Source: an uncultured Bacteroidales bacterium (GTDB lineage Bacteria; Bacteroidota; Bacteroidia; Bacteroidales; UBA3663). From it: a stretch of 64,000 nt of DNA. The position numbers and the translations under genes were made by a program. The stretch lies in the NCBI GenBank assembly GCA_905235375.1, contig CAJOLH010000018.1, positions 1-64,000 of the forward strand. The letters are read 5' to 3'. A model generated the notes under the pieces. The model did not search any database, had not been told where the DNA came from, and worked only from the letters and a program-made list of their open reading frames with translations. This document shows positions 1 to 64,000 of this stretch, one piece after another (positions within the stretch are counted from its first letter, which is position 1; the number at the start of each line of letters is the position of its first letter).

Positions 1-340
1 CTCCCGAGATAGTCCATTAAGTCCTTGAAGTCCGTAGAGAAAAAGAATAAGTCTGTAGAGATAAGAGGTCGAGACAAGGATCCGTTTTATCCGCCCAGTT
101 GTCGGCGAAGCAATGACCACTGGTCTCCCTTGGTCAAGCAGACAATCCGTGAGATTCGTGTGATCCGTGATCAAAAAACATCTAAAACACGTAAAGGATG
201 AAATACTATTCGTTGTTTTCGGAATACTAAAATACGATGGATGTAATTCTGAAAATGTCCGAATAATTTTTGTAGTCATTTCCGTCTTTTTCGATGTTGT
301 TATATAGAAGCAGTTTATCATCAATAAATAATTTAAAGAT

Positions 341-1678
341 ATGAAAAGATCACTTTATAATCGATTACTTGAATGGAAAAATGACCCCTCAAGAAAGCCG
401 TTGGTTTTGGAAGGTGCACGTCAAGTAGGCAAAACATGGCTGCTCAAGGAATTCGGTAAAAACGAATACGATAATATAGTTTATGTGAATTTTCATGACG
501 ATCCCGATGCCCAAATTATTTTTCAGCAGAATCTAAAAGTTGATCGTATAATGGAATCATTGGAAACCATTACCCATCAAAAGATTGTCGCAGGAAAAAC
601 GTTGATTTTTATGGATGAGATTCAAGAGGCTCGTAGAGGATTGGACAGTTTGAAGTATTTCTGCGAAGATGCCAGAGAACAACATGTAGCTGTGGCTGGT
701 TCTCTACTTGGTACCACTCATCGAAAAGGCGAGTCATATCCAGTGGGCAAGGTGAATCTGCTTACATTGTATCCGATGAACTTCGAAGAGTTCTTGTGGG
801 CAAAGGGGGAGGAAAAGATTGCAGATATTCTCTGTCGGAATGACTGGGAGATGGCTAATTTGCTTGAGCCTAAGCTTCAAGAGTTGTTGAGGCAATATTA
901 TTTCGTTGGAGGTATGCCAGAGGCTGTCCTACAATATACGACAAAAGGAGATGTTAATAAGGTGCGCACAATACAACTTGAGATACTCAGGACATACGAT
1001 AATGATTTCGCCAAACACGCTGGCGAAGAAACAGAAAGAATTCGTATGATATGGGAGAGTATCCCTGCCCAATTAGCTAAAGAGAATAAGAAGTTTATCT
1101 ATGGGGCAGTCAAAGAGGGCGGAAGGGCGCGAGATTTCGAAATAGCTATCGAATGGTTGGTAAGGGCTGGCTTGGTTTATAAGATCCGTAGATGCAAGGT
1201 TCCCGAAATGCCTTTGAAATTTTATGAAGACTTTGATGCCTTCAAACTGTATCTGTTAGATGTTGGGTTACTTGGCGCTTTGTCGCAGGCATCTCCTCGG
1301 CTCATGCTTATCAGTAATGAAGTTTTCACAAGTTTCAAAGGGGCCTTCACCGAAAACTACGTCCTTGAACAATTAAAGACGTTAGATAATCTGCATGTCT
1401 ATTATTTCAGCAAAGACAATTCTACGCAAGAGGTTGACTTCCTTATTCAGACACAAGAGAGAGTTTTGCCCATTGAGGTGAAAGCAGAAGAGAATGTAAA
1501 AAGCAAATCCTTGAGGCAATTTGTCACCATTGATCATGCCGATAAAAATCTCAAAGGTCTCCGTTGTTCCATGAAACCCTATATTGATCAAGGTTGGATG
1601 GAGAACATTCCTCTATATGGTATTCTCGGCTATATGAGCCAACTATTGCAAAAGGAAAGATTCATCTACACATCATAA
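341..1678 (+). CDS. AAA+ ATPase of the AAA_14/DUF4143 type
   Basis: ORF with N-terminal Walker A (GARQVGKT), Walker B-like LIFMDEIQE, and C-terminal VDFLIQ...LPIEVKAEENVKSKSL typical of DUF4143 ATPases. Confidence 0.85.
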   Translation: MKRSLYNRLLEWKNDPSRKPLVLEGARQVGKTWLLKEFGKNEYDNIVYVNFHDDPDAQIIFQQNLKVDRIMESLETITHQKIVAGKTLIFMDEIQEARRGLDSLKYFCEDAREQHVAVAGSLLGTTHRKGESYPVGKVNLLTLYPMNFEEFLWAKGEEKIADILCRNDWEMANLLEPKLQELLRQYYFVGGMPEAVLQYTTKGDVNKVRTIQLEILRTYDNDFAKHAGEETERIRMIWESIPAQLAKENKKFIYGAVKEGGRARDFEIAIEWLVRAGLVYKIRRCKVPEMPLKFYEDFDAFKLYLLDVGLLGALSQASPRLMLISNEVFTSFKGAFTENYVLEQLKTLDNLHVYYFSKDNSTQEVDFLIQTQERVLPIEVKAEENVKSKSLRQFVTIDHADKNLKGLRCSMKPYIDQGWMENIPLYGILGYMSQLLQKERFIYTS

Positions 1679-1688
1679 ATGGTATAAT

Positions 1689-1733
1689 GGTTGTAAATTT
1701 GAGAATTTAGTATATTTGCGTAGGCAATAACAA
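1689..1733 (+). repeat. Isolated degenerate CRISPR repeat (45 bp)
   Basis: GTTGTAAATTTGAGAATTTAGTATATTTGCGTAGGCAATAACAAC; the 3' 35 nt are identical to the array repeat, the 5' part is diverged with a 3-nt deletion. Confidence 0.9.
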
Positions 1734-1916
1734 CAGAAAGTGGGCGATGGATAAAGTTCATGGATGATGATTTTGGTAGATGGGTGTGGCAATAATGCGG
1801 AGAAAGGATAAAAAGATATAGGGATAAATTGTAATTTTACAAGGTTATTTTGCGAATATTACGCATATTACTATATTTGCAGCGAGAAAATGAATTCACC
1901 ATAAAATAACCAAAGC

Positions 1917-2651
1917 ATGAGAAGAAGGAAGAAGAAAGAAACTGAATGTGAAGAACTGCTTGACCTGTTTGCCCAAAGAGTGAGGGAGCTGTGCGCCGAG
2001 CGCAACCTGCCGCTCAAGGAACTGGCTGAAAGGATGGGGATCACCTATCTGGGAATGTCGCCCCTCCTTAAGTCAGGCCGCTCGGCGGCTACGGTGAGGA
2101 CGATGAGGTCGTATGCCGAGGCGCTGGACGTGCCCATCTGGGAACTGCTGCACAAGTGCGAGGTGTCGGGCACGACAAAGAGAAAGGGTGTAAGCGGACG
2201 AAGAACCTACACCTGCCCGCATTGCGGACAGACCCTCAATATGGAGCTGCGAGTGAGGGACAGCGAAACCGTCGAAGAGGAAACCATCCCAACCCGCAAA
2301 GGAGACATAACGGATGAGGGTTTCCTGCACCAGCGCGTCAAGGAGATTGTCAAAGAGAGGGGATTGACGATGAAGGAACTTGGAGAAAGATGTGGTATGC
2401 GTAAGAACGGCACACCTGTCAATCTGTCGAGCAATGTCAGTCTTCGCACATTGTGGAAATTGGCGAAAGGACTTGGTGTTGAGCCATGGGAGCTGACGAC
2501 CTATCCTGAATGTGTGGAGCGGGAGACGAAGCGCAGACGCGATGAGCACCCGATAGACCGCATCATGTGGCTCAGAGGGATGGTGCTTTGCCCAGCGTGC
2601 AGGAAGGAATTCACGTTCTCGATCAACCTGAGCGACGGGGATGGGGAGTGA
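1917..2651 (+). CDS. Double HTH (XRE-like)/double zinc-ribbon DNA-binding protein, copy 1
   Basis: Two internal HTH-like units, each followed by a CxxC motif (YTCPHCGQT; VLCPACRKE); TATATTTG promoter at 1872-1879 with TTG at 1850-1852 (19 nt spacing). Confidence 0.75.
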   Translation: MRRRKKKETECEELLDLFAQRVRELCAERNLPLKELAERMGITYLGMSPLLKSGRSAATVRTMRSYAEALDVPIWELLHKCEVSGTTKRKGVSGRRTYTCPHCGQTLNMELRVRDSETVEEETIPTRKGDITDEGFLHQRVKEIVKERGLTMKELGERCGMRKNGTPVNLSSNVSLRTLWKLAKGLGVEPWELTTYPECVERETKRRRDEHPIDRIMWLRGMVLCPACRKEFTFSINLSDGDGE

Positions 2652-2722
2652 TACGCGGATGATACGCGGATGATGAACTACGCGCGTGTGCGCATTAACT
2701 TACGCGTGTGCGCATTAACTTA
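2650..2722. repeat. Short tandem repeats between HTH paralogs (11-bp x2 and 20-bp x2)
   Basis: gatacgcggat x2 (2650-2671); cgcgtgtgcgcattaactta x2 perfect (2683-2722). Confidence 0.9.
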
Positions 2723-2773
2723 TAGGTTAACTTAGAGGATAAAGAAAATAATTCACTATAAAATAACCAAAGC

Positions 2774-3505
2774 ATGAGAAGAAAGAAGAAAGAAACTGAA
2801 TGTGAAGAACTGCTTGACCTGTTTGCCCAAAGAGTGAGGGAACTGTGCGCCGAGCGCAACCTGCCGCTCAAGGAACTGGCTGAAAGGATGGGGATCACCT
2901 ATCTGGGAATGTCGCCCCTGCATAAGTCGAGCCGCACTGCCGCCACGGTGAGGACGATGAAGTCGTATGCCGAAGCACTGGACGTGCCCATCTGGGAACT
3001 GCTGCACAAGTGCGAGGTGTCGGGCGCGACAAAGAGGAAGGGCGTAAGCGGGCGAAGAGCCTACACCTGCCCGCATTGCGGACAGACCCTCAATATGGAG
3101 CTGCGGGTGAGGGACAGCGAAACCGTCGAAGAGGAAAACGCCCCAGCCCGCAAAGGAGACATAACGGATGAGGGTTTCCTGCGCCAGCGCGTCAAGGAGA
3201 TTGTCAAAGAGAGGGGATTGACGATGCGGGATTTTGCCGAACGATGCGGAATGGACACTAAGAGTATATATCTTTCCTTTGTCAATAATATCTCGCTTCG
3301 CACATTGTGGAAATTGGCAAAGGGGCTTGGTGTTGAGCCATGGGAGCTGACGACCTATCCTGAATGTGTGGAGCGGGAGACGAAGCGCCGCCGCGACGAG
3401 CACCCGATTGACCGCATCATATGGCTCAGGGGGATGGTGCTTTGCCCGGCGTGCAGGAGGGAGTTCACGTTCTCGGTCAATTTGAGCGACGGGGATGGGG
3501 AGTGA
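2774..3505 (+). CDS. Double HTH (XRE-like)/double zinc-ribbon DNA-binding protein, copy 2
   Basis: Near-identical paralog of 1917-2651, including the upstream sequence ataaaataaccaaagcatgagaaga. Confidence 0.75.
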   Translation: MRRKKKETECEELLDLFAQRVRELCAERNLPLKELAERMGITYLGMSPLHKSSRTAATVRTMKSYAEALDVPIWELLHKCEVSGATKRKGVSGRRAYTCPHCGQTLNMELRVRDSETVEEENAPARKGDITDEGFLRQRVKEIVKERGLTMRDFAERCGMDTKSIYLSFVNNISLRTLWKLAKGLGVEPWELTTYPECVERETKRRRDEHPIDRIIWLRGMVLCPACRREFTFSVNLSDGDGE

Positions 3506-3524
3506 GGGGATGATGAGTGATACG

Positions 3525-6500
3525 GTTGTGACTTGCTTGAGAATTTAGTATATTTGCGTAGGCAATAACAACAAACTCCTCACGGGCATAGGCCTCCGAG
3601 CGTTGTGACTTGCTTGAGAATTTAGTATATTTGCGTAGGCAATAACAACGTTAGGCACTAACGGGTTGTCAAAGGCACTGTTGTGACTTGCTTGAGAATT
3701 TAGTATATTTGCGTAGGCAATAACAACGTTTCAATCGAACGATTTACTTCTAACTATGTTGTGACTTGCTTGAGAATTTAGTATATTTGCGTAGGCAATA
3801 ACAACCTCCTGCTTTATCACGCTTTCTCACACACGGTTGTGACTTGCTTGAGAATTTAGTATATTTGCGTAGGCAATAACAACCATCTCATCAAGAAGAA
3901 CGTTAAACCGACCGTTGTGACTTGCTTGAGAATTTAGTATATTTGCGTAGGCAATAACAACCAGATACAAGAGGAGTGATCTTCACTCGCGTTGTGACTT
4001 GCTTGAGAATTTAGTATATTTGCGTAGGCAATAACAACGAACAAGGGATTCAGGATCCTTACCATGCTGTTGTGACTTGCTTGAGAATTTAGTATATTTG
4101 CGTAGGCAATAACAACAACCGCCGTTATCAACTCAACCGCCGCCGAGTTGTGACTTGCTTGAGAATTTAGTATATTTGCGTAGGCAATAACAACGATTCC
4201 ACTTTACACTTGACCCGTGTGCGAGTTGTGACTTGCTTGAGAATTTAGTATATTTGCGTAGGCAATAACAACAGGCGAAGAGTTATCTACTCCATATCCA
4301 TAGTTGTGACTTGCTTGAGAATTTAGTATATTTGCGTAGGCAATAACAACACATACACAAACGGCGCGTGGTCGCATTGGGTTGTGACTTGCTTGAGAAT
4401 TTAGTATATTTGCGTAGGCAATAACAACAAATGTGCCTTCCGTTGTGGATATCCACTAGTTGTGACTTGCTTGAGAATTTAGTATATTTGCGTAGGCAAT
4501 AACAACTACGGGCAGACATACGGCAACATCGACCGTTGTGACTTGCTTGAGAATTTAGTATATTTGCGTAGGCAATAACAACCCAACTTTCGGTTGGATA
4601 GTATTAAGAATGGTTGTGACTTGCTTGAGAATTTAGTATATTTGCGTAGGCAATAACAACTACACGGCCATGACGGGGCAGCGGATGCAGGGTTGTGACT
4701 TGCTTGAGAATTTAGTATATTTGCGTAGGCAATAACAACTCGGAGTCAAAGGATTATCCCAAGCAGAGGGTTGTGACTTGCTTGAGAATTTAGTATATTT
4801 GCGTAGGCAATAACAACGTGTGCCCGTTGTAGGAGCTCGATACGCTTGTTGTGACTTGCTTGAGAATTTAGTATATTTGCGTAGGCAATAACAACGTTCC
4901 TGGCAATGCTTGAATCACGATTGTGGTTGTGACTTGCTTGAGAATTTAGTATATTTGCGTAGGCAATAACAACTTTCTTTGTTTCGTTTTCTTCACACCA
5001 GCTGTTGTGACTTGCTTGAGAATTTAGTATATTTGCGTAGGCAATAACAACCGCCAATGTTTACACCACTCGCTCCGCTGCGTTGTGACTTGCTTGAGAA
5101 TTTAGTATATTTGCGTAGGCAATAACAACCTCAATGCCATCAAGGGCATGGTGAGTGATGTTGTGACTTGCTTGAGAATTTAGTATATTTGCGTAGGCAA
5201 TAACAACGTGACGATGGTGTCGCCGTAGAGGTTGCTTGTTGTGACTTGCTTGAGAATTTAGTATATTTGCGTAGGCAATAACAACGTAACCGTGAAGATA
5301 TCAAATTCATCGCATGTTGTGACTTGCTTGAGAATTTAGTATATTTGCGTAGGCAATAACAACGCCCTCAACTTCAACCGCGACTCAGACCTGGTTGTGA
5401 CTTGCTTGAGAATTTAGTATATTTGCGTAGGCAATAACAACAGTTTTTTCGATTTTTGACTCAACTCACAGTTGTGACTTGCTTGAGAATTTAGTATATT
5501 TGCGTAGGCAATAACAACATAGGCGGTGTAATCAAACCTCGCGAGGGGTTGTGACTTGCTTGAGAATTTAGTATATTTGCGTAGGCAATAACAACCGGAG
5601 TGGAAAGGTCGTTCCATCCGCGCGGTTGTGACTTGCTTGAGAATTTAGTATATTTGCGTAGGCAATAACAACAAAAGGAATCCAAAGCACTAAAGAAATT
5701 ACGTTGTGACTTGCTTGAGAATTTAGTATATTTGCGTAGGCAATAACAACTCATTGCCATGAATGTCAGAAATATCGACTGTTGTGACTTGCTTGAGAAT
5801 TTAGTATATTTGCGTAGGCAATAACAACTTTCGTTTTTGGCTTTTGTTGTTTGCCGCTGTTGTGACTTGCTTGAGAATTTAGTATATTTGCGTAGGCAAT
5901 AACAACCTGGATAGGCTCTACACGCTCAATCCTGACGTTGTGACTTGCTTGAGAATTTAGTATATTTGCGTAGGCAATAACAACTTGTGCCAGACGTAAT
6001 TGTAAGTTCCTTGGGTTGTGACTTGCTTGAGAATTTAGTATATTTGCGTAGGCAATAACAACGCCAAAGCCAATAATTTAGACCTAAGTGGAGTTGTGAC
6101 TTGCTTGAGAATTTAGTATATTTGCGTAGGCAATAACAACGTCTGAACGATTTGGCTTGTGCCTGATTCGTTGTGACTTGCTTGAGAATTTAGTATATTT
6201 GCGTAGGCAATAACAACTAAGGTTTATTTTTGGATATAAGGTTTACTGTTGTGACTTGCTTGAGAATTTAGTATATTTGCGTAGGCAATAACAACTACTT
6301 CCCGAATAGCGGGCTTATGTATTAGTTGTGACTTGCTTGAGAATTTAGTATATTTGCGTAGGCAATAACAACTTACAGCCATTTTTATACTATTACCGCA
6401 TAGTTGTGACTTGCTTGAGAATTTAGTATATTTGCGTAGGCAATAACAACGACCTCCGTCAGAACATCGGAGTGCCGCTCGTTGTGACTTGCTTGAGAAT

Positions 6501-9500
6501 TTAGTATATTTGCGTAGGCAATAACAACTACGGCTTCTGCTTTAATGATAGAACGGAGGTTGTGACTTGCTTGAGAATTTAGTATATTTGCGTAGGCAAT
6601 AACAACGGCATGAAGGTCTACGAGGCGGTACAGAGGGTTGTGACTTGCTTGAGAATTTAGTATATTTGCGTAGGCAATAACAACCGAATGACCAATCTGC
6701 CGTTGTTGTTGAGGTTGTGACTTGCTTGAGAATTTAGTATATTTGCGTAGGCAATAACAACTTCTTTCGTATTCGTCCTGTTTATGTTAAGTTGTGACTT
6801 GCTTGAGAATTTAGTATATTTGCGTAGGCAATAACAACAATAGAGGTTGAAATAACCATGATTTGACAGTTGTGACTTGCTTGAGAATTTAGTATATTTG
6901 CGTAGGCAATAACAACATTTCTTTTTCAAGAACTACATCTTCTGCTGTTGTGACTTGCTTGAGAATTTAGTATATTTGCGTAGGCAATAACAACTTTCGC
7001 CATTGTAGATATATCGATCTCCCTGTTGTGACTTGCTTGAGAATTTAGTATATTTGCGTAGGCAATAACAACTCGGTCAGGAGCGAGAAGTCACGTCAGA
7101 GCGTTGTGACTTGCTTGAGAATTTAGTATATTTGCGTAGGCAATAACAACACGGCTATTGACAATGATGTTATCCAACTAGTTGTGACTTGCTTGAGAAT
7201 TTAGTATATTTGCGTAGGCAATAACAACTGGCTCGCCAAATATTGCTTGACCTAAATCGTTGTGACTTGCTTGAGAATTTAGTATATTTGCGTAGGCAAT
7301 AACAACTAGGAGGAAGATGGGCAAAGAAGCATACCGGTTGTGACTTGCTTGAGAATTTAGTATATTTGCGTAGGCAATAACAACATTTGTTTCAGTGTCC
7401 CCGCCCGCGACTTTGTTGTGACTTGCTTGAGAATTTAGTATATTTGCGTAGGCAATAACAACAATGGCTGCTAAATGGTTACGTGTAGTTCAGTTGTGAC
7501 TTGCTTGAGAATTTAGTATATTTGCGTAGGCAATAACAACAGGCAAAGGTTTTCTTGTGTTTGCACCAGTGTTGTGACTTGCTTGAGAATTTAGTATATT
7601 TGCGTAGGCAATAACAACATGTTGCGTTCAGCAGTACCGAAATTGTTTGTTGTGACTTGCTTGAGAATTTAGTATATTTGCGTAGGCAATAACAACAGGT
7701 TGAGCGAATTAAAACGGAAATCACCGTTGTGACTTGCTTGAGAATTTAGTATATTTGCGTAGGCAATAACAACCCAAAGCCAGCAGAAACGAGCATGAAA
7801 GGCGTTGTGACTTGCTTGAGAATTTAGTATATTTGCGTAGGCAATAACAACCTTGCTCATCATTCAAGTCTTTTTGCGATGGGTTGTGACTTGCTTGAGA
7901 ATTTAGTATATTTGCGTAGGCAATAACAACATTTTATTTCAGCACTATCATTACTTATCTGTTGTGACTTGCTTGAGAATTTAGTATATTTGCGTAGGCA
8001 ATAACAACGGAATGAATAATCATCATCATAGTCGTGATGTTGTGACTTGCTTGAGAATTTAGTATATTTGCGTAGGCAATAACAACCGCGCGTGTAAAAG
8101 TTACTTAAAAAGTTATGTTGTGACTTGCTTGAGAATTTAGTATATTTGCGTAGGCAATAACAACAATTCCACCACTTTATGACGGTTGTGCGTGGTTGTG
8201 ACTTGCTTGAGAATTTAGTATATTTGCGTAGGCAATAACAACAAAATTTTAAGATATGTAATCTATAAATTAGTTGTGACTTGCTTGAGAATTTAGTATA
8301 TTTGCGTAGGCAATAACAACAGGATGCACTTCCTAAATGGGGTTGATTGCGTTGTGACTTGCTTGAGAATTTAGTATATTTGCGTAGGCAATAACAACCG
8401 GCGTTGTTGTTCACGTTGTTGTTGTTAAGTTGTGACTTGCTTGAGAATTTAGTATATTTGCGTAGGCAATAACAACCTCTTCGACGAAGAGACGGTCGGA
8501 ATCCAAGTTGTGACTTGCTTGAGAATTTAGTATATTTGCGTAGGCAATAACAACACAAAATCAAATATAAACTTTCAAACATTAGTTGTGACTTGCTTGA
8601 GAATTTAGTATATTTGCGTAGGCAATAACAACAACAAGATACAAAAGGCTATTGCTTGGCTTGTTGTGACTTGCTTGAGAATTTAGTATATTTGCGTAGG
8701 CAATAACAACTCCGACATCACAGGCTTCTCCTACACCGTGTTGTGACTTGCTTGAGAATTTAGTATATTTGCGTAGGCAATAACAACCGTGGTGGAGGCA
8801 TATTCCTTGGCAACAGTGTTGTGACTTGCTTGAGAATTTAGTATATTTGCGTAGGCAATAACAACCTCTTCATAGTCTTGTGCAACTTCGGGATGTTGTG
8901 ACTTGCTTGAGAATTTAGTATATTTGCGTAGGCAATAACAACAGTATATTACAGACCAACTGTTGCCATCTGTTGTGACTTGCTTGAGAATTTAGTATAT
9001 TTGCGTAGGCAATAACAACTGGTCGAATCATACTCATTAGATTCTTTCCGTTGTGACTTGCTTGAGAATTTAGTATATTTGCGTAGGCAATAACAACCAC
9101 CGATTCTTTATTGTCTTTCGCCGGGGCGTTGTGACTTGCTTGAGAATTTAGTATATTTGCGTAGGCAATAACAACTTTGAATGAAAACAAACGAAAACAG
9201 ACCCGTTGTGACTTGCTTGAGAATTTAGTATATTTGCGTAGGCAATAACAACAAACTCGTCAGACAATTCAACATTCAACATGTTGTGACTTGCTTGAGA
9301 ATTTAGTATATTTGCGTAGGCAATAACAACCCCCAATGCTTTGTATGGCGACTTCCTGCTGTTGTGACTTGCTTGAGAATTTAGTATATTTGCGTAGGCA
9401 ATAACAACTGTTATTTGATGATACAGAACCACTTCAAGGTTGTGACTTGCTTGAGAATTTAGTATATTTGCGTAGGCAATAACAACGGATGGTGATCGGA

Positions 9501-9642
9501 GGTTAATCCGAGTAATGTTGTGACTTGCTTGAGAATTTAGTATATTTGCGTAGGCAATAACAACTGGTCGAATCATACTCAGTTGATTCTTTCCGTTGTG
9601 ACTTGCTTGAGAATTTAGTATATTTGCGTAGGCAATAACAAC
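3525..9642 (+). CRISPR. Type II-C CRISPR array, 48-bp repeat, 29-30-nt spacers, about 79 repeats/78 spacers
   Basis: Repeat GTTGTGACTTGCTTGAGAATTTAGTATATTTGCGTAGGCAATAACAAC. First repeat 3525-3572, last 9595-9642; 6070 nt between starts divided by about 77.8 gives about 78 units. crRNA sense is plus, from pairing with the tracrRNA anti-repeat. Confidence 0.99.
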
Positions 9643-9826
9643 TCATTCCTTGTAATCCGTTGGATTATAAAGATATACAAGGAATATTAGGAAAGAAAAA
9701 AATGCTGCCTGCAACTGGGTCGAAACTGAACTATTTTTCAGTTTCGACTTTCCTATATTTATAGTAATTTAAATTGTTTAATAGTTTTATTTTGTCAGCT
9801 TTGGTTGACACTGACAGTTAAAAAAA
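9643..9826 (-). promoter_or_regulatory. cas2-array intergenic region (candidate leader/terminator) with inverted repeats
   Basis: attccttgta...tacaaggaat (9645-9654/9676-9685) and gtcgaaactgaa-ctattt-ttcagtttcgac (9719-9748). Confidence 0.6.
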
Positions 9827-11094
<1,268 letters not shown>

Positions 11095-11133
11095 GGTGTT
11101 CTGGTTTTACAGGTGTTTTGATGCTATATGAGA

Positions 11134-11170
11134 ATAATTAGAGCCGAAGTTCGTCCTCGGCTCTAATTAT
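11134..11170. promoter_or_regulatory. 14-bp perfect stem-loop between cas9 and cas1
   Basis: ATAATTAGAGCCGA-agttcgtcc-TCGGCTCTAATTAT; no U tract on either side. Confidence 0.85.
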
Positions 11171-11177
11171 GTATGAT

Positions 11178-14100
11178 TTATCTTACAATCTTGGTAATTC
11201 TTCCAAGACGATTAACAGTAAGTTTCCAGCATATTGATTTTATAGTAGGCTGGTTGAGTTCTCTTTCAATTTTTCCCAAGCTGTTGCCGATACTAATTTC
11301 GTGTATTACGCGATTCTTGCCACCGTAATCCTCCTCTGACTTGGCAACAAGAAGAGGTGAAGAGATACGATGAGGAATAAAGTAGGCACTCTTTTTCGTA
11401 CAACTTATAAATTTGTAGATTCTATTTCTGTTTAATTGGCCAATATCAGGAGGAGACAGTCGTTCATCCTCGCTGGGTACATATACCAATTCGTTTGGCG
11501 AAAGGGTAAACTTTAGTCTCCACCCATCATCATTTGTTTCTGGAACAGGTGCAAATCCTTGTTTGATTTGTTCTACGACAACATTAAGCGGAATGGTCTC
11601 ATAGTTTCGTTCACCATTTTTCGATTCATATATGGCAAAATACAGATTTGTTCCGCTTTGTGCTTCAGCATACTTGGATGCACTGCTGCCTGTTTCACCG
11701 ACTTTGAACTTCTCGCCCATAGGTTCAGAGACGCGAACATTCAAAATAGATTGATGTTTTCGACCTCCATTGAAATCGGCAATATGCTCGTTTAAGTCTG
11801 CTATGCCTTCTGGAGAGAAAGCAATTTTGGAATCATTACCCTTAGTGCCAAGATAGTTCAAAAGAATCTTTTGAATACCTGTATCTGTAATGGAAAGTAT
11901 TCTTTTTTGGTCAAAGGAGTCATCAAGTTTCTTGCGCACAGCCACCATAGGATCGGCATTGTCGGTGTAATAGTAAATCCGGATTTGCTTGCCTACCCCT
12001 TCTTCTGCCAATCGCTTTTTAAGTCTCTTCTTATCGAATCCTTGGCTTATTAGGTCAACGATTTGTCTGCGAAGTGAAGAATCAACAATATTGTTGATGT
12101 CCAAGAGAGCCGCATCTATAGAAACGGACTTAATCCTACGCAGATTGACGTGTCCAAACATTGTCTCCTTATGAAGTGGCTTGCGAACTACAAATTGTTT
12201 ACCTCCGTTTTGGGCAACTTGTCTCTTTCGCCCATCTGCATCGTAGTGCTCATAGTAATTGGTGGCACGAGAGAGAATACGCACTTTATTCTTGAAGCTG
12301 ACCACCACACCCGACAATGCCTGGTAAGCATCTTGGGTGAAGGTAGGCCAGGGCTTGATGAATAAACCGCCTTTCCCTGTCAGTTTTCGCTTCAAGTCTT
12401 CACGCGGTTCGGTCTTATTGGCGTTCATATTGGAAAGGAGATTGACCATACTGCGTGAGGCACAAGCAATGACAAGGGCATCCATGGCATGATGGCGATG
12501 ATCAATACGTTTCTTGGAAAAACCTTTGCGTAGAGACAATGGCATATCGGTCTGGAAGTAGCGTTTCCCGTCCTTGTTCTCCCAATGTCCGAAAAGCGTA
12601 GTGCCTGTTAGCTCGTTCAAGCGCTCGAAGCGAGGATATACCAAATGATTCCATACGTCGTTGAGACCCCAATCTTTTTTCAACCTGTCAGTGACGGAGC
12701 CTGTGCAGACGATGAGGTTCTTCGAGGTCTCCTGGTCGTCATTCTCGTCTGCTCGGACAATATTGGAGAGTAGGGCCTTGATGACTCGGCTGATGTAACG
12801 GCTGTCGTTCATCTGCCGCTGAATGAATTCTTCGGGGATGTCATCAAGCATGAGGTTGTGCTTCTTGGCTTTGAGGTGTGCATAGTGGTCCTGAACGAAC
12901 TGTTCGTACTCCTGCTTATTGAATACTTTGACTGTGCCGTGGGTTGTCGGTATAATCTTCCCTCCGTTCTGGCAGATGTATTCATGAGCCAACAGGTTGG
13001 TCTTGTCCCTGTTTACTTCGGCTTCGCATATCACCTTGTTGTTGAATGAGTCATCATAATAGCGGGTACGTGGTATTACATGCTCTATCTGGTAGGCTGG
13101 CGTGAAGAGACGGGACAAGGGGATGACCTGTCCGGTATAGGGAGAACGGTAGCGTTGTTCAAGCCATAGCTTGTATCGGGTTAGTTGGCTTGCCGAAGGT
13201 TGTGCCATGCGCGAGATTTCGGATATCTCCTTAAACTCGGGGTCGGATGGCTTGAGTTCGGTAAGTGCACCCTCTTCATAGATCCGAAGGATATCCTGCT
13301 GCATAGGACTGTTAGGACGAACATCCAGTATGTCGGCATCGTTGAGCAGTTCTATGAGAAGTGCTTTAATACGCAGGTTTGTGTTCTCGTTTTCGCGATT
13401 CTTTTCGCTGATACGCTGGCGTATGTCTGCAGGATTTTTCATCTCGCGTCCTAACTCAAGATGTATTTCATCGATATGCCCGTATTCCTGCCAGATGTCT
13501 GCCACGGTTCTCAGCGTCTCAAGGATACACTGCTCAACAATCGGGTTGCGCAAGGAGTGCTGTTGGAAGTCCATAATGAAGGTATGGATGTCATGTGGAG
13601 ACTTCCATGGCTGTGTGGGTTTCTGACCATATAGCTCTTCGCACGCTTGTTCGGAACGCTTTCCTTGTCGCATAAGTGGCAATATCTTCTTTATCGCCTT
13701 CTCGGAATAGCTTCCGTACTCCTTCTCGAAGGGTTTGGCTTTCGAGAAGATTTCGACGAATTTATCGATGTCGGCAACATGTATGAAGGATGCAAACTTG
13801 CGGAGGGCTCCCCGTAGCTCCTCCACGTCATCGATTGAATAAAGCAGATGCCAAAGCCGATGTTCTAAAGCAGGGTCGTTAAGAAGATTGACTGGCGCTC
13901 CCGACTTTTCAAGACAGCCTATTAACAAAGCTCGTGTTTCGCCTACAGGATACTTCTTGTCCTCGACATAGTTCCATCGCAGAGGATATTTTGAATCTTT
14001 CCCTTTGGGCTTCTTGATTCCAAGATAATCCTTCAATAAGGAATCCATATCTACAACCTCACGTTTGCTAAGCCAGCAATATAGATGTTCCCAAGCAGCC

Positions 14101-15548
14101 TTGTCGGGGAAATATGTCAAAGTCACCTCCTTGTCCTCGATACCACTTGTATCATAGAGTCTGAGGTTCTGCATGAACTGACGGATGCGAAATTCCTGGA
14201 AGTAGGGATTGCTCTTGGCAATACACTTGTTGTATTGGATTTTCTCTTCGCCTGTCTCATGATCGACATATTTATGATATTCGAAGGGGCAGTTGCTTAT
14301 CAGAGACTTTTTGCTCTTGAGAGGTCGCTGATAGAAGAGTATGTCTTCAATAAGAAGGTAAGACATATCCTTCTGCTTAAGGCTATCCTGACGCGCAAGA
14401 TTATGGCAGTAGAGAGATTCGCTGCACGCATCAAGGAGGCTCTTGTCACTTAATTCGGAATGAAACTCCGCCTGTTTTTGAAGAATGGCATAGAGTTCAT
14501 CTTTGTAGAAACGACGGTCGATGGTCTCGACGAGCTTTCCGATTATTTTCCCGGATGGGTCGGAAAGCAGATGCTGATAGATGTATTCGCCGATTTTCAT
14601 GCAGCTTTGCTCAACTCCCTTTTCCGTTCGTACCTTGCGGAGCGTCCAATCGTCGGGGTTGGGGGCGCGGAAAGAACGTTTCACTTCACCCTCCTTGTTG
14701 CGTTTGGGCTGACCTTTTTCGTCGAATTCTGTTGTGACAATGAACTCGCGTTTCTTTCCGATCCAGTCTTTCAAACTGATTTGGCTTTGTCGGCGATAGA
14801 CCATCCCATTGGCCAGATGAACATTATACCATCGTCCTTTGTTCGTTTCTTTCTCGTTGGGGTCGGAGTCAACATTTATCACTTCCTGCTCGATGTATTC
14901 GACAAGTTTTGTCTTGTCGTTGTCTTGGCTGATTTCGTCCTTGCCGCGCAGTTGGTAATAGCCACGCTTTTGGTTGAAGTTGAGTAGAATCCAAGCTATC
15001 TCTTCTTTTGTGATGGGGCGCGTCAATGCCTTCTGACGTAGATAATAAAGGGTCCAATCATAGGGAATCTTTTTCCCATCAGCAACTAAAAGCGGCTGTT
15101 TCTCTTTGAATTCGGCCAGCATCTCTTCGAAAGAGTCTTGAAACAAGAATTTAGGTTTCCCTTGGGCATCACGTGTCCATGCGATCTTTGGTTCTTCATC
15201 AGGATTGATGAATTTTCCGAAACTCTTAGTTTGACGAGGATTCCAACCAATAGCGTGATCATAATGCACTGGAAGAAAACCGAGGATATGGAGCACTCGC
15301 AGCAGACGTTCTCGACGAAGGGCGCGACGTTCATAAAGTCGGCGCATCCCTCGTTTCTGTGTGCGTGCGGCTGTTTGTGTTTGAATGGGAGCACCACCTT
15401 CGAATGCACCAAGGATATCTTGGGTCATTGGGATGATACGGCTTCCTAATTTGATCTTTCTTTGGTATTCAGAACCTTCGTCATCGGTTTGAATGAGAGC
15501 CCAACCAATACTATTTGTGCCTAAATCGAGGCCTAAAATGTTTTTCAT
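11178..15548 (-). CDS. cas9: CRISPR-associated endonuclease Cas9 (type II-C, 1456 aa)
   Basis: RuvC-I MKNILGLDLGTNSIGWALI, HNH region YQIEHVIPRTRYYDDSFNNKVICEAEVNRDKTN, RuvC-III DHRHHAMDALVIA; no csn2 or cas4 nearby. Confidence 0.98.
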   Translation of the reverse strand: MKNILGLDLGTNSIGWALIQTDDEGSEYQRKIKLGSRIIPMTQDILGAFEGGAPIQTQTAARTQKRGMRRLYERRALRRERLLRVLHILGFLPVHYDHAIGWNPRQTKSFGKFINPDEEPKIAWTRDAQGKPKFLFQDSFEEMLAEFKEKQPLLVADGKKIPYDWTLYYLRQKALTRPITKEEIAWILLNFNQKRGYYQLRGKDEISQDNDKTKLVEYIEQEVINVDSDPNEKETNKGRWYNVHLANGMVYRRQSQISLKDWIGKKREFIVTTEFDEKGQPKRNKEGEVKRSFRAPNPDDWTLRKVRTEKGVEQSCMKIGEYIYQHLLSDPSGKIIGKLVETIDRRFYKDELYAILQKQAEFHSELSDKSLLDACSESLYCHNLARQDSLKQKDMSYLLIEDILFYQRPLKSKKSLISNCPFEYHKYVDHETGEEKIQYNKCIAKSNPYFQEFRIRQFMQNLRLYDTSGIEDKEVTLTYFPDKAAWEHLYCWLSKREVVDMDSLLKDYLGIKKPKGKDSKYPLRWNYVEDKKYPVGETRALLIGCLEKSGAPVNLLNDPALEHRLWHLLYSIDDVEELRGALRKFASFIHVADIDKFVEIFSKAKPFEKEYGSYSEKAIKKILPLMRQGKRSEQACEELYGQKPTQPWKSPHDIHTFIMDFQQHSLRNPIVEQCILETLRTVADIWQEYGHIDEIHLELGREMKNPADIRQRISEKNRENENTNLRIKALLIELLNDADILDVRPNSPMQQDILRIYEEGALTELKPSDPEFKEISEISRMAQPSASQLTRYKLWLEQRYRSPYTGQVIPLSRLFTPAYQIEHVIPRTRYYDDSFNNKVICEAEVNRDKTNLLAHEYICQNGGKIIPTTHGTVKVFNKQEYEQFVQDHYAHLKAKKHNLMLDDIPEEFIQRQMNDSRYISRVIKALLSNIVRADENDDQETSKNLIVCTGSVTDRLKKDWGLNDVWNHLVYPRFERLNELTGTTLFGHWENKDGKRYFQTDMPLSLRKGFSKKRIDHRHHAMDALVIACASRSMVNLLSNMNANKTEPREDLKRKLTGKGGLFIKPWPTFTQDAYQALSGVVVSFKNKVRILSRATNYYEHYDADGRKRQVAQNGGKQFVVRKPLHKETMFGHVNLRRIKSVSIDAALLDINNIVDSSLRRQIVDLISQGFDKKRLKKRLAEEGVGKQIRIYYYTDNADPMVAVRKKLDDSFDQKRILSITDTGIQKILLNYLGTKGNDSKIAFSPEGIADLNEHIADFNGGRKHQSILNVRVSEPMGEKFKVGETGSSASKYAEAQSGTNLYFAIYESKNGERNYETIPLNVVVEQIKQGFAPVPETNDDGWRLKFTLSPNELVYVPSEDERLSPPDIGQLNRNRIYKFISCTKKSAYFIPHRISSPLLVAKSEEDYGGKNRVIHEISIGNSLGKIERELNQPTIKSICWKLTVNRLGRITKIVR

Positions 15549-15570
15549 ATAAAAAAAATTGAAAAATTAT

Positions 15571-15601
15571 TTGGAAGTTATTATTTTTTCCCTTATCTTT
15601 G
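15571..15601 (+). promoter_or_regulatory. Predicted tracrRNA promoter (Bacteroidetes consensus)
   Basis: TTG (15571-15573), 20 nt, TATCTTTG (15594-15601). Confidence 0.75.
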
Positions 15602-15607
15602 CACCCA

Positions 15608-15692
15608 GATACTAAAAATATCTCAAGCAAGTCACAATAAGGATTATTCCGTTGTGAAAACATCAGGGCGGGGCAACTCGCCCTTTTTCTTT
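15608..15692 (+). ncRNA. tracrRNA
   Basis: Anti-repeat TACTAAAAATATCTCAAGCAAGTCACAAT (15610-15638) pairs with repeat GTTGTGACTTGCTTGAGAATTTAGTA (18 bp + internal loop + 7 bp); terminator GGGCG...CGCCCTTTTTCTTT at 15666-15692. Confidence 0.9.
15666..15692 (+). terminator. Rho-independent terminator of tracrRNA
   Basis: GGGCGGGGCAACTCGCCC followed by TTTTTCTTT. Confidence 0.85.
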
Positions 15693-15706
15693 CAGTGTAA
15701 CGGTTG

Positions 15707-15737
15707 CAAAGATAGGTACTTTTTCTTATTTATCCAA
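15707..15737 (-). promoter_or_regulatory. Predicted cas9-cas1-cas2 promoter
   Basis: Minus strand TTG (15737-15735), 20 nt, TATCTTTG (15714-15707). Confidence 0.7.
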
Positions 15738-15990
15738 ATAAATGAGAGAAATTCTGAAAAAATAATAGTAAAATTAGATATTTGCTACATGGTTTATCAT
15801 CGTTGATGTGTCTCGCAGGAAGATTAACCATGATTGCATCGTGTGTGCCCGATTACTTTATTGTAAAATGGAATCTGCCCACAAAATGCCTCATAATTTA
15901 ATATATAGTAAACACTCGGTACAAAATTGAGACTTTTTTTCGCTAAAAGGACGATTTTTGTGGTATTTGGAACCATTTTATTGAAATATT

Positions 15991-16160
15991 TTGTATCTTC
16001 GCAGCGCCCATTTCGACAAATCGAAAACAAAAGCGAAATATGACAAGTCGCCAAAGGCATGGGGAGGCAGGTCGGGGTGGTCGCAGAGCTCAAAAATCGG
16101 ACATTCTATTTTGAAAATTTTTAATATTGATTTTCTGAGAATTTTGAGCGTAGCGACCCA
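15991..16160 (+). repeat. 5'-UTR repeat element copy 1 (upstream of M49 peptidase)
   Basis: Shares blocks GCAGCG.CCATTTCGA, CGAAAACAAAAGCG, GTGGTCGCA.AGCTCAAAA and CGGACATTCT.TTTTGA.AATTTTTAA with 60911-61111; inverted arms GGTCGC...GCTCAAAA / ATTTTGAGCGTAGCGACC. Confidence 0.75.
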
Positions 16161-16216
16161 AACAAGGATATTAGATAGAAGAAGTACAGACAAATAACAA
16201 CAAATAATTAACATAA

Positions 16217-18271
16217 TTGATGAAATATATTGCAATGACATCAATGCTCATGGCCGGAATGTTGACCGGATGCAGCGTGAATCAGAAGGAGGAGGTCGCA
16301 CCCGAAGTGCAGCCTTGGAGTGTGGACCGTTTCGCTGACATCGAAGTGCTGCGCTACGAAGTGCCGGCATTCGAGGAACTGCCATTGGCGCAGAAAGAGC
16401 TTATCTATTACCTCACGGAGGCTGCTCAGTGGGGTCGCGACATTCTGTGGGATCAGAATTGCCGCTTCAACCTGCCCATACGCAACATCTGCGAGGCCAT
16501 CTACCAGAACTACAAGGGCGACAAGGAGGATGCGCAGTGGAAGGCTTTCGAGCAGTACACGAAGCAGATATGGTTTGCCAACGGCATCCATCATCACTAC
16601 AGCACTGCCAAGTTCAACCCCGAGTTTACGCAGGAATGGTTCGAGACGCAGATCAGCGAACTGCCAGCTGCCGTGAAGGATGAGGCCCTGCAGCAGGATC
16701 TGGCTATGCCCGACCTGATGCGTGCCATCTTCGACCCGAAGTTCATGGCCATCAAGACCAATCAGGCCGATGGCGTGGATCTGATTGCCACCTCTGCCAA
16801 CAACTATTACGAGGGCGTGACGCAGAAGGAGGTGGAGAAATACTATGCCAAGCTGAAGAATCCGAAGGACCTTACTCCTGTGATGTACGGCCTGAACTCG
16901 AAGATGGTGAAGGAGAAGGGCAAGCTGGTCGAGATGACCTACAAGGTGGGCGGTCTCTACAGCCCTGCCATCGAGAAGATTGTGTTCTGGCTGGAGAAGG
17001 CCAGTGCCGTGGCTGAGAACGAGAAGCAGAAAGCTGCCATCGATGCGCTCATCCAGTATTATCGCAGTGGCGACCTGAAGGACTTCGACACCTACAGCAT
17101 CCTGTGGGTGGAGGATCTGCAAAGCCGCGTGGATTTCATCAACGGCTTCATCGAGAGCTATGGCGATCCCCTGGGTCTGCGTGGAGCATGGGAGTCGATT
17201 GTGAACTTCAAGGATTCGGCCAACACAGCCCGCACCGAGATAATCTCGAGCAATGCGCAGTGGTTTGAGGATCGTTCGCCCGTCGATCCGCGTTTCCGCA
17301 AGCCTGTGGTCAAGGGTGTGACTGCCAAGGTCATCACCGCTGCCATCCTGGCGGGCGACAGCTATCCCTCGACCCCTATCGGCATCAATCTGCCCAACTC
17401 GAACTGGATACGTGCCCAGCATGGTTCGAAGTCGGTGAGCATCGACAACATTACGGCAGCCTACGACGCTGCTGCCCAGGGCAACGGCTTCGGTGAGGAG
17501 TTCATGTGGAGCGAAGTTGAGATTGAGCAGGCCAAGCAGTATGCCCATTATGTAGATAACGTGCATACCGACCTGCATGAATGCCTGGGTCATGCCAGCG
17601 GACAGCTGCTCCCTGGTGTCGATCCGGATGCCTTGAAAGCCTACGGCTCCACCCTTGAGGAGGCTCGCGCCGACATCTTTGCACTCTACTATATGGCCGA
17701 CCCCAAGCTCGTCGAGCTGGGTGTGATGCCCAATGCTGATGCTTACAAGGCAGGCTATTACCAGCAGATGATGAACGGACTGATGACCCAGCTCGTCCGC
17801 ATCAAGCCGGGTGATAATCTGGAGGAAGCCCACATGCGCAACCGCGCACTTATCGCCAACTGGACGCTTGCTATGGCTCAGCAGGATGCTGAAGAAGATG
17901 GTGGTGAGCCTGCACTCTGCTTCGAGAAGCGCGACGGCAAGACCTACGTCAAGATCAACGACTACGAGAAGCTGCGTTCCTATTTTGCTGAGATTCTTGG
18001 CGAACTGCAGCGCATCAAGAGCGAAGGGGATTTCGAGGCAGGCCGTATGCTGGTGGAGACCTACGGCGTGAAGGTCAATCCTGAACTTCATAAGGAAGTG
18101 CTCGAGCGTTATCAGTCGCTCCACATCGCTCCCTACAAGGGTTTCGTCAATCCGCGATATGAGCTTGTGAAGGATGCCGACGGCAAGGTCACCGATGTGA
18201 AGATCATCTATGGCTCGGAGACCTATCCCGAGCAGATGCTTCGCTACAGCAAGGACTATTCAGCACTATGA
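16217..18271 (+). CDS. Dipeptidyl peptidase III-like metallopeptidase (family M49), lipoprotein
   Basis: HECLGH zinc motif (HTDLHECLGHASGQL) with downstream EEARAD; lipobox-like MLTGCS. Confidence 0.9.
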   Translation: MMKYIAMTSMLMAGMLTGCSVNQKEEVAPEVQPWSVDRFADIEVLRYEVPAFEELPLAQKELIYYLTEAAQWGRDILWDQNCRFNLPIRNICEAIYQNYKGDKEDAQWKAFEQYTKQIWFANGIHHHYSTAKFNPEFTQEWFETQISELPAAVKDEALQQDLAMPDLMRAIFDPKFMAIKTNQADGVDLIATSANNYYEGVTQKEVEKYYAKLKNPKDLTPVMYGLNSKMVKEKGKLVEMTYKVGGLYSPAIEKIVFWLEKASAVAENEKQKAAIDALIQYYRSGDLKDFDTYSILWVEDLQSRVDFINGFIESYGDPLGLRGAWESIVNFKDSANTARTEIISSNAQWFEDRSPVDPRFRKPVVKGVTAKVITAAILAGDSYPSTPIGINLPNSNWIRAQHGSKSVSIDNITAAYDAAAQGNGFGEEFMWSEVEIEQAKQYAHYVDNVHTDLHECLGHASGQLLPGVDPDALKAYGSTLEEARADIFALYYMADPKLVELGVMPNADAYKAGYYQQMMNGLMTQLVRIKPGDNLEEAHMRNRALIANWTLAMAQQDAEEDGGEPALCFEKRDGKTYVKINDYEKLRSYFAEILGELQRIKSEGDFEAGRMLVETYGVKVNPELHKEVLERYQSLHIAPYKGFVNPRYELVKDADGKVTDVKIIYGSETYPEQMLRYSKDYSAL

Positions 18272-18729
18272 CCCCACTTCAGCTCAGCGCCATCCACAAG
18301 CTCTTCCGCAGCAGGCAGAACATCTTTACGAGTTCGTTGCTGCGGCAGCATGGCTATATCTATAAGGTGGCGTTCGGCTGCTCCTTGCCCGACATCAAGG
18401 ACTTGGCTCAGATGGTGAAGGCGATGCTTTCCGACCCCGCTTCGCCACTCTATGGCATTGGCAAAACCGAGGTGGCTGAGTCGCTTTGGGCTGAGGATGA
18501 CATTCGAGAGTCGAAGCTGCTGGCTCCGCTGCTCTACCCACGCGGCACAATGACGGTAGAGACCGCTGAGCGCTGGGTGCAAACCATTCCGACGCCTGAG
18601 GTGGCCGATGTGGTGGCGATGTATGCCTTCCAGTACGGGATAGGGCAGGAGCTGATAGGTCGCTGGACGGATGCGGAGTCGAAGATGAAGCGATATTGTG
18701 CCAAAAGTCTTGAGAAGCGATTGTCATGA
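18268..18729 (+). CDS. Conserved protein, possible HEAT-like/DNA alkylation repair-related
   Basis: ATGA overlaps with both flanking genes imply translational coupling; family assignment tentative. Confidence 0.55.
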   Translation: MTPLQLSAIHKLFRSRQNIFTSSLLRQHGYIYKVAFGCSLPDIKDLAQMVKAMLSDPASPLYGIGKTEVAESLWAEDDIRESKLLAPLLYPRGTMTVETAERWVQTIPTPEVADVVAMYAFQYGIGQELIGRWTDAESKMKRYCAKSLEKRLS

Positions 18730-19271
18730 AAAGGAAACGTCCAGAGAGGGTTGCTGATGCGGTGAATCGCAAGCGCGACCAGATTACCAAGAACCTACAT
18801 TCAGAGGCTTTGGCTCCCGAATACGATGAGGCGCTTCAAATCATGGAGGACTACCTTCGCAGCCAGAAGAAACGTTGCACGGTGGAACGGCGCTTCATCC
18901 TGCAGGCACTCTACCAGCTCAGTTCTCCTGTCGATATCTCGACGCTGCACAAGATTGTCTGCGATGACGAGGGTAGCGTGGCATTGACCACGGTCTATAA
19001 TACGCTCGACCTGCTGGTGCAGCTCAAGCTTGCCAATCGGCTTGAACTGGTTAGCCGAGGCATGACGTTCTTTGAACGAACGCTCGGCCAGGAGCCGCAT
19101 GGATTCGTGATTTGTGAGCATTGCGGCAGCATCAAGGTGCTGCGCAAGCTGCATGTGCTGCAAAAGTTCGAGGCACAGCTGCCCAAGGGATTCCATCCCG
19201 AGACATATACGTTTCAGATTCATGGCCTGTGTGCTAGGTGTCAGCGTCTGATAAATAAAAAGAAAAAATAA
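18726..19271 (+). CDS. Fur family transcriptional regulator
   Basis: RRFILQALYQLSSPVDISTLHKIV...TTVYNTLDLLVQLKL...HGFVICEHCGSIKVL...HGLCARCQ. Confidence 0.9.
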   Translation: MKRKRPERVADAVNRKRDQITKNLHSEALAPEYDEALQIMEDYLRSQKKRCTVERRFILQALYQLSSPVDISTLHKIVCDDEGSVALTTVYNTLDLLVQLKLANRLELVSRGMTFFERTLGQEPHGFVICEHCGSIKVLRKLHVLQKFEAQLPKGFHPETYTFQIHGLCARCQRLINKKKK

Positions 19272-19286
19272 CACATATTAAAAAAA

Positions 19287-20585
19287 ATGAAAGTAGATGT
19301 ATTGCTCGGCCTCCAATGGGGCGACGAGGGAAAAGGCAAGGTGGTGGATGTATTGACCCCCAATTACGATGTTGTAACCCGTTTCCAGGGCGGCCCTAAT
19401 GCTGGTCATACCCTCGAATTCAATGGAGAGAAGTATGTGCTCCGTTCCATTCCATCCGGCATCTTCCAGGGTGGCAAGGTCAACATCATCGGCAATGGTG
19501 TCGTGCTCGATCCGCTGTTGTTCATGACTGAAGCGAAGGAACTGGCTCAGAGCGGCCATGACCTGACGCAGCGTCTGTATATTTCGAAGAAGGCACATCT
19601 CATCCTTCCTACCCATCGTCTGCTCGACAAGGCCAACGAGGCTGCCAAGGGCAAGGCGAGGATTGGCACTACCGGCAAAGGCATTGGCCCGACCTATACG
19701 GATAAGGTGAGCCGCAACGGACTTCGCGTGGGAGATATCCTCGACAATTTCCAGGCAAAATACGAGGCTGCCAAGAAGCGTCATCTTGAAACCATTGCCA
19801 GCCTCAACCTGCTGGCAGTTGCCAAGGGCGGCGAGCCCGTCAGCACTGACGGTCTGGAGGATCTCGAAGCCAACTGGATGGAAGGTGTGGAATTCCTGAA
19901 GCAGTTCAAGTTCATTGACTCCGAGCATGTCATCAATCGGTATCTCAAAGAAGGTAAGAGCGTGCTTTGCGAGGGTGCCCAGGGCTCATTGCTTGATGTC
20001 GATTTCGGTTCCTATCCTTTCGTTACCTCTTCGAACACAATCTGCGCAGGTGCCTGCACCGGACTTGGTGTAGCTCCGAATAAGATTGGGGAAGTGTTTG
20101 GCATCTTCAAGGCATATTGCACCCGTGTAGGTTCGGGGCCTTTCCCCACAGAGCTTTTCGACGAGACTGGTGCCAAGATTCGTGCCATCGGCCACGAATA
20201 TGGAGCTGTCACTGGTCGTGAGCGTCGCTGCGGATGGATCGATCTTGTTGCACTCAAATATACCATCATGATCAATGGTGTGACCCAACTCATTATGATG
20301 AAGAGCGACGTGCTCGATGGCTTCGAAACCGTGAAAGCCTGCACCGCCTACAAGGTGAATGGAGAATTTACCAACGAATTCCCATTCTCGATAGAGAAGG
20401 ACGTGGAGCCGCAGTATGTCGAGTTGAAGGGCTGGAACACCGACCTCTCGAAATGCAAGTCGGAGGAGGAATTCCCACAGGAGTTCAAGGATTATATCGC
20501 ATTCCTGGAGAAGGAACTTGAAACGCCTATCACTATCCTTTCGGTGGGTCCAGATCGCGACCAAACTATTCTTCGAAAGAAGTGA
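19287..20585 (+). CDS. purA: Adenylosuccinate synthetase
   Basis: MKVDVLLGLQWGDEGKGKVVDVLTPNYDVVTRFQGGPNAGHT. Confidence 0.97.
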   Translation: MKVDVLLGLQWGDEGKGKVVDVLTPNYDVVTRFQGGPNAGHTLEFNGEKYVLRSIPSGIFQGGKVNIIGNGVVLDPLLFMTEAKELAQSGHDLTQRLYISKKAHLILPTHRLLDKANEAAKGKARIGTTGKGIGPTYTDKVSRNGLRVGDILDNFQAKYEAAKKRHLETIASLNLLAVAKGGEPVSTDGLEDLEANWMEGVEFLKQFKFIDSEHVINRYLKEGKSVLCEGAQGSLLDVDFGSYPFVTSSNTICAGACTGLGVAPNKIGEVFGIFKAYCTRVGSGPFPTELFDETGAKIRAIGHEYGAVTGRERRCGWIDLVALKYTIMINGVTQLIMMKSDVLDGFETVKACTAYKVNGEFTNEFPFSIEKDVEPQYVELKGWNTDLSKCKSEEEFPQEFKDYIAFLEKELETPITILSVGPDRDQTILRKK

Positions 20586-20730
20586 TTAGGTTAGGTATTT
20601 CGTTATTCCGGTATGTCGGGTTTTCGTTATTTCGGAATACCGGCGTTTCGGAATAACGATCCCTTCAGAACCCCTCGAACCCTTCAGAACCCCTCGAACT
20701 TTTCTTAACCCCACATATCGTCTGTCACTT

Positions 20731-21828
20731 ATGTCTATTAAATTCTCAAATCTCATTATTCTGCTGACGATACTTTTGTCGTCAGGAATGCTTCGAGCGC
20801 AGGAGCAAAAGGATCTCAACTACTGGTCGCAGGAGCTGAAAAGCCGCATCACGCTCAATGGTTATGCCCAGGCGGGCTATACCTATACGAATTATGATGG
20901 GCGCAACAGCAACACCTGGGACGTGAAGCGCACGTTGCTTTGGGCCAAGGCGCGTATCACCGACCGTTGGTCGTTCCTCTTTATGCACGACTTCAATAGT
21001 CAGGTGCAGGAGTTCTACACGGACTATCGTGTGACCAAGGGCAATGAGTTGACCATCCGATTCGGTCAGTTCAAGAACCAGCTCTCGATGGAAAACCCAC
21101 TGTCGCCTGTCACGTTGGAAACGGTGGATGTCTGCTCGCAGAGTGTCACTTATCTCACTGGATGCGGATCGGATCCCCTTTTCGGCATCAATTACGGACG
21201 CGACCTGGGCATTGACCTCTATGGGCAGCTTTTCGATGGCAAGCTTTTCTACAACCTTGAAGTGCTGAATGGACGCGGCATCAATGCCAAGGATCTGGAC
21301 AACCGGAAGAACGTGATTGTCAAGCTCGATTATCGTCCGGTGGAGGGTCTCCGCTTTGCCGTTTCTGCACAGAAGGGCTATGCTACGTCGCTGGTTGCTT
21401 CGTCGGTCTATATTCCTGCTGAGAATGCCATCGAACAGGGCGAGACCTATCGCAGGGATCGCTGGACGGCAGGTGTCGAATACAAGGCTGGCAGCAACGA
21501 CTATTGGAAGAATCGCAGGTGGTCGGTGCGCAGCGAAGTGCTTGGAGGCCGCGATGGAGAGACCAATTCATGGGGTGGATATGTGACATCCGCCATTCCT
21601 TTGGTTGGACAACTTGACCTTGTGGCATCGTTCGACTACTTTGACTATGCCAAGGGCTACGACCGTGAACGCACGGAGGTGATTGCCGGCCTGCAGTATT
21701 GGTTCTTCACCAAATGCCGTTTCCAGCTGCAATACACCTGGGCATCGTCGTGGACCGACGGCTTGAACACGGCTTGGATTGACGATGCTTGCAACCGCGT
21801 GCAGATCCAGATGCAGATGGCGTTCTAA
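20731..21828 (+). CDS. Outer membrane porin (phosphate-selective porin O/P-like)
   Basis: Signal peptide, beta-strand pattern, RITDRWSFLFMHDFNSQVQEFYTDY...GQFKNQLSMENPLSPVT. Confidence 0.8.
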   Translation: MSIKFSNLIILLTILLSSGMLRAQEQKDLNYWSQELKSRITLNGYAQAGYTYTNYDGRNSNTWDVKRTLLWAKARITDRWSFLFMHDFNSQVQEFYTDYRVTKGNELTIRFGQFKNQLSMENPLSPVTLETVDVCSQSVTYLTGCGSDPLFGINYGRDLGIDLYGQLFDGKLFYNLEVLNGRGINAKDLDNRKNVIVKLDYRPVEGLRFAVSAQKGYATSLVASSVYIPAENAIEQGETYRRDRWTAGVEYKAGSNDYWKNRRWSVRSEVLGGRDGETNSWGGYVTSAIPLVGQLDLVASFDYFDYAKGYDRERTEVIAGLQYWFFTKCRFQLQYTWASSWTDGLNTAWIDDACNRVQIQMQMAF

Positions 21829-21954
21829 ATTTTATTGGAGATTTCGGTATTTCGGGTTCCCTGAATATCGGTTTATCGGAATATCGGTATAACGAAATAC
21901 CGGAATGCCGAAATATCGAGATAATGAATTCTTCTTTTTAATATCTTCCTTATC

Positions 21955-23517
21955 ATGTTTATTAAAATTCTTCTTACGATTATTTTCTTCGCCATCACCA
22001 TTGGTGTAGGCATCTACAGTCGCAAGCAGGCTCGTTCTGTCGATGGCTTTGTGTTGGGTGGTCGTAATGTCGGAGGTTGGCTTACTGCATTTGCGTATGG
22101 TACTTCGTATTTTTCGGCGGTAGTCTTCGTGGGTTATGCCGGACAGTTCGGCTGGAAGTATGGTCTGGCCTCGTCGTGGATTGGTGTAGGCAATGCCATC
22201 ATCGGTTCGCTGTTGGCATGGCTTGTCCTGGGGCGTCGCACCAAACAGATGACCCAGCATATCCAGTCGCGCACCATGCCCGACTTCTTTGGCACCCGTT
22301 ACCGTAACCAGGGCTTGCGTGTGACTGCATCGATCATCGCATTTGTCTTCCTGATTCCTTACACTGCTGGTGTCTATATGGGCATTTCGAAGCTTTTCGA
22401 GATGGGCTTTGGCATCCCCTATACCTATTGCGCATGGATCATGGCCATCCTGACAGGCTGCTATGTGATATTGGGCGGATATAAGGCTACGGCCATCAAT
22501 GACTTCATACAGGGCGTGATTATGCTGCTGGGCATCACCACGGTCATCGCTGTGGTCATCAATCATCAGGGCGGATTGACCGAGGCCATTCATAAGATGG
22601 CGATGCAGGTACCCAACGCCGATGACCTTGCCAACGACAAGGCTGGTCTCTACACCAATTTCCAGGCTGGGGATTTCGCCTCTTGGTTCGGTCCGAACGT
22701 GATGAGTCTGCTTGGTGTGGTTGTGCTCACTTCGCTTGGTACGTGGGGTCTTCCACAGATGGTGGGCAAGTTCTATTCGATTTCCGATGAGGGAGCCATC
22801 CGCCGAGGCACGATCATCTCGACCATCTTCGCCTTCATAGTGGCTGGCGGCTGCTATTTCTTGGGCGGCTTCGGACGTCTGTATGTGCCGACGGCCTTCA
22901 ATGCAGAGCGTGGCAAGTTCGTCTATGACAACATCATCCCATCGATGCTTGAGACCCTTCCCGATGCACTCATTGCCCTGGTTGTGCTGCTTGTGCTTTC
23001 TGCCTCGATGTCCACTTTGGCCTCGCTGGTGCTCACCTCGTCATCGACAATGACGCTCGACCTCATCTATCGCGACAAGAAATCGACGGAAGATGAGGTG
23101 CGCGAAGGAGAAATCGACGATATGATAGCTGAGAAGATTGAGCGTCGCAAGGTGGTCATCATGCGCGTGCTCATCGTGTTCTTCATTGTCATCTCGCTGA
23201 TGATTGCGCTCAATCCTCCGCAGTTCATCGCTCAGCTGATGGGCATTTCGTGGGGCGCTTTGGCAGGAGCATTCCTTGCACCGTTCCTCTATGGACTCTA
23301 CTGGCGCGGAGTCACACCGACTGCGGTCTGGGCTTGCTTCGTGTGGGGCGTGGGTCTGACCTTGGTCAATATGCTGTCGGGCAATGCCATCCTCAATCCT
23401 ATCGATTGTGGTGCTGTAGCCATGGTGGGCGGCTTCATCGTTGTGCCCCTCGTTTCACTCTTCACGCCGAAGTTGAAGAAGGAGAAGGTCGATAAGATTT
23501 TCGAGTGTTATAAGTAA
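21955..23517 (+). CDS. Sodium:solute symporter family protein
   Basis: 520 aa multi-TM; RKQARSVDGFVLGGRNVGGWLTAFAYGTSYFSAVVFVGYAG. Confidence 0.9.
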   Translation: MFIKILLTIIFFAITIGVGIYSRKQARSVDGFVLGGRNVGGWLTAFAYGTSYFSAVVFVGYAGQFGWKYGLASSWIGVGNAIIGSLLAWLVLGRRTKQMTQHIQSRTMPDFFGTRYRNQGLRVTASIIAFVFLIPYTAGVYMGISKLFEMGFGIPYTYCAWIMAILTGCYVILGGYKATAINDFIQGVIMLLGITTVIAVVINHQGGLTEAIHKMAMQVPNADDLANDKAGLYTNFQAGDFASWFGPNVMSLLGVVVLTSLGTWGLPQMVGKFYSISDEGAIRRGTIISTIFAFIVAGGCYFLGGFGRLYVPTAFNAERGKFVYDNIIPSMLETLPDALIALVVLLVLSASMSTLASLVLTSSSTMTLDLIYRDKKSTEDEVREGEIDDMIAEKIERRKVVIMRVLIVFFIVISLMIALNPPQFIAQLMGISWGALAGAFLAPFLYGLYWRGVTPTAVWACFVWGVGLTLVNMLSGNAILNPIDCGAVAMVGGFIVVPLVSLFTPKLKKEKVDKIFECYK

Positions 23518-23660
23518 GGGAGTAAAAGAGGAGTAAAAAGGGAGTAAAAGGGTAGTGAAAGGGACAAATGTTCTTTTGGCTTTCTTGAGGGCTGAAGGTA
23601 GTAATGTCCCTTAATATCCCATAAAATCCCTAATAATCCCTTAATATCCCTAATAATCCA
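23518..23660. repeat. Bipartite intergenic repeat element, copy A
   Basis: (GGGAGTAAAA)n left arm; core GGGACAAATGTT...GAAGGTAGTAATGTCCC; right arm (TCCCTTAATA)n. Confidence 0.6.
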
Positions 23661-24074
23661 CTACATCAGCGCGTCATATTCCATTGGCGCTTGTTTGCGA
23701 TAGGCGAGAGCGGTGCAAGAAGCAACGATTTCGCCTGTTGCTTTTTTTATGGTGACTTGTGCAAAAGGAATCTTCTTGTGGTTGACGGTTTCTACAGCTT
23801 CGGCGATGAGGTGATCGCCCAGCAAAGCGGAAGAGACGTAGGTCACCTGATTCTCGATGCCCAGGGTGAGCAGGCCATGAGAGTTCATGACCGCAGCGAT
23901 GGCAAGGTCGGCAAGTGTGAAGATGGCACCGCCTTGGCAAACGTTTCCACCATTGAGGTGCTTGTCTTCGACGGTCATTTCTGCCTTGGCATATCCCTCA
24001 CGGATTTCGGTAAGCTGGATTCCATTGGTCTTTGCAAAGCGATCGGTCTCGTTGAGTCGTTCTAAAAGAGTCAT
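23661..24074 (-). CDS. PaaI-family hotdog thioesterase
   Basis: GYAKAEMTVEDKHLNGGNVCQGGAIFTLADLAIAAVMNSHG; start trimmed to MTLLERL. Confidence 0.9.
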   Translation of the reverse strand: MTLLERLNETDRFAKTNGIQLTEIREGYAKAEMTVEDKHLNGGNVCQGGAIFTLADLAIAAVMNSHGLLTLGIENQVTYVSSALLGDHLIAEAVETVNHKKIPFAQVTIKKATGEIVASCTALAYRKQAPMEYDALM

Positions 24075-24233
24075 TTCAGTAAAGAATTTTAAGTGATTAT
24101 CCTGTTTTTTCGGTGCAAATATACAAAAAATACGTGAATCTTGAAAAAAAAGCAAGTATTTTTTCGCAAATACTAAAATAATGATTATCTTTGCACACAA
24201 TTGACACCATTTTTCCTTTTAAATAGATTTTAT

Positions 24234-25844
24234 ATGAAAAGGCTTCTATTAGGTGATGAGGCTATTGCTTTGGGCGCATTGCACGCAGGACTCTCTGGTG
24301 TATATGCTTATCCGGGCACCCCATCCACAGAAATCACAGAGTTTATACAGGGCGATAAGTTGGCTCGCGAGCGCAATGTTCATTCACGCTGGTGTACGAA
24401 TGAGAAGACGGCGATGGAGGCTGCTCTCGGAATGTCGTATGCCGGTAAGCGTGCGCTGGTGTGCATGAAGCATGTCGGCATGAATGTCTGTGCGGATGCT
24501 TTTGTCAACTCTGCTATTACCGGTTGCAACGGTGGACTTATCGTCTTGGCGGCTGATGATCCTTCGATGCACTCGAGTCAGAATGAACAGGATTCGCGCT
24601 TCTACGGCAAGTTCGCCATGATACCTGTATTCGAACCATCGAACCAGCAGGAGGCATACGATATGGTGGAGGAGGCTTTTGCATTGAGCGAGCGCTTGAA
24701 GGAGCCTGTCCTTATGCGTGTTGTGACTCGCTTGGCCCATTCGCGTGCTGCTGTCGAGATACATGATGCGAAGGCAGAGAATGAGCTTAGCCCGGAGACT
24801 GACCGTACGCATTGGGTGCTCCTTCCTGGCAATGCCAAGCGTCAATATGCTGCCCTCATCGAGAAGCAGCCCGTAATTGCCGAGGCAGCTGCCGATAGCG
24901 AGTTCAATCGACTGGAACTTTGCGAAGACGAACCTGAAAACAAGACCGGTGTCATCTGCTGCGGTATTGGTTATAACTATGTGAAGGAAGCCGTGGGCAA
25001 TACGATGAACGTCCTCAAGGTTTCGCAATATCCACTCCCTGAGAAGGACATTGTGGCACTGGCTGCGGTTTCTGAAAACCTGCTTGTGGTTGAGGATGGT
25101 CAGCCTGTAGTCGAGGAGCTTGTTCGCGGTATGCTCGGTGCCGGTTATCCCGTGTATGGTCGTCTGACGGGAGCCCTTCCCCGCGCAGGAGAACTCAATC
25201 CCGACAATGTGGCAAAGGCTCTCGGCGTAGAGAGCAATAAGGTGTATGATCCGAGTCCTGTGCTCGCCGGTCGCCCGCCACAGTTCTGCCAGGGGTGTGG
25301 ACATCGTGATGTATATAATGCCCTTCGTGAAGTTGTGGCAGAGTTTGGCGACAAGGCGCGTGTCTTCGGCGATATCGGATGCTATACCTTGGGTGCTCTT
25401 CCTCCATTTACAGCTATCGATTCGTGTGTCGATATGGGTGCTTCGATTACGATGGCCAAGGGCGCTGCTGATGCAGGGGTTCATCCTTCGATTGCCATCA
25501 TCGGAGACTCCACCTTCACCCATTCGGGCATGACCGGATTGCTTGATGCCGTCAATGACCATTCGAATATTGTGGTGGTGATCAGCGACAATCTTACTAC
25601 GGGCATGACGGGAGGACAGGATTCGGCAGGCACCAGCAAGTACGAAGCCATCTGTGTCGCCCTCGGTGTCGATCCGGCTCATGTGCGTGTCATCGTTCCA
25701 CAGCCTACCAAGGTTGAGCAGATCAAGGAGATGATTCGCGAAGAGATTGCCTATCCTGACGTATCGGTCATCATCCCACGTCGTGAATGTATTCAGACAC
25801 TGGCACGCCATGCTCGTCAGAAGGCTGCCGCGCGCAAACAATAA
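24234..25844 (+). CDS. iorA: Indolepyruvate ferredoxin oxidoreductase, alpha subunit
   Basis: YAYPGTPSTEITE...CQGCGHRDVYNAL...GDIGCYTLGALPP...GDSTFTHSGMTGLLDAV. Confidence 0.93.
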   Translation: MKRLLLGDEAIALGALHAGLSGVYAYPGTPSTEITEFIQGDKLARERNVHSRWCTNEKTAMEAALGMSYAGKRALVCMKHVGMNVCADAFVNSAITGCNGGLIVLAADDPSMHSSQNEQDSRFYGKFAMIPVFEPSNQQEAYDMVEEAFALSERLKEPVLMRVVTRLAHSRAAVEIHDAKAENELSPETDRTHWVLLPGNAKRQYAALIEKQPVIAEAAADSEFNRLELCEDEPENKTGVICCGIGYNYVKEAVGNTMNVLKVSQYPLPEKDIVALAAVSENLLVVEDGQPVVEELVRGMLGAGYPVYGRLTGALPRAGELNPDNVAKALGVESNKVYDPSPVLAGRPPQFCQGCGHRDVYNALREVVAEFGDKARVFGDIGCYTLGALPPFTAIDSCVDMGASITMAKGAADAGVHPSIAIIGDSTFTHSGMTGLLDAVNDHSNIVVVISDNLTTGMTGGQDSAGTSKYEAICVALGVDPAHVRVIVPQPTKVEQIKEMIREEIAYPDVSVIIPRRECIQTLARHARQKAAARKQ

Positions 25845-25873
25845 TTATTTCGCGCGCAAACATTATTTATATT

Positions 25874-26449
25874 ATGAAGAAAGACATTATACTTTGCGGT
25901 GTGGGAGGACAAGGCATCCTTTCCATTGCTACTATCATAGGCGAGGCTGCCACAGCTGCCGGTCTGAATCTGAAACAAGCCGAGGTGCATGGCATGAGTC
26001 AACGCGGAGGTGACGTGCAATCCAATCTGCGCCTCTCTACCGACGTTATCTACTCCGATCTCATTCCGATGGGAGAGGCCGATGTCATCATCTCGATGGA
26101 ACCGATGGAGGCACTTCGTTACCTGCCTTATCTCAGCAAGGAGGGTGCGGTGGTGACATCCAGTCAGTCGTTTGTCAATATTCCCAACTATCCAGAAGTT
26201 TCGGCCATCGATGCTGAATTGGACAAACTGCCCAAGGTGGCGAAGCTTGACATCGAACAGATTGCCAAGGAGGTGGCTACGGTGCGTTCGGCCAACGTGG
26301 TGCTGCTCGGCATGGCGGCTCCCTATATCGGCATCCTTTCGACCGATGAACTGCGCGGGGCTGTTGCCCGTGTCTTTGAACGCAAGGGAGAGGCTGTCGT
26401 TGAGGCTAACCTGAAGGCCTTTGATGCGGGAGTGGCTGCGGTTGGATAG
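25874..26449 (+). CDS. iorB: Indolepyruvate oxidoreductase, beta subunit
   Basis: MKKDIILCGVGGQGILSIATIIGEAATAAGLNLKQAEVHGMSQRGGDVQSNLRLS. Confidence 0.93.
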   Translation: MKKDIILCGVGGQGILSIATIIGEAATAAGLNLKQAEVHGMSQRGGDVQSNLRLSTDVIYSDLIPMGEADVIISMEPMEALRYLPYLSKEGAVVTSSQSFVNIPNYPEVSAIDAELDKLPKVAKLDIEQIAKEVATVRSANVVLLGMAAPYIGILSTDELRGAVARVFERKGEAVVEANLKAFDAGVAAVG

Positions 26450-26508
26450 GCTTGGTGGCTATGGTAATTATAGTCAGAATAGTAGTTATTCCTTAATAAA
26501 TATATATA

Positions 26509-27843
26509 ATGAGTAAATTTCCAGTACCTGATAATTCATGCGAGTTCTTTGACCAGGAACACGAAAGCATGACACGTGAGCAAATCGAGGCGCTGCAGGT
26601 CGAGCGACTGAAAGAAACCATTGCTCGCTGCATGAAGAATCCTATCTACAAGCAGCGTTTCGAGGAGGCTGGCATCACCCCCGACAGCATTACTTCGGTG
26701 GCAGATGTCCGCAAGCTTCCATTCACGACCAAGCAGGACTTGCGTGAGAACTATCCTTTCGGCTTGGCATGTGTGCCCCTGAAGGAATGTGTGCGCCTGC
26801 ATTCGTCGAGCGGAACGACAGGCAATCCCACCGTCATCCTCCATACGCAGAATGACCTTGATGAATGGGCAAACCAGGTGGCCCGAAACCTTTGGATGGT
26901 GGGCTTGCGTCCTGATGATGTCTTCCAAAACTCTTCGGGCTATGGTATGTTTACCGGTGGCCTCGGCTTCCAGTATGGTGCTGAGCGTCTGGGTATGCTG
27001 ACCGTTCCTGCTGCCGCAGGCAATTCGCTTCGTCAGATCAAGTTCATCCGCGATTTCGGAACCACGGCGCTTCATGCTGTGCCAAGCTATGTGACCCGTC
27101 TTTACGAAGTTATGCAGGAGCAGGGCGTTGATCCACGGAAAGACACCCAGCTCAAGGTGCTCGCCATCGGTGCAGAGCCACATTCTGAGGAGCAGCGCAA
27201 ACGCATCGAGAATATGCTTGGCGTGAAGGCATATAACTCGTTCGGTATGTCGGAGATGTGCGGGCCGGGTGTCGGTTTCGAATGTAAGGAGCAAAATGGT
27301 CTGCACTTCTGGGAAGACTACTATATTGTCGAGATTGTTGACCCTGAGACGTTGGAGCCTGTGCCCGATGGAGAGATTGGCGAGCTGATTCTCACATCAA
27401 TCTGCCGTGAGGCCATGCCACTGATTCGCTATCGCACACGAGACCTCACCCGCGTACTGGGACGCACTTGTCCCTGCGGACGTAATCACATCCGTATCGA
27501 CCGTATGAGAGGCCGCTCCGATGATATGATCGTGCTCCGTGGTGTCAACATCTTCCCGATACAGATTGAGAAGATTCTGATGCAGTTCCCCGAACTTGCC
27601 AGCAATTATCTCATTACGCTCACGTCTGATGCAGACAATGACAATATGCTGGTTGAAGTGGAGCTTGAAGAGCTTTTCACCGATGATTTCCCGCGCCTGC
27701 TCGACCTTGAGAAGCGTATTCGCCGTGCCCTGAAGGATGAGATACTCCTCACGCCCCATATCAAACTGGTACCAAAGGGCACGCTTCCTGTAAGCGAAGG
27801 CAAAGCAGTGAGAGTTGTCGATAAGCGCAAAGTTTATCAATGA
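26509..27843 (+). CDS. Phenylacetate-CoA ligase family protein (first copy)
   Basis: LHSSSGTTGNPTV...YNSFGMSEMCGPGVGFEC...GRSDDMIVLRGVNIFPIQIE. Confidence 0.93.
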   Translation: MSKFPVPDNSCEFFDQEHESMTREQIEALQVERLKETIARCMKNPIYKQRFEEAGITPDSITSVADVRKLPFTTKQDLRENYPFGLACVPLKECVRLHSSSGTTGNPTVILHTQNDLDEWANQVARNLWMVGLRPDDVFQNSSGYGMFTGGLGFQYGAERLGMLTVPAAAGNSLRQIKFIRDFGTTALHAVPSYVTRLYEVMQEQGVDPRKDTQLKVLAIGAEPHSEEQRKRIENMLGVKAYNSFGMSEMCGPGVGFECKEQNGLHFWEDYYIVEIVDPETLEPVPDGEIGELILTSICREAMPLIRYRTRDLTRVLGRTCPCGRNHIRIDRMRGRSDDMIVLRGVNIFPIQIEKILMQFPELASNYLITLTSDADNDNMLVEVELEELFTDDFPRLLDLEKRIRRALKDEILLTPHIKLVPKGTLPVSEGKAVRVVDKRKVYQ

Positions 27844-27847
27844 GTTC

Positions 27848-27976
27848 AGAAATGTTCAAAAGGTTCGAAATGTTCAAAAGGTTAACCCCTCGAACCCCTC
27901 GAACCTCTCAAACCTCTCGAACCCCTCGAACCCCTCGAACCCCTCTTAACCCCTCAAACCCCTCTTAACCTCCCCC
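27848..27976. repeat. Intergenic (GAACCCCTC)n low-complexity repeat
   Basis: gttcaaaaggttcgaaatgttcaaaaggtt followed by aacccctcgaacccctcgaacctctcaaacctctcgaacccctcgaacccctcg. Confidence 0.8.
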
Positions 27977-27979
27977 ATT

Positions 27980-28399
27980 ATGACCATCAAACAACTTTCG
28001 ATATTCATCGAGAACAAGAGCGGGACACTCATCCGCGTTCTCGACCTTTTGAGCAAGGCCAATATACAGATTATTGCCTCCACCATTGCTGACACCAAGG
28101 ACTATGGCATTTTCCGTGTACTTTGCGACCAGCCCACCCAGGCTTACCTTCTCCTTCGCGAGAATGGCATCAACGTGCAACTTGCCGATGTGCTTGCCTT
28201 GAGCATCGACGATACACCCGGTCAAGCAGCCGATGCTGTGAAGTCGCTATCGTCAGAGGGCGTTGGCATCCTTTATATGTATTCCTTCCTTTGGAAGGGT
28301 AAAGGTGTGCTTGTGATGCGTGCCGACCCGAGTGAGAAAGCCAAGGAGATCATCACCATCAAGAAGATTGGTTTCCTCACGGAGGCAGACTTTCGCTAA
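27980..28399 (+). CDS. ACT domain protein
   Basis: MTIKQLSIFIENKSGTLIRVLDLLSKANIQIIASTIADTKDYGIFRVLCDQP. Confidence 0.9.
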   Translation: MTIKQLSIFIENKSGTLIRVLDLLSKANIQIIASTIADTKDYGIFRVLCDQPTQAYLLLRENGINVQLADVLALSIDDTPGQAADAVKSLSSEGVGILYMYSFLWKGKGVLVMRADPSEKAKEIITIKKIGFLTEADFR

Positions 28400-28445
28400 A
28401 TGACAATCAACTTTATTATCTTATTCTCATTATTATTCTACTATC

Positions 28446-29762
28446 ATGCCAAGAATTTTCAATCCCGAGATGGAGTGCATGGACCGTGAGTCGATGCGGA
28501 AACTCCAGAGTGAGCGTCTTGTGGCAACCGTAAAACGGTGCTATGAACTTGTTCCCTTCTACAGACGTAAGATGGACGAACTGGGTGTCAAACCCGAAGA
28601 CATCAAAGGTGTGGAAGACATCACCAAGCTGCCGTTTACGACCAAGTACGACCTGCGTGATGAATATCCTTTTGGCCTTCAAGCAGTGCCGATGGATAAG
28701 ATTCGTCGTATCCATGCCTCTTCGGGAACAACTGGCAAACCCGTTGTCGGCACTTATACCGAAGCCGACCTCGACATGTGGGCCGAATGTGTGGCTCGTG
28801 TGATGTCGGTAGGCGACATTGGACCAGGCGATGTCGTTCAGGTATCCTACGGCTACGGTCTTTTCACCGGTGGCCTGGGTGCTCATGATGGTGCTGCCAA
28901 GCTCGGTGCTATCCAGCTGCCTACGTCATCGGGTAATTCGAAGAAGCAGCTCATGCTGATGAAGGATTTTGGCACGACAGCCATCGCCTGCACTCCTTCC
29001 TATGCGCTTCGTTTGGCCGAGGTGATGTCCGAGATGGGCATGAGTGCCCGTGACCTGAAGCTTCGCGTGGGCTTCTTCGGCGCAGAGCCATGGACGTGGG
29101 GCATTCGCCGTGAACTGGAGAAACGATTCAACATCAAGGCCATCGACATCTATGGACTCACTGAGATGTGCGGCCCCGGCGTGGGCGGCGAGTGTGAGTA
29201 TCAGGACGGCACACATGTGTGGGAAGATATGTTCCTGCCCGAAATCATCGATCCCGATACCTTGCAGCCTGTCCATCAGGGCGAGGAGGGCGAACTGGTA
29301 TTTACCTCACTCTGCAAGGAGGGTATGCCGATGATTCGTTATCGTACACGCGACCTTACGCATCTGATTTATGAGAAGTGCAAGTGCGGACGCACAGCCG
29401 TGCGTTTGGGCAAGATTCTGGGTCGTTCGGACGATATGCTTATCATCCGTGGTGTCAACGTCTTCCCAAGTCAGATCGAGACTGTCCTTACGGAATTTCC
29501 TGTATTTACACCGCAGTATTTCATCACTGTCGATCGCAAGGACAACGAAGATACCTTCGATCTTGACGTGGAACTTCGCACCGAATACTTCTCGCCCAAT
29601 CCCGCCAAGCAGATGCCTTACATCAAGCCGCTTTACGACCGCATCGTAAGCTTGGTAGGCATCAAACCCAATATCCATATTTTGCCTCCAGGTGCCATCG
29701 AACGTTCGTCGGGCAAAGCCAAGCACGTCAACGACAAGCGTAACTTCAAGGATTGGAAGTAA
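28446..29762 (+). CDS. Phenylacetate-CoA ligase family protein (second copy)
   Basis: HASSGTTGKPVVGTYTEADL...DIYGLTEMCGPGVGGEC...GRSDDMLIIRGVNVFPSQIE. Confidence 0.93.
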   Translation: MPRIFNPEMECMDRESMRKLQSERLVATVKRCYELVPFYRRKMDELGVKPEDIKGVEDITKLPFTTKYDLRDEYPFGLQAVPMDKIRRIHASSGTTGKPVVGTYTEADLDMWAECVARVMSVGDIGPGDVVQVSYGYGLFTGGLGAHDGAAKLGAIQLPTSSGNSKKQLMLMKDFGTTAIACTPSYALRLAEVMSEMGMSARDLKLRVGFFGAEPWTWGIRRELEKRFNIKAIDIYGLTEMCGPGVGGECEYQDGTHVWEDMFLPEIIDPDTLQPVHQGEEGELVFTSLCKEGMPMIRYRTRDLTHLIYEKCKCGRTAVRLGKILGRSDDMLIIRGVNVFPSQIETVLTEFPVFTPQYFITVDRKDNEDTFDLDVELRTEYFSPNPAKQMPYIKPLYDRIVSLVGIKPNIHILPPGAIERSSGKAKHVNDKRNFKDWK

Positions 29763-29903
29763 GTCTAAGGGATTCTAAAGGACTTTAAGGGACGCTAAGG
29801 GACTTTAAGGGACGTATGTTTCTTGTGCCCCATTCCCAACAGGCGAAGGTATCGTCACTTAATATCCCCAAATATCCCTTTATATCCCCAAATATCCCTT
29901 TAT
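29762..29903. repeat. Bipartite intergenic repeat element, copy B
   Basis: (AAGGGACTTT)n left arm; core GGGACGTATGTTTCTT...GGCGAAGGTATCGTCAC; right arm (AATATCCCC/TTT)n. Confidence 0.6.
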
Positions 29904-31211
29904 ATGCAAACCACCCCATTAGATTATCAGATTGTGACCGAGACGATCGATGCGATGCGTCTTGGTGATTTCAGCGGTGCCACTATCCGTGAAATTGCAA
30001 GTCTTGCTGGAACGCTCGAAAAGAAGACGGGCCAGCCGTTCATTCACTTGGAGATGGGTGTGCCTGGATTGAAGCCTTCACAAATCGGTATGGATGCTGA
30101 GAAAAAGGCGCTCGACGAGGGTTGTGCGGCCATCTATCCGCCCAATGCCGGAATTGCTCCGCTCAAGAATGCAGCCTCGCGATTCATCAAGGCCTTCATC
30201 GGTGTCGATTTGAAGCCAGAAGGATGTGTCGCAACTGTCGGTTCGATGCAGGGCACATTTGCCGTCTTTACCACCCTGCATCTTGCCATGCCCGAGCGTG
30301 ATTCCATCCTTTTCATTCATCCGGGCTTCCCTGTGCAGACCGACCAGTGCAAGGTGATTGGTCTGAAGCCTATCGGACTTGACATCCACGATTATCGCGG
30401 ACCGAAGTTGATCGAAAAGCTCGATGAGATGCTGTCGAAAGGCAACATCGCCGGCATCGTCTATAGCAATCCGAATAATCCCACATGGGTTTGTTTCACT
30501 GAAGAGGAGTTGAAGGGAATCGGCGAACTGGCTACCAAGCATGATGTCATTGTGCTGGAGGATTTGGCTTACTTCGCCATGGATTTCCGCCGCGACCTCT
30601 CGCATCCTTTCGAGGCTCCTTATCAAGCCACGGTGGCACGATATACGCAGAATTATGTGATGACCATTTCGGCTTCGAAGGCGTTCTCCTATGCGGGGCA
30701 GCGTATTGGCATGTGCTGCATTTCGGATGAGCTTTATCATCGCAAGTATCAGGCGCTGCATGAGCTGATGGGTGTGGCTGAATTCGGCCGTTTCCTCGAT
30801 GCGCGTATCATCTATACCCTTTCGTCGGGCTGTTGTCACAGCGTGCAGTATGGTATGGCTGCTATGATGGATGCTGCTTGCGATGGACGTTTCGACTTCG
30901 TCAATCAGGTGAAGGAATATGGCCGTCGTGCCGCCATCCTCAAGAAGGTGCTCCTTTCGAATGGTTTCTATCTGGTCTATGACAATGATATGGGCGAACC
31001 TCTGGCAGATGGTTTCTATTTCACGGTGCAGTACCCCGGCATGACCGATCTGCAACTGACGCGCGAGCTGATGTACTACGGAATAGCCGTCTTTCCGCTC
31101 GACACGATGGGTTCACACGAACAGGGAGTTCGTATTTGCACTTCGTTCTTCAAGCTTGAACAGGAACCGATCTTTGCCGAGCGTGTTGCAGCGTTCCGCG
31201 CCAATCATTAA
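29904..31211 (+). CDS. PLP-dependent aminotransferase, class I/II
   Basis: YSNPNNPTWVCFTEEEL...VLEDLAYFAMDF...VMTISASKAFSYAGQRIG. Confidence 0.92.
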   Translation: MQTTPLDYQIVTETIDAMRLGDFSGATIREIASLAGTLEKKTGQPFIHLEMGVPGLKPSQIGMDAEKKALDEGCAAIYPPNAGIAPLKNAASRFIKAFIGVDLKPEGCVATVGSMQGTFAVFTTLHLAMPERDSILFIHPGFPVQTDQCKVIGLKPIGLDIHDYRGPKLIEKLDEMLSKGNIAGIVYSNPNNPTWVCFTEEELKGIGELATKHDVIVLEDLAYFAMDFRRDLSHPFEAPYQATVARYTQNYVMTISASKAFSYAGQRIGMCCISDELYHRKYQALHELMGVAEFGRFLDARIIYTLSSGCCHSVQYGMAAMMDAACDGRFDFVNQVKEYGRRAAILKKVLLSNGFYLVYDNDMGEPLADGFYFTVQYPGMTDLQLTRELMYYGIAVFPLDTMGSHEQGVRICTSFFKLEQEPIFAERVAAFRANH

Positions 31212-31214
31212 GCG

Positions 31215-31703
31215 TCACTTGTGCACATCTACCACATCATAGACACCGTCGAGGAGGTTTTTCATGCCTTGGGCGTATTGTTGTGCGAAGATTTCGGCGG
31301 GAGTGTCGTCGATGATGCCGTAGTCGCGGAGAAGGCTTTCAACTTGCTGTTGGATGTTGATACTTAGTTCTTGTTCCCGTGGGTCGTGTCCGAGAGATGG
31401 TTCTTGCTGGTCACGTTCAAGAGAAAGTTTTTTGGCTTGTGAGGCAGCACGTGCCATCCGAGCCATGGCGAGCAATTTGAGAAAAAGTTCTTCGGGAACA
31501 GGTTCGTAACCTGTATTTGCAAAGATGGTTAATGGGAGGGTCTGGTGTTCGATGAGTTCCAGACCCTCTGTCGTCTTGATGATGGTTACGTCGAAGCGTT
31601 CGAAGTCGAGCACACTGCTCTGAACCTGGCGATTGACTCTCACCACGTCACGTCCCCACAATGGGTTGCGGCGGCAATAGCATTTCCCGACTTCGATTTC
31701 CAT
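31215..31703 (-). CDS. Hypothetical protein
   Basis: ORF with start at MEIEVGKCYCRRN, abutting the upstream gene stop. Confidence 0.6.
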   Translation of the reverse strand: MEIEVGKCYCRRNPLWGRDVVRVNRQVQSSVLDFERFDVTIIKTTEGLELIEHQTLPLTIFANTGYEPVPEELFLKLLAMARMARAASQAKKLSLERDQQEPSLGHDPREQELSINIQQQVESLLRDYGIIDDTPAEIFAQQYAQGMKNLLDGVYDVVDVHK

Positions 31704-32797
31704 TATTTTGCAGAAAGTTTGTTGTAGTGTTCGTCGCTGACGGGTTCGAGCCATTCGTTGGGCACTGAGCCTGGCTGTGTATTCTCGACTTCGACATGGA
31801 CAGCAAGATGCTGGAACCAGCTGTCGGCTTGCGCACCATGCCAATGCTTCACGCCTTCAGGGATATCGACGATGTCGCCAGCCTTGAGAGGAATGGCGGG
31901 TTTGCCCCATTCCTGATACCAGCCACGGCCCGACACGCATATCAGGACTTGGCGTGCGCCATGATGGATGTGCCAGTTGTTGCGGCAGCCAGGTTCGAAG
32001 GTGACATTGGCAAAGTTAAGCACGCTTTTCTCTTCGGCACTAAGATTGACGGGATGCAATCCGGCAAGATGGCTGTTGCCGATGAAATATTGTGCATAGC
32101 CTGTGTTGGGATTTCCCTTGGGCCAATCGCCAGCCACGGCATCGGCAGCATTGTCAATCTGCGAGAGTCCATTGTCGCGCAAGTATTTGCAGAGTTCATC
32201 CACCTGCTCCTGCGTGTTGCCCATATTTACTGCCCCGGCCTTGTGGGCGGCAAGTTGGGGAGCTACTCCTTTGAGGGACGAAAGGGCAGCTACGGTCACT
32301 ATCTCTCGATCGGCAGGCGAGAGCTGGTCGCCAGCGAAGATGTCTCCAAAGAGATGTGCTTTGAGATAATAGTCATCCTGCGGGCAGAATTCATAATCGA
32401 ACGGACGGCCTGTGAGCAGGGTTTGAACCTGAGTGCCTTGTTCAAGCGAAGACTTTGCGTCATCCCATACGGTAGGACGTGTCCATGTCTTGCCTTCGTT
32501 GTCAACGATGCCGTTGGCGTTGCGGTCTTCGAGCACCTTGCCCAAAACACCCAGCGCATTGAGCGAGCGCGGAAAACCAGTGTAGGCGTAGAGTTGCGAG
32601 AAAGCTTCCTTGAGTTCGTTGATGGTTACGCCGCCATCGAGAGCTGCACGAATGGCGGGGTCGAGTCGCACAAGGTCGCCTTGTGCTTCGAGGCTTGCTA
32701 CCGTAGCAAGATGAAGCTGTCGCTCAGTAAGGCTCTGAGCTGTAGTGGATGTTGCCATAGTCAAAAGAATGAATAATGTTGTAATTAATTGTTTCAT
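31703..32797 (-). CDS. Exported carboxymuconolactone decarboxylase-like + cupin domain protein
   Basis: Signal peptide; CMD-like REIVTVAALSSLKGVAPQLAAHKAGAVNMGNTQEQVDE; C-terminal cupin FEPGCRNNWHIHHGARQVLICVSGRGWYQEWG...HWHGA. Confidence 0.88.
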   Translation of the reverse strand: MKQLITTLFILLTMATSTTAQSLTERQLHLATVASLEAQGDLVRLDPAIRAALDGGVTINELKEAFSQLYAYTGFPRSLNALGVLGKVLEDRNANGIVDNEGKTWTRPTVWDDAKSSLEQGTQVQTLLTGRPFDYEFCPQDDYYLKAHLFGDIFAGDQLSPADREIVTVAALSSLKGVAPQLAAHKAGAVNMGNTQEQVDELCKYLRDNGLSQIDNAADAVAGDWPKGNPNTGYAQYFIGNSHLAGLHPVNLSAEEKSVLNFANVTFEPGCRNNWHIHHGARQVLICVSGRGWYQEWGKPAIPLKAGDIVDIPEGVKHWHGAQADSWFQHLAVHVEVENTQPGSVPNEWLEPVSDEHYNKLSAK

Positions 32798-32815
32798 GCG
32801 TTCTGTTTTATGTTA

Positions 32816-33334
32816 TTATTTGTGCTCTCCAATCATTTTTTCCATCCAGATCATGTCGAACCAAAGTCCGAACTTGTATCCGCATTGGTGGAAATGTGCC
32901 ACACGACGATATCCCAGATGCTCGTGGAACTCCGGGCTTTGGTGGGTGAGATACTGATTGGGAGTATCAAGCCAGGTGATGCAAGCATTCAGGTTGAGGA
33001 TACCCATCCGCTTGAGTTCGTCTTCGAGCCTTTCGTATAGTTTCTTGCCAATGCCTTTGCCATGCTGATGCATCTTGACGTAGATGGAAGTCTCGACACA
33101 ACGGCTGTAGGCAGCACGCGCCTTGAAGACTCCTGCGTACGCATAGCCGACTATCTCGCCGTCCTCTTCACAGACGAGATAAGGATAATGCGCCAACGTA
33201 TGCACGATGCGCTTTCGAAACTCCTCGACAGCCGGCACATCGTATTCGAAAGTGATGGCTGTCTGCTCGATATAGGGCGCATAGATGGCGAGGATGGCTT
33301 CTGCATCTTGTGGCATAGCTGTCCGAATATTCAT
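32816..33334 (-). CDS. GNAT acetyltransferase, phosphinothricin acetyltransferase-like
   Basis: MNIRTAMPQDAEAILAIYAPYIEQTAITFEYDVP...SIYVKMHQHGKGIGKKLYERL. Confidence 0.9.
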   Translation of the reverse strand: MNIRTAMPQDAEAILAIYAPYIEQTAITFEYDVPAVEEFRKRIVHTLAHYPYLVCEEDGEIVGYAYAGVFKARAAYSRCVETSIYVKMHQHGKGIGKKLYERLEDELKRMGILNLNACITWLDTPNQYLTHQSPEFHEHLGYRRVAHFHQCGYKFGLWFDMIWMEKMIGEHK

Positions 33335-33481
33335 TTGTGATAAAGAATTATAAATATTATTAATTTTTTGGGGTAATTATTTGCTTTTCTTGTTGAATTG
33401 CTGTATCTTTGCACCGGAACTCGTATTCAGCGTTGGTCATGGACGTTCCTTTATTTTTCTAACTTTAATTTTATTATCATT

Positions 33482-34024
33482 ATGGCAAAAACAAAGTATT
33501 CCGGAACACAGACGGAGAAGAATCTTGAAGCAGCCTTCGCGGGCGAATCACAAGCACGTAACAAATACACCTATTTTGCTTCGGTGGCAAAAAAGGAGGG
33601 TTATGAGCAGATTGCCGAACTTTTCCTCAAGACAGCCGACAATGAAAAGGAACATGCCAAGATGTGGTTCAAGGAACTCAACGGCATCGGTGATACACCT
33701 CAGAACCTCGAACATGCTGCCGATGGCGAGAACTATGAATGGACTGACATGTACGAGAATTTTGCCAAGACTGCCGAGGAAGAGGGATTCAAGGCATTGG
33801 CTATCAAGTTCCGTATGGTTGCCGCCATCGAGAAACGCCACGAAGAGCGCTATCGTGCATTGCTAAAGAACATCGAGACTGCTGCCGTCTTCGAGAAGAG
33901 TGAAGTGAAGGTGTGGGAATGTCGTAATTGCGGACATATAGTTGTCGGTACCAAGGCTCCGCAACTTTGCCCCGTTTGTGCACATCCACAATCATTCTTC
34001 GAGGTACACGTGGACAATTTCTAA
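33482..34024 (+). CDS. Rubrerythrin
   Basis: [13 protein letters not shown]...[12 protein letters not shown]...[12 protein letters not shown]...[31 protein letters not shown]. Confidence 0.96.
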
Positions 34025-34105
34025 TATTTAGTCCACCGCTGCGCATCAGTAGTTGGGTCGTTCAATGACTGCGGAGAACGTAAGCGGTTTTCATTTTGGA
34101 AAAGA

Positions 34106-35299
34106 TTAACCGATGAGTGAAAGGATGTAGTTGCACTTCTCCTGATTGCCGAGTGTCTTGCCCTTGTCACAGGAGAGTTTGATGCAGTCGTGCCATTCGC
34201 GTGCTTCGGTGATGCGGCATTTGGTCAGTTTGATCACGATATTCGAAGGTTCGGCATTGTCGATGTCGCAGGTGATTTGTGTGCCTACGCCGTAACTATC
34301 GAGCACACGACCATTGCAGAACTTGTGGATGGCAATGCATTTATCGACATCGAGGCCATTGCTATAGACCACCTGCTTGGTCTTTGGGTCGATGCCGAGG
34401 CTCTTGTATTTGGCAATGATCTTCTCGGTCTGTTCCTCTTCGTCGCCGCTATCTACACGCAAGCCGCTGTACATCATGGCCATTCTCTTCGAAAGGTTGT
34501 TGAAGAAGACGTCGTCGCCGAAGCAATCGTAAAGGTAGATGCCATTGTTGCCGTCATAGACATCGCTGAACTTACGCATCACATTGTAATTGCACTCGAA
34601 GACACCGCTCACGTTCTCCTCGAACGAGATAAGTTGATGCGACATGGTTCCGAGAGGGGTGAGGCCAAGTTCCAAGGCAAACCAAACGTTGCTTGTGCCC
34701 GTAAAGCGTCCAGGCCACTGCTTGCTGTCATAGACATGCTTCATTGCCTTGAGCACCATCTTCTGGTGATCGTAGCTGAAGCGACGACGTGTTCCCATGT
34801 CGCCGAAGACGAGCCCGGCACCGAAAATCTTCTCGCTCTTGCTGACTGCCTTGGCATGTTCTTTCTCAAGGTTGTAGCTGTCGATGTCACCATTCAAGGT
34901 GTGAAGCAGTTCGGAGATGCTCGAAAGGATAGGCATCTCCCACATGATGGTGCTGAACCATTTGCCGCGAATGAGGATGCTGAGGTGTCCTTCTTCATCC
35001 TGATTGATTTTGACTTCCTTGGGATTGAAGCGGTAACCGCGCAGGAAGGTGAAGTACCAGAGCGGTAGCCAAACGAGTTTCGCGGTCATGAAATCGATTT
35101 CCTGGTCAGTGATGGTCACACCGGCCATGTAGTCGATTTGTTCCTGCAGGAGTTTGTCGAAGCCTTTGGGATAACAGGTCTTGTTGCGGTCAATAAAGGT
35201 GTATTCGACCTCTGCTCTCGGGTACTTCTGCATGATGTAGTACTGGCAGCTGAAGGTATAGAGGTCATTGTCGGTAAAGTGGGTGATGATTTGGCGCAT
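34106..35299 (-). CDS. pncB: Nicotinate phosphoribosyltransferase
   Basis: ITHFTDNDLYTFSCQYYIMQKYPRAEVEYTFIDRN...GTSNVWFALELGLTPLGTMSHQ. Confidence 0.94.
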   Translation of the reverse strand: MRQIITHFTDNDLYTFSCQYYIMQKYPRAEVEYTFIDRNKTCYPKGFDKLLQEQIDYMAGVTITDQEIDFMTAKLVWLPLWYFTFLRGYRFNPKEVKINQDEEGHLSILIRGKWFSTIMWEMPILSSISELLHTLNGDIDSYNLEKEHAKAVSKSEKIFGAGLVFGDMGTRRRFSYDHQKMVLKAMKHVYDSKQWPGRFTGTSNVWFALELGLTPLGTMSHQLISFEENVSGVFECNYNVMRKFSDVYDGNNGIYLYDCFGDDVFFNNLSKRMAMMYSGLRVDSGDEEEQTEKIIAKYKSLGIDPKTKQVVYSNGLDVDKCIAIHKFCNGRVLDSYGVGTQITCDIDNAEPSNIVIKLTKCRITEAREWHDCIKLSCDKGKTLGNQEKCNYILSLIG

Positions 35300-35307
35300 A
35301 GGAGTGG

Positions 35308-35402
35308 AGTTAAGAGGGGTTTGAGGGGTTTGAGGAGTTTGAGGGGTTTAAGCAACCTTTCGAACCTTTTGAACCTTTTGAACCTTTCAAACCTTTCAAA
35401 CC
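35308..35402. repeat. Intergenic (GGGGTTTGA)n/(AACCTTTCG)n inverted low-complexity repeat
   Basis: ggggtttgaggggtttgaggagtttgaggggttt...aacctttcgaaccttttgaaccttttgaacctttcaaacc. Confidence 0.8.
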
Positions 35403-36067
35403 ATATTTACAAATATCTGTTCATAGATTTGTCGAAGAAGGGCTTCGTCACGGATGATGTCACGCAGTTTGGCGAGTCGCTCGCCGTTGGGAGACTCGGG
35501 AATCCAAAGTTTCAGATAACCGCCTTCGGCATACTTTTCGTGCAGATGTTCAAGTGTTCGCTCGTAGTGTCCCTCTTTGTCAAGGTGGGGATAATGCGCA
35601 AATCCGTATTGCATTGTGCGGCGGATGATTTTGATGGGGTCAATGTCGCGATCGGCTTCTGCCACGATGCGTCCGTAGATGGTACGTGGAGGCAGCTTTG
35701 ACGAAGCGCGATGGTCTTCGGCAGCATCTGCCATTATCTCGATTTGCTCGGGCGTGAACCATCGCAGCAAGGTTCTGTCTTCGCGAATGATGCGTGCCGA
35801 GACGATGTGATGGGTGTCGCGTCCTTCCGTGAGGCCCATGTCGTGATAGGCTGCGATAGTGTACACCATATCGATGTCGATGATGGTCTTCGAGCCATCT
35901 TCATTTACGTATGCTGGCGAATCGTTGATGATATGGGCGAGGCTCAAACTTTGAGCAATGACCGTACGGGCGTGGTCTTCACGATGGGCAGCATCGAACG
36001 TAGCATAGTGGGGCAGGATATCCTGCTCCACGTATGCCATAAGTTCGGCATTGGGAGTTTGACTCAT
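35396..36067 (-). CDS. HD-domain phosphohydrolase-like protein
   Basis: VYTIAAYHDMGLTEGRDTHHIVSARII...EIMADAAEDHRAS. Confidence 0.8.
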   Translation of the reverse strand: MSQTPNAELMAYVEQDILPHYATFDAAHREDHARTVIAQSLSLAHIINDSPAYVNEDGSKTIIDIDMVYTIAAYHDMGLTEGRDTHHIVSARIIREDRTLLRWFTPEQIEIMADAAEDHRASSKLPPRTIYGRIVAEADRDIDPIKIIRRTMQYGFAHYPHLDKEGHYERTLEHLHEKYAEGGYLKLWIPESPNGERLAKLRDIIRDEALLRQIYEQIFVNMV

Positions 36068-36106
36068 TTTTATTGAGAAGAATAGAAGGCGGGAAAGCCT
36101 GTAGCG

Positions 36107-36568
36107 TTATTTCTGGATATAGTCGAGAATCTGTTCGGCGTGAATCTTGGTCTTGATCTCCTTGGGGGTAAAAATCTTTTCGATTACACCCGCTTCGTTC
36201 ACGAGGTAGGTGGTGCGCAGTGTGCCGATGGTGCGACGACCGCATGACACTTTCTCGCCCCATGCGCCCAGCTGCTGAAGGAGTTCGGTGCTGGTGTCGG
36301 CAATGAGAGGGAACTCAAGGTTGTAGTTGTTGGCAAACTTCTGCTGTGCTTCCTGCTTGTCCTTGCTCACACCGATGATGGCATAGCCGGCAGCTTCGAG
36401 TGCTGCCTTGTGCTGCTGCAGGGAACATGCTTCAGCTGTGCAGCCAGGGGTGTTCGCACGTGGATAACTGTAGAGGACGATCTTGCGTCCGCGATAATCG
36501 CTCGCCTTGATCTCATTGCCGTTCTGGTCAATGCCAAGGACTTCGGGAATCTTATCTCCGACGTTCAT
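36107..36568 (-). CDS. bcp: Thioredoxin-dependent peroxiredoxin (Bcp-type)
   Basis: YSYPRANTPGCTAEACSLQQHKAALEAAGYAIIGVSKD. Confidence 0.93.
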   Translation of the reverse strand: MNVGDKIPEVLGIDQNGNEIKASDYRGRKIVLYSYPRANTPGCTAEACSLQQHKAALEAAGYAIIGVSKDKQEAQQKFANNYNLEFPLIADTSTELLQQLGAWGEKVSCGRRTIGTLRTTYLVNEAGVIEKIFTPKEIKTKIHAEQILDYIQK

Positions 36569-36654
36569 AATTTTTGATAATTATTGGGGATTTTATTGTA
36601 GCTATAGTGACTATAGTAACTATAGGACAAAAAGTGCTTAGGGCCGGCAATGCA

Positions 36655-37503
36655 CTATCTTCTCGGTGCAACCGCTGGCATGGCTTTGATGGGCTGGGGG
36701 ATAGGCCCAATGCCGGGGTGACCACCGTGTCCGTTGGCTTTCCAAAGGGCATCTTTGATGAGAGGGCCGAAGTCGATGCCCATCTTGGCACCACCTACTT
36801 TTACGAAAGGCTGCACAATGGGAACGACCTGATGACCTGAGAAGGAGTCGTAGGTCTGGCGTGCACCAACATCTATGCCAAAGGGTACGTTTGTATCTGT
36901 TTGGAAGGTGGCAAATCCACCCCACTGGAAGGCTTGTCCGATTTTGATGTCGGAGTTCGACAGGAACGTGCCGGGCATATAGTAGCCGAAGGCGGTGAGC
37001 GCAAAGTATTTCGATGGCTGCCAGGTCAACGCCCCATCGAACGATGCCGTATTGTAATAGACCGAATACTTATTGAGCGTAATGCCAGCATTGGCTGTCC
37101 AATAGTCGCCGAATTTCTGACTTACACCTGCATTGGCCGAAGCCACATATCCGAACATCAGACTGCCAGTGTAAAGGTGAGAGCCGTACATATAGCCCGT
37201 GTCCCAGGAAGGCAATACTGAACCTCGCGGGAACAAAGGCGCTCCATACCATCGCATTTCCTGAAGCTTGTTGTCTTCTTTAGTGTTTGAGAGCGTGCCT
37301 GTTTCGACGAGATCCTTTCTCCAGTCATTGTTGAGGTCTGTGTCCATGAAGCCCTTGTCTTCTATGCGGATGGGAGCTGTCAGTTCGTTGATGTCCTGTT
37401 CGGTCAGCGACGATGGGATGTTGGTCGAAAGGGAATCCTTCGACTCTTGCGCCATCAGCGTCAACGGCAGCAGCCACAGCAAAAGGAACAAGCTCTTCTT
37501 CAT
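36655..37503 (-). CDS. Exported hypothetical protein, probable outer membrane protein
   Basis: Signal peptide MKKSLFLLLWLLPLTLMAQ; beta-rich, glycine/aromatic-rich. Confidence 0.65.
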   Translation of the reverse strand: MKKSLFLLLWLLPLTLMAQESKDSLSTNIPSSLTEQDINELTAPIRIEDKGFMDTDLNNDWRKDLVETGTLSNTKEDNKLQEMRWYGAPLFPRGSVLPSWDTGYMYGSHLYTGSLMFGYVASANAGVSQKFGDYWTANAGITLNKYSVYYNTASFDGALTWQPSKYFALTAFGYYMPGTFLSNSDIKIGQAFQWGGFATFQTDTNVPFGIDVGARQTYDSFSGHQVVPIVQPFVKVGGAKMGIDFGPLIKDALWKANGHGGHPGIGPIPQPIKAMPAVAPRR

Positions 37504-37539
37504 GGCTCAATCTGACCTGCAATTATTCCATGTCAACTG

Positions 37540-38096
37540 TTATCGGTTTTCGTTGATAGGCATCACTTCGCCGGTGTGGGTTTCGATGATATAGCCTTTC
37601 ACCACCACATCTTTCGGCATGAGGGGATGATTGCGCACCAGATCGACGGTCTCGAGCACGGCAGCCTCGGTGTCGTCGAAACCGTGGAGCCATGTGTCAA
37701 GGTCAATGCCACAATGACGCATCAAGGAAATGTGTTCCTCATCAATGCCGCGCTCCTTCATGAGGTGGAGCATTTCCTTGGCATTCATGCCTTGCACACC
37801 GCAGCCTGTGTGCCCGATGATCATCACTTCGTTCACGCCCAGTTCGTAGATGGCGATGAGCAGCGAACGCATAGCTGAGTCGAAGGGAAGGGGTTGGTGA
37901 TGGTGCCGCTTGCCACCTTGATCATCTTCACGTCGCCGTTCTTGATGCCAAGGGCAGCGGGAAGGAGTTCGACCAGACGGGTGTCCATACAGGTCACGAT
38001 GGCCAGTTTCTTGTCGGGGTACTTCGAAGTGGCATACTTCTCATAAGCTTTCGATTCGACGAAGGCTTTGTTGTATTGGAGCATTTCTTCAATCAT
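37540..38096 (-). pseudogene. Beta-carbonic anhydrase disrupted by frameshift
   Basis: N-terminal ORF 37833-38096 (KLAIVTCMDTRLVELLPAALGIKNGDVKMIKVASGTITNPF) and C-terminal ORF 37540-37872 (MRSLLIAIYELGVNEVMIIGHTGCGVQGM) in different frames, joined at CCCTTCCCTT. Confidence 0.88.
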
Positions 38097-38136
38097 AGGG
38101 GTGGGAGGGAGAGGGGTTAAGAAGGGTTAAGAGGGG

Positions 38137-38724
38137 TTAGAGGAGCAGAATGTATATTGCACATCCTACCAAGAGGATAGCCATGACACGGTCAACGGTC
38201 TCGCGGTATCTGTGGAGGAACCTGCGGAGATAGGCACCGGCGTAAAGCCAGGAGAAGTTGGCACCCGGACCGGCTATCAACAGGAGCGGTGCCACAAGGA
38301 ATAGGTCATGCAGCTTGTCGCTGTAGGGCAGCACGTAGGATGAGAACACCGTCAGCTCGAAGAGCAGCATCTTGGCGTTGGTGAGCTGCATGAGCAAGCC
38401 CGAGGTGAAGTTGCAGTCCTTGGCTTCAGTGTCGTCCATTCCCTGATCGCGAAACATCTTCCATGCCAGCCAAAGGATGTAGGCTACGCCAATGTATTTC
38501 AGATAGACTACATAATGCCCCATCATTTCGCCCAGCAGGTGGGTGAGGAGCACCATCAGGATGAGGTCGATGCAGAAACCGGTGAATAATCCCCGCCACA
38601 TCTTGAGCGCTTTCCTGCGCCCGTATTTCAGGCAGCAGGCCAGAGAATAGAGATTGGCGGGTCCTGGAGTATAGCCTACAACGATAATGGCCAGGAGCAA
38701 AGACGGCAATAGAGAAATGGGCAT
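38137..38724 (-). CDS. LysE family transporter
   Basis: VVGYTPGPANLYSLACCLKYGRRKALKMWRGLFTGF. Confidence 0.85.
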   Translation of the reverse strand: MPISLLPSLLLAIIVVGYTPGPANLYSLACCLKYGRRKALKMWRGLFTGFCIDLILMVLLTHLLGEMMGHYVVYLKYIGVAYILWLAWKMFRDQGMDDTEAKDCNFTSGLLMQLTNAKMLLFELTVFSSYVLPYSDKLHDLFLVAPLLLIAGPGANFSWLYAGAYLRRFLHRYRETVDRVMAILLVGCAIYILLL

Positions 38725-39122
38725 TGTCTGATTGGTTCGGCGATGGAGCCGAGATTACACTTGTTTATCAAGGTTGATGGACGAATCTCGCCTTTCAACA
38801 CTGCAAAAATACGGATTCTTGGCATCTTTTCCAAATGCTTTTCACAAAAAATAAACTCGCGAAGCTACCTTTTAAATCTTTTAACGGCTTTTGCCATCTT
38901 TCGGTGCAAAATGTTGCGAATTATACGGATATGGTCTGCACAAATGGACGTTCAAAATCAAAATGCCTGTCGGTATCATGTGAGACTGACAGGCGATTTT
39001 ACCAAAACTGTTCAAGGGTGTGATGAAAAGAGGGTGTGATGTTGAATAATTCGCCTTTTGTTTGGAAAAATGCCTCAAATCGTTTATCTTTGCGGCGAGC
39101 TTTCTATCTTTCTCAAACAGAT

Positions 39123-40079
39123 ATGCCGAAATTATTTCCATTCATCAAGAAGTGGCTGCTCGTCGTGGCGATGAGTCTTGGTGTGTTCGGTTACTTTGTG
39201 GCCGATGCACTTTTTGTTGACCCAGTGGCTCGGCGAACGGTGGTTCATGGGGTGACATCATCGTTGCCCTATCTGCTCTTCTTGATGCTGTTTCTGGAGT
39301 TCAGCAAGATCAATCCGCGCGACCTTTTCCCGAAGAAGTGGCTCGTTTATTGCTTCGTGTATCAGTTTGGGGGCGGATTAGCGATGATTGCTGTGCTCCT
39401 TTGGGCGGGCTTGCCCGTTTGGACCAATGGTCTGTGGGAAGGTGCGCTGGTTTGCCTGCTTTGTCCGACGGCTACAGCCGTGGCAGTCATGTCGGCCAAA
39501 CTTGGAGGCAAGGCAGCCAGTGCCACTACGTATGCCGTACTTTCTTCGCTCTTTGCTGCTTTACTCATTCCTGCACTTTTCCCAATTGTTGCGCAGAATA
39601 GTGCTGAACTCACGTTCTGGACCCTTTTCCGAAAGATTTTTGCCAAGGTTTTCCCCGTCATTATTGTCCCGTTGCTCATGTCGATTCTCATGCGCGAATT
39701 TACGCCTTCCGTCCATCGCTGGGTGGCTCGTTTCGCCAAAGACAAGAGTTTCTATCTTTGGGCATTCTGCGTCATGATCAATACCGCCCAGGTGCTTCGC
39801 ATCATCTCTATGAGCCTGCTCGATGTGCCTACCACCCTCTTTTATTGCCTGTTTGCCGCACTGCTCTGCTTCGAGAATTTTTGGACGGGCAAGAAGTTCG
39901 GCGACATTTGCGACGACCGCCTGAGTGCAGGGCAGAGCCTTGGACAAAAGAATACCATCCTCGCCATCTGGGTGGCTATGACCTTCCTGCATCCCACATC
40001 GGGCATTGTGATGGGTGCCTACATGATTTGGCAGAACATCTTCAACTCATTGCAGCTTTCTTATCCAAAGCTGCGGTGA
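39123..40079 (+). CDS. Bile acid:sodium symporter-like multi-TM transporter
   Basis: About 9 TM helices; LVCLLCPTATAVAVMSAKLGGKAASATTYAVLSSLFAALLIP. Confidence 0.65.
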   Translation: MPKLFPFIKKWLLVVAMSLGVFGYFVADALFVDPVARRTVVHGVTSSLPYLLFLMLFLEFSKINPRDLFPKKWLVYCFVYQFGGGLAMIAVLLWAGLPVWTNGLWEGALVCLLCPTATAVAVMSAKLGGKAASATTYAVLSSLFAALLIPALFPIVAQNSAELTFWTLFRKIFAKVFPVIIVPLLMSILMREFTPSVHRWVARFAKDKSFYLWAFCVMINTAQVLRIISMSLLDVPTTLFYCLFAALLCFENFWTGKKFGDICDDRLSAGQSLGQKNTILAIWVAMTFLHPTSGIVMGAYMIWQNIFNSLQLSYPKLR

Positions 40080-40245
40080 GTCTGAGTCTGTCATTCCCTT
40101 TCATTCTATTGAATTTTTTAATTATTCCATGCAAGGTTTCCCTTTTTCCTGCATTTAAAGGGCAGAATGGGGAAACTATTCGTTTGAACCTGTTCCACAT
40201 TGGTTGGCCTGGCACTGAGCTGAATGTCGAGGTGCACAAATAAAA

Positions 40246-40803
40246 ATGAATATACCGGGAAGAGATAACGAGCAATACATACTCGACCTGTTTCGACGAG
40301 GCGATTCCTCGGCGATGGATGCCTTGTATGCCCATTATGCCGACTACCTGACGGGTGTTTGCTACCGGTATATCTCCAACGACGAGGACTTGAAGGATGT
40401 GCTGCAGGAGAGTTTCATCCGGATTTTCACGCAGATTTCTTCGTTCAAGTATCGTGGCAGCGGTTCGCTGCAAGCCTGGATGACACGCATTGCGGTGAAT
40501 GAGAGTCTGCAGCTGCTGCGACGACAGAAGAACGACCCGCTACTTTTTGACACCGAACTCCCTGACCTTCCCGACGAGGACCCCGATACCGATGAGCTGA
40601 CGCATGGCGAGCTGGTTCAACTCCTCCGGAAATTGCCCGAGGGCTACCGCACGGTGCTCAATCTCTACGTCATCGAAGGGAAGAGCCACAAGGAGATTGC
40701 AGAGCTGCTCCACATCAAGCCCGACAGTTCTGCCTCGCAACTGCATCGGGCGAAGAATATGCTTGCACACCTTATTAAAGAATATAAATCGAAGCTGGTA
40801 TGA
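40246..40803 (+). CDS. ECF-type RNA polymerase sigma-70 factor
   Basis: AHYADYLTGVCYRYISNDEDLKDVLQESFIRIF...LPEGYRTVLNLYVIEGKSHKEIAELLHIKPDSSASQLHRAK. Confidence 0.95.
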   Translation: MNIPGRDNEQYILDLFRRGDSSAMDALYAHYADYLTGVCYRYISNDEDLKDVLQESFIRIFTQISSFKYRGSGSLQAWMTRIAVNESLQLLRRQKNDPLLFDTELPDLPDEDPDTDELTHGELVQLLRKLPEGYRTVLNLYVIEGKSHKEIAELLHIKPDSSASQLHRAKNMLAHLIKEYKSKLV

Positions 40804-42080
40804 ACGATAAATGGATGAAAGACGTAAAGGACCTGTCGAGTGGCTTCCGTAAGAAGGCGCCCGAAGGTTTGCTCGACGACATCAAGCAGGAGATGTCGCG
40901 CCGTGGTGTCATGCCTGCTTCCGAATTGAAGAAAGCATCCATTGTGCCGATGAATGGTTGGCAAAGGGTGGCAGCTCTGGCAGCCTTGGCTCTTGCCAGC
41001 GGGGTAGCTATCCATGAATGGAACAGAGAGATTGTGCCTATACAACCTGCTATCGTTGAGACTGAGGTCGAGCATGAAGGTGCCACTGAATCTTGGGACG
41101 AGCAAACGCCTCAGCTTCGAGCAGAACAACTCGCCGAAGCTTCGTCTGAGAGGACCAACAGGAAATCCTCCGATTTTCAAAAGGCACCCTCAGCGATGAT
41201 TCCCTGGCATACAGAAGTTCAGCCAGACGAAGCTCAGCGCAACGAAGCTGTCGATGAGGCGAAAGATGACGAAGCACAGATGAGAGAAGACCACACCAAT
41301 AGTGTGACGAAGGACGATGACATGGCGCAGAATGTCACCACGCATGAATTCGAACATTTAGCCATGAATGTTCGGCCGAAGCGCAATTACCGTTCGATGC
41401 ACACTGGTTGGGGCATCGGGGCTTATTATGGAGGAGGTGGAAATCTTTCGCTGAATAGTTTGTCTTCCAGTAGTGGCGATTATTCAGGCCAGGCAGCTAA
41501 TCCGATGGCACCTCAATCGGACCCGGTTTACGGAAATAATCCACCCCAAGAAAAGCCCGATGAACTCCCTGAAGAGAAGCATCACAAGCCACTCAGATTC
41601 GGCATTTCGGTGCGATACGTTTTGGACGAACGTTGGAGCCTCCTGTCGGGCATCACCTATAGTTATCTGCACTCCGATACATACGTCGTTTATGGTTCGA
41701 CTATTCGATCAGCCGAGCAGAAGTTGCATTATCTGGGCATTCCTCTTGCGGCAAGCTATAGCATCTGGTGGCAGAACGACCACGTCAATGTCTATGCCGT
41801 GGCAGGCGGTGAGATTGAGAAACTCGTGAAAGGCAAGCTGGAGATTGAGCGGGCATCGGGTATCAATACGTTTACCGAATCGGTGAAAGAAAATCGCCCG
41901 GTATTCAGCACCAACGCATCAGCGGGCATCGAATACCAGACGAAAAAAGGTGTCGGCCTATATGCTGAGCCTGGAGCATCGTATCACTTCGACAATGGAA
42001 GTGGCGTGCACTCCGCTTATACAGACAAACCTTGGGACTTCACAATAAGTATCGGTCTTAGAATAAATCTCAACGAATGA
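40800..42080 (+). CDS. Anti-sigma-like N-terminus + single TM + periplasmic linker + C-terminal outer-membrane beta-barrel
   Basis: ATGA overlap with sigma gene; TM RVAALAALALASGVAI; C-terminal barrel LRFGISVRYVLDERWSLLSGITYSY...DFTISIGLRINLNE. Confidence 0.8.
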   Translation: MNDKWMKDVKDLSSGFRKKAPEGLLDDIKQEMSRRGVMPASELKKASIVPMNGWQRVAALAALALASGVAIHEWNREIVPIQPAIVETEVEHEGATESWDEQTPQLRAEQLAEASSERTNRKSSDFQKAPSAMIPWHTEVQPDEAQRNEAVDEAKDDEAQMREDHTNSVTKDDDMAQNVTTHEFEHLAMNVRPKRNYRSMHTGWGIGAYYGGGGNLSLNSLSSSSGDYSGQAANPMAPQSDPVYGNNPPQEKPDELPEEKHHKPLRFGISVRYVLDERWSLLSGITYSYLHSDTYVVYGSTIRSAEQKLHYLGIPLAASYSIWWQNDHVNVYAVAGGEIEKLVKGKLEIERASGINTFTESVKENRPVFSTNASAGIEYQTKKGVGLYAEPGASYHFDNGSGVHSAYTDKPWDFTISIGLRINLNE

Positions 42081-42524
42081 AAATAATTTCAAAGCTGAAT
42101 TCACCAATCCTCATGATAAATAATTGGAAATTGCACGCCTACGAACTAGACATGCAAAATAAGAGATAAAGAGAATCATAAACTAATTCGAGTACATGGA
42201 GTATCATCTAATTTTGTAACCTTTACTTCCCATTTTATCATTCTGTCATTAATTTTTTATTATTTATAGAAAAAAAAGGGGGTAGAGGTTATCGCATATA
42301 ATAATTATTTAATATTTTTGCAATGGATTTATAAGACCCTTATATTTTAATTGGTATTTCCATTAGATTTGTAAGGGAGACTATAAAACCATGACATACT
42401 TAGGCGTTTTTACTACGCTTTGTTTGAGTTCGTATCGGAAATCTAGCAAATTTACCACTTTTAGCCTCGAACATTGCAACGGTAGATGTCCTCGGGATGT
42501 GTTCATTCACATCTCTTTAATCTT

Positions 42525-42545
42525 TTAAGGATGCTATATCCTTAA
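42525..42545. promoter_or_regulatory. Stem-loop in the leader of the UpxY-like gene
   Basis: TTAAGGAT-gctat-ATCCTTAA. Confidence 0.6.
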
Positions 42546-42700
42546 GGATTATTGGGATGTATGTGTTCATATCGGCGTGGCTCTGACGTTGCCTGTTCCG
42601 CTAAAAAGGCAGTGCTAGGGCCTCGATACGAAGAGCAGACAACATAAGTGACCGCGCTTTTCGTATGCCGCGAAAAAGGGGCTAAAATTTAGCCTAAGAT

Positions 42701-43390
42701 ATGAACACATTGCTTAATGTGAATTCTATTCCAGGAGATGAAGATTCTCCACCATGTAATGGCCTAGAACCCATTGCGCTCCCCGAATCTACAACAGATG
42801 GGGTGTCCACCAAGAATGTTCAGCCAGTTACCGAGACAACAAATACATATAATTCTGCAGATGTTCATTGGTACGCGATGCGTACGACGTATGGTCGAGA
42901 GAAAAAAGCTTACGAATACATAGTTAATAAAGGTACTGAAGCCTTTTATCCCACATCTACTATAGAGAAGAAGAATAAAGATGGGAAGATGATTCACCAA
43001 GTGGTGAGTCTTCTTCCCAACATTTTTTTTATACACACAACAGAAGAGATGGCAAAGATCTATGCATACGATAAAAAGGATCTTCACTATCTCCGCTTTT
43101 ACTATAACCAACATCATGATGGAACCAAGGAACCTCTTATAGTGCCCGATTCGCAGATTGAGAATTTACGAATCGTTTGTAATTCCCATGCGAAGGACAT
43201 CCTTGTCGCCCCAGCAAACATCTCCAATTTCCAAACGGGTCAAAAAGTACGGGTCATAAAAGGTGATTTCAAGGGCATTGTTGGTATTGTTTCACGTTGG
43301 CATGGACAACAGCGAGTTGGAATTACCTTACAAGGATTATGTATCATCGCTACGGCGTATGTGCCGAGTGCGTTTCTTGAAGTAATATAG
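42701..43390 (+). CDS. UpxY/NusG-like transcription antiterminator
   Basis: VHWYAMRTTYGREKKAYEYIVNKGTEAFYPTSTIEKK...TGQKVRVIKGDFKGIVGIVSRWHGQQRVGITLQGL. Confidence 0.9.
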   Translation: MNTLLNVNSIPGDEDSPPCNGLEPIALPESTTDGVSTKNVQPVTETTNTYNSADVHWYAMRTTYGREKKAYEYIVNKGTEAFYPTSTIEKKNKDGKMIHQVVSLLPNIFFIHTTEEMAKIYAYDKKDLHYLRFYYNQHHDGTKEPLIVPDSQIENLRIVCNSHAKDILVAPANISNFQTGQKVRVIKGDFKGIVGIVSRWHGQQRVGITLQGLCIIATAYVPSAFLEVI

Positions 43391-43456
43391 TCCCTATTGT
43401 CTATTTCATTATGAAAAAGAGGACAATAAATTTAATTATCAAAATAGTAAGATATT

Positions 43457-44029
43457 ATGATGTATAAAATTCATATTAGAGAAATTAATGAAATCAACTT
43501 TTCCGACAGAACGCCTTTCACAGAGAGAGTTGTTCGTTGGTATTTGGCAACAAATGGAGTCGATGAAACCAAGCTTGAATCTCCAGCAGATGTTGAAGGT
43601 TGTTATTTCATCAAAAAAGATAATCATATACATAAAGCTGATTTAAAGTTAACGTCAATAAATAATGATGAATTATATATCGAGGTCAAAGGTCAAATGA
43701 CCTATACTGAGGTCAATAAGCTTCGGTTTTTACTTGAACACTCCGGAAAGTTTTTTTACATTTTGCAATTAACCGAACCCGATTGGATTGTGGATAATAG
43801 TTCAAATGCAAAAACATCAATAACTGAAATGAGTAAAAATGCATTTGAAGAGCAATTTAAAGAATTATTAGAGTTTTACGAAGGTAAAATTAGTGCGAAG
43901 AAGATGGCGCGAATAAGCAAGGAAAGATTGAATCAATTTATAACTAACAGGGAAAATGAGTATCAATCATGGGTTGATCAAGTAAAGCAAAAGGAACAGC
44001 TTAACAATGACAATCATGAAACCACTTGA
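43457..44029 (+). CDS. Hypothetical protein, possible PD-(D/E)XK-fold
   Basis: Candidate motif HKADLKLTSINNDELYIEVKGQMTYTEVNKL (D...ExK). Confidence 0.5.
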   Translation: MMYKIHIREINEINFSDRTPFTERVVRWYLATNGVDETKLESPADVEGCYFIKKDNHIHKADLKLTSINNDELYIEVKGQMTYTEVNKLRFLLEHSGKFFYILQLTEPDWIVDNSSNAKTSITEMSKNAFEEQFKELLEFYEGKISAKKMARISKERLNQFITNRENEYQSWVDQVKQKEQLNNDNHETT

Positions 44030-44139
44030 ATATAATGATTTGTATATACGTATATAGTCTTTTGTTCGAGCTATGTTTCGGTATCTTGCCATAATTACAA
44101 GTTAACACAATTACTAATTATATACTAAAATTAATTATT

Positions 44140-44589
44140 ATGAACAATTCATTTTCAAAGGATTTACGTTACTCGGTTTATTCAATGGTCGTAATAGTAA
44201 CCATTGTATTCTACACCGCTTGTTCTTCAAGCAATGGCGATTATAGTTCTAATTCTTACAATAGCGATGAAAATGTCACTTCTTCTGCCATTGAAACCAA
44301 TTCATACGGACCAGAATGGTTAAACGGAACTTGGAGTGGACGGTTTTCTATGGACATTTTAGGTAATGTGTCTTATTTCACGGTACGTTTGGAGATAAAC
44401 CAAAAAACGGGTAAGATCAGATCAATAGATGTCGATAACAATCAAGTTGATGAGGGGACCTATTATGTAGAAGATGGAGTGATAAGGGCGCGTTATCCAA
44501 TTGCGGGAGGAACCACTATCACCTATGATATTGACGAACAAAATCGCCGTATTGATTATGGAGATGGTCATTACTTGAGAAAACAATAA
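44140..44589 (+). CDS. Putative lipoprotein
   Basis: N-terminal TM/lipobox VFYTACSSS; small beta-rich domain WLNGTWSGRFSMDILGNVSYFTVRLEINQKTGKI. Confidence 0.65.
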   Translation: MNNSFSKDLRYSVYSMVVIVTIVFYTACSSSNGDYSSNSYNSDENVTSSAIETNSYGPEWLNGTWSGRFSMDILGNVSYFTVRLEINQKTGKIRSIDVDNNQVDEGTYYVEDGVIRARYPIAGGTTITYDIDEQNRRIDYGDGHYLRKQ

Positions 44590-44619
44590 AAGATTATTAA
44601 ACTAATAACATTTACCATT

Positions 44620-45741
44620 ATGAAATGTAATCATTGCGAGAAAGAGATTCAAGAGGGTTCGAGATTTTGTCCTTACTGCGGTCAGAAAGTTGAACAAGTG
44701 ATTAAATGTCCCAATTGCGGCAATAGTATTCGACCAGGAGATATTTTCTGTATGAGTTGCGGCTGTAAGGTTGGTTCTGCTGAGACTGAAACTCAAGAAC
44801 AGGAAAGTGGTTCGAATATTCACAAGACTGCTCCTAACGAAGAGTCCAACAACTCTTCAATGCCACGAAAAGCTGAGAGGCAATCGAAAACTCCTTTGTA
44901 CGCTGGTATTATCGCTTGTGCAGTAATTGTATTGGCTGGACTAATTTATTATTTAAGGAGTACTGGATTTAATGCGAATAATCCCCGAATTGAAATAGGA
45001 AATATTCAATACAAAGGCAGTTACACTATAAGAAATTCTGAAAATGATGGTTGGAAATATTATGAAGTTCTTTCTCTTGACATAGCATGGCCTGTGTCAA
45101 TCAATGGAGTAGAACCAACGCAATTACAATCAAGAATACTACAGAGAATTAATCTTGATGAGTACGATAAACTTGAAATTTTAGGAACCTCAAACATTAA
45201 TGCCGTTTTGAAGGATTTATATGAAAAGAAATTAGATTTTACACCCGAATTTGATTATGACAATCAAATATGGGTTCGAGAAGTTGAAGCTAAAGTTACA
45301 GTCCTTGCTTCTACTAAGAAGTACATTACATTTGAATATACTATCTCCCGTCAAGAGTTTGAATATTCTGGCGATGGAAATGATGGATACATTACTTACG
45401 ATATTGCTAAATCAGAATGTGTTGAAGACAGATTGATAAATAAGAATTCCATTACAGAAATAGCTAAGTATTTGCTAAGAAACGACGAATACTATAATCT
45501 TCATCCTGAAGAATATCAGCTTGAACCTGATGATTTTGATGATTATTATAGAACACTAAAGATTGGATTATCAGAGAAAGGTATTATATGCTGTTTATCA
45601 AGTATAGATCTTGGTGAACTTGAGGAGTGCTCTCTCGACCAATTACGCGACTATGTTTCTGATGAATGTGTCGAATTATTGACTGATAACAAACATTGTG
45701 ATTATGTGAAGAAAGATATTGGGGACATTATCACTTTTTGA
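44620..45741 (+). CDS. Double zinc-ribbon, single-TM protein
   Basis: MKCNHCEKEIQEGSRFCPYCGQK...IKCPNCGNSIRPGDIFCMSCGCK then TM PLYAGIIACAVIVLAGLIYYL. Confidence 0.85.
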   Translation: MKCNHCEKEIQEGSRFCPYCGQKVEQVIKCPNCGNSIRPGDIFCMSCGCKVGSAETETQEQESGSNIHKTAPNEESNNSSMPRKAERQSKTPLYAGIIACAVIVLAGLIYYLRSTGFNANNPRIEIGNIQYKGSYTIRNSENDGWKYYEVLSLDIAWPVSINGVEPTQLQSRILQRINLDEYDKLEILGTSNINAVLKDLYEKKLDFTPEFDYDNQIWVREVEAKVTVLASTKKYITFEYTISRQEFEYSGDGNDGYITYDIAKSECVEDRLINKNSITEIAKYLLRNDEYYNLHPEEYQLEPDDFDDYYRTLKIGLSEKGIICCLSSIDLGELEECSLDQLRDYVSDECVELLTDNKHCDYVKKDIGDIITF

Positions 45742-45797
45742 TTAGTCGAATTCCTCAAGATTGTTTGAAGGAACGTTACACATAAACACGAATCATT

Positions 45798-46769
45798 ATG
45801 AAAAGCAATCATAGTGAAAGAAAGAAAACACATTATTTAGTCGGTATCCTTGCTTGTGCTTTAGTAATAGCTTCGGCCGTTTTATTCCTGAATAAGAAAG
45901 GACCTTCATCTGAGACTAATAACGAGAATCCTTCATCAAATTCCACAGAAACATGCGATAAAATAATATGTGATATTGTGGGTCCAGTCAAATCTTTTGA
46001 AATAACAGGCATTCTTTATGACGCATTACTTGCCCCTGAAATAGCCGTGTTTAATAGAGAAGGTAAACTGACTGAACTAAATAGCTATGTTTTTGAATAT
46101 AATAAGGATGGAAAGTGCATAAACATTAAGGGAAAAGACCAACTGAAGATTAAGAACTATTCAATAAATTCAGATGGATTGATAACACAAATCATCATGC
46201 ATGATTATTCCATTCCTATTCCAGAAGAACTTGATGAAAGTATTACGTGCACTTACGATGTCAATAACAAAAATAGACTCCAATACATATCTTATCAAGG
46301 CCCAGATGGAGGAACCGAAGGAAATCTTGAATATGATGCCAATAATCATTTGATAGAATTTTCGAATTCGGCTTATCATGAAATCATCGAATATAATTAT
46401 ACCAAGTTTGATGATTATGGTAACTGGATTGAAAGAAGCGTCGTCTATGATTCAAAAGCGGAGATGGAGGGAGATATTGACATTCACGAAGAATACACTG
46501 AGACAAGAATTATCGAATACTACCAAAAAAAACAAGAATCTATGGAAGACAATAAAAATAAGTATTGTCCAAAGTGTAGCAATATGTTGCCCATTAGTGC
46601 TACATACAGCAACAAATGTGGGGATAAAATGCCAGCGATGGAATCTGTCATGACAAAAAAGAATGAGCATGAAATTAATCAGATTCCTGCATCCGCAGAA
46701 CTTCATACTGTATTTGAACCAACTCCAAGAACAGAAAAGGCTATGTACGTCAGTGAGCAAGTAACATAA
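45798..46769 (+). CDS. Membrane-anchored YD-repeat-like protein, reading into a zinc-ribbon sequence at its C-terminus
   Basis: TM YLVGILACALVIASAVLFL; FEYNKDGKCINIKG...DDYGNWIERSVVYDS; C-terminal KYCPKCSNMLPISATYSNKCGDKM. Confidence 0.55.
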   Translation: MKSNHSERKKTHYLVGILACALVIASAVLFLNKKGPSSETNNENPSSNSTETCDKIICDIVGPVKSFEITGILYDALLAPEIAVFNREGKLTELNSYVFEYNKDGKCINIKGKDQLKIKNYSINSDGLITQIIMHDYSIPIPEELDESITCTYDVNNKNRLQYISYQGPDGGTEGNLEYDANNHLIEFSNSAYHEIIEYNYTKFDDYGNWIERSVVYDSKAEMEGDIDIHEEYTETRIIEYYQKKQESMEDNKNKYCPKCSNMLPISATYSNKCGDKMPAMESVMTKKNEHEINQIPASAELHTVFEPTPRTEKAMYVSEQVT

Positions 46770-47302
46770 CCCATAGAAAAGAAACAACGCAATGGCAAGA
46801 CGGAAGCCGAACAGTTAAATGAAATAGATAAAGGTACGTCAGTGAAAAGATGGGTTAGCATAATGGCTATTGTTTTCTGGTCGGAATCTTTTATCATTTC
46901 TATGATTCTGACTCTGAAGAGTTGACTCCTTCACCCCCTTCTTTGGATGATTACAATTCTGGGAATACACAAGAACCTTCAAAAAGTATTCCTCCATCAG
47001 TTCAAGATCAGTTAGATCAGCTAGATATGAAACTGCTACAGGCTAATACTAATTATAATAGTTGTGTTCAAGGTATTATGAACTGCATGCAGGGTAGTCG
47101 AGATATTTTTGCACTTTATAATAACTTAAATATAATGAATAAATCCGCAAATGAATACATTCAAATATGTAGAAAAGAAGCTAAAATATATAGAGAATAT
47201 GGTTTCATAGAAGAATCAGAACTGCATGATAACCTCGCATATGAAATGAAAGAGAAAGTAAATTATGTCCAGAATACAGTAGATAAGGCATTATCAAATT
47301 AA
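46542..47302 (+). pseudogene. Decayed zinc-ribbon/TM protein gene (in-frame TAA, frameshift, lost Cys)
   Basis: MEDNKNKYCPKCSNMLPISATYSNKCGDKM...EQVT-TAA-PIEKKQRNGKTEAEQL...SIMAIVF, then frame change to VGIFYHFYDSDSEELTPSPPSLDDY continuing into ORF 46922-47302. Confidence 0.6.
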
Positions 47303-47373
47303 CATTCCTCATCTGTTCTAATTATTTCAAGACATACTATGAAACAAAATAACCCAATTAAACTAAAAACAAT

Positions 47374-49029
47374 ATGAAAAGAATATTTGATAGCTTAATA
47401 GTATTATTGGCTTTTACTACAAGTAATGCACAAACATCATCATGCCCAAATGGAAATCATCCCCACATGATTGACCTTGGTCTGCCCTCTGGCACGTTAT
47501 GGGCTTGTTGCAATGTGGGAGCTTCCAAACCTGAAGACTATGGCGACTATTATGCTTGGGGAGAGACAGAGACAAAGACCGATTTCAATTGGGATACATA
47601 CGCCTACGGAAGCAGTACAAACAATTGTAAATACATCGGGTCAGACATCTCTGGCACCAGATATGATGTTGCTAATACGAAATGGGGCAATTCTTGGAAA
47701 ATGCCTTCTCGCAGACAATTTAATGAATTAGTTTCTAAGTGTACTCAGACTTGGACTAATAGAAATGGCATAAATGGTATTCTCGTCAAGGGTCCAAATG
47801 GGAAAACAATCTTTATGCCTGCGGCTGGTCGCCGTCCGACAAACAATAGTGTGGGAAAATGGGGGTTCTACTGGTCTTCGGTTCTCGCTAGTGATGGAGC
47901 AACTGGCTTTCAGTTTTTTTCGGACGGTTGGAGCAGTTATGTAACTTGCACCCAATATTTTGGCCATCCTGTACGGGCTGTGAGTCAAACAGGAATGACG
48001 AGCAATAAAAATAGCACACAGACATCTTCATATAGTGAACAAACTACATCTACGCGCTCATCCAAATCATCTTCCAGCGATATTCAATCTTACAAACAAT
48101 GCCCAGATGGTAATCATCCTCACATGATTGACCTTGGACTGCCATCGGGCACGTTATGGGCTTGCTGCAACGTTGGAGCTTCTAAGCCAAAGGATCGAGG
48201 TGGATATTATGCATGGGGAGAGACTGAGGAAAAAGGGCGATACAGCAAGTCCACATACGCATACAACGATGATGTAGGTTCTTACCAAAACATAGGGAGT
48301 AACATTAATAACACGAAATATGACGTTGCTCATGTAAAATGGGGCAATTCGTGGTGTATGCCCTCATTTAAGCAAATAACAGAATTGGTTAATAACTGCA
48401 CTTTGGAGTATGAAATAAGTGGAATCTCTCTAAAAGGGAAAAATGGTGGTGAGTTATTTCTGCCATTTGCTGGCTTAAAGACTGAATATGGTCTTGAACT
48501 AGCTAATCTAGCTGGTGGAGCAGGGTATGGTTTTTTCTGGACCTCGAATCTAAGCTCCGAAGTAAGAGGGAACGCACACAGCCTCTTAATTCATGAAGAT
48601 TTTTTTAAAGCAGATATACGCGATCGTTACAAAGGTCTTTCTGTGCGAGCAGTGAGTCAAAAAGGCATGACTATGACACAAATAGAGAGCATGAATCAAT
48701 ATGAAGATGATGTTATTTATAATTACGTGAAAGATGAACCATTGTTTCCAGGTGGGTCTAAAGCCCTGTTGGCGTACATCGACAAGAACCTTCGCTACCC
48801 TACCTTTTCTGCTGAAAGGGGCATTCAGGGCCGTGTTCTTCTTTCGTTTGTAATTGAGAAAGATGGATCTACTTCCAATATTCAGGTAATCAGGTCTCCT
48901 ATTGATGACTTAAACAATGAAGCGATACGTTTGGTCAAAGAGATGCCAAAGTGGAAACCGGGAATGTTAGATGGTAAACCTGTACGTGTAAAATACATGC
49001 TACCTATAGTTTTTAGATTAAAAGAATAA
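47374..49029 (+). CDS. Exported protein: two FISUMP-like domains + TonB C-terminal domain
   Basis: Two tandem HPHMIDLGLPSGTLWACCNVGASKP...YYAWGETE...KWGNSW domains; C-terminal RVLLSFVIEKDGSTSNIQVIRSPIDDLNNEAIRLVKEMPKWKPG. Confidence 0.8.
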   Translation: MKRIFDSLIVLLAFTTSNAQTSSCPNGNHPHMIDLGLPSGTLWACCNVGASKPEDYGDYYAWGETETKTDFNWDTYAYGSSTNNCKYIGSDISGTRYDVANTKWGNSWKMPSRRQFNELVSKCTQTWTNRNGINGILVKGPNGKTIFMPAAGRRPTNNSVGKWGFYWSSVLASDGATGFQFFSDGWSSYVTCTQYFGHPVRAVSQTGMTSNKNSTQTSSYSEQTTSTRSSKSSSSDIQSYKQCPDGNHPHMIDLGLPSGTLWACCNVGASKPKDRGGYYAWGETEEKGRYSKSTYAYNDDVGSYQNIGSNINNTKYDVAHVKWGNSWCMPSFKQITELVNNCTLEYEISGISLKGKNGGELFLPFAGLKTEYGLELANLAGGAGYGFFWTSNLSSEVRGNAHSLLIHEDFFKADIRDRYKGLSVRAVSQKGMTMTQIESMNQYEDDVIYNYVKDEPLFPGGSKALLAYIDKNLRYPTFSAERGIQGRVLLSFVIEKDGSTSNIQVIRSPIDDLNNEAIRLVKEMPKWKPGMLDGKPVRVKYMLPIVFRLKE

Positions 49030-49127
49030 TAGAAGTAGCTGAAGCTTAACGAGCCAATCCATTTTGCACTTAAGAAGGGGAAAAATCAATTATATACAAA
49101 GACAATAATTAAAATAAATATTTAACA

Positions 49128-50006
49128 ATGGAAGAGAACATTAAATATTGTCCCAAATGTGGCACAAAGATGTCACAGGGTGCTTTGTTTTGCAGTAATT
49201 GCGGAACAAATGTGAGTAATGAAATGAGTGAAGGACCCAAGACTAAACCCAAAAAGAGAATTAGGAGTGCCGCTAAAAGGTCGGATGATGCGGTTGAAGC
49301 CTATAATCTAGGATGTATGTATTTTAACGGAGAAGAGACAGACGTCAATTATGATGAGGCCTTTAGACTGTTTAAGAAAGCTGCAAGTCAAGGACTTTCT
49401 GAAGCTCAAAATATGTTGGGTGTTTGTTATGCGAACGGCAAGGGAGTAAAAGAGAATGACGAAGCTGCTAAAGAATGGTTTTCAAAAGCCGCAGCTCAAG
49501 GTAATAAAGAAGCAAAAGACAACTTAAGGAGATTAAAAATCTTCTATTGGGCTGGAAGGTTATTCAATGTATTGATATTTCTTGGTATTATCATGGTATT
49601 AATGTATTGTAGTGGTTCTGGAGACGAGAGTAATAAATCTATAAGTCAAAGTTATAGTAAAGCTGGTTATGAGTACGTTGTTCAGAATCTGTCTGCCCCC
49701 TCAACTGCTAAATTACTAAGTGTAGTTTCAAAAGAGAAAATGAGAGAATTGGCAAAATCTGAAGGACACTTTACGTATTCGAAGTATTTAGATTGGGAAA
49801 TATATGAGGTCGAAGCCGAAAACGCTTTCGGAGGTCGTGTGAAGAATCAATATGTAGTAACTTTCTGGAAAGACAAGCCTATAGTTGTCGAAGATGAAAC
49901 GAACGGTTTATTTATCCGTGAGAATATTATTGTAGATTATTTAAGAATGATTACCGATCTTTCTGGGTTGACCATTGAACAATTAGAATACCGTAGAATA
50001 CAATAA
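49128..50006 (+). CDS. Zinc-ribbon + Sel1-like repeat + TM protein
   Basis: YCPKCGTKMSQGALFCSNCGTN; AYNLGCMYFNGEETDVNYDEAFRLFKKAASQGLSEAQNMLGVCYANGKGV; TM LFNVLIFLGIIMVLMYC. Confidence 0.85.
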   Translation: MEENIKYCPKCGTKMSQGALFCSNCGTNVSNEMSEGPKTKPKKRIRSAAKRSDDAVEAYNLGCMYFNGEETDVNYDEAFRLFKKAASQGLSEAQNMLGVCYANGKGVKENDEAAKEWFSKAAAQGNKEAKDNLRRLKIFYWAGRLFNVLIFLGIIMVLMYCSGSGDESNKSISQSYSKAGYEYVVQNLSAPSTAKLLSVVSKEKMRELAKSEGHFTYSKYLDWEIYEVEAENAFGGRVKNQYVVTFWKDKPIVVEDETNGLFIRENIIVDYLRMITDLSGLTIEQLEYRRIQ

Positions 50007-50055
50007 GTAATTTATTCATTTCCCTTTTTTATATTATAACTTAACTCTTTCCAAA

Positions 50056-51384
50056 ATGAGACTACTAGCATTTCTCGTAGCTATTCTTGTCTTCTTCTCA
50101 GCCCAAGCCCAGATTGCGGTACATCCTGCTATAGGTACCATTGCCTTCAACAAAGACAGCACCTTTAGCATCAAATTGATAAACAAGAAACAGAACTATT
50201 CACCAAGTGAGACCGTAACTGCCGACACAGATATCAACTCGCCTAAGTCAGTTAACATGCATCCCAATGGTACTAAGTACTATGTCAATTCCCTCGAAGG
50301 TGCCACGACTGTAGTGTATGATTTCAAGACGAATGAGAAGAAGAAGGTAATTCGTCACAAATACACTGACGCTGATACCATATTATTAGGAAGCAAGTTC
50401 AAGCCATTCTACGAATTCACACACTACCTGCCGGATGAAAAGCACCCAGCCTCTCCCTTTGGAGGTTGGGGCGCTTTTTTCGGGAAACCCGTAGAGAGCA
50501 CTTTCTCACATGGTGGCAAGTATCTTTGGATACCTTACTATCGACGAAACTATGACATCAATGCCCAAGATCCTTCTGCTGTAGCTATTATCGACACCGA
50601 AACCGATTCTATCATCCGACTCATGGATACAGGCCCGCTGCCAAAGATGATTGCCACTTCGTCAGATGGCAAATTTGTCGCTATTTCGCATTGGGGTAAC
50701 AATACCGTGGGCATCATCAACATAGAACGTGAGAATCCTTTCGATTGGCATTACATCTATCTCGCGGTTATCGACTATCAATTGAAATTGAACCACAGCT
50801 TGACCGAGTCGGTTGACCGAGATAATAATAGTGGTTATTGCCTGCGAGGAACAGCTTTCACACCTGACAACCACTTTCTGCTGGTTGGCTGCATGGCTGG
50901 AGGCTACGGTATTGCCGTGGTGGATCTTCAGAATATGCAGTATCTCGGACGTATTACAGGCAACATGCCCAACCTTCGCCATCTCCTTATCCGCGATGGC
51001 TACATCTATCTAAGCATCAATCGCGATGGCTACATCCAACGTATGCCACTTCCCACATTCCTTAATGCTATTCCAGCCCTCAAATCTTCAACAACCAAGA
51101 CGACCTCACTATCTGGATGGCAAAACTGCAAGGTGGGTGGTGGCACTCGTACTATCGAGTTTTCGCCGGATGGCCGTTACATCTATGCGGCTTGCAATTC
51201 CAGTTCATCCCTTTATGTGGTAGATTCAAAGACTATGAGCGTTGTCACATCCATATCTGTCGACAGCTATCCCGTTGGTCTCGAAGTGTCGAAAGATGGT
51301 CGCTATGTCTTTACCACTTCACAAGGTCATAGCAAAGTTGGTGGCAATTGCGTGGATATCTTTGAAGTTAGTTTGAAACCCTAA
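50056..51384 (+). CDS. Exported beta-propeller (YncE/YVTN-like) protein
   Basis: Signal peptide; repeats such as FSPDGRYIYAACNSSSSLYVVDSKTMSVVTSISVDSYPVGLEVSKDGRYVFTTSQG. Confidence 0.8.
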   Translation: MRLLAFLVAILVFFSAQAQIAVHPAIGTIAFNKDSTFSIKLINKKQNYSPSETVTADTDINSPKSVNMHPNGTKYYVNSLEGATTVVYDFKTNEKKKVIRHKYTDADTILLGSKFKPFYEFTHYLPDEKHPASPFGGWGAFFGKPVESTFSHGGKYLWIPYYRRNYDINAQDPSAVAIIDTETDSIIRLMDTGPLPKMIATSSDGKFVAISHWGNNTVGIINIERENPFDWHYIYLAVIDYQLKLNHSLTESVDRDNNSGYCLRGTAFTPDNHFLLVGCMAGGYGIAVVDLQNMQYLGRITGNMPNLRHLLIRDGYIYLSINRDGYIQRMPLPTFLNAIPALKSSTTKTTSLSGWQNCKVGGGTRTIEFSPDGRYIYAACNSSSSLYVVDSKTMSVVTSISVDSYPVGLEVSKDGRYVFTTSQGHSKVGGNCVDIFEVSLKP

Positions 51385-51480
51385 AATATCCAATAATTAG
51401 AATTTTTCAGCTATAGTTGGTACTATGCCGTGCCAGAAGGGGAAGATGTCAATATCGTCGAGATATTTCCGAAATATGCT

Positions 51481-52806
51481 TCATTTTCCTCGATAATAAT
51501 ACCAGTAGAATCCCACGCAGATGATGACCGAGACGAGGGAACCGAGAGGCGTGGCTATGCCCATCGGATAGAGCGTGTCGGGATAGTTGATCGAGAAGAG
51601 GTAGCTGAGCGGTATGCGGGCGAGCACGATGGAACAGATGTTATGGATGAACGAAATGGTGGAGGCACCACATGCACAGAAAAATCCGCTGAAGCAGAAG
51701 TGAATGCCCGCCAATCCTGTGTCCCAGATGTAGGAACGGAGATATTGCCCACCCGAAATGATGACATTCGGATCGTCGGTAAATATGCCGACCACCCAGT
51801 TGGCAGTAAATTGTATGACGATGGAGAGGATGATGCCGTAGGCTACCGTGATGCGCATGGCCTGCCAAAGTGTGCTTTTGGCGCGCGGCATCTTGCCCGC
51901 ACCCACATTCTGTGCGCCGATGGCACTCACCGCCGAGAGCATGGCCGAAGGCACAAGGAACAGGGCACCAATTACCTTTTCGACAATTCCTACGGCTGCT
52001 GCATCGTTTAGGCCGCGCATATTGGCAATGACGGTGATGACGATGAACGCCACCTGGATGAACCCGTCCTGCAGTGCCACGGGAATGCCCACCTTCAGGA
52101 TGGCTCCCATCTCGGCGCGATGCGGACGGAGTTCATTGCGATGGAGGACGATGATGCGGCGTCGGCGTATCATGATGAGCGAGATGATGACGCTCAGCGT
52201 CTGTGCAAGCGTTGTGGCCAAGGCTGCTCCCGCAGCATCGAAGTGAAGGACACCGATGAAGAGGATGTCGAGCACGATGTTGGCGACACAGGCGATGGCG
52301 ATGAAGTACATCGGGCTCTTCGTGTCGCCCAAGCCACGGAAGATGCTCGCGATGATGTTGTATGTCACGATGAACGGGATGCCGATGAAGCAGATGTAAA
52401 GGTAGTTTTCGGTGCCTTCGACAGCTTCAATCGGTGTCTCGATGAGGCTGACGATGCCCTTGGCTCCAGCAACCAGAACCACGGTGAGGAAGAGGGCGAA
52501 CATCATGAAGAGCGAGATGGTGTTGCCGACCACGGCAGCAGCCTTTCGGTCGTTGCGGGCTCCGATGGCTTGTCCCACGACCACCGTCGTCCCCATCGAC
52601 AGTCCGATGATGATGACTGTGAGCATGTGCATCACCTGCGAGCCGATGCTGACCGCCGTGATGCTGGCTACTCCGCAGTATTGGCCGACGATGAAGAGAT
52701 CCACCATGCCATAGAGTATCTGCATGAAATAGGAGAGCAGATAGGGCAGAGAGAAGGTGATGATGTTGCGCAGGATGCTTCCTTCGGTCAGGTTTCTTGC
52801 TTGCAT
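51481..52806 (-). CDS. MATE family efflux transporter
   Basis: NLTEGSILRNIITFSLPYLLSYFMQILYGMVDLFIVGQYCG; multi-TM. Confidence 0.93.
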   Translation of the reverse strand: MQARNLTEGSILRNIITFSLPYLLSYFMQILYGMVDLFIVGQYCGVASITAVSIGSQVMHMLTVIIIGLSMGTTVVVGQAIGARNDRKAAAVVGNTISLFMMFALFLTVVLVAGAKGIVSLIETPIEAVEGTENYLYICFIGIPFIVTYNIIASIFRGLGDTKSPMYFIAIACVANIVLDILFIGVLHFDAAGAALATTLAQTLSVIISLIMIRRRRIIVLHRNELRPHRAEMGAILKVGIPVALQDGFIQVAFIVITVIANMRGLNDAAAVGIVEKVIGALFLVPSAMLSAVSAIGAQNVGAGKMPRAKSTLWQAMRITVAYGIILSIVIQFTANWVVGIFTDDPNVIISGGQYLRSYIWDTGLAGIHFCFSGFFCACGASTISFIHNICSIVLARIPLSYLFSINYPDTLYPMGIATPLGSLVSVIICVGFYWYYYRGK

Positions 52807-52810
52807 GGAT

Positions 52811-52978
52811 TCAGGGGGTTTCTTCTTCAAAGATTCTTGCAGCCTCGTCGATGGCGGCGTGATGTCCCGTCAGGGCAGCGAAGGGTGCAAACTGGGCGGC
52901 ACGGTTCATCATGCTCATCTGCGGATGAACTTTCGAAACGTGATGCGGCAGGTTGATGATGTCTTCGTATTCTTCCAT
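52811..52978 (-). CDS. YolD-like small protein (not in the supplied ORF list)
   Basis: Manual translation: MEEYEDIINLPHHVSKVHPQMSMMNRAAQFAPFAALTGHHAAIDEAARIFEEETP*. Confidence 0.8.
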   Translation of the reverse strand: MEEYEDIINLPHHVSKVHPQMSMMNRAAQFAPFAALTGHHAAIDEAARIFEEETP

Positions 52979-52986
52979 ATAATACG

Positions 52987-54495
52987 TTATGCCTTGTGTC
53001 CTCCGATTTGCTGATTCCGTTCCTTGGCTGTTGCTCCATCCTCATAGTTGATGCCTTTCAGGATGGCGTTCTTGCCAAAGCGCTTCTTGATGCTTAGCAC
53101 GGCTTCCTGCATCTTGCGTTCCTTTTCGAGCGCAGCCTTTTCTTCGTTCCTCTTTCTTTCAAGTTCCTCGTAATCGGTGAAGAGGTCGAGCTGGATGGGC
53201 GTGTTGAGTTCGCTTGCTTTCGATTCTTCCACGACGTTGTTGGTTGTGAGGTTAATCCTACGGACCAGCAGGTTAGGATTGATGATGCGGTCGTAGAGCG
53301 ACATTACAGCCTCGGTAATCAGCCGCGAAGAGGAAGTCATTCGTTCGAGGTTTGCCGAGCCATGGGCATGTTTAGGAGCCTGTCGTCCGTAGTAATCGGT
53401 CGTGACGGGGCCATGATAATTGACGCGAATTGTGGGGTCAGAAAGACTCTCGCTGTCGTAGCTGATGGTCAGGACAATTTGGTTGGTGACGAGGCGTTTG
53501 TCAACCAGTTCGAGGGCAATGGCATCGGCCATCTCCTGCACCACGACACGCGCTTTCTTGCAGTCGTAGGCGCTCTGCAACACCTGTCCGTGGCTCATCG
53601 AATTGTTTTCGGGCCTATATGCTTTCACGGCTTCCATCGTGCAGGGTTCCCAGCCCCAGGCATGGTCGATGAGGAGTTCGGCATTGACGCCAAAGAGATT
53701 GTAAAGGAGTTCTTCATTTCGAAGCGAACAGCGCGCAATCTTTCCCATCGTATCGATGCCATACGATTCCAGTTTTTGGGCAATACCTTTGCCAACGCGC
53801 CAGAAACTGGTGAGCGGACGGTGGTCCCAGAGTTGCCGACGGTATGACATCTCGTCGAGCTCGGCAATACGAACGCCATCCTTGTCGGCCGGGATGTGCT
53901 TGGCCACAATGTCCATGGCAATCTTGCAGAGATACATGTTGGTGCCTATGCCTGCCGTGGCGGTGATGCCCGTAGTTCGGAGCACATCGGCAATCATCCT
54001 GCGCGCCAGTTCGTGCCCCGTCATCTTGTACGACTGCAGGTATTGTGTGGCATCGATAAAAACCTCGTCGATGGAATAGACGTAGATATCTTCAGGAGCT
54101 ATGTATTTGAGGTAGGTCTTGTAGATGCGAGTGCTGTATTCGATGTAGTAGGCCATGCGCGGCGTGGCAGCAATGTAATCAATTTCCCAGTCGGGATGCT
54201 GGCGCAGTTCGATGTCGGAGGTCGATTTGCCTGTGAGCAGGAAGCCAGGCGAATGGAGGCGTCGTTGGTTGTTGACTTCCCTGAGCCGTTGGATGACTTC
54301 GAAGAGACGGGCGCGTCCCGAAATGCCGTATGCCTTGAGCGAAGGCGAGACGGCCAGGCAGATGGTCTTTTCGGTGCGACTCGTGTCGGCCACCACCAGA
54401 TTGGTCGTGAGAGGGTCAAGATGTCGCTCTACGCATTCGACCGATGCGTAGAACGACTTCAAATCAATGGCTATGTAAGTGCGTGGCTTTTCCAA
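52987..54495 (-). CDS. Y-family DNA polymerase (DinB/UmuC-like)
   Basis: YIAIDLKSFYASVECVERHLDPLTTNLVVADTSRTEKTICLAVSPSLKAYG...YSIDEVFIDAT...TATAGIGTNMYLCKIAMDI. Confidence 0.94.
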   Translation of the reverse strand: MEKPRTYIAIDLKSFYASVECVERHLDPLTTNLVVADTSRTEKTICLAVSPSLKAYGISGRARLFEVIQRLREVNNQRRLHSPGFLLTGKSTSDIELRQHPDWEIDYIAATPRMAYYIEYSTRIYKTYLKYIAPEDIYVYSIDEVFIDATQYLQSYKMTGHELARRMIADVLRTTGITATAGIGTNMYLCKIAMDIVAKHIPADKDGVRIAELDEMSYRRQLWDHRPLTSFWRVGKGIAQKLESYGIDTMGKIARCSLRNEELLYNLFGVNAELLIDHAWGWEPCTMEAVKAYRPENNSMSHGQVLQSAYDCKKARVVVQEMADAIALELVDKRLVTNQIVLTISYDSESLSDPTIRVNYHGPVTTDYYGRQAPKHAHGSANLERMTSSSRLITEAVMSLYDRIINPNLLVRRINLTTNNVVEESKASELNTPIQLDLFTDYEELERKRNEEKAALEKERKMQEAVLSIKKRFGKNAILKGINYEDGATAKERNQQIGGHKA

Positions 54496-54499
54496 TCGT

Positions 54500-55297
54500 T
54501 TATTTCCCGCAGATTCGCTTGATGGTCTTCTTCAGGATATGATAGGCAGGATGGGCCATTTCGCCATGGTTGTAGCCTTGCATCTCGTAGATCTCCACAT
54601 CCTTGTGGCCTACCATCTTGAGCAAACGCCAGAAGTAGGCCTGCTCCTCGTAACGTCCGTAGAGTTCGAGTTCGCGATCGCCCGAAATAATTACAATGGG
54701 AGGTGCATCGGGACGGCAGAACGAGAGCGGCGCATACTCGTCGATGACGGGCTGAAAGGGAGTTAGTCCGCGCAACTTGCGTACGTTGTAGTGGGTGAGC
54801 ACCTGGGCACTGAATGGTACCAAAGCAGCAATCGAGTCGGCATCTACGCCATATTTTGCCAACCAATGCTTGTCAAGGCCAACCATATCAGTCAGGTAAC
54901 CACCTGCCGAATGTCCGGTCACGAAGATTTTGCTCGTACTGCCATTGTATTCGGTGCAATGCTTGAACGTCCATGCTACGGCAGCAGCAGCGTCGTCGAT
55001 ACACTGGTCGATGGTTGCCTTGGGAAGAAGACGATAGTTGACCGAAACGATTACGTAGCCGCAGTTCTCGAGTTCTGCATCGATGTGCTTGTTGCCGGCT
55101 TCGAGGCCACCACCGTGGAACCAAACCACTACGGGAGCATCCTTCACATCGGTGGGATAATAAACGTCGAGTTTGCAACGCTCCTGGGCGTATGGGTCAG
55201 GGTCTGTGCTGTAAGGAATGTCGTTGATGCGAGCATACTGTGCCATAGCTGCCAGGGTGCAGCACAGCAGCATCAGAGTCATAAATACTTTTTTCAT
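54500..55297 (-). CDS. Exported alpha/beta hydrolase (esterase/lipase)
   Basis: VVWFHGGGLEAGNKHID...FVTGHSAGGYLTDMVGLD. Confidence 0.9.
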   Translation of the reverse strand: MKKVFMTLMLLCCTLAAMAQYARINDIPYSTDPDPYAQERCKLDVYYPTDVKDAPVVVWFHGGGLEAGNKHIDAELENCGYVIVSVNYRLLPKATIDQCIDDAAAAVAWTFKHCTEYNGSTSKIFVTGHSAGGYLTDMVGLDKHWLAKYGVDADSIAALVPFSAQVLTHYNVRKLRGLTPFQPVIDEYAPLSFCRPDAPPIVIISGDRELELYGRYEEQAYFWRLLKMVGHKDVEIYEMQGYNHGEMAHPAYHILKKTIKRICGK

Positions 55298-55308
55298 AAT
55301 AATGGGGA

Positions 55309-56106
55309 TTAATGTGGGGTAAGAGCAGCCCCTATGGCAGTCATATAGGTTGCATCCTTGGGTATGAGTAGACGGATTTTGTAGAGTCGCTCCAGGCGAT
55401 CGAATATCTCACGGACATGGGGCAGGGTGGTCATTCGACCGATGCAGACGAAGCTACGGATGCCGTATCCCTTGCCTGCAAGGTGAGCCATGACGCCGAT
55501 GTTCTGCAGGATGAGGTTCACGAGTCCGGCGGCAATGTCTTCGGGCTTGGATTCGGGACTCGCTTTGCCGAAGTTGGTGGCTGTCACGTCGAGGGGAAGA
55601 TTAGGCAAGGCTTCCTTGCTGACGTCTCCTATCTCGAGGTCGATATTTGACAAGGAACCTTTCGCTGCCAATGAACGGAACTGCGAATAATCCACACCGG
55701 GAAGCATCAGTCGGAACAGACCATAGAGCGAACCTCCACCAAGCGCACTGCCTCCGAGGTGCATCGATGTCGGGCCATCAAGCAGTACAAAACTGGTGCC
55801 AGTGCCCAGTGACACGACGATGAATGTCTCGTCCTTGCAAAGCCAGCGTGCAGCTTTGGCATTGGCATCGAACTCATCCACGTGAAGTGCGGGTTTGCCG
55901 AGGAGCGAGTCTCCAAACTGATCATTGCCCACTCCTGTCAAGGCGAAATGCTCGATGCCGGCAGTTTCGATGTGATGACGTTTCAGATAGTCCTGCAGCT
56001 TGTCCTCCGAGAAACTATCTTCCCAGATTTCTTCGCAACAGGTCTCTTTACCTTTCAGTGCAATGATTTTGGTGGCGCTGATGCCCAGATCGATACCTAT
56101 TATCAT
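55309..56106 (-). CDS. Type II pantothenate kinase-like protein
   Basis: MIIGIDLGISATKIIALKG...VSLGTGTSFVLLDG...HLGGSALGGGSLYGLFRLMLP. Confidence 0.88.
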   Translation of the reverse strand: MIIGIDLGISATKIIALKGKETCCEEIWEDSFSEDKLQDYLKRHHIETAGIEHFALTGVGNDQFGDSLLGKPALHVDEFDANAKAARWLCKDETFIVVSLGTGTSFVLLDGPTSMHLGGSALGGGSLYGLFRLMLPGVDYSQFRSLAAKGSLSNIDLEIGDVSKEALPNLPLDVTATNFGKASPESKPEDIAAGLVNLILQNIGVMAHLAGKGYGIRSFVCIGRMTTLPHVREIFDRLERLYKIRLLIPKDATYMTAIGAALTPH

Positions 56107-56109
56107 AAA

Positions 56110-56280
56110 TGGATATTTGGGGATATTAAGGGATATTTGGGGATATTAAGGGATATTTGGGGACATCACCTTTGCCTTGAACGGTTCGGGTCGAACCAAC
56201 AATTGTTATTTGTTAAGTGTTAATTTAACTATCGTCCCTTAGAATCCCCCAAAATCTCTTAGAATCCCTTAAAATCCCTA
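56110..56280. repeat. Bipartite intergenic repeat element, copy C (inverted core)
   Basis: (GGATATTTGGGGATATTAAG)n left arm; core GGACATCACCTTTGCC...ACTATCGTCCC; right arm (TTAGAATCCC)n. Confidence 0.55.
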
Positions 56281-57300
56281 AGATAATATTTTTCCTTTCG
56301 CTTCTTCTAAAGCTTCGATGATGCGGTCACACCACGCGTCAAATTCGGGTTCCTCCTGTTGCAGTTCGGGATGACTGAAGATGTGTTCGATAGACATTCG
56401 TGCCCCTTGGTCGAAACGTGTGGTAGCTACGAATCCAGGCACAGCACGTTTCAGTTTTGTGTTGTCGAAAATTACGGTGCAGGCCTTGTCGCCAAGCAGG
56501 TTGCCACAGAGGTCATACTGCGGACCCACGGCTGCCAGGAAGTCCGATGAGACGTGATAAGCCTTCAGTTCGACACCTAAGATGGAGGCAATGATCTCGT
56601 GGATCTGATTCCATGTAAGGCTTTCGTCACCAGTGATCTGGAACGCTTCGCCGATGGCGTGCTTGTTGCCCATCAGACCGACGAATGCCTTGGCGAAATC
56701 AGAGTTGTGCGTCAGGGTCCAGAGTGTAGTGCCATCACCAGGGATGATGACAGGTTTGCCGTCGAGCATACGCTTCAGTACCGACCAGCTGCCCTTTTGT
56801 CCATGAACGGCTGTCGGTACGCCGCGTTCGCAATAGGTGTGGCTGGGGCGGATGATGGTGATGGGGAATTGCTCTTCGCGGTAGTGGCGCATCAGCAGTT
56901 CCTCGCAGGCAATCTTGTCGCGTGAATACTGCCAATATGGATTGGCCAGCGTGGTGCCTTCGTTGATGATGGGCGAGGAGAGCGGCTTGTGGTAGGCGGA
57001 GGCCGAACTGATATACATGAATTGCTTCGTGCGACCCTTGAAGAGTCGATAGTCGCGCTCCACCTGTTCGGGAACGAAGCCGATGAAGTCGCAAACCACA
57101 TCGAACGACATGCCTGCGAGTGCCATTTCGGCAGCGGCCTCGTCATTGATGTCTGCGATGATGGTTTTTACGTTTTTAGGTACCTCATTTTGGCGTGTGC
57201 CGCGATTCAGGAGATAGAGTTCCCAGCCAGGTGTCTGTGCCACCAGTCTTGTAATCGCCGAACTGATCGTGCCAGTTCCTCCGATAAATAATGCTTTCAT
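56278..57300 (-). CDS. NAD-dependent epimerase/dehydratase (SDR)
   Basis: MKALFIGGTGTISSAITRLVAQTPGWELYLLNRGTRQ. Confidence 0.9.
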   Translation of the reverse strand: MKALFIGGTGTISSAITRLVAQTPGWELYLLNRGTRQNEVPKNVKTIIADINDEAAAEMALAGMSFDVVCDFIGFVPEQVERDYRLFKGRTKQFMYISSASAYHKPLSSPIINEGTTLANPYWQYSRDKIACEELLMRHYREEQFPITIIRPSHTYCERGVPTAVHGQKGSWSVLKRMLDGKPVIIPGDGTTLWTLTHNSDFAKAFVGLMGNKHAIGEAFQITGDESLTWNQIHEIIASILGVELKAYHVSSDFLAAVGPQYDLCGNLLGDKACTVIFDNTKLKRAVPGFVATTRFDQGARMSIEHIFSHPELQQEEPEFDAWCDRIIEALEEAKGKILS

Positions 57301-57543
57301 AAATGTGGGGGTTAAGTCATAAATTCCTTTTTCGTGGGCAAAGATAATGATTTCTTGCGTTCTTTCCAAAGTCTTTGCGGATTATTTTTGGATTATTTTT
57401 GATAAATGTAATCTCTGTTTGCATTTTGTTACCGAAGGCATCGGAAAAAGCATGAAAAACGTACCGATGTTTGGCAAAATGAATGTTTATCCGTACCTTT
57501 GTAACCACAATCACTTATTCCAAACAAAATTTCCAATTGAATT

Positions 57544-59055
57544 ATGAGCAATTCCAAGATTTCGATGAGTCCCAATCCTCTGGTGCGTTTCTTGAAGAAG
57601 GAGCCCAAGGATTTCACCCGTGAGGACCTTATCAACTATTGCAAAGAGAACAATATTCGCTTCATCAATTTCCATTATTGCGGTTGGGGCGGTCGCCTTA
57701 AGACTCTGAATTTTGTCATCCAAAGCGAGGAGCATCTGCGTGGAATCCTCGAAGCCGGCGAACGTGTCGATGGCTCCAGCCTGTTCCCCTTTGTAGAGGC
57801 CGGACGCTCGGACCTTTATGTGATGCCCCGCTACAAGACGGCTTTCGTCAATCCCTTTGCCGAAGAACCTTCGCTCGACGTGCTGTGTGCTTTCCTCGAT
57901 CGTGATGGCGAGTTCTTCGAGTCGTCACCTCAGTATATCCTGCACAAGGCCAATGAGGCTTTCGTTCGCAAGACGGGCTTGCAGATGGAGACAATGGGCG
58001 AACTTGAATACTACGTCATCGGCGAACAGGATCGCCTCTATCAGGTCGAGGACCAGCGCGGTTATCATGAGAGTGCTCCGTTCAACAAGTTTGCCGAACT
58101 GCGCACTGAGGCCATGAAGCTGATTGCCGAGTGCGGAGGCGAAATTAAATACGGACATTCCGAGGTAGGTAATTTCACCGAGGATGGAAAGATCTATGAG
58201 CAGAACGAAATCGAATTCCTGCCCACCAACATCGAGGATGCTGCCGACCAGCTCGTCATCGCCAAATGGATCATGCGTCAGTTGGCTTATCAATATGGCG
58301 TGGAGTTGACTTTCGCTCCCAAGATCACCGTGGGCAAAGCCGGATCAGGTATGCACGTGCATTGCCGCTTCACCAAGGATGGCAAGAGCATGACGCTCGA
58401 AAACGGAAAACTCAGCGACAATGCGCGCCGTGCTATTGCTGGATATATGGACGCTGGCACTTCGCTGCCCGCCTTCGGCAATCCTCATCCGCTTTCATTT
58501 ATGCGTCTTGTGCCTCATCAGGAGGCTCCGACTTCACTCTGCTGGTCGTTCAGTAATCGTTCGGCACTGGTGCGTGTCCCCCTCGGATGGCAGACCGAAA
58601 TGGATATGTCGAGCAAGGTCAACCCCTGCGAGAAAACGCTTAACAAGGACCTCTCCATCAAGCAGACCTTCGAATGGCGAGCTTCCGACGGTATGGCCGA
58701 CACCTATCTGCTGATGGCCGCCCTTTGCTGTGCCGCTCGTCATGGCTTCGAGATGCCCGATGCCCTTGAGGTGGCCGAGCGTACTTACGTCGATCTTGGT
58801 GTCAACATTCACGACAAGAGCAACCGCCAAGTGCAGGAAGCACTCGAGCAGTTGCCCGGTTCGTGTGAAGAGGCAGCCGATGAACTCAACAAGGATCGTG
58901 TCATCTACAGTTCTGAAGGCGTGTTCAGCGATTCGATCATCGACTACACCATCCATTATCTCAAGAGCTTTGACGACAAGAACATGCGTCAGGAACTCAT
59001 GGCCTCACCCGAGAAGCTCCTCCACTTCGTGATGACCAACATCGACAACGGATAA
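57544..59055 (+). CDS. glnA: Glutamine synthetase
   Basis: YCGWGGRLKTLNFVIQ...GERVDGSSLFPFVEAGRSDLYVMP...GKAGSGMHVHCRFTKDGK. Confidence 0.93.
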   Translation: MSNSKISMSPNPLVRFLKKEPKDFTREDLINYCKENNIRFINFHYCGWGGRLKTLNFVIQSEEHLRGILEAGERVDGSSLFPFVEAGRSDLYVMPRYKTAFVNPFAEEPSLDVLCAFLDRDGEFFESSPQYILHKANEAFVRKTGLQMETMGELEYYVIGEQDRLYQVEDQRGYHESAPFNKFAELRTEAMKLIAECGGEIKYGHSEVGNFTEDGKIYEQNEIEFLPTNIEDAADQLVIAKWIMRQLAYQYGVELTFAPKITVGKAGSGMHVHCRFTKDGKSMTLENGKLSDNARRAIAGYMDAGTSLPAFGNPHPLSFMRLVPHQEAPTSLCWSFSNRSALVRVPLGWQTEMDMSSKVNPCEKTLNKDLSIKQTFEWRASDGMADTYLLMAALCCAARHGFEMPDALEVAERTYVDLGVNIHDKSNRQVQEALEQLPGSCEEAADELNKDRVIYSSEGVFSDSIIDYTIHYLKSFDDKNMRQELMASPEKLLHFVMTNIDNG

Positions 59056-59079
59056 TCCGCGTTCCCTTCAGTCGTGTCA

Positions 59080-60195
59080 TCAGCCAAGTTTGGCTGATAC
59101 GAACCCGATGAGGCGCTGCTTGAAGGCAGCGCCTTTTTCTTCATACTCCTGTCTGTTCACTCCCTCTAAGAAGGGCGCGTCCTTCCATTGCTCCCACGTT
59201 CCGAAGATAAGGGGCAGCTCCAGACAGTGAATTGCCCCGAAGGTTGATTGTCCATGCCTCCAGTCCAGCAGCCATGTCTCGGTTTTTACGCCTTTCTTTT
59301 CGAGATGCTTTGCAAATTTCCCAGCAGGCCAGCGAAAGACGATTCTCGTCACGATGCCGTTCAGCAAACGGAAAGGGACGAAGGGCAGTGCATCGTCCCG
59401 CTGCGTCCAAAGGAGGACGGACTGCAGTCCCGGGATGATATGTTCGGGAGCCTTGATTTCGGTGCAGACAGGAGCAAAGGGCATTCCGCTAAGAGTGCCG
59501 TGTGAAGCGTTGTATTGTGCTTCGAGCATCTTCGTAAGCGGGGCAGTCTTGGGGTCGTCGTGAAGGAAACCAAGGAACTTGCGAGTCCTCTTGGCTTGTG
59601 CCTTTGCCGAAGCGGGAATAAAAGGTGCGCTGGCGATGATGGCCTTTTGGAAGAGGACTTGACGTTGCTGAGCTATATGACACAGTACGGCATGGGCTCC
59701 TGCCGATTGTCCGAAGACGGTCACTTGTTCGGGATTGCCGCCGAAGAGACGGATGTTCCGCTGAATCCATTGCAGGGCGCAGACCTGATCCTGCAGGCCG
59801 AGGTTCACGATGTCTTTCTTCGGTTCGTAAAAGAAGCCTAAGGCTCCCATTCGGTAGGAAATATTGACCACGACGATGCCGCCGCGCTCTGCAATCTCAC
59901 TGGCATCATAGCGCTGGTACATCCCGCTTCCCGTCAGGTAAGCGCCTCCATGCACCCAAACAAGTACAGGATGCAAGCCTTCGGTTGAAGGTGTGAAGAT
60001 CGAAAGCCGCAGACAGTCCTCGCTTTGCTCTTCGCCGCTTGACATGAGCCCAAGCAAGGTGTCGAGTTTCGACGGGTTCTGCGGACAGATGGTCACATGG
60101 CACTCGATATCTTCCACCGACTGAAGGTCGGGGGTAGGGATGGGCTTGCCGAAACGTTCGGCGGTGGCGTATCGGATGCCGATGTATCTTTTCAT
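59080..60195 (-). CDS. Type-B carboxylesterase
   Basis: EDCLRLSIFTPSTEGLHPVLVWVHGGAYLTGSG...VTVFGQSAGAHAVLCHIA. Confidence 0.9.
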   Translation of the reverse strand: MKRYIGIRYATAERFGKPIPTPDLQSVEDIECHVTICPQNPSKLDTLLGLMSSGEEQSEDCLRLSIFTPSTEGLHPVLVWVHGGAYLTGSGMYQRYDASEIAERGGIVVVNISYRMGALGFFYEPKKDIVNLGLQDQVCALQWIQRNIRLFGGNPEQVTVFGQSAGAHAVLCHIAQQRQVLFQKAIIASAPFIPASAKAQAKRTRKFLGFLHDDPKTAPLTKMLEAQYNASHGTLSGMPFAPVCTEIKAPEHIIPGLQSVLLWTQRDDALPFVPFRLLNGIVTRIVFRWPAGKFAKHLEKKGVKTETWLLDWRHGQSTFGAIHCLELPLIFGTWEQWKDAPFLEGVNRQEYEEKGAAFKQRLIGFVSAKLG

Positions 60196-60200
60196 TCGGA

Positions 60201-60800
60201 TTACTCGATAATTGCTTTTAGTTCGTGTACATATTGTGCCGCATCGTGGAATACGATGCCGTGCATACCAACCTTCTCGGCGCCTTCTACATTGATGGCC
60301 TTGTCATCGGTGAAGACGCATTCCTCGGCTTGGAGACCGAACTTTTCGAGTAAATGCTCGTAGATTTCAGGCTCTGGCTTGAGCAGGTGCACCTCCGACG
60401 AAATGACTTGTCCGTCGAGCAGGCTGAAGATGTCGTAGTTCTGCATCACCTCGTGCACCTTGCTGCTCCAGTTGGTAAGACCATAGAGTTCGTAGCCACT
60501 TGCCTTCAGTTCTTTCAGAAGCAATTTCATGCCGGGCACTTCGCCCGTCACAAAATCCACATAACGGTCGTAGAAGGTCTGAAGCTGCATCGTGTATTTG
60601 GGGTACTCTTTTTGCTTGCGGCGGATGATGTCGATGAAGGGGGTTACTTCGCGATCCAGTTCATTGACGAACTCCAATGAAGCGAAGAAGGAGTAGAACT
60701 CCTGTTTGTCCTCTTCATTGTCGAAGAGTGGGTCGATGATGTGCGTGAAGTCGTAATCGACGAGCACTTTGCCGAAGTCAAATATCAGGGCTTTGATCAT
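60201..60800 (-). CDS. HAD-superfamily hydrolase
   Basis: MIKALIFDFGKVLVDYDF...YGLTNWS...LKPEPEIYEHLLEKFGLQAEECVFTDDKAINVEGA. Confidence 0.93.
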   Translation of the reverse strand: MIKALIFDFGKVLVDYDFTHIIDPLFDNEEDKQEFYSFFASLEFVNELDREVTPFIDIIRRKQKEYPKYTMQLQTFYDRYVDFVTGEVPGMKLLLKELKASGYELYGLTNWSSKVHEVMQNYDIFSLLDGQVISSEVHLLKPEPEIYEHLLEKFGLQAEECVFTDDKAINVEGAEKVGMHGIVFHDAAQYVHELKAIIE

Positions 60801-60910
60801 TTCATGCTTAATTTTGGCGCAAAGATAGTGAAAAAAAGAATACGATGGCCGATGGAACTGCATTTTTTGCAGTTTTTCGGCTCAACGTTTGGAGTTTGCC
60901 GATTATTTCA

Positions 60911-61111
60911 TTATTTTTGCAGCGACCATTTCGAACAACCGAAAACAAAAGCGGAGTATAACATTGAGTGGTCGCATAGCTCAAAATTATAGGAAAATTA
61001 AATCAAAAAATTATAAGAAAGACGGGAGGAAATTTGTTTCGATGTTCTTTCGGACATTCTTTTTTGATAATTTTTAAAATCATTTTCTTATAATTTTGCG
61101 CGCAGCAACCC
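60911..61111 (+). repeat. 5'-UTR repeat element copy 2 (upstream of pectinase gene)
   Basis: See 15991-16160; inverted arms GGTCGCATAGCTCAAAATTATAGGAAAAT / ATTTTCTTATAATTTTGCGCGCAGCAACC. Confidence 0.75.
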
Positions 61112-61145
61112 TATAAAGAAACATTAATAAATCCACACTAAACAC

Positions 61146-63254
61146 ATGAAACGACATCTTTCGATCCGATTCCTTCTGCTGCTCGTTTGCAGTCTTATTA
61201 CCATGAACCTCTTCGCGCAACCTCGCAATCCGATGCGTGCCACCGGTGACGCATTTTTCCAGAGTGATGATGCGCGTCGCATCGGTGACCAGATACTGCT
61301 CTATCAGCGCGTCACGGGCGGTTGGCCCAAGAATATCGACATGGCACGCGACCTCAGCCTCGAGGAACGTGCACAAATAGCTCGTGACAAGCAGCGCGCT
61401 GACGATTCGACCATCGACAACGGAGCCACCACCATGCAGATGCAGTTCCTGGCACGTCTCTACAAGCAGACAGGCGAACCGCGATATAAGGAGGGTTTCC
61501 GTAGTGGCGTGGAATATCTGCTCAGCGGACAATATGAGAATGGCGGCTGGCCGCAGTTCTGGCCCAACAACCGAGGCTATCAGGTGCATATCACCTACAA
61601 CGATGACGCGATGGTGAACACGCTCACCCTCTTCCGCGACCTTTTCGAGGGACGCGACATCTACGGTGGCGACCTCATCCACGATGATATGAAGACAAGG
61701 CTTCGTGCCTCGTTCGACAAAGGCATCGACTGCATCCTCAGGACGCAGATTCGCGTGAAAGGCAAGCCCACCATCTGGTGTCAGCAGCACGACCACGAGA
61801 CCTTTGAGCCTGCTGCTGCCCGTGCCTACGAACTGCCGTCGTTCGGGCCGTCGGAAAGTGCGGGCATATTGCGTCTGCTCATGGAACTGCCCAATCCCGA
61901 CAAGCGCGTCAAGGAGGCTGTGCATGGCGGTATGAAGTGGCTCGATACCTATAAGCTCACTGGCCTGCGTTATGTGCGTGCCCGTCATGGACGGAACGAC
62001 ACCGATGCGGACACTCATTTGGAGAAAGATCCGACGGCTCCCCCGCTTTGGGGACGCTTCTACGATCTCGTTCACGTGGAGCCATACGTCTGCGACCGCG
62101 ATGGTTTGCCGCGCAAACATTTGGATCAGATTGGTCCCGAGCGCCGCAATGGTTACGCTTGGTACGTCACACGTCCTGCCGAACTCTATCCGCTCTATGA
62201 GGCATGGGCTGACAAATATGACAAGCGTCATAAGGTGAAGATAAGCCTTTCGACCAAGGGTGCTAACGAGACGGGACTCATCGACATGGATCGCCGTCCC
62301 GTTGTCAATCCCAAGAATTTCGATATTGTGGTTCGTCCTGGCGAGAGCATCCAGCAGGCCATCGAACAGGCTCCCGACGATGGCACCGAGCCTTTCAAGA
62401 TTCTTGTCTTGAACGGTATCTATCGCCAGAAGGTCATCATCGACAAGCCGAACATCGTGCTGGTGGGAGAGGATCGTGACAGCACGCGTCTCATCCTCGC
62501 TGAGACAGGCAACAACATCACCGTGCCCGAGTATAAGGGAAAGAAGGTTCACATGGGTGTCATCGTGCTCACCGAAGAGGCCGACAACTGCGTCATCAGT
62601 GGTCTGACGGTCTATAACAACTATGGTACGACGGTCGAGGAGACCACCATGCACCAGATGGCTATCTATGGGCGCGCTAATCATACCATCATCGTCAACT
62701 GCAACGTGTGGGCTGATGGCAACGATGCGCTTTCACTTTGGGCTCCTGGGGGTGAAGGTATGTATTATCATGCCGACCTCGACCTGCGTTGCCCAGGTGT
62801 GGATTTCCTATGTCCGCGCGGCTGGTGCTTTGCCACACGCTGCCGTTTCTACGGCGACGGACGAGCCATCCTTTGGCACGATGGTCGCGGCAATCGTTTG
62901 AAGAAGTTTGTGGTCAAGGATTCATGGTTCGATGCCAAGTCACCCACACTCCTGGGTCGTTATCACCACGACCATCAGATCTATCTGCTCAATTGCCACC
63001 TTTCGGAGCAGATTCTTGACGCCAACATCCAATATGCCTATTCCGACAAGGTGCTCGATCCCTGTCCGTGGGGCAATCGCGTCTATTACTATCACTGCAT
63101 TCGCGAAGGCGGTCAGGGCCATTGGCTCGACGACAATCTGCACCAGGCCGTAGGTTCTCCCCGCAATTACGAGATGACTGCCCAGTGGACCTTCAACTAC
63201 GAATGGAATCCTGAGCAGCACCTCCGCGACCTCTGGTATCTCCTGGCCTATTAG
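61146..63254 (+). CDS. Secreted bifunctional pectate lyase (PL10-like) - pectin methylesterase (CE8-like)
   Basis: N-terminal LLYQRVTGGWPKNIDMARDL...ENGGWPQFWPNNRGYQVHITYNDDAMVNTL; C-terminal GESIQQAIEQAPDDGTEPFKILVLNGIYRQKVIIDKPNIVLVGEDRDSTRL. Confidence 0.9.
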   Translation: MKRHLSIRFLLLLVCSLITMNLFAQPRNPMRATGDAFFQSDDARRIGDQILLYQRVTGGWPKNIDMARDLSLEERAQIARDKQRADDSTIDNGATTMQMQFLARLYKQTGEPRYKEGFRSGVEYLLSGQYENGGWPQFWPNNRGYQVHITYNDDAMVNTLTLFRDLFEGRDIYGGDLIHDDMKTRLRASFDKGIDCILRTQIRVKGKPTIWCQQHDHETFEPAAARAYELPSFGPSESAGILRLLMELPNPDKRVKEAVHGGMKWLDTYKLTGLRYVRARHGRNDTDADTHLEKDPTAPPLWGRFYDLVHVEPYVCDRDGLPRKHLDQIGPERRNGYAWYVTRPAELYPLYEAWADKYDKRHKVKISLSTKGANETGLIDMDRRPVVNPKNFDIVVRPGESIQQAIEQAPDDGTEPFKILVLNGIYRQKVIIDKPNIVLVGEDRDSTRLILAETGNNITVPEYKGKKVHMGVIVLTEEADNCVISGLTVYNNYGTTVEETTMHQMAIYGRANHTIIVNCNVWADGNDALSLWAPGGEGMYYHADLDLRCPGVDFLCPRGWCFATRCRFYGDGRAILWHDGRGNRLKKFVVKDSWFDAKSPTLLGRYHHDHQIYLLNCHLSEQILDANIQYAYSDKVLDPCPWGNRVYYYHCIREGGQGHWLDDNLHQAVGSPRNYEMTAQWTFNYEWNPEQHLRDLWYLLAY

Positions 63255-63343
63255 CCCCCTCACCCCCCCTTACCCCCGTTCCGTCTGTTGCGATGTCATC
63301 GCAACCTCGTCATAATCCTTCTTAACCCCTTCCATTCCCACCA

Positions 63344-63955
63344 ATGGACCCCTTTCTCGGACGCTACTACGTCGGTCGGCGCTACCTTCGCGAGTGCCGC
63401 CTCTACCATGTGCTTGGCACCTATACGCCCACGGGCAACAAGGCGCACTATTGTTGCGATTCGCTCGAATATTCCAACGATAACTCAGTGAGCATGGAGC
63501 ATCACCTGATTGAAAAGAAGACGGCAGGCGACATCCTCATGCAGGAGATTACGGAAGCTGACTACGAGCGCGGCATCGAACTGTTCTACAAATCACTCCT
63601 ACAGATTCGTCAGTACATCACTTCGCTGAAAGGCATTCCCTGCGACCATATTCAGGCGGGTAAGGCCTATCGCTTTTTCGACCATCTCTACCTTAACGTG
63701 CATCAGAATCCCAAAGGAAACTACTTCGAGAGCCAGTACCTTGAGATTGCGCCCTCGTCGGTTACCATTCGCGGAACATGGATTTCATCCTCACTGAGTG
63801 AGACCAACCGCATCAACTACGAGGAAATCACCTCATCCGATGCCCAGAAAGCCATCAAGCAATTCGAACTCTTTTACGCCACCATCCGCAACTACATCAA
63901 TTCGTTGGTGAAGGAGGATCCTCCATACGGCTCTTTTGTCATCGGAAAAAGATAA
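63344..63955 (+). CDS. Hypothetical protein
   Basis: ORF of 203 aa with no recognised motif. Confidence 0.5.
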   Translation: MDPFLGRYYVGRRYLRECRLYHVLGTYTPTGNKAHYCCDSLEYSNDNSVSMEHHLIEKKTAGDILMQEITEADYERGIELFYKSLLQIRQYITSLKGIPCDHIQAGKAYRFFDHLYLNVHQNPKGNYFESQYLEIAPSSVTIRGTWISSSLSETNRINYEEITSSDAQKAIKQFELFYATIRNYINSLVKEDPPYGSFVIGKR

Positions 63956-64000
63956 CCCTAATTTGTAGGAAAATGATCATCCATAGTATATAGCACAATC

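Follow-up and report, generated by a model that had tools for sequence, protein, structure and literature searches.

Organization of the type II-C CRISPR-Cas locus

The window, i.e., the whole 64,000-nucleotide stretch of DNA from a gut-type Bacteroidales bacterium analyzed here, contains a CRISPR array on the plus strand (3525–9642), followed by three minus-strand genes, cas2 (9827–10162; TIGR01573, E = 3.6e-17), a type II cas1 of the NMENI family (10165–11094; TIGR03639, E = 1.2e-94), and cas9 (11178–15548; 1456 aa; TIGR01865, E = 2.3e-119), and then by a 668-bp intergenic region and a divergent gene at 16217. Inspection of the open reading frames placed cas2, cas1, and cas9 contiguously between the array and the tracrRNA, with no further cas genes among the reading frames of this interval. 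The locus is a type II-C CRISPR-Cas system, with an array and cas9, cas1, and cas2 only, and its tracrRNA has all of the anti-repeat, nexus, and terminator elements characteristic of this type. The array consists of 79 identical 48-nt repeats, each carrying TTG-N20-TATATTTG, and of spacers of 28–31 nt (mostly 30 nt). Two spacers at the cas-proximal end of the array, seven units apart (9020–9049 and 9565–9594), are near-identical (2 mismatches in 30 nt), perhaps due to repeated acquisition from related targets.

Promoters and tracrRNA upstream of cas9

The intergenic region upstream of cas9 contains only two complete (9/9) promoter sites, one on each strand. Read directly from the sequence, both are exact instances of TTG-N20-TAnnTTTG, the sigma-ABfr arrangement of TTG/TTTG near -33 and TAnnTTTG near -7, in agreement with the published consensus (PMC7366714). 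Genome-wide, this pattern is enriched, with 766 matches versus 85 for the reversed pattern. The plus-strand site (15571–15601; TTGGAAGTTATTATTTTTTCCCTTATCTTTG, i.e., TTG-N20-TATCTTTG) is the tracrRNA promoter, whose -33 element lies 22 nt from the cas9 ATG. The minus-strand site (15707–15737; TTGGATAAATAAGAAAAAGTACCTATCTTTG, read from 15737 to 15707 and likewise TTG-N20-TATCTTTG) is the predicted cas9 promoter, located at -166 with an expected start near 15700. Both promoters had been placed at these positions by the original prediction, which the exact motif matches bear out. The sole other near-consensus site for the tracrRNA (15582; 8/9) would lengthen this RNA by about 12 nt, and two weaker cas9-strand sites lie farther upstream (16170 and 16024), from either of which the leader would likewise overlap the tracrRNA. 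We infer the transcription starts of cas9 and the tracrRNA from these promoter positions, and they are used below as predictions.

The predicted tracrRNA (about 15607–15693, plus strand) starts within a few nucleotides of its anti-repeat (15610–15638), which is followed by a nexus hairpin and then by a terminator hairpin (15665–15684) that has a T-rich tail. The anti-repeat pairs with the CRISPR repeat in two arms, of 18 bp and 8 bp, on either side of a small internal loop, and the duplex has a computed energy of -35.1 kcal/mol; the position and the 18-bp arm had been predicted correctly, whereas the second arm had been given as 7 bp. Folding of 15608–15694 produced the nexus and terminator hairpins (z = -4.3), and the terminator-like site on the plus strand is followed by TTTTCTTTCA, so that hairpin and tail stand where termination had been predicted. 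No tracrRNA family of Rfam matched between 5 and 22 kb of the window at the gathering threshold. The same hairpin read on the minus strand is followed only by GATGTTTTCA, with no clean T-run, and was rated a weak terminator-like site by a simple scan; cas9 transcription therefore probably reads through it.

From the tracrRNA start to the cas9 ATG, no promoter site of at least 8/9 was found on the cas9 strand, and the cas9 leader should therefore include a complement of the entire tracrRNA. Based on the promoter positions, the predicted leader (15549–15701, minus strand) is about 150 nt long and would enclose the tracrRNA, since the cas9 promoter is situated just past the tracrRNA terminator. 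The tracrRNA ends about 15 nt short of the cas9 promoter, and about 59 nt of the leader adjoining the cas9 ATG lie outside the overlap, leaving the ribosome-binding region uncovered by the tracrRNA. A full duplex between the tracrRNA and the leader would comprise 87 bp with a computed energy of -161 kcal/mol, compared to -35 kcal/mol for the tracrRNA:repeat duplex.

A 'repeat mimic' had also been described in the leader. It is present, but it is the complement of the anti-repeat by construction and thus adds no independent evidence. As a separate scaRNA-like element, it was rejected: the segment is the exact anti-repeat complement and is not followed by a terminator-like site on the minus strand. 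In place of a separate small RNA with a repeat-like segment, its own start and terminator, and targets in other genes, we found a repeat-like segment inside the predicted cas9 leader, with the minus-strand hairpin upstream of it. The idea that the leader might yield a crRNA-like guide was set aside by reasoning, since the target of such a guide would be the very tracrRNA gene, with repeat-like sequence adjoining that target just as repeats adjoin the spacers of the array.

Conservation of the nested arrangement among cas9 loci

We compared 119 distinct cas9 loci, taken from named genomes or located by searching whole genomes of the family, the order, the phylum, and an additional family (f59) that contains Bacteroides- and Segatella-type loci. 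A 24-nt tracrRNA core (CACAATAAGGATTATTCCGTTGTG) is present upstream of cas9 in 112/119 loci (identical in 108 of the 112), where the tracrRNA is antisense to cas9 in 109 and co-directional in three. The three co-directional loci (L166, L168, and L170), with the tracrRNA promoter and terminator both upstream of cas9, represent a third architecture that occurs in one clade only. In at least two loci (L091 and L095), the core is instead located past the end of cas9, several kb downstream of where cas9 starts; the latter locus belongs to a genome with no RNase III match, and its repeat lacks the promoter motif.

The window's clade is characterized by a full tracrRNA promoter a short distance from the cas9 ATG, found in 17/17 antisense loci (form 1). 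In 10/17 of these clade loci, the roughly 70 nt that follow the tracrRNA terminator contain a full cas9-sense promoter, versus 0/92 of the other antisense loci (Fisher p = 5e-10), and when the exact -7 element alone was counted, the numbers were 13/17 and 2/92 (Fisher p = 1e-11), with a background expectation of 0.07 exact -7 sites per 62 nt; since the loci share ancestry and are not independent data points, the p-values gauge association, not how many events took place. Among the same 17 loci, seven have no full cas9 promoter beyond the terminator, and four have no exact -7 element there. On the Cas9 tree, the window falls within a 16-locus clade with 100% local support that is entirely of form 1, except for one locus without a detectable tracrRNA, showing that the nested arrangement is not a one-off. 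The Cas9 proteins of this clade are mostly only 53–64% identical to that of the window. The nested-antisense geometry of the original prediction thus finds support both in the locus anatomy and in its conservation within the clade. Its proposed conservation check in related loci came out unevenly, with the tracrRNA promoter present in every antisense clade locus and the cas9 promoter in only the 10 counted above. Judged by these sequence comparisons, the overlap is a real architecture specific to one Bacteroidales Cas9 clade.

In the Bacteroides-like loci (form 2), the tracrRNA is farther out and a cas9 -7 element is located at -22 to -45 in 32/65 loci, so that the two promoters would overlap back to back with no overlap of the leader. 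Such back-to-back promoters are found, for example, in L005, L008, L148, L154, L179, and L181, and RNA polymerase binding could be mutually exclusive at promoters of this type. This form lends some plausibility to the idea that cas9 of the window is also transcribed from a weaker or unrecognized promoter downstream of the tracrRNA start, in which case the transcripts would not overlap. We consider this distinctly unlikely, because an exact cas9 -7 element at -22 to -45 is present in 0/17 clade loci, the window has no site of at least 8/9 there, and the tracrRNA promoter takes up the stretch from that start to the ATG. Nevertheless, placement alone is no proof of overlap, since other loci have the tracrRNA equally near cas9 without a recognizable cas9 promoter. 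In a further 27 short-gap loci, all outside the clade, a cas9 -7 element is missing near the ATG and, in most, also past the terminator.

The placement of the tracrRNA changes often on the Cas9 tree (20 changes for the short type), which makes pure compaction a serious alternative. According to this explanation, the overlap would be a side effect of fitting an indispensable RNA gene and two promoters into little intergenic space; the tracrRNA would function solely in trans, together with crRNA and Cas9, and cas9 output would be unaltered. The labile location of the tracrRNA (antisense, co-directional, or at the array end) argues against a strong dependence on the overlap, and compaction is also consistent with the divergent overlapping promoters of the Bacteroides type, the three co-directional loci, and the uncovered leader segment beside the cas9 ATG. 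It accounts less well for the retention of the nested two-promoter form throughout a clade with such diverged Cas9 proteins, and in both main forms the promoter arrangement could let one transcription event disturb the other. We therefore regard compaction as quite possible, although short of probable.

Apparent loss of RNase III and a possible route of crRNA production

We searched for RNase III in the genome of the window and in its genus. None was found in the window's genome using PF14622, in 15 genus genomes (G000–G014) using PF00636 or a direct protein query, or in four genus members using TIGR02191, a model that detected RNase III in 12/12 relatives from other families and in 373/394 Bacteroidales genomes. 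The genus genomes are drafts with 63–90% completeness. In Segatella, rnc overlaps the end of fabF, and in the five genus members examined, the usual rnc slot after acpP-fabF is occupied by an ornithine-carbamoyltransferase-type gene (named by eye). Because the fabF neighborhood is intact and rearranged, a shared assembly gap does not explain the missing rnc, and RNase III appears to have been lost from the whole genus. Elsewhere in Bacteroidales, three genomes (G237, G379, and G394) have a Cas9 match and no RNase III match by TIGR02191, and other genomes without an RNase III match include members of families f9 and f26.

These results bear on the claim that RNase III cleaves the tracrRNA:cas9-leader duplex and thereby links cas9 expression to free tracrRNA. 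In other type II systems, tracrRNA duplexes are targets of RNase III. The enzyme also acts on an antisense sRNA pair in Campylobacter (PMC8687705), and other members of the Cas9 clade, such as Segatella, possess it. In the window's genus, a host RNase III for such an antisense pair was not detected and its slot beside fabF holds another gene in the members examined, which contradicts this part of the original prediction and makes the cleavage reading highly improbable here. Given the apparent absence of the enzyme, cleavage of either the tracrRNA:leader or the tracrRNA:crRNA duplex is not expected, and any control of cas9 would need another route.

Production of crRNAs without RNase III is plausible because every repeat contains a promoter. 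The exact motif is present in 79/79 repeats of the window, giving the one-promoter-per-repeat feature of Neisseria-type arrays, and TAnnTTTG was found in 60/78 repeats across Bacteroidota loci, mostly 18–21 nt after TTG, compared to 4.5% of shuffled repeats. A related suggestion of repeat promoters was made for Flavobacterium columnare, based on TTG alone (PMC8092290), while in Riemerella the repeats were found to have no promoters (PMC5006608). By analogy with Neisseria, the crRNAs would be made as primary transcripts, one promoter per repeat, and we consider RNase III-free maturation from repeat promoters the more likely route.

Possible coupling of cas9 and tracrRNA transcription

The predicted architecture suggests how the two genes may influence each other. 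The tracrRNA gene, with its own promoter near the cas9 start codon, would be nested antisense in the cas9 5' leader, and every cas9 transcription event would cross the tracrRNA promoter and template. Transcription of the tracrRNA would stop before the cas9 promoter, and the most likely coupling is therefore asymmetric and mostly transcriptional. Because the ribosome-binding region is uncovered and the tracrRNA ends before the cas9 promoter, the more direct interference would be that of cas9 transcription through the tracrRNA promoter, and not the reverse. Pairing of the two RNAs, over 87 bp, is a further possibility.

Such pairing is the basis of an alternative in which the tracrRNA is a cis-antisense repressor, with free tracrRNA binding the leader and reducing cas9 expression through an elongation block or mRNA destabilization, neither of which would need RNase III. 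The perfect complementarity, with its large energy difference from the tracrRNA:repeat duplex, is consistent with this alternative, as is the precedent of neighbor-repressing cis-antisense RNAs in Bacteroides (DonS, PMC7366714). However, the start codon and proximal leader are uncovered, both RNAs are structured, which should slow pairing, and Cas9-bound tracrRNA would not be free; the coexistence of both RNAs is also an assumption. Overall, repression of this kind seems unlikely to us.

Cas9 autoregulation or promoter interference, as raised in the original prediction, is possible. We infer transcript starts, coupling, and RNase III-free maturation, and regard the combination of a nested tracrRNA, asymmetric transcriptional coupling, and RNase III-free crRNAs as fairly probable. 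A more ambitious proposal, that a type II system runs naturally without RNase III, with crRNAs started from sigma-ABfr promoters and cas9 tuned by its nested antisense tracrRNA, is tentative, and we doubt that all of it holds. The same doubt applies to the tuning route that it would entail, namely transcriptional interference or cleavage-free pairing, which would be distinct from control by long-form tracrRNA or scaRNA.

Comparison with known type II systems

The nested antisense, divergent overlapping, and co-directional loci provide a natural, phylogenetically replicated comparison for studying whether Cas9 and tracrRNA supply are coupled. In addition, a type II array of 79 repeats in a genus apparently without RNase III makes the possible dispensability of this enzyme for type II immunity testable in a natural host. 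The Bacteroidota II-C systems of Bacteroides fragilis, Flavobacterium columnare, and Riemerella anatipestifer share cas9, cas1, and cas2 with the present locus, the repeats of Bacteroides and Riemerella are 47 nt (48 nt here), and Riemerella has a putative tracrRNA or anti-repeat upstream of cas9, as found here (PMC5006608, PMC5704556, and PMC8092290). In the passages of these reports that were consulted, the tracrRNA or anti-repeat is only predicted and a two-promoter overlap with the cas9 leader is undescribed; a literature search of titles, abstracts, and passages likewise returned no description of a tracrRNA inside the cas9 leader in Bacteroidota.

Outside this phylum, the II-C system of Neisseria meningitidis also has a promoter in every repeat and can make crRNAs without RNase III, as reported in PMC5006608 and PMC8092290 with citation of the original work, whereas the promoters here are of the Bacteroidota sigma-ABfr type and the host genus seems to be without RNase III altogether. 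The long-form tracrRNA of Streptococcus pyogenes controls cas expression (summarized in PMC8730458). Here, the promoter positions predict no 5' extension with a guide against a cas promoter, and pairing would be with the mRNA leader and not with promoter DNA. In Streptococcus agalactiae, RNA-seq revealed an antisense transcript over the tracrRNA 3' end, a separate short RNA of about 100 nt (PMC4448216), whereas here the predicted cas9 mRNA leader itself would span the whole tracrRNA.
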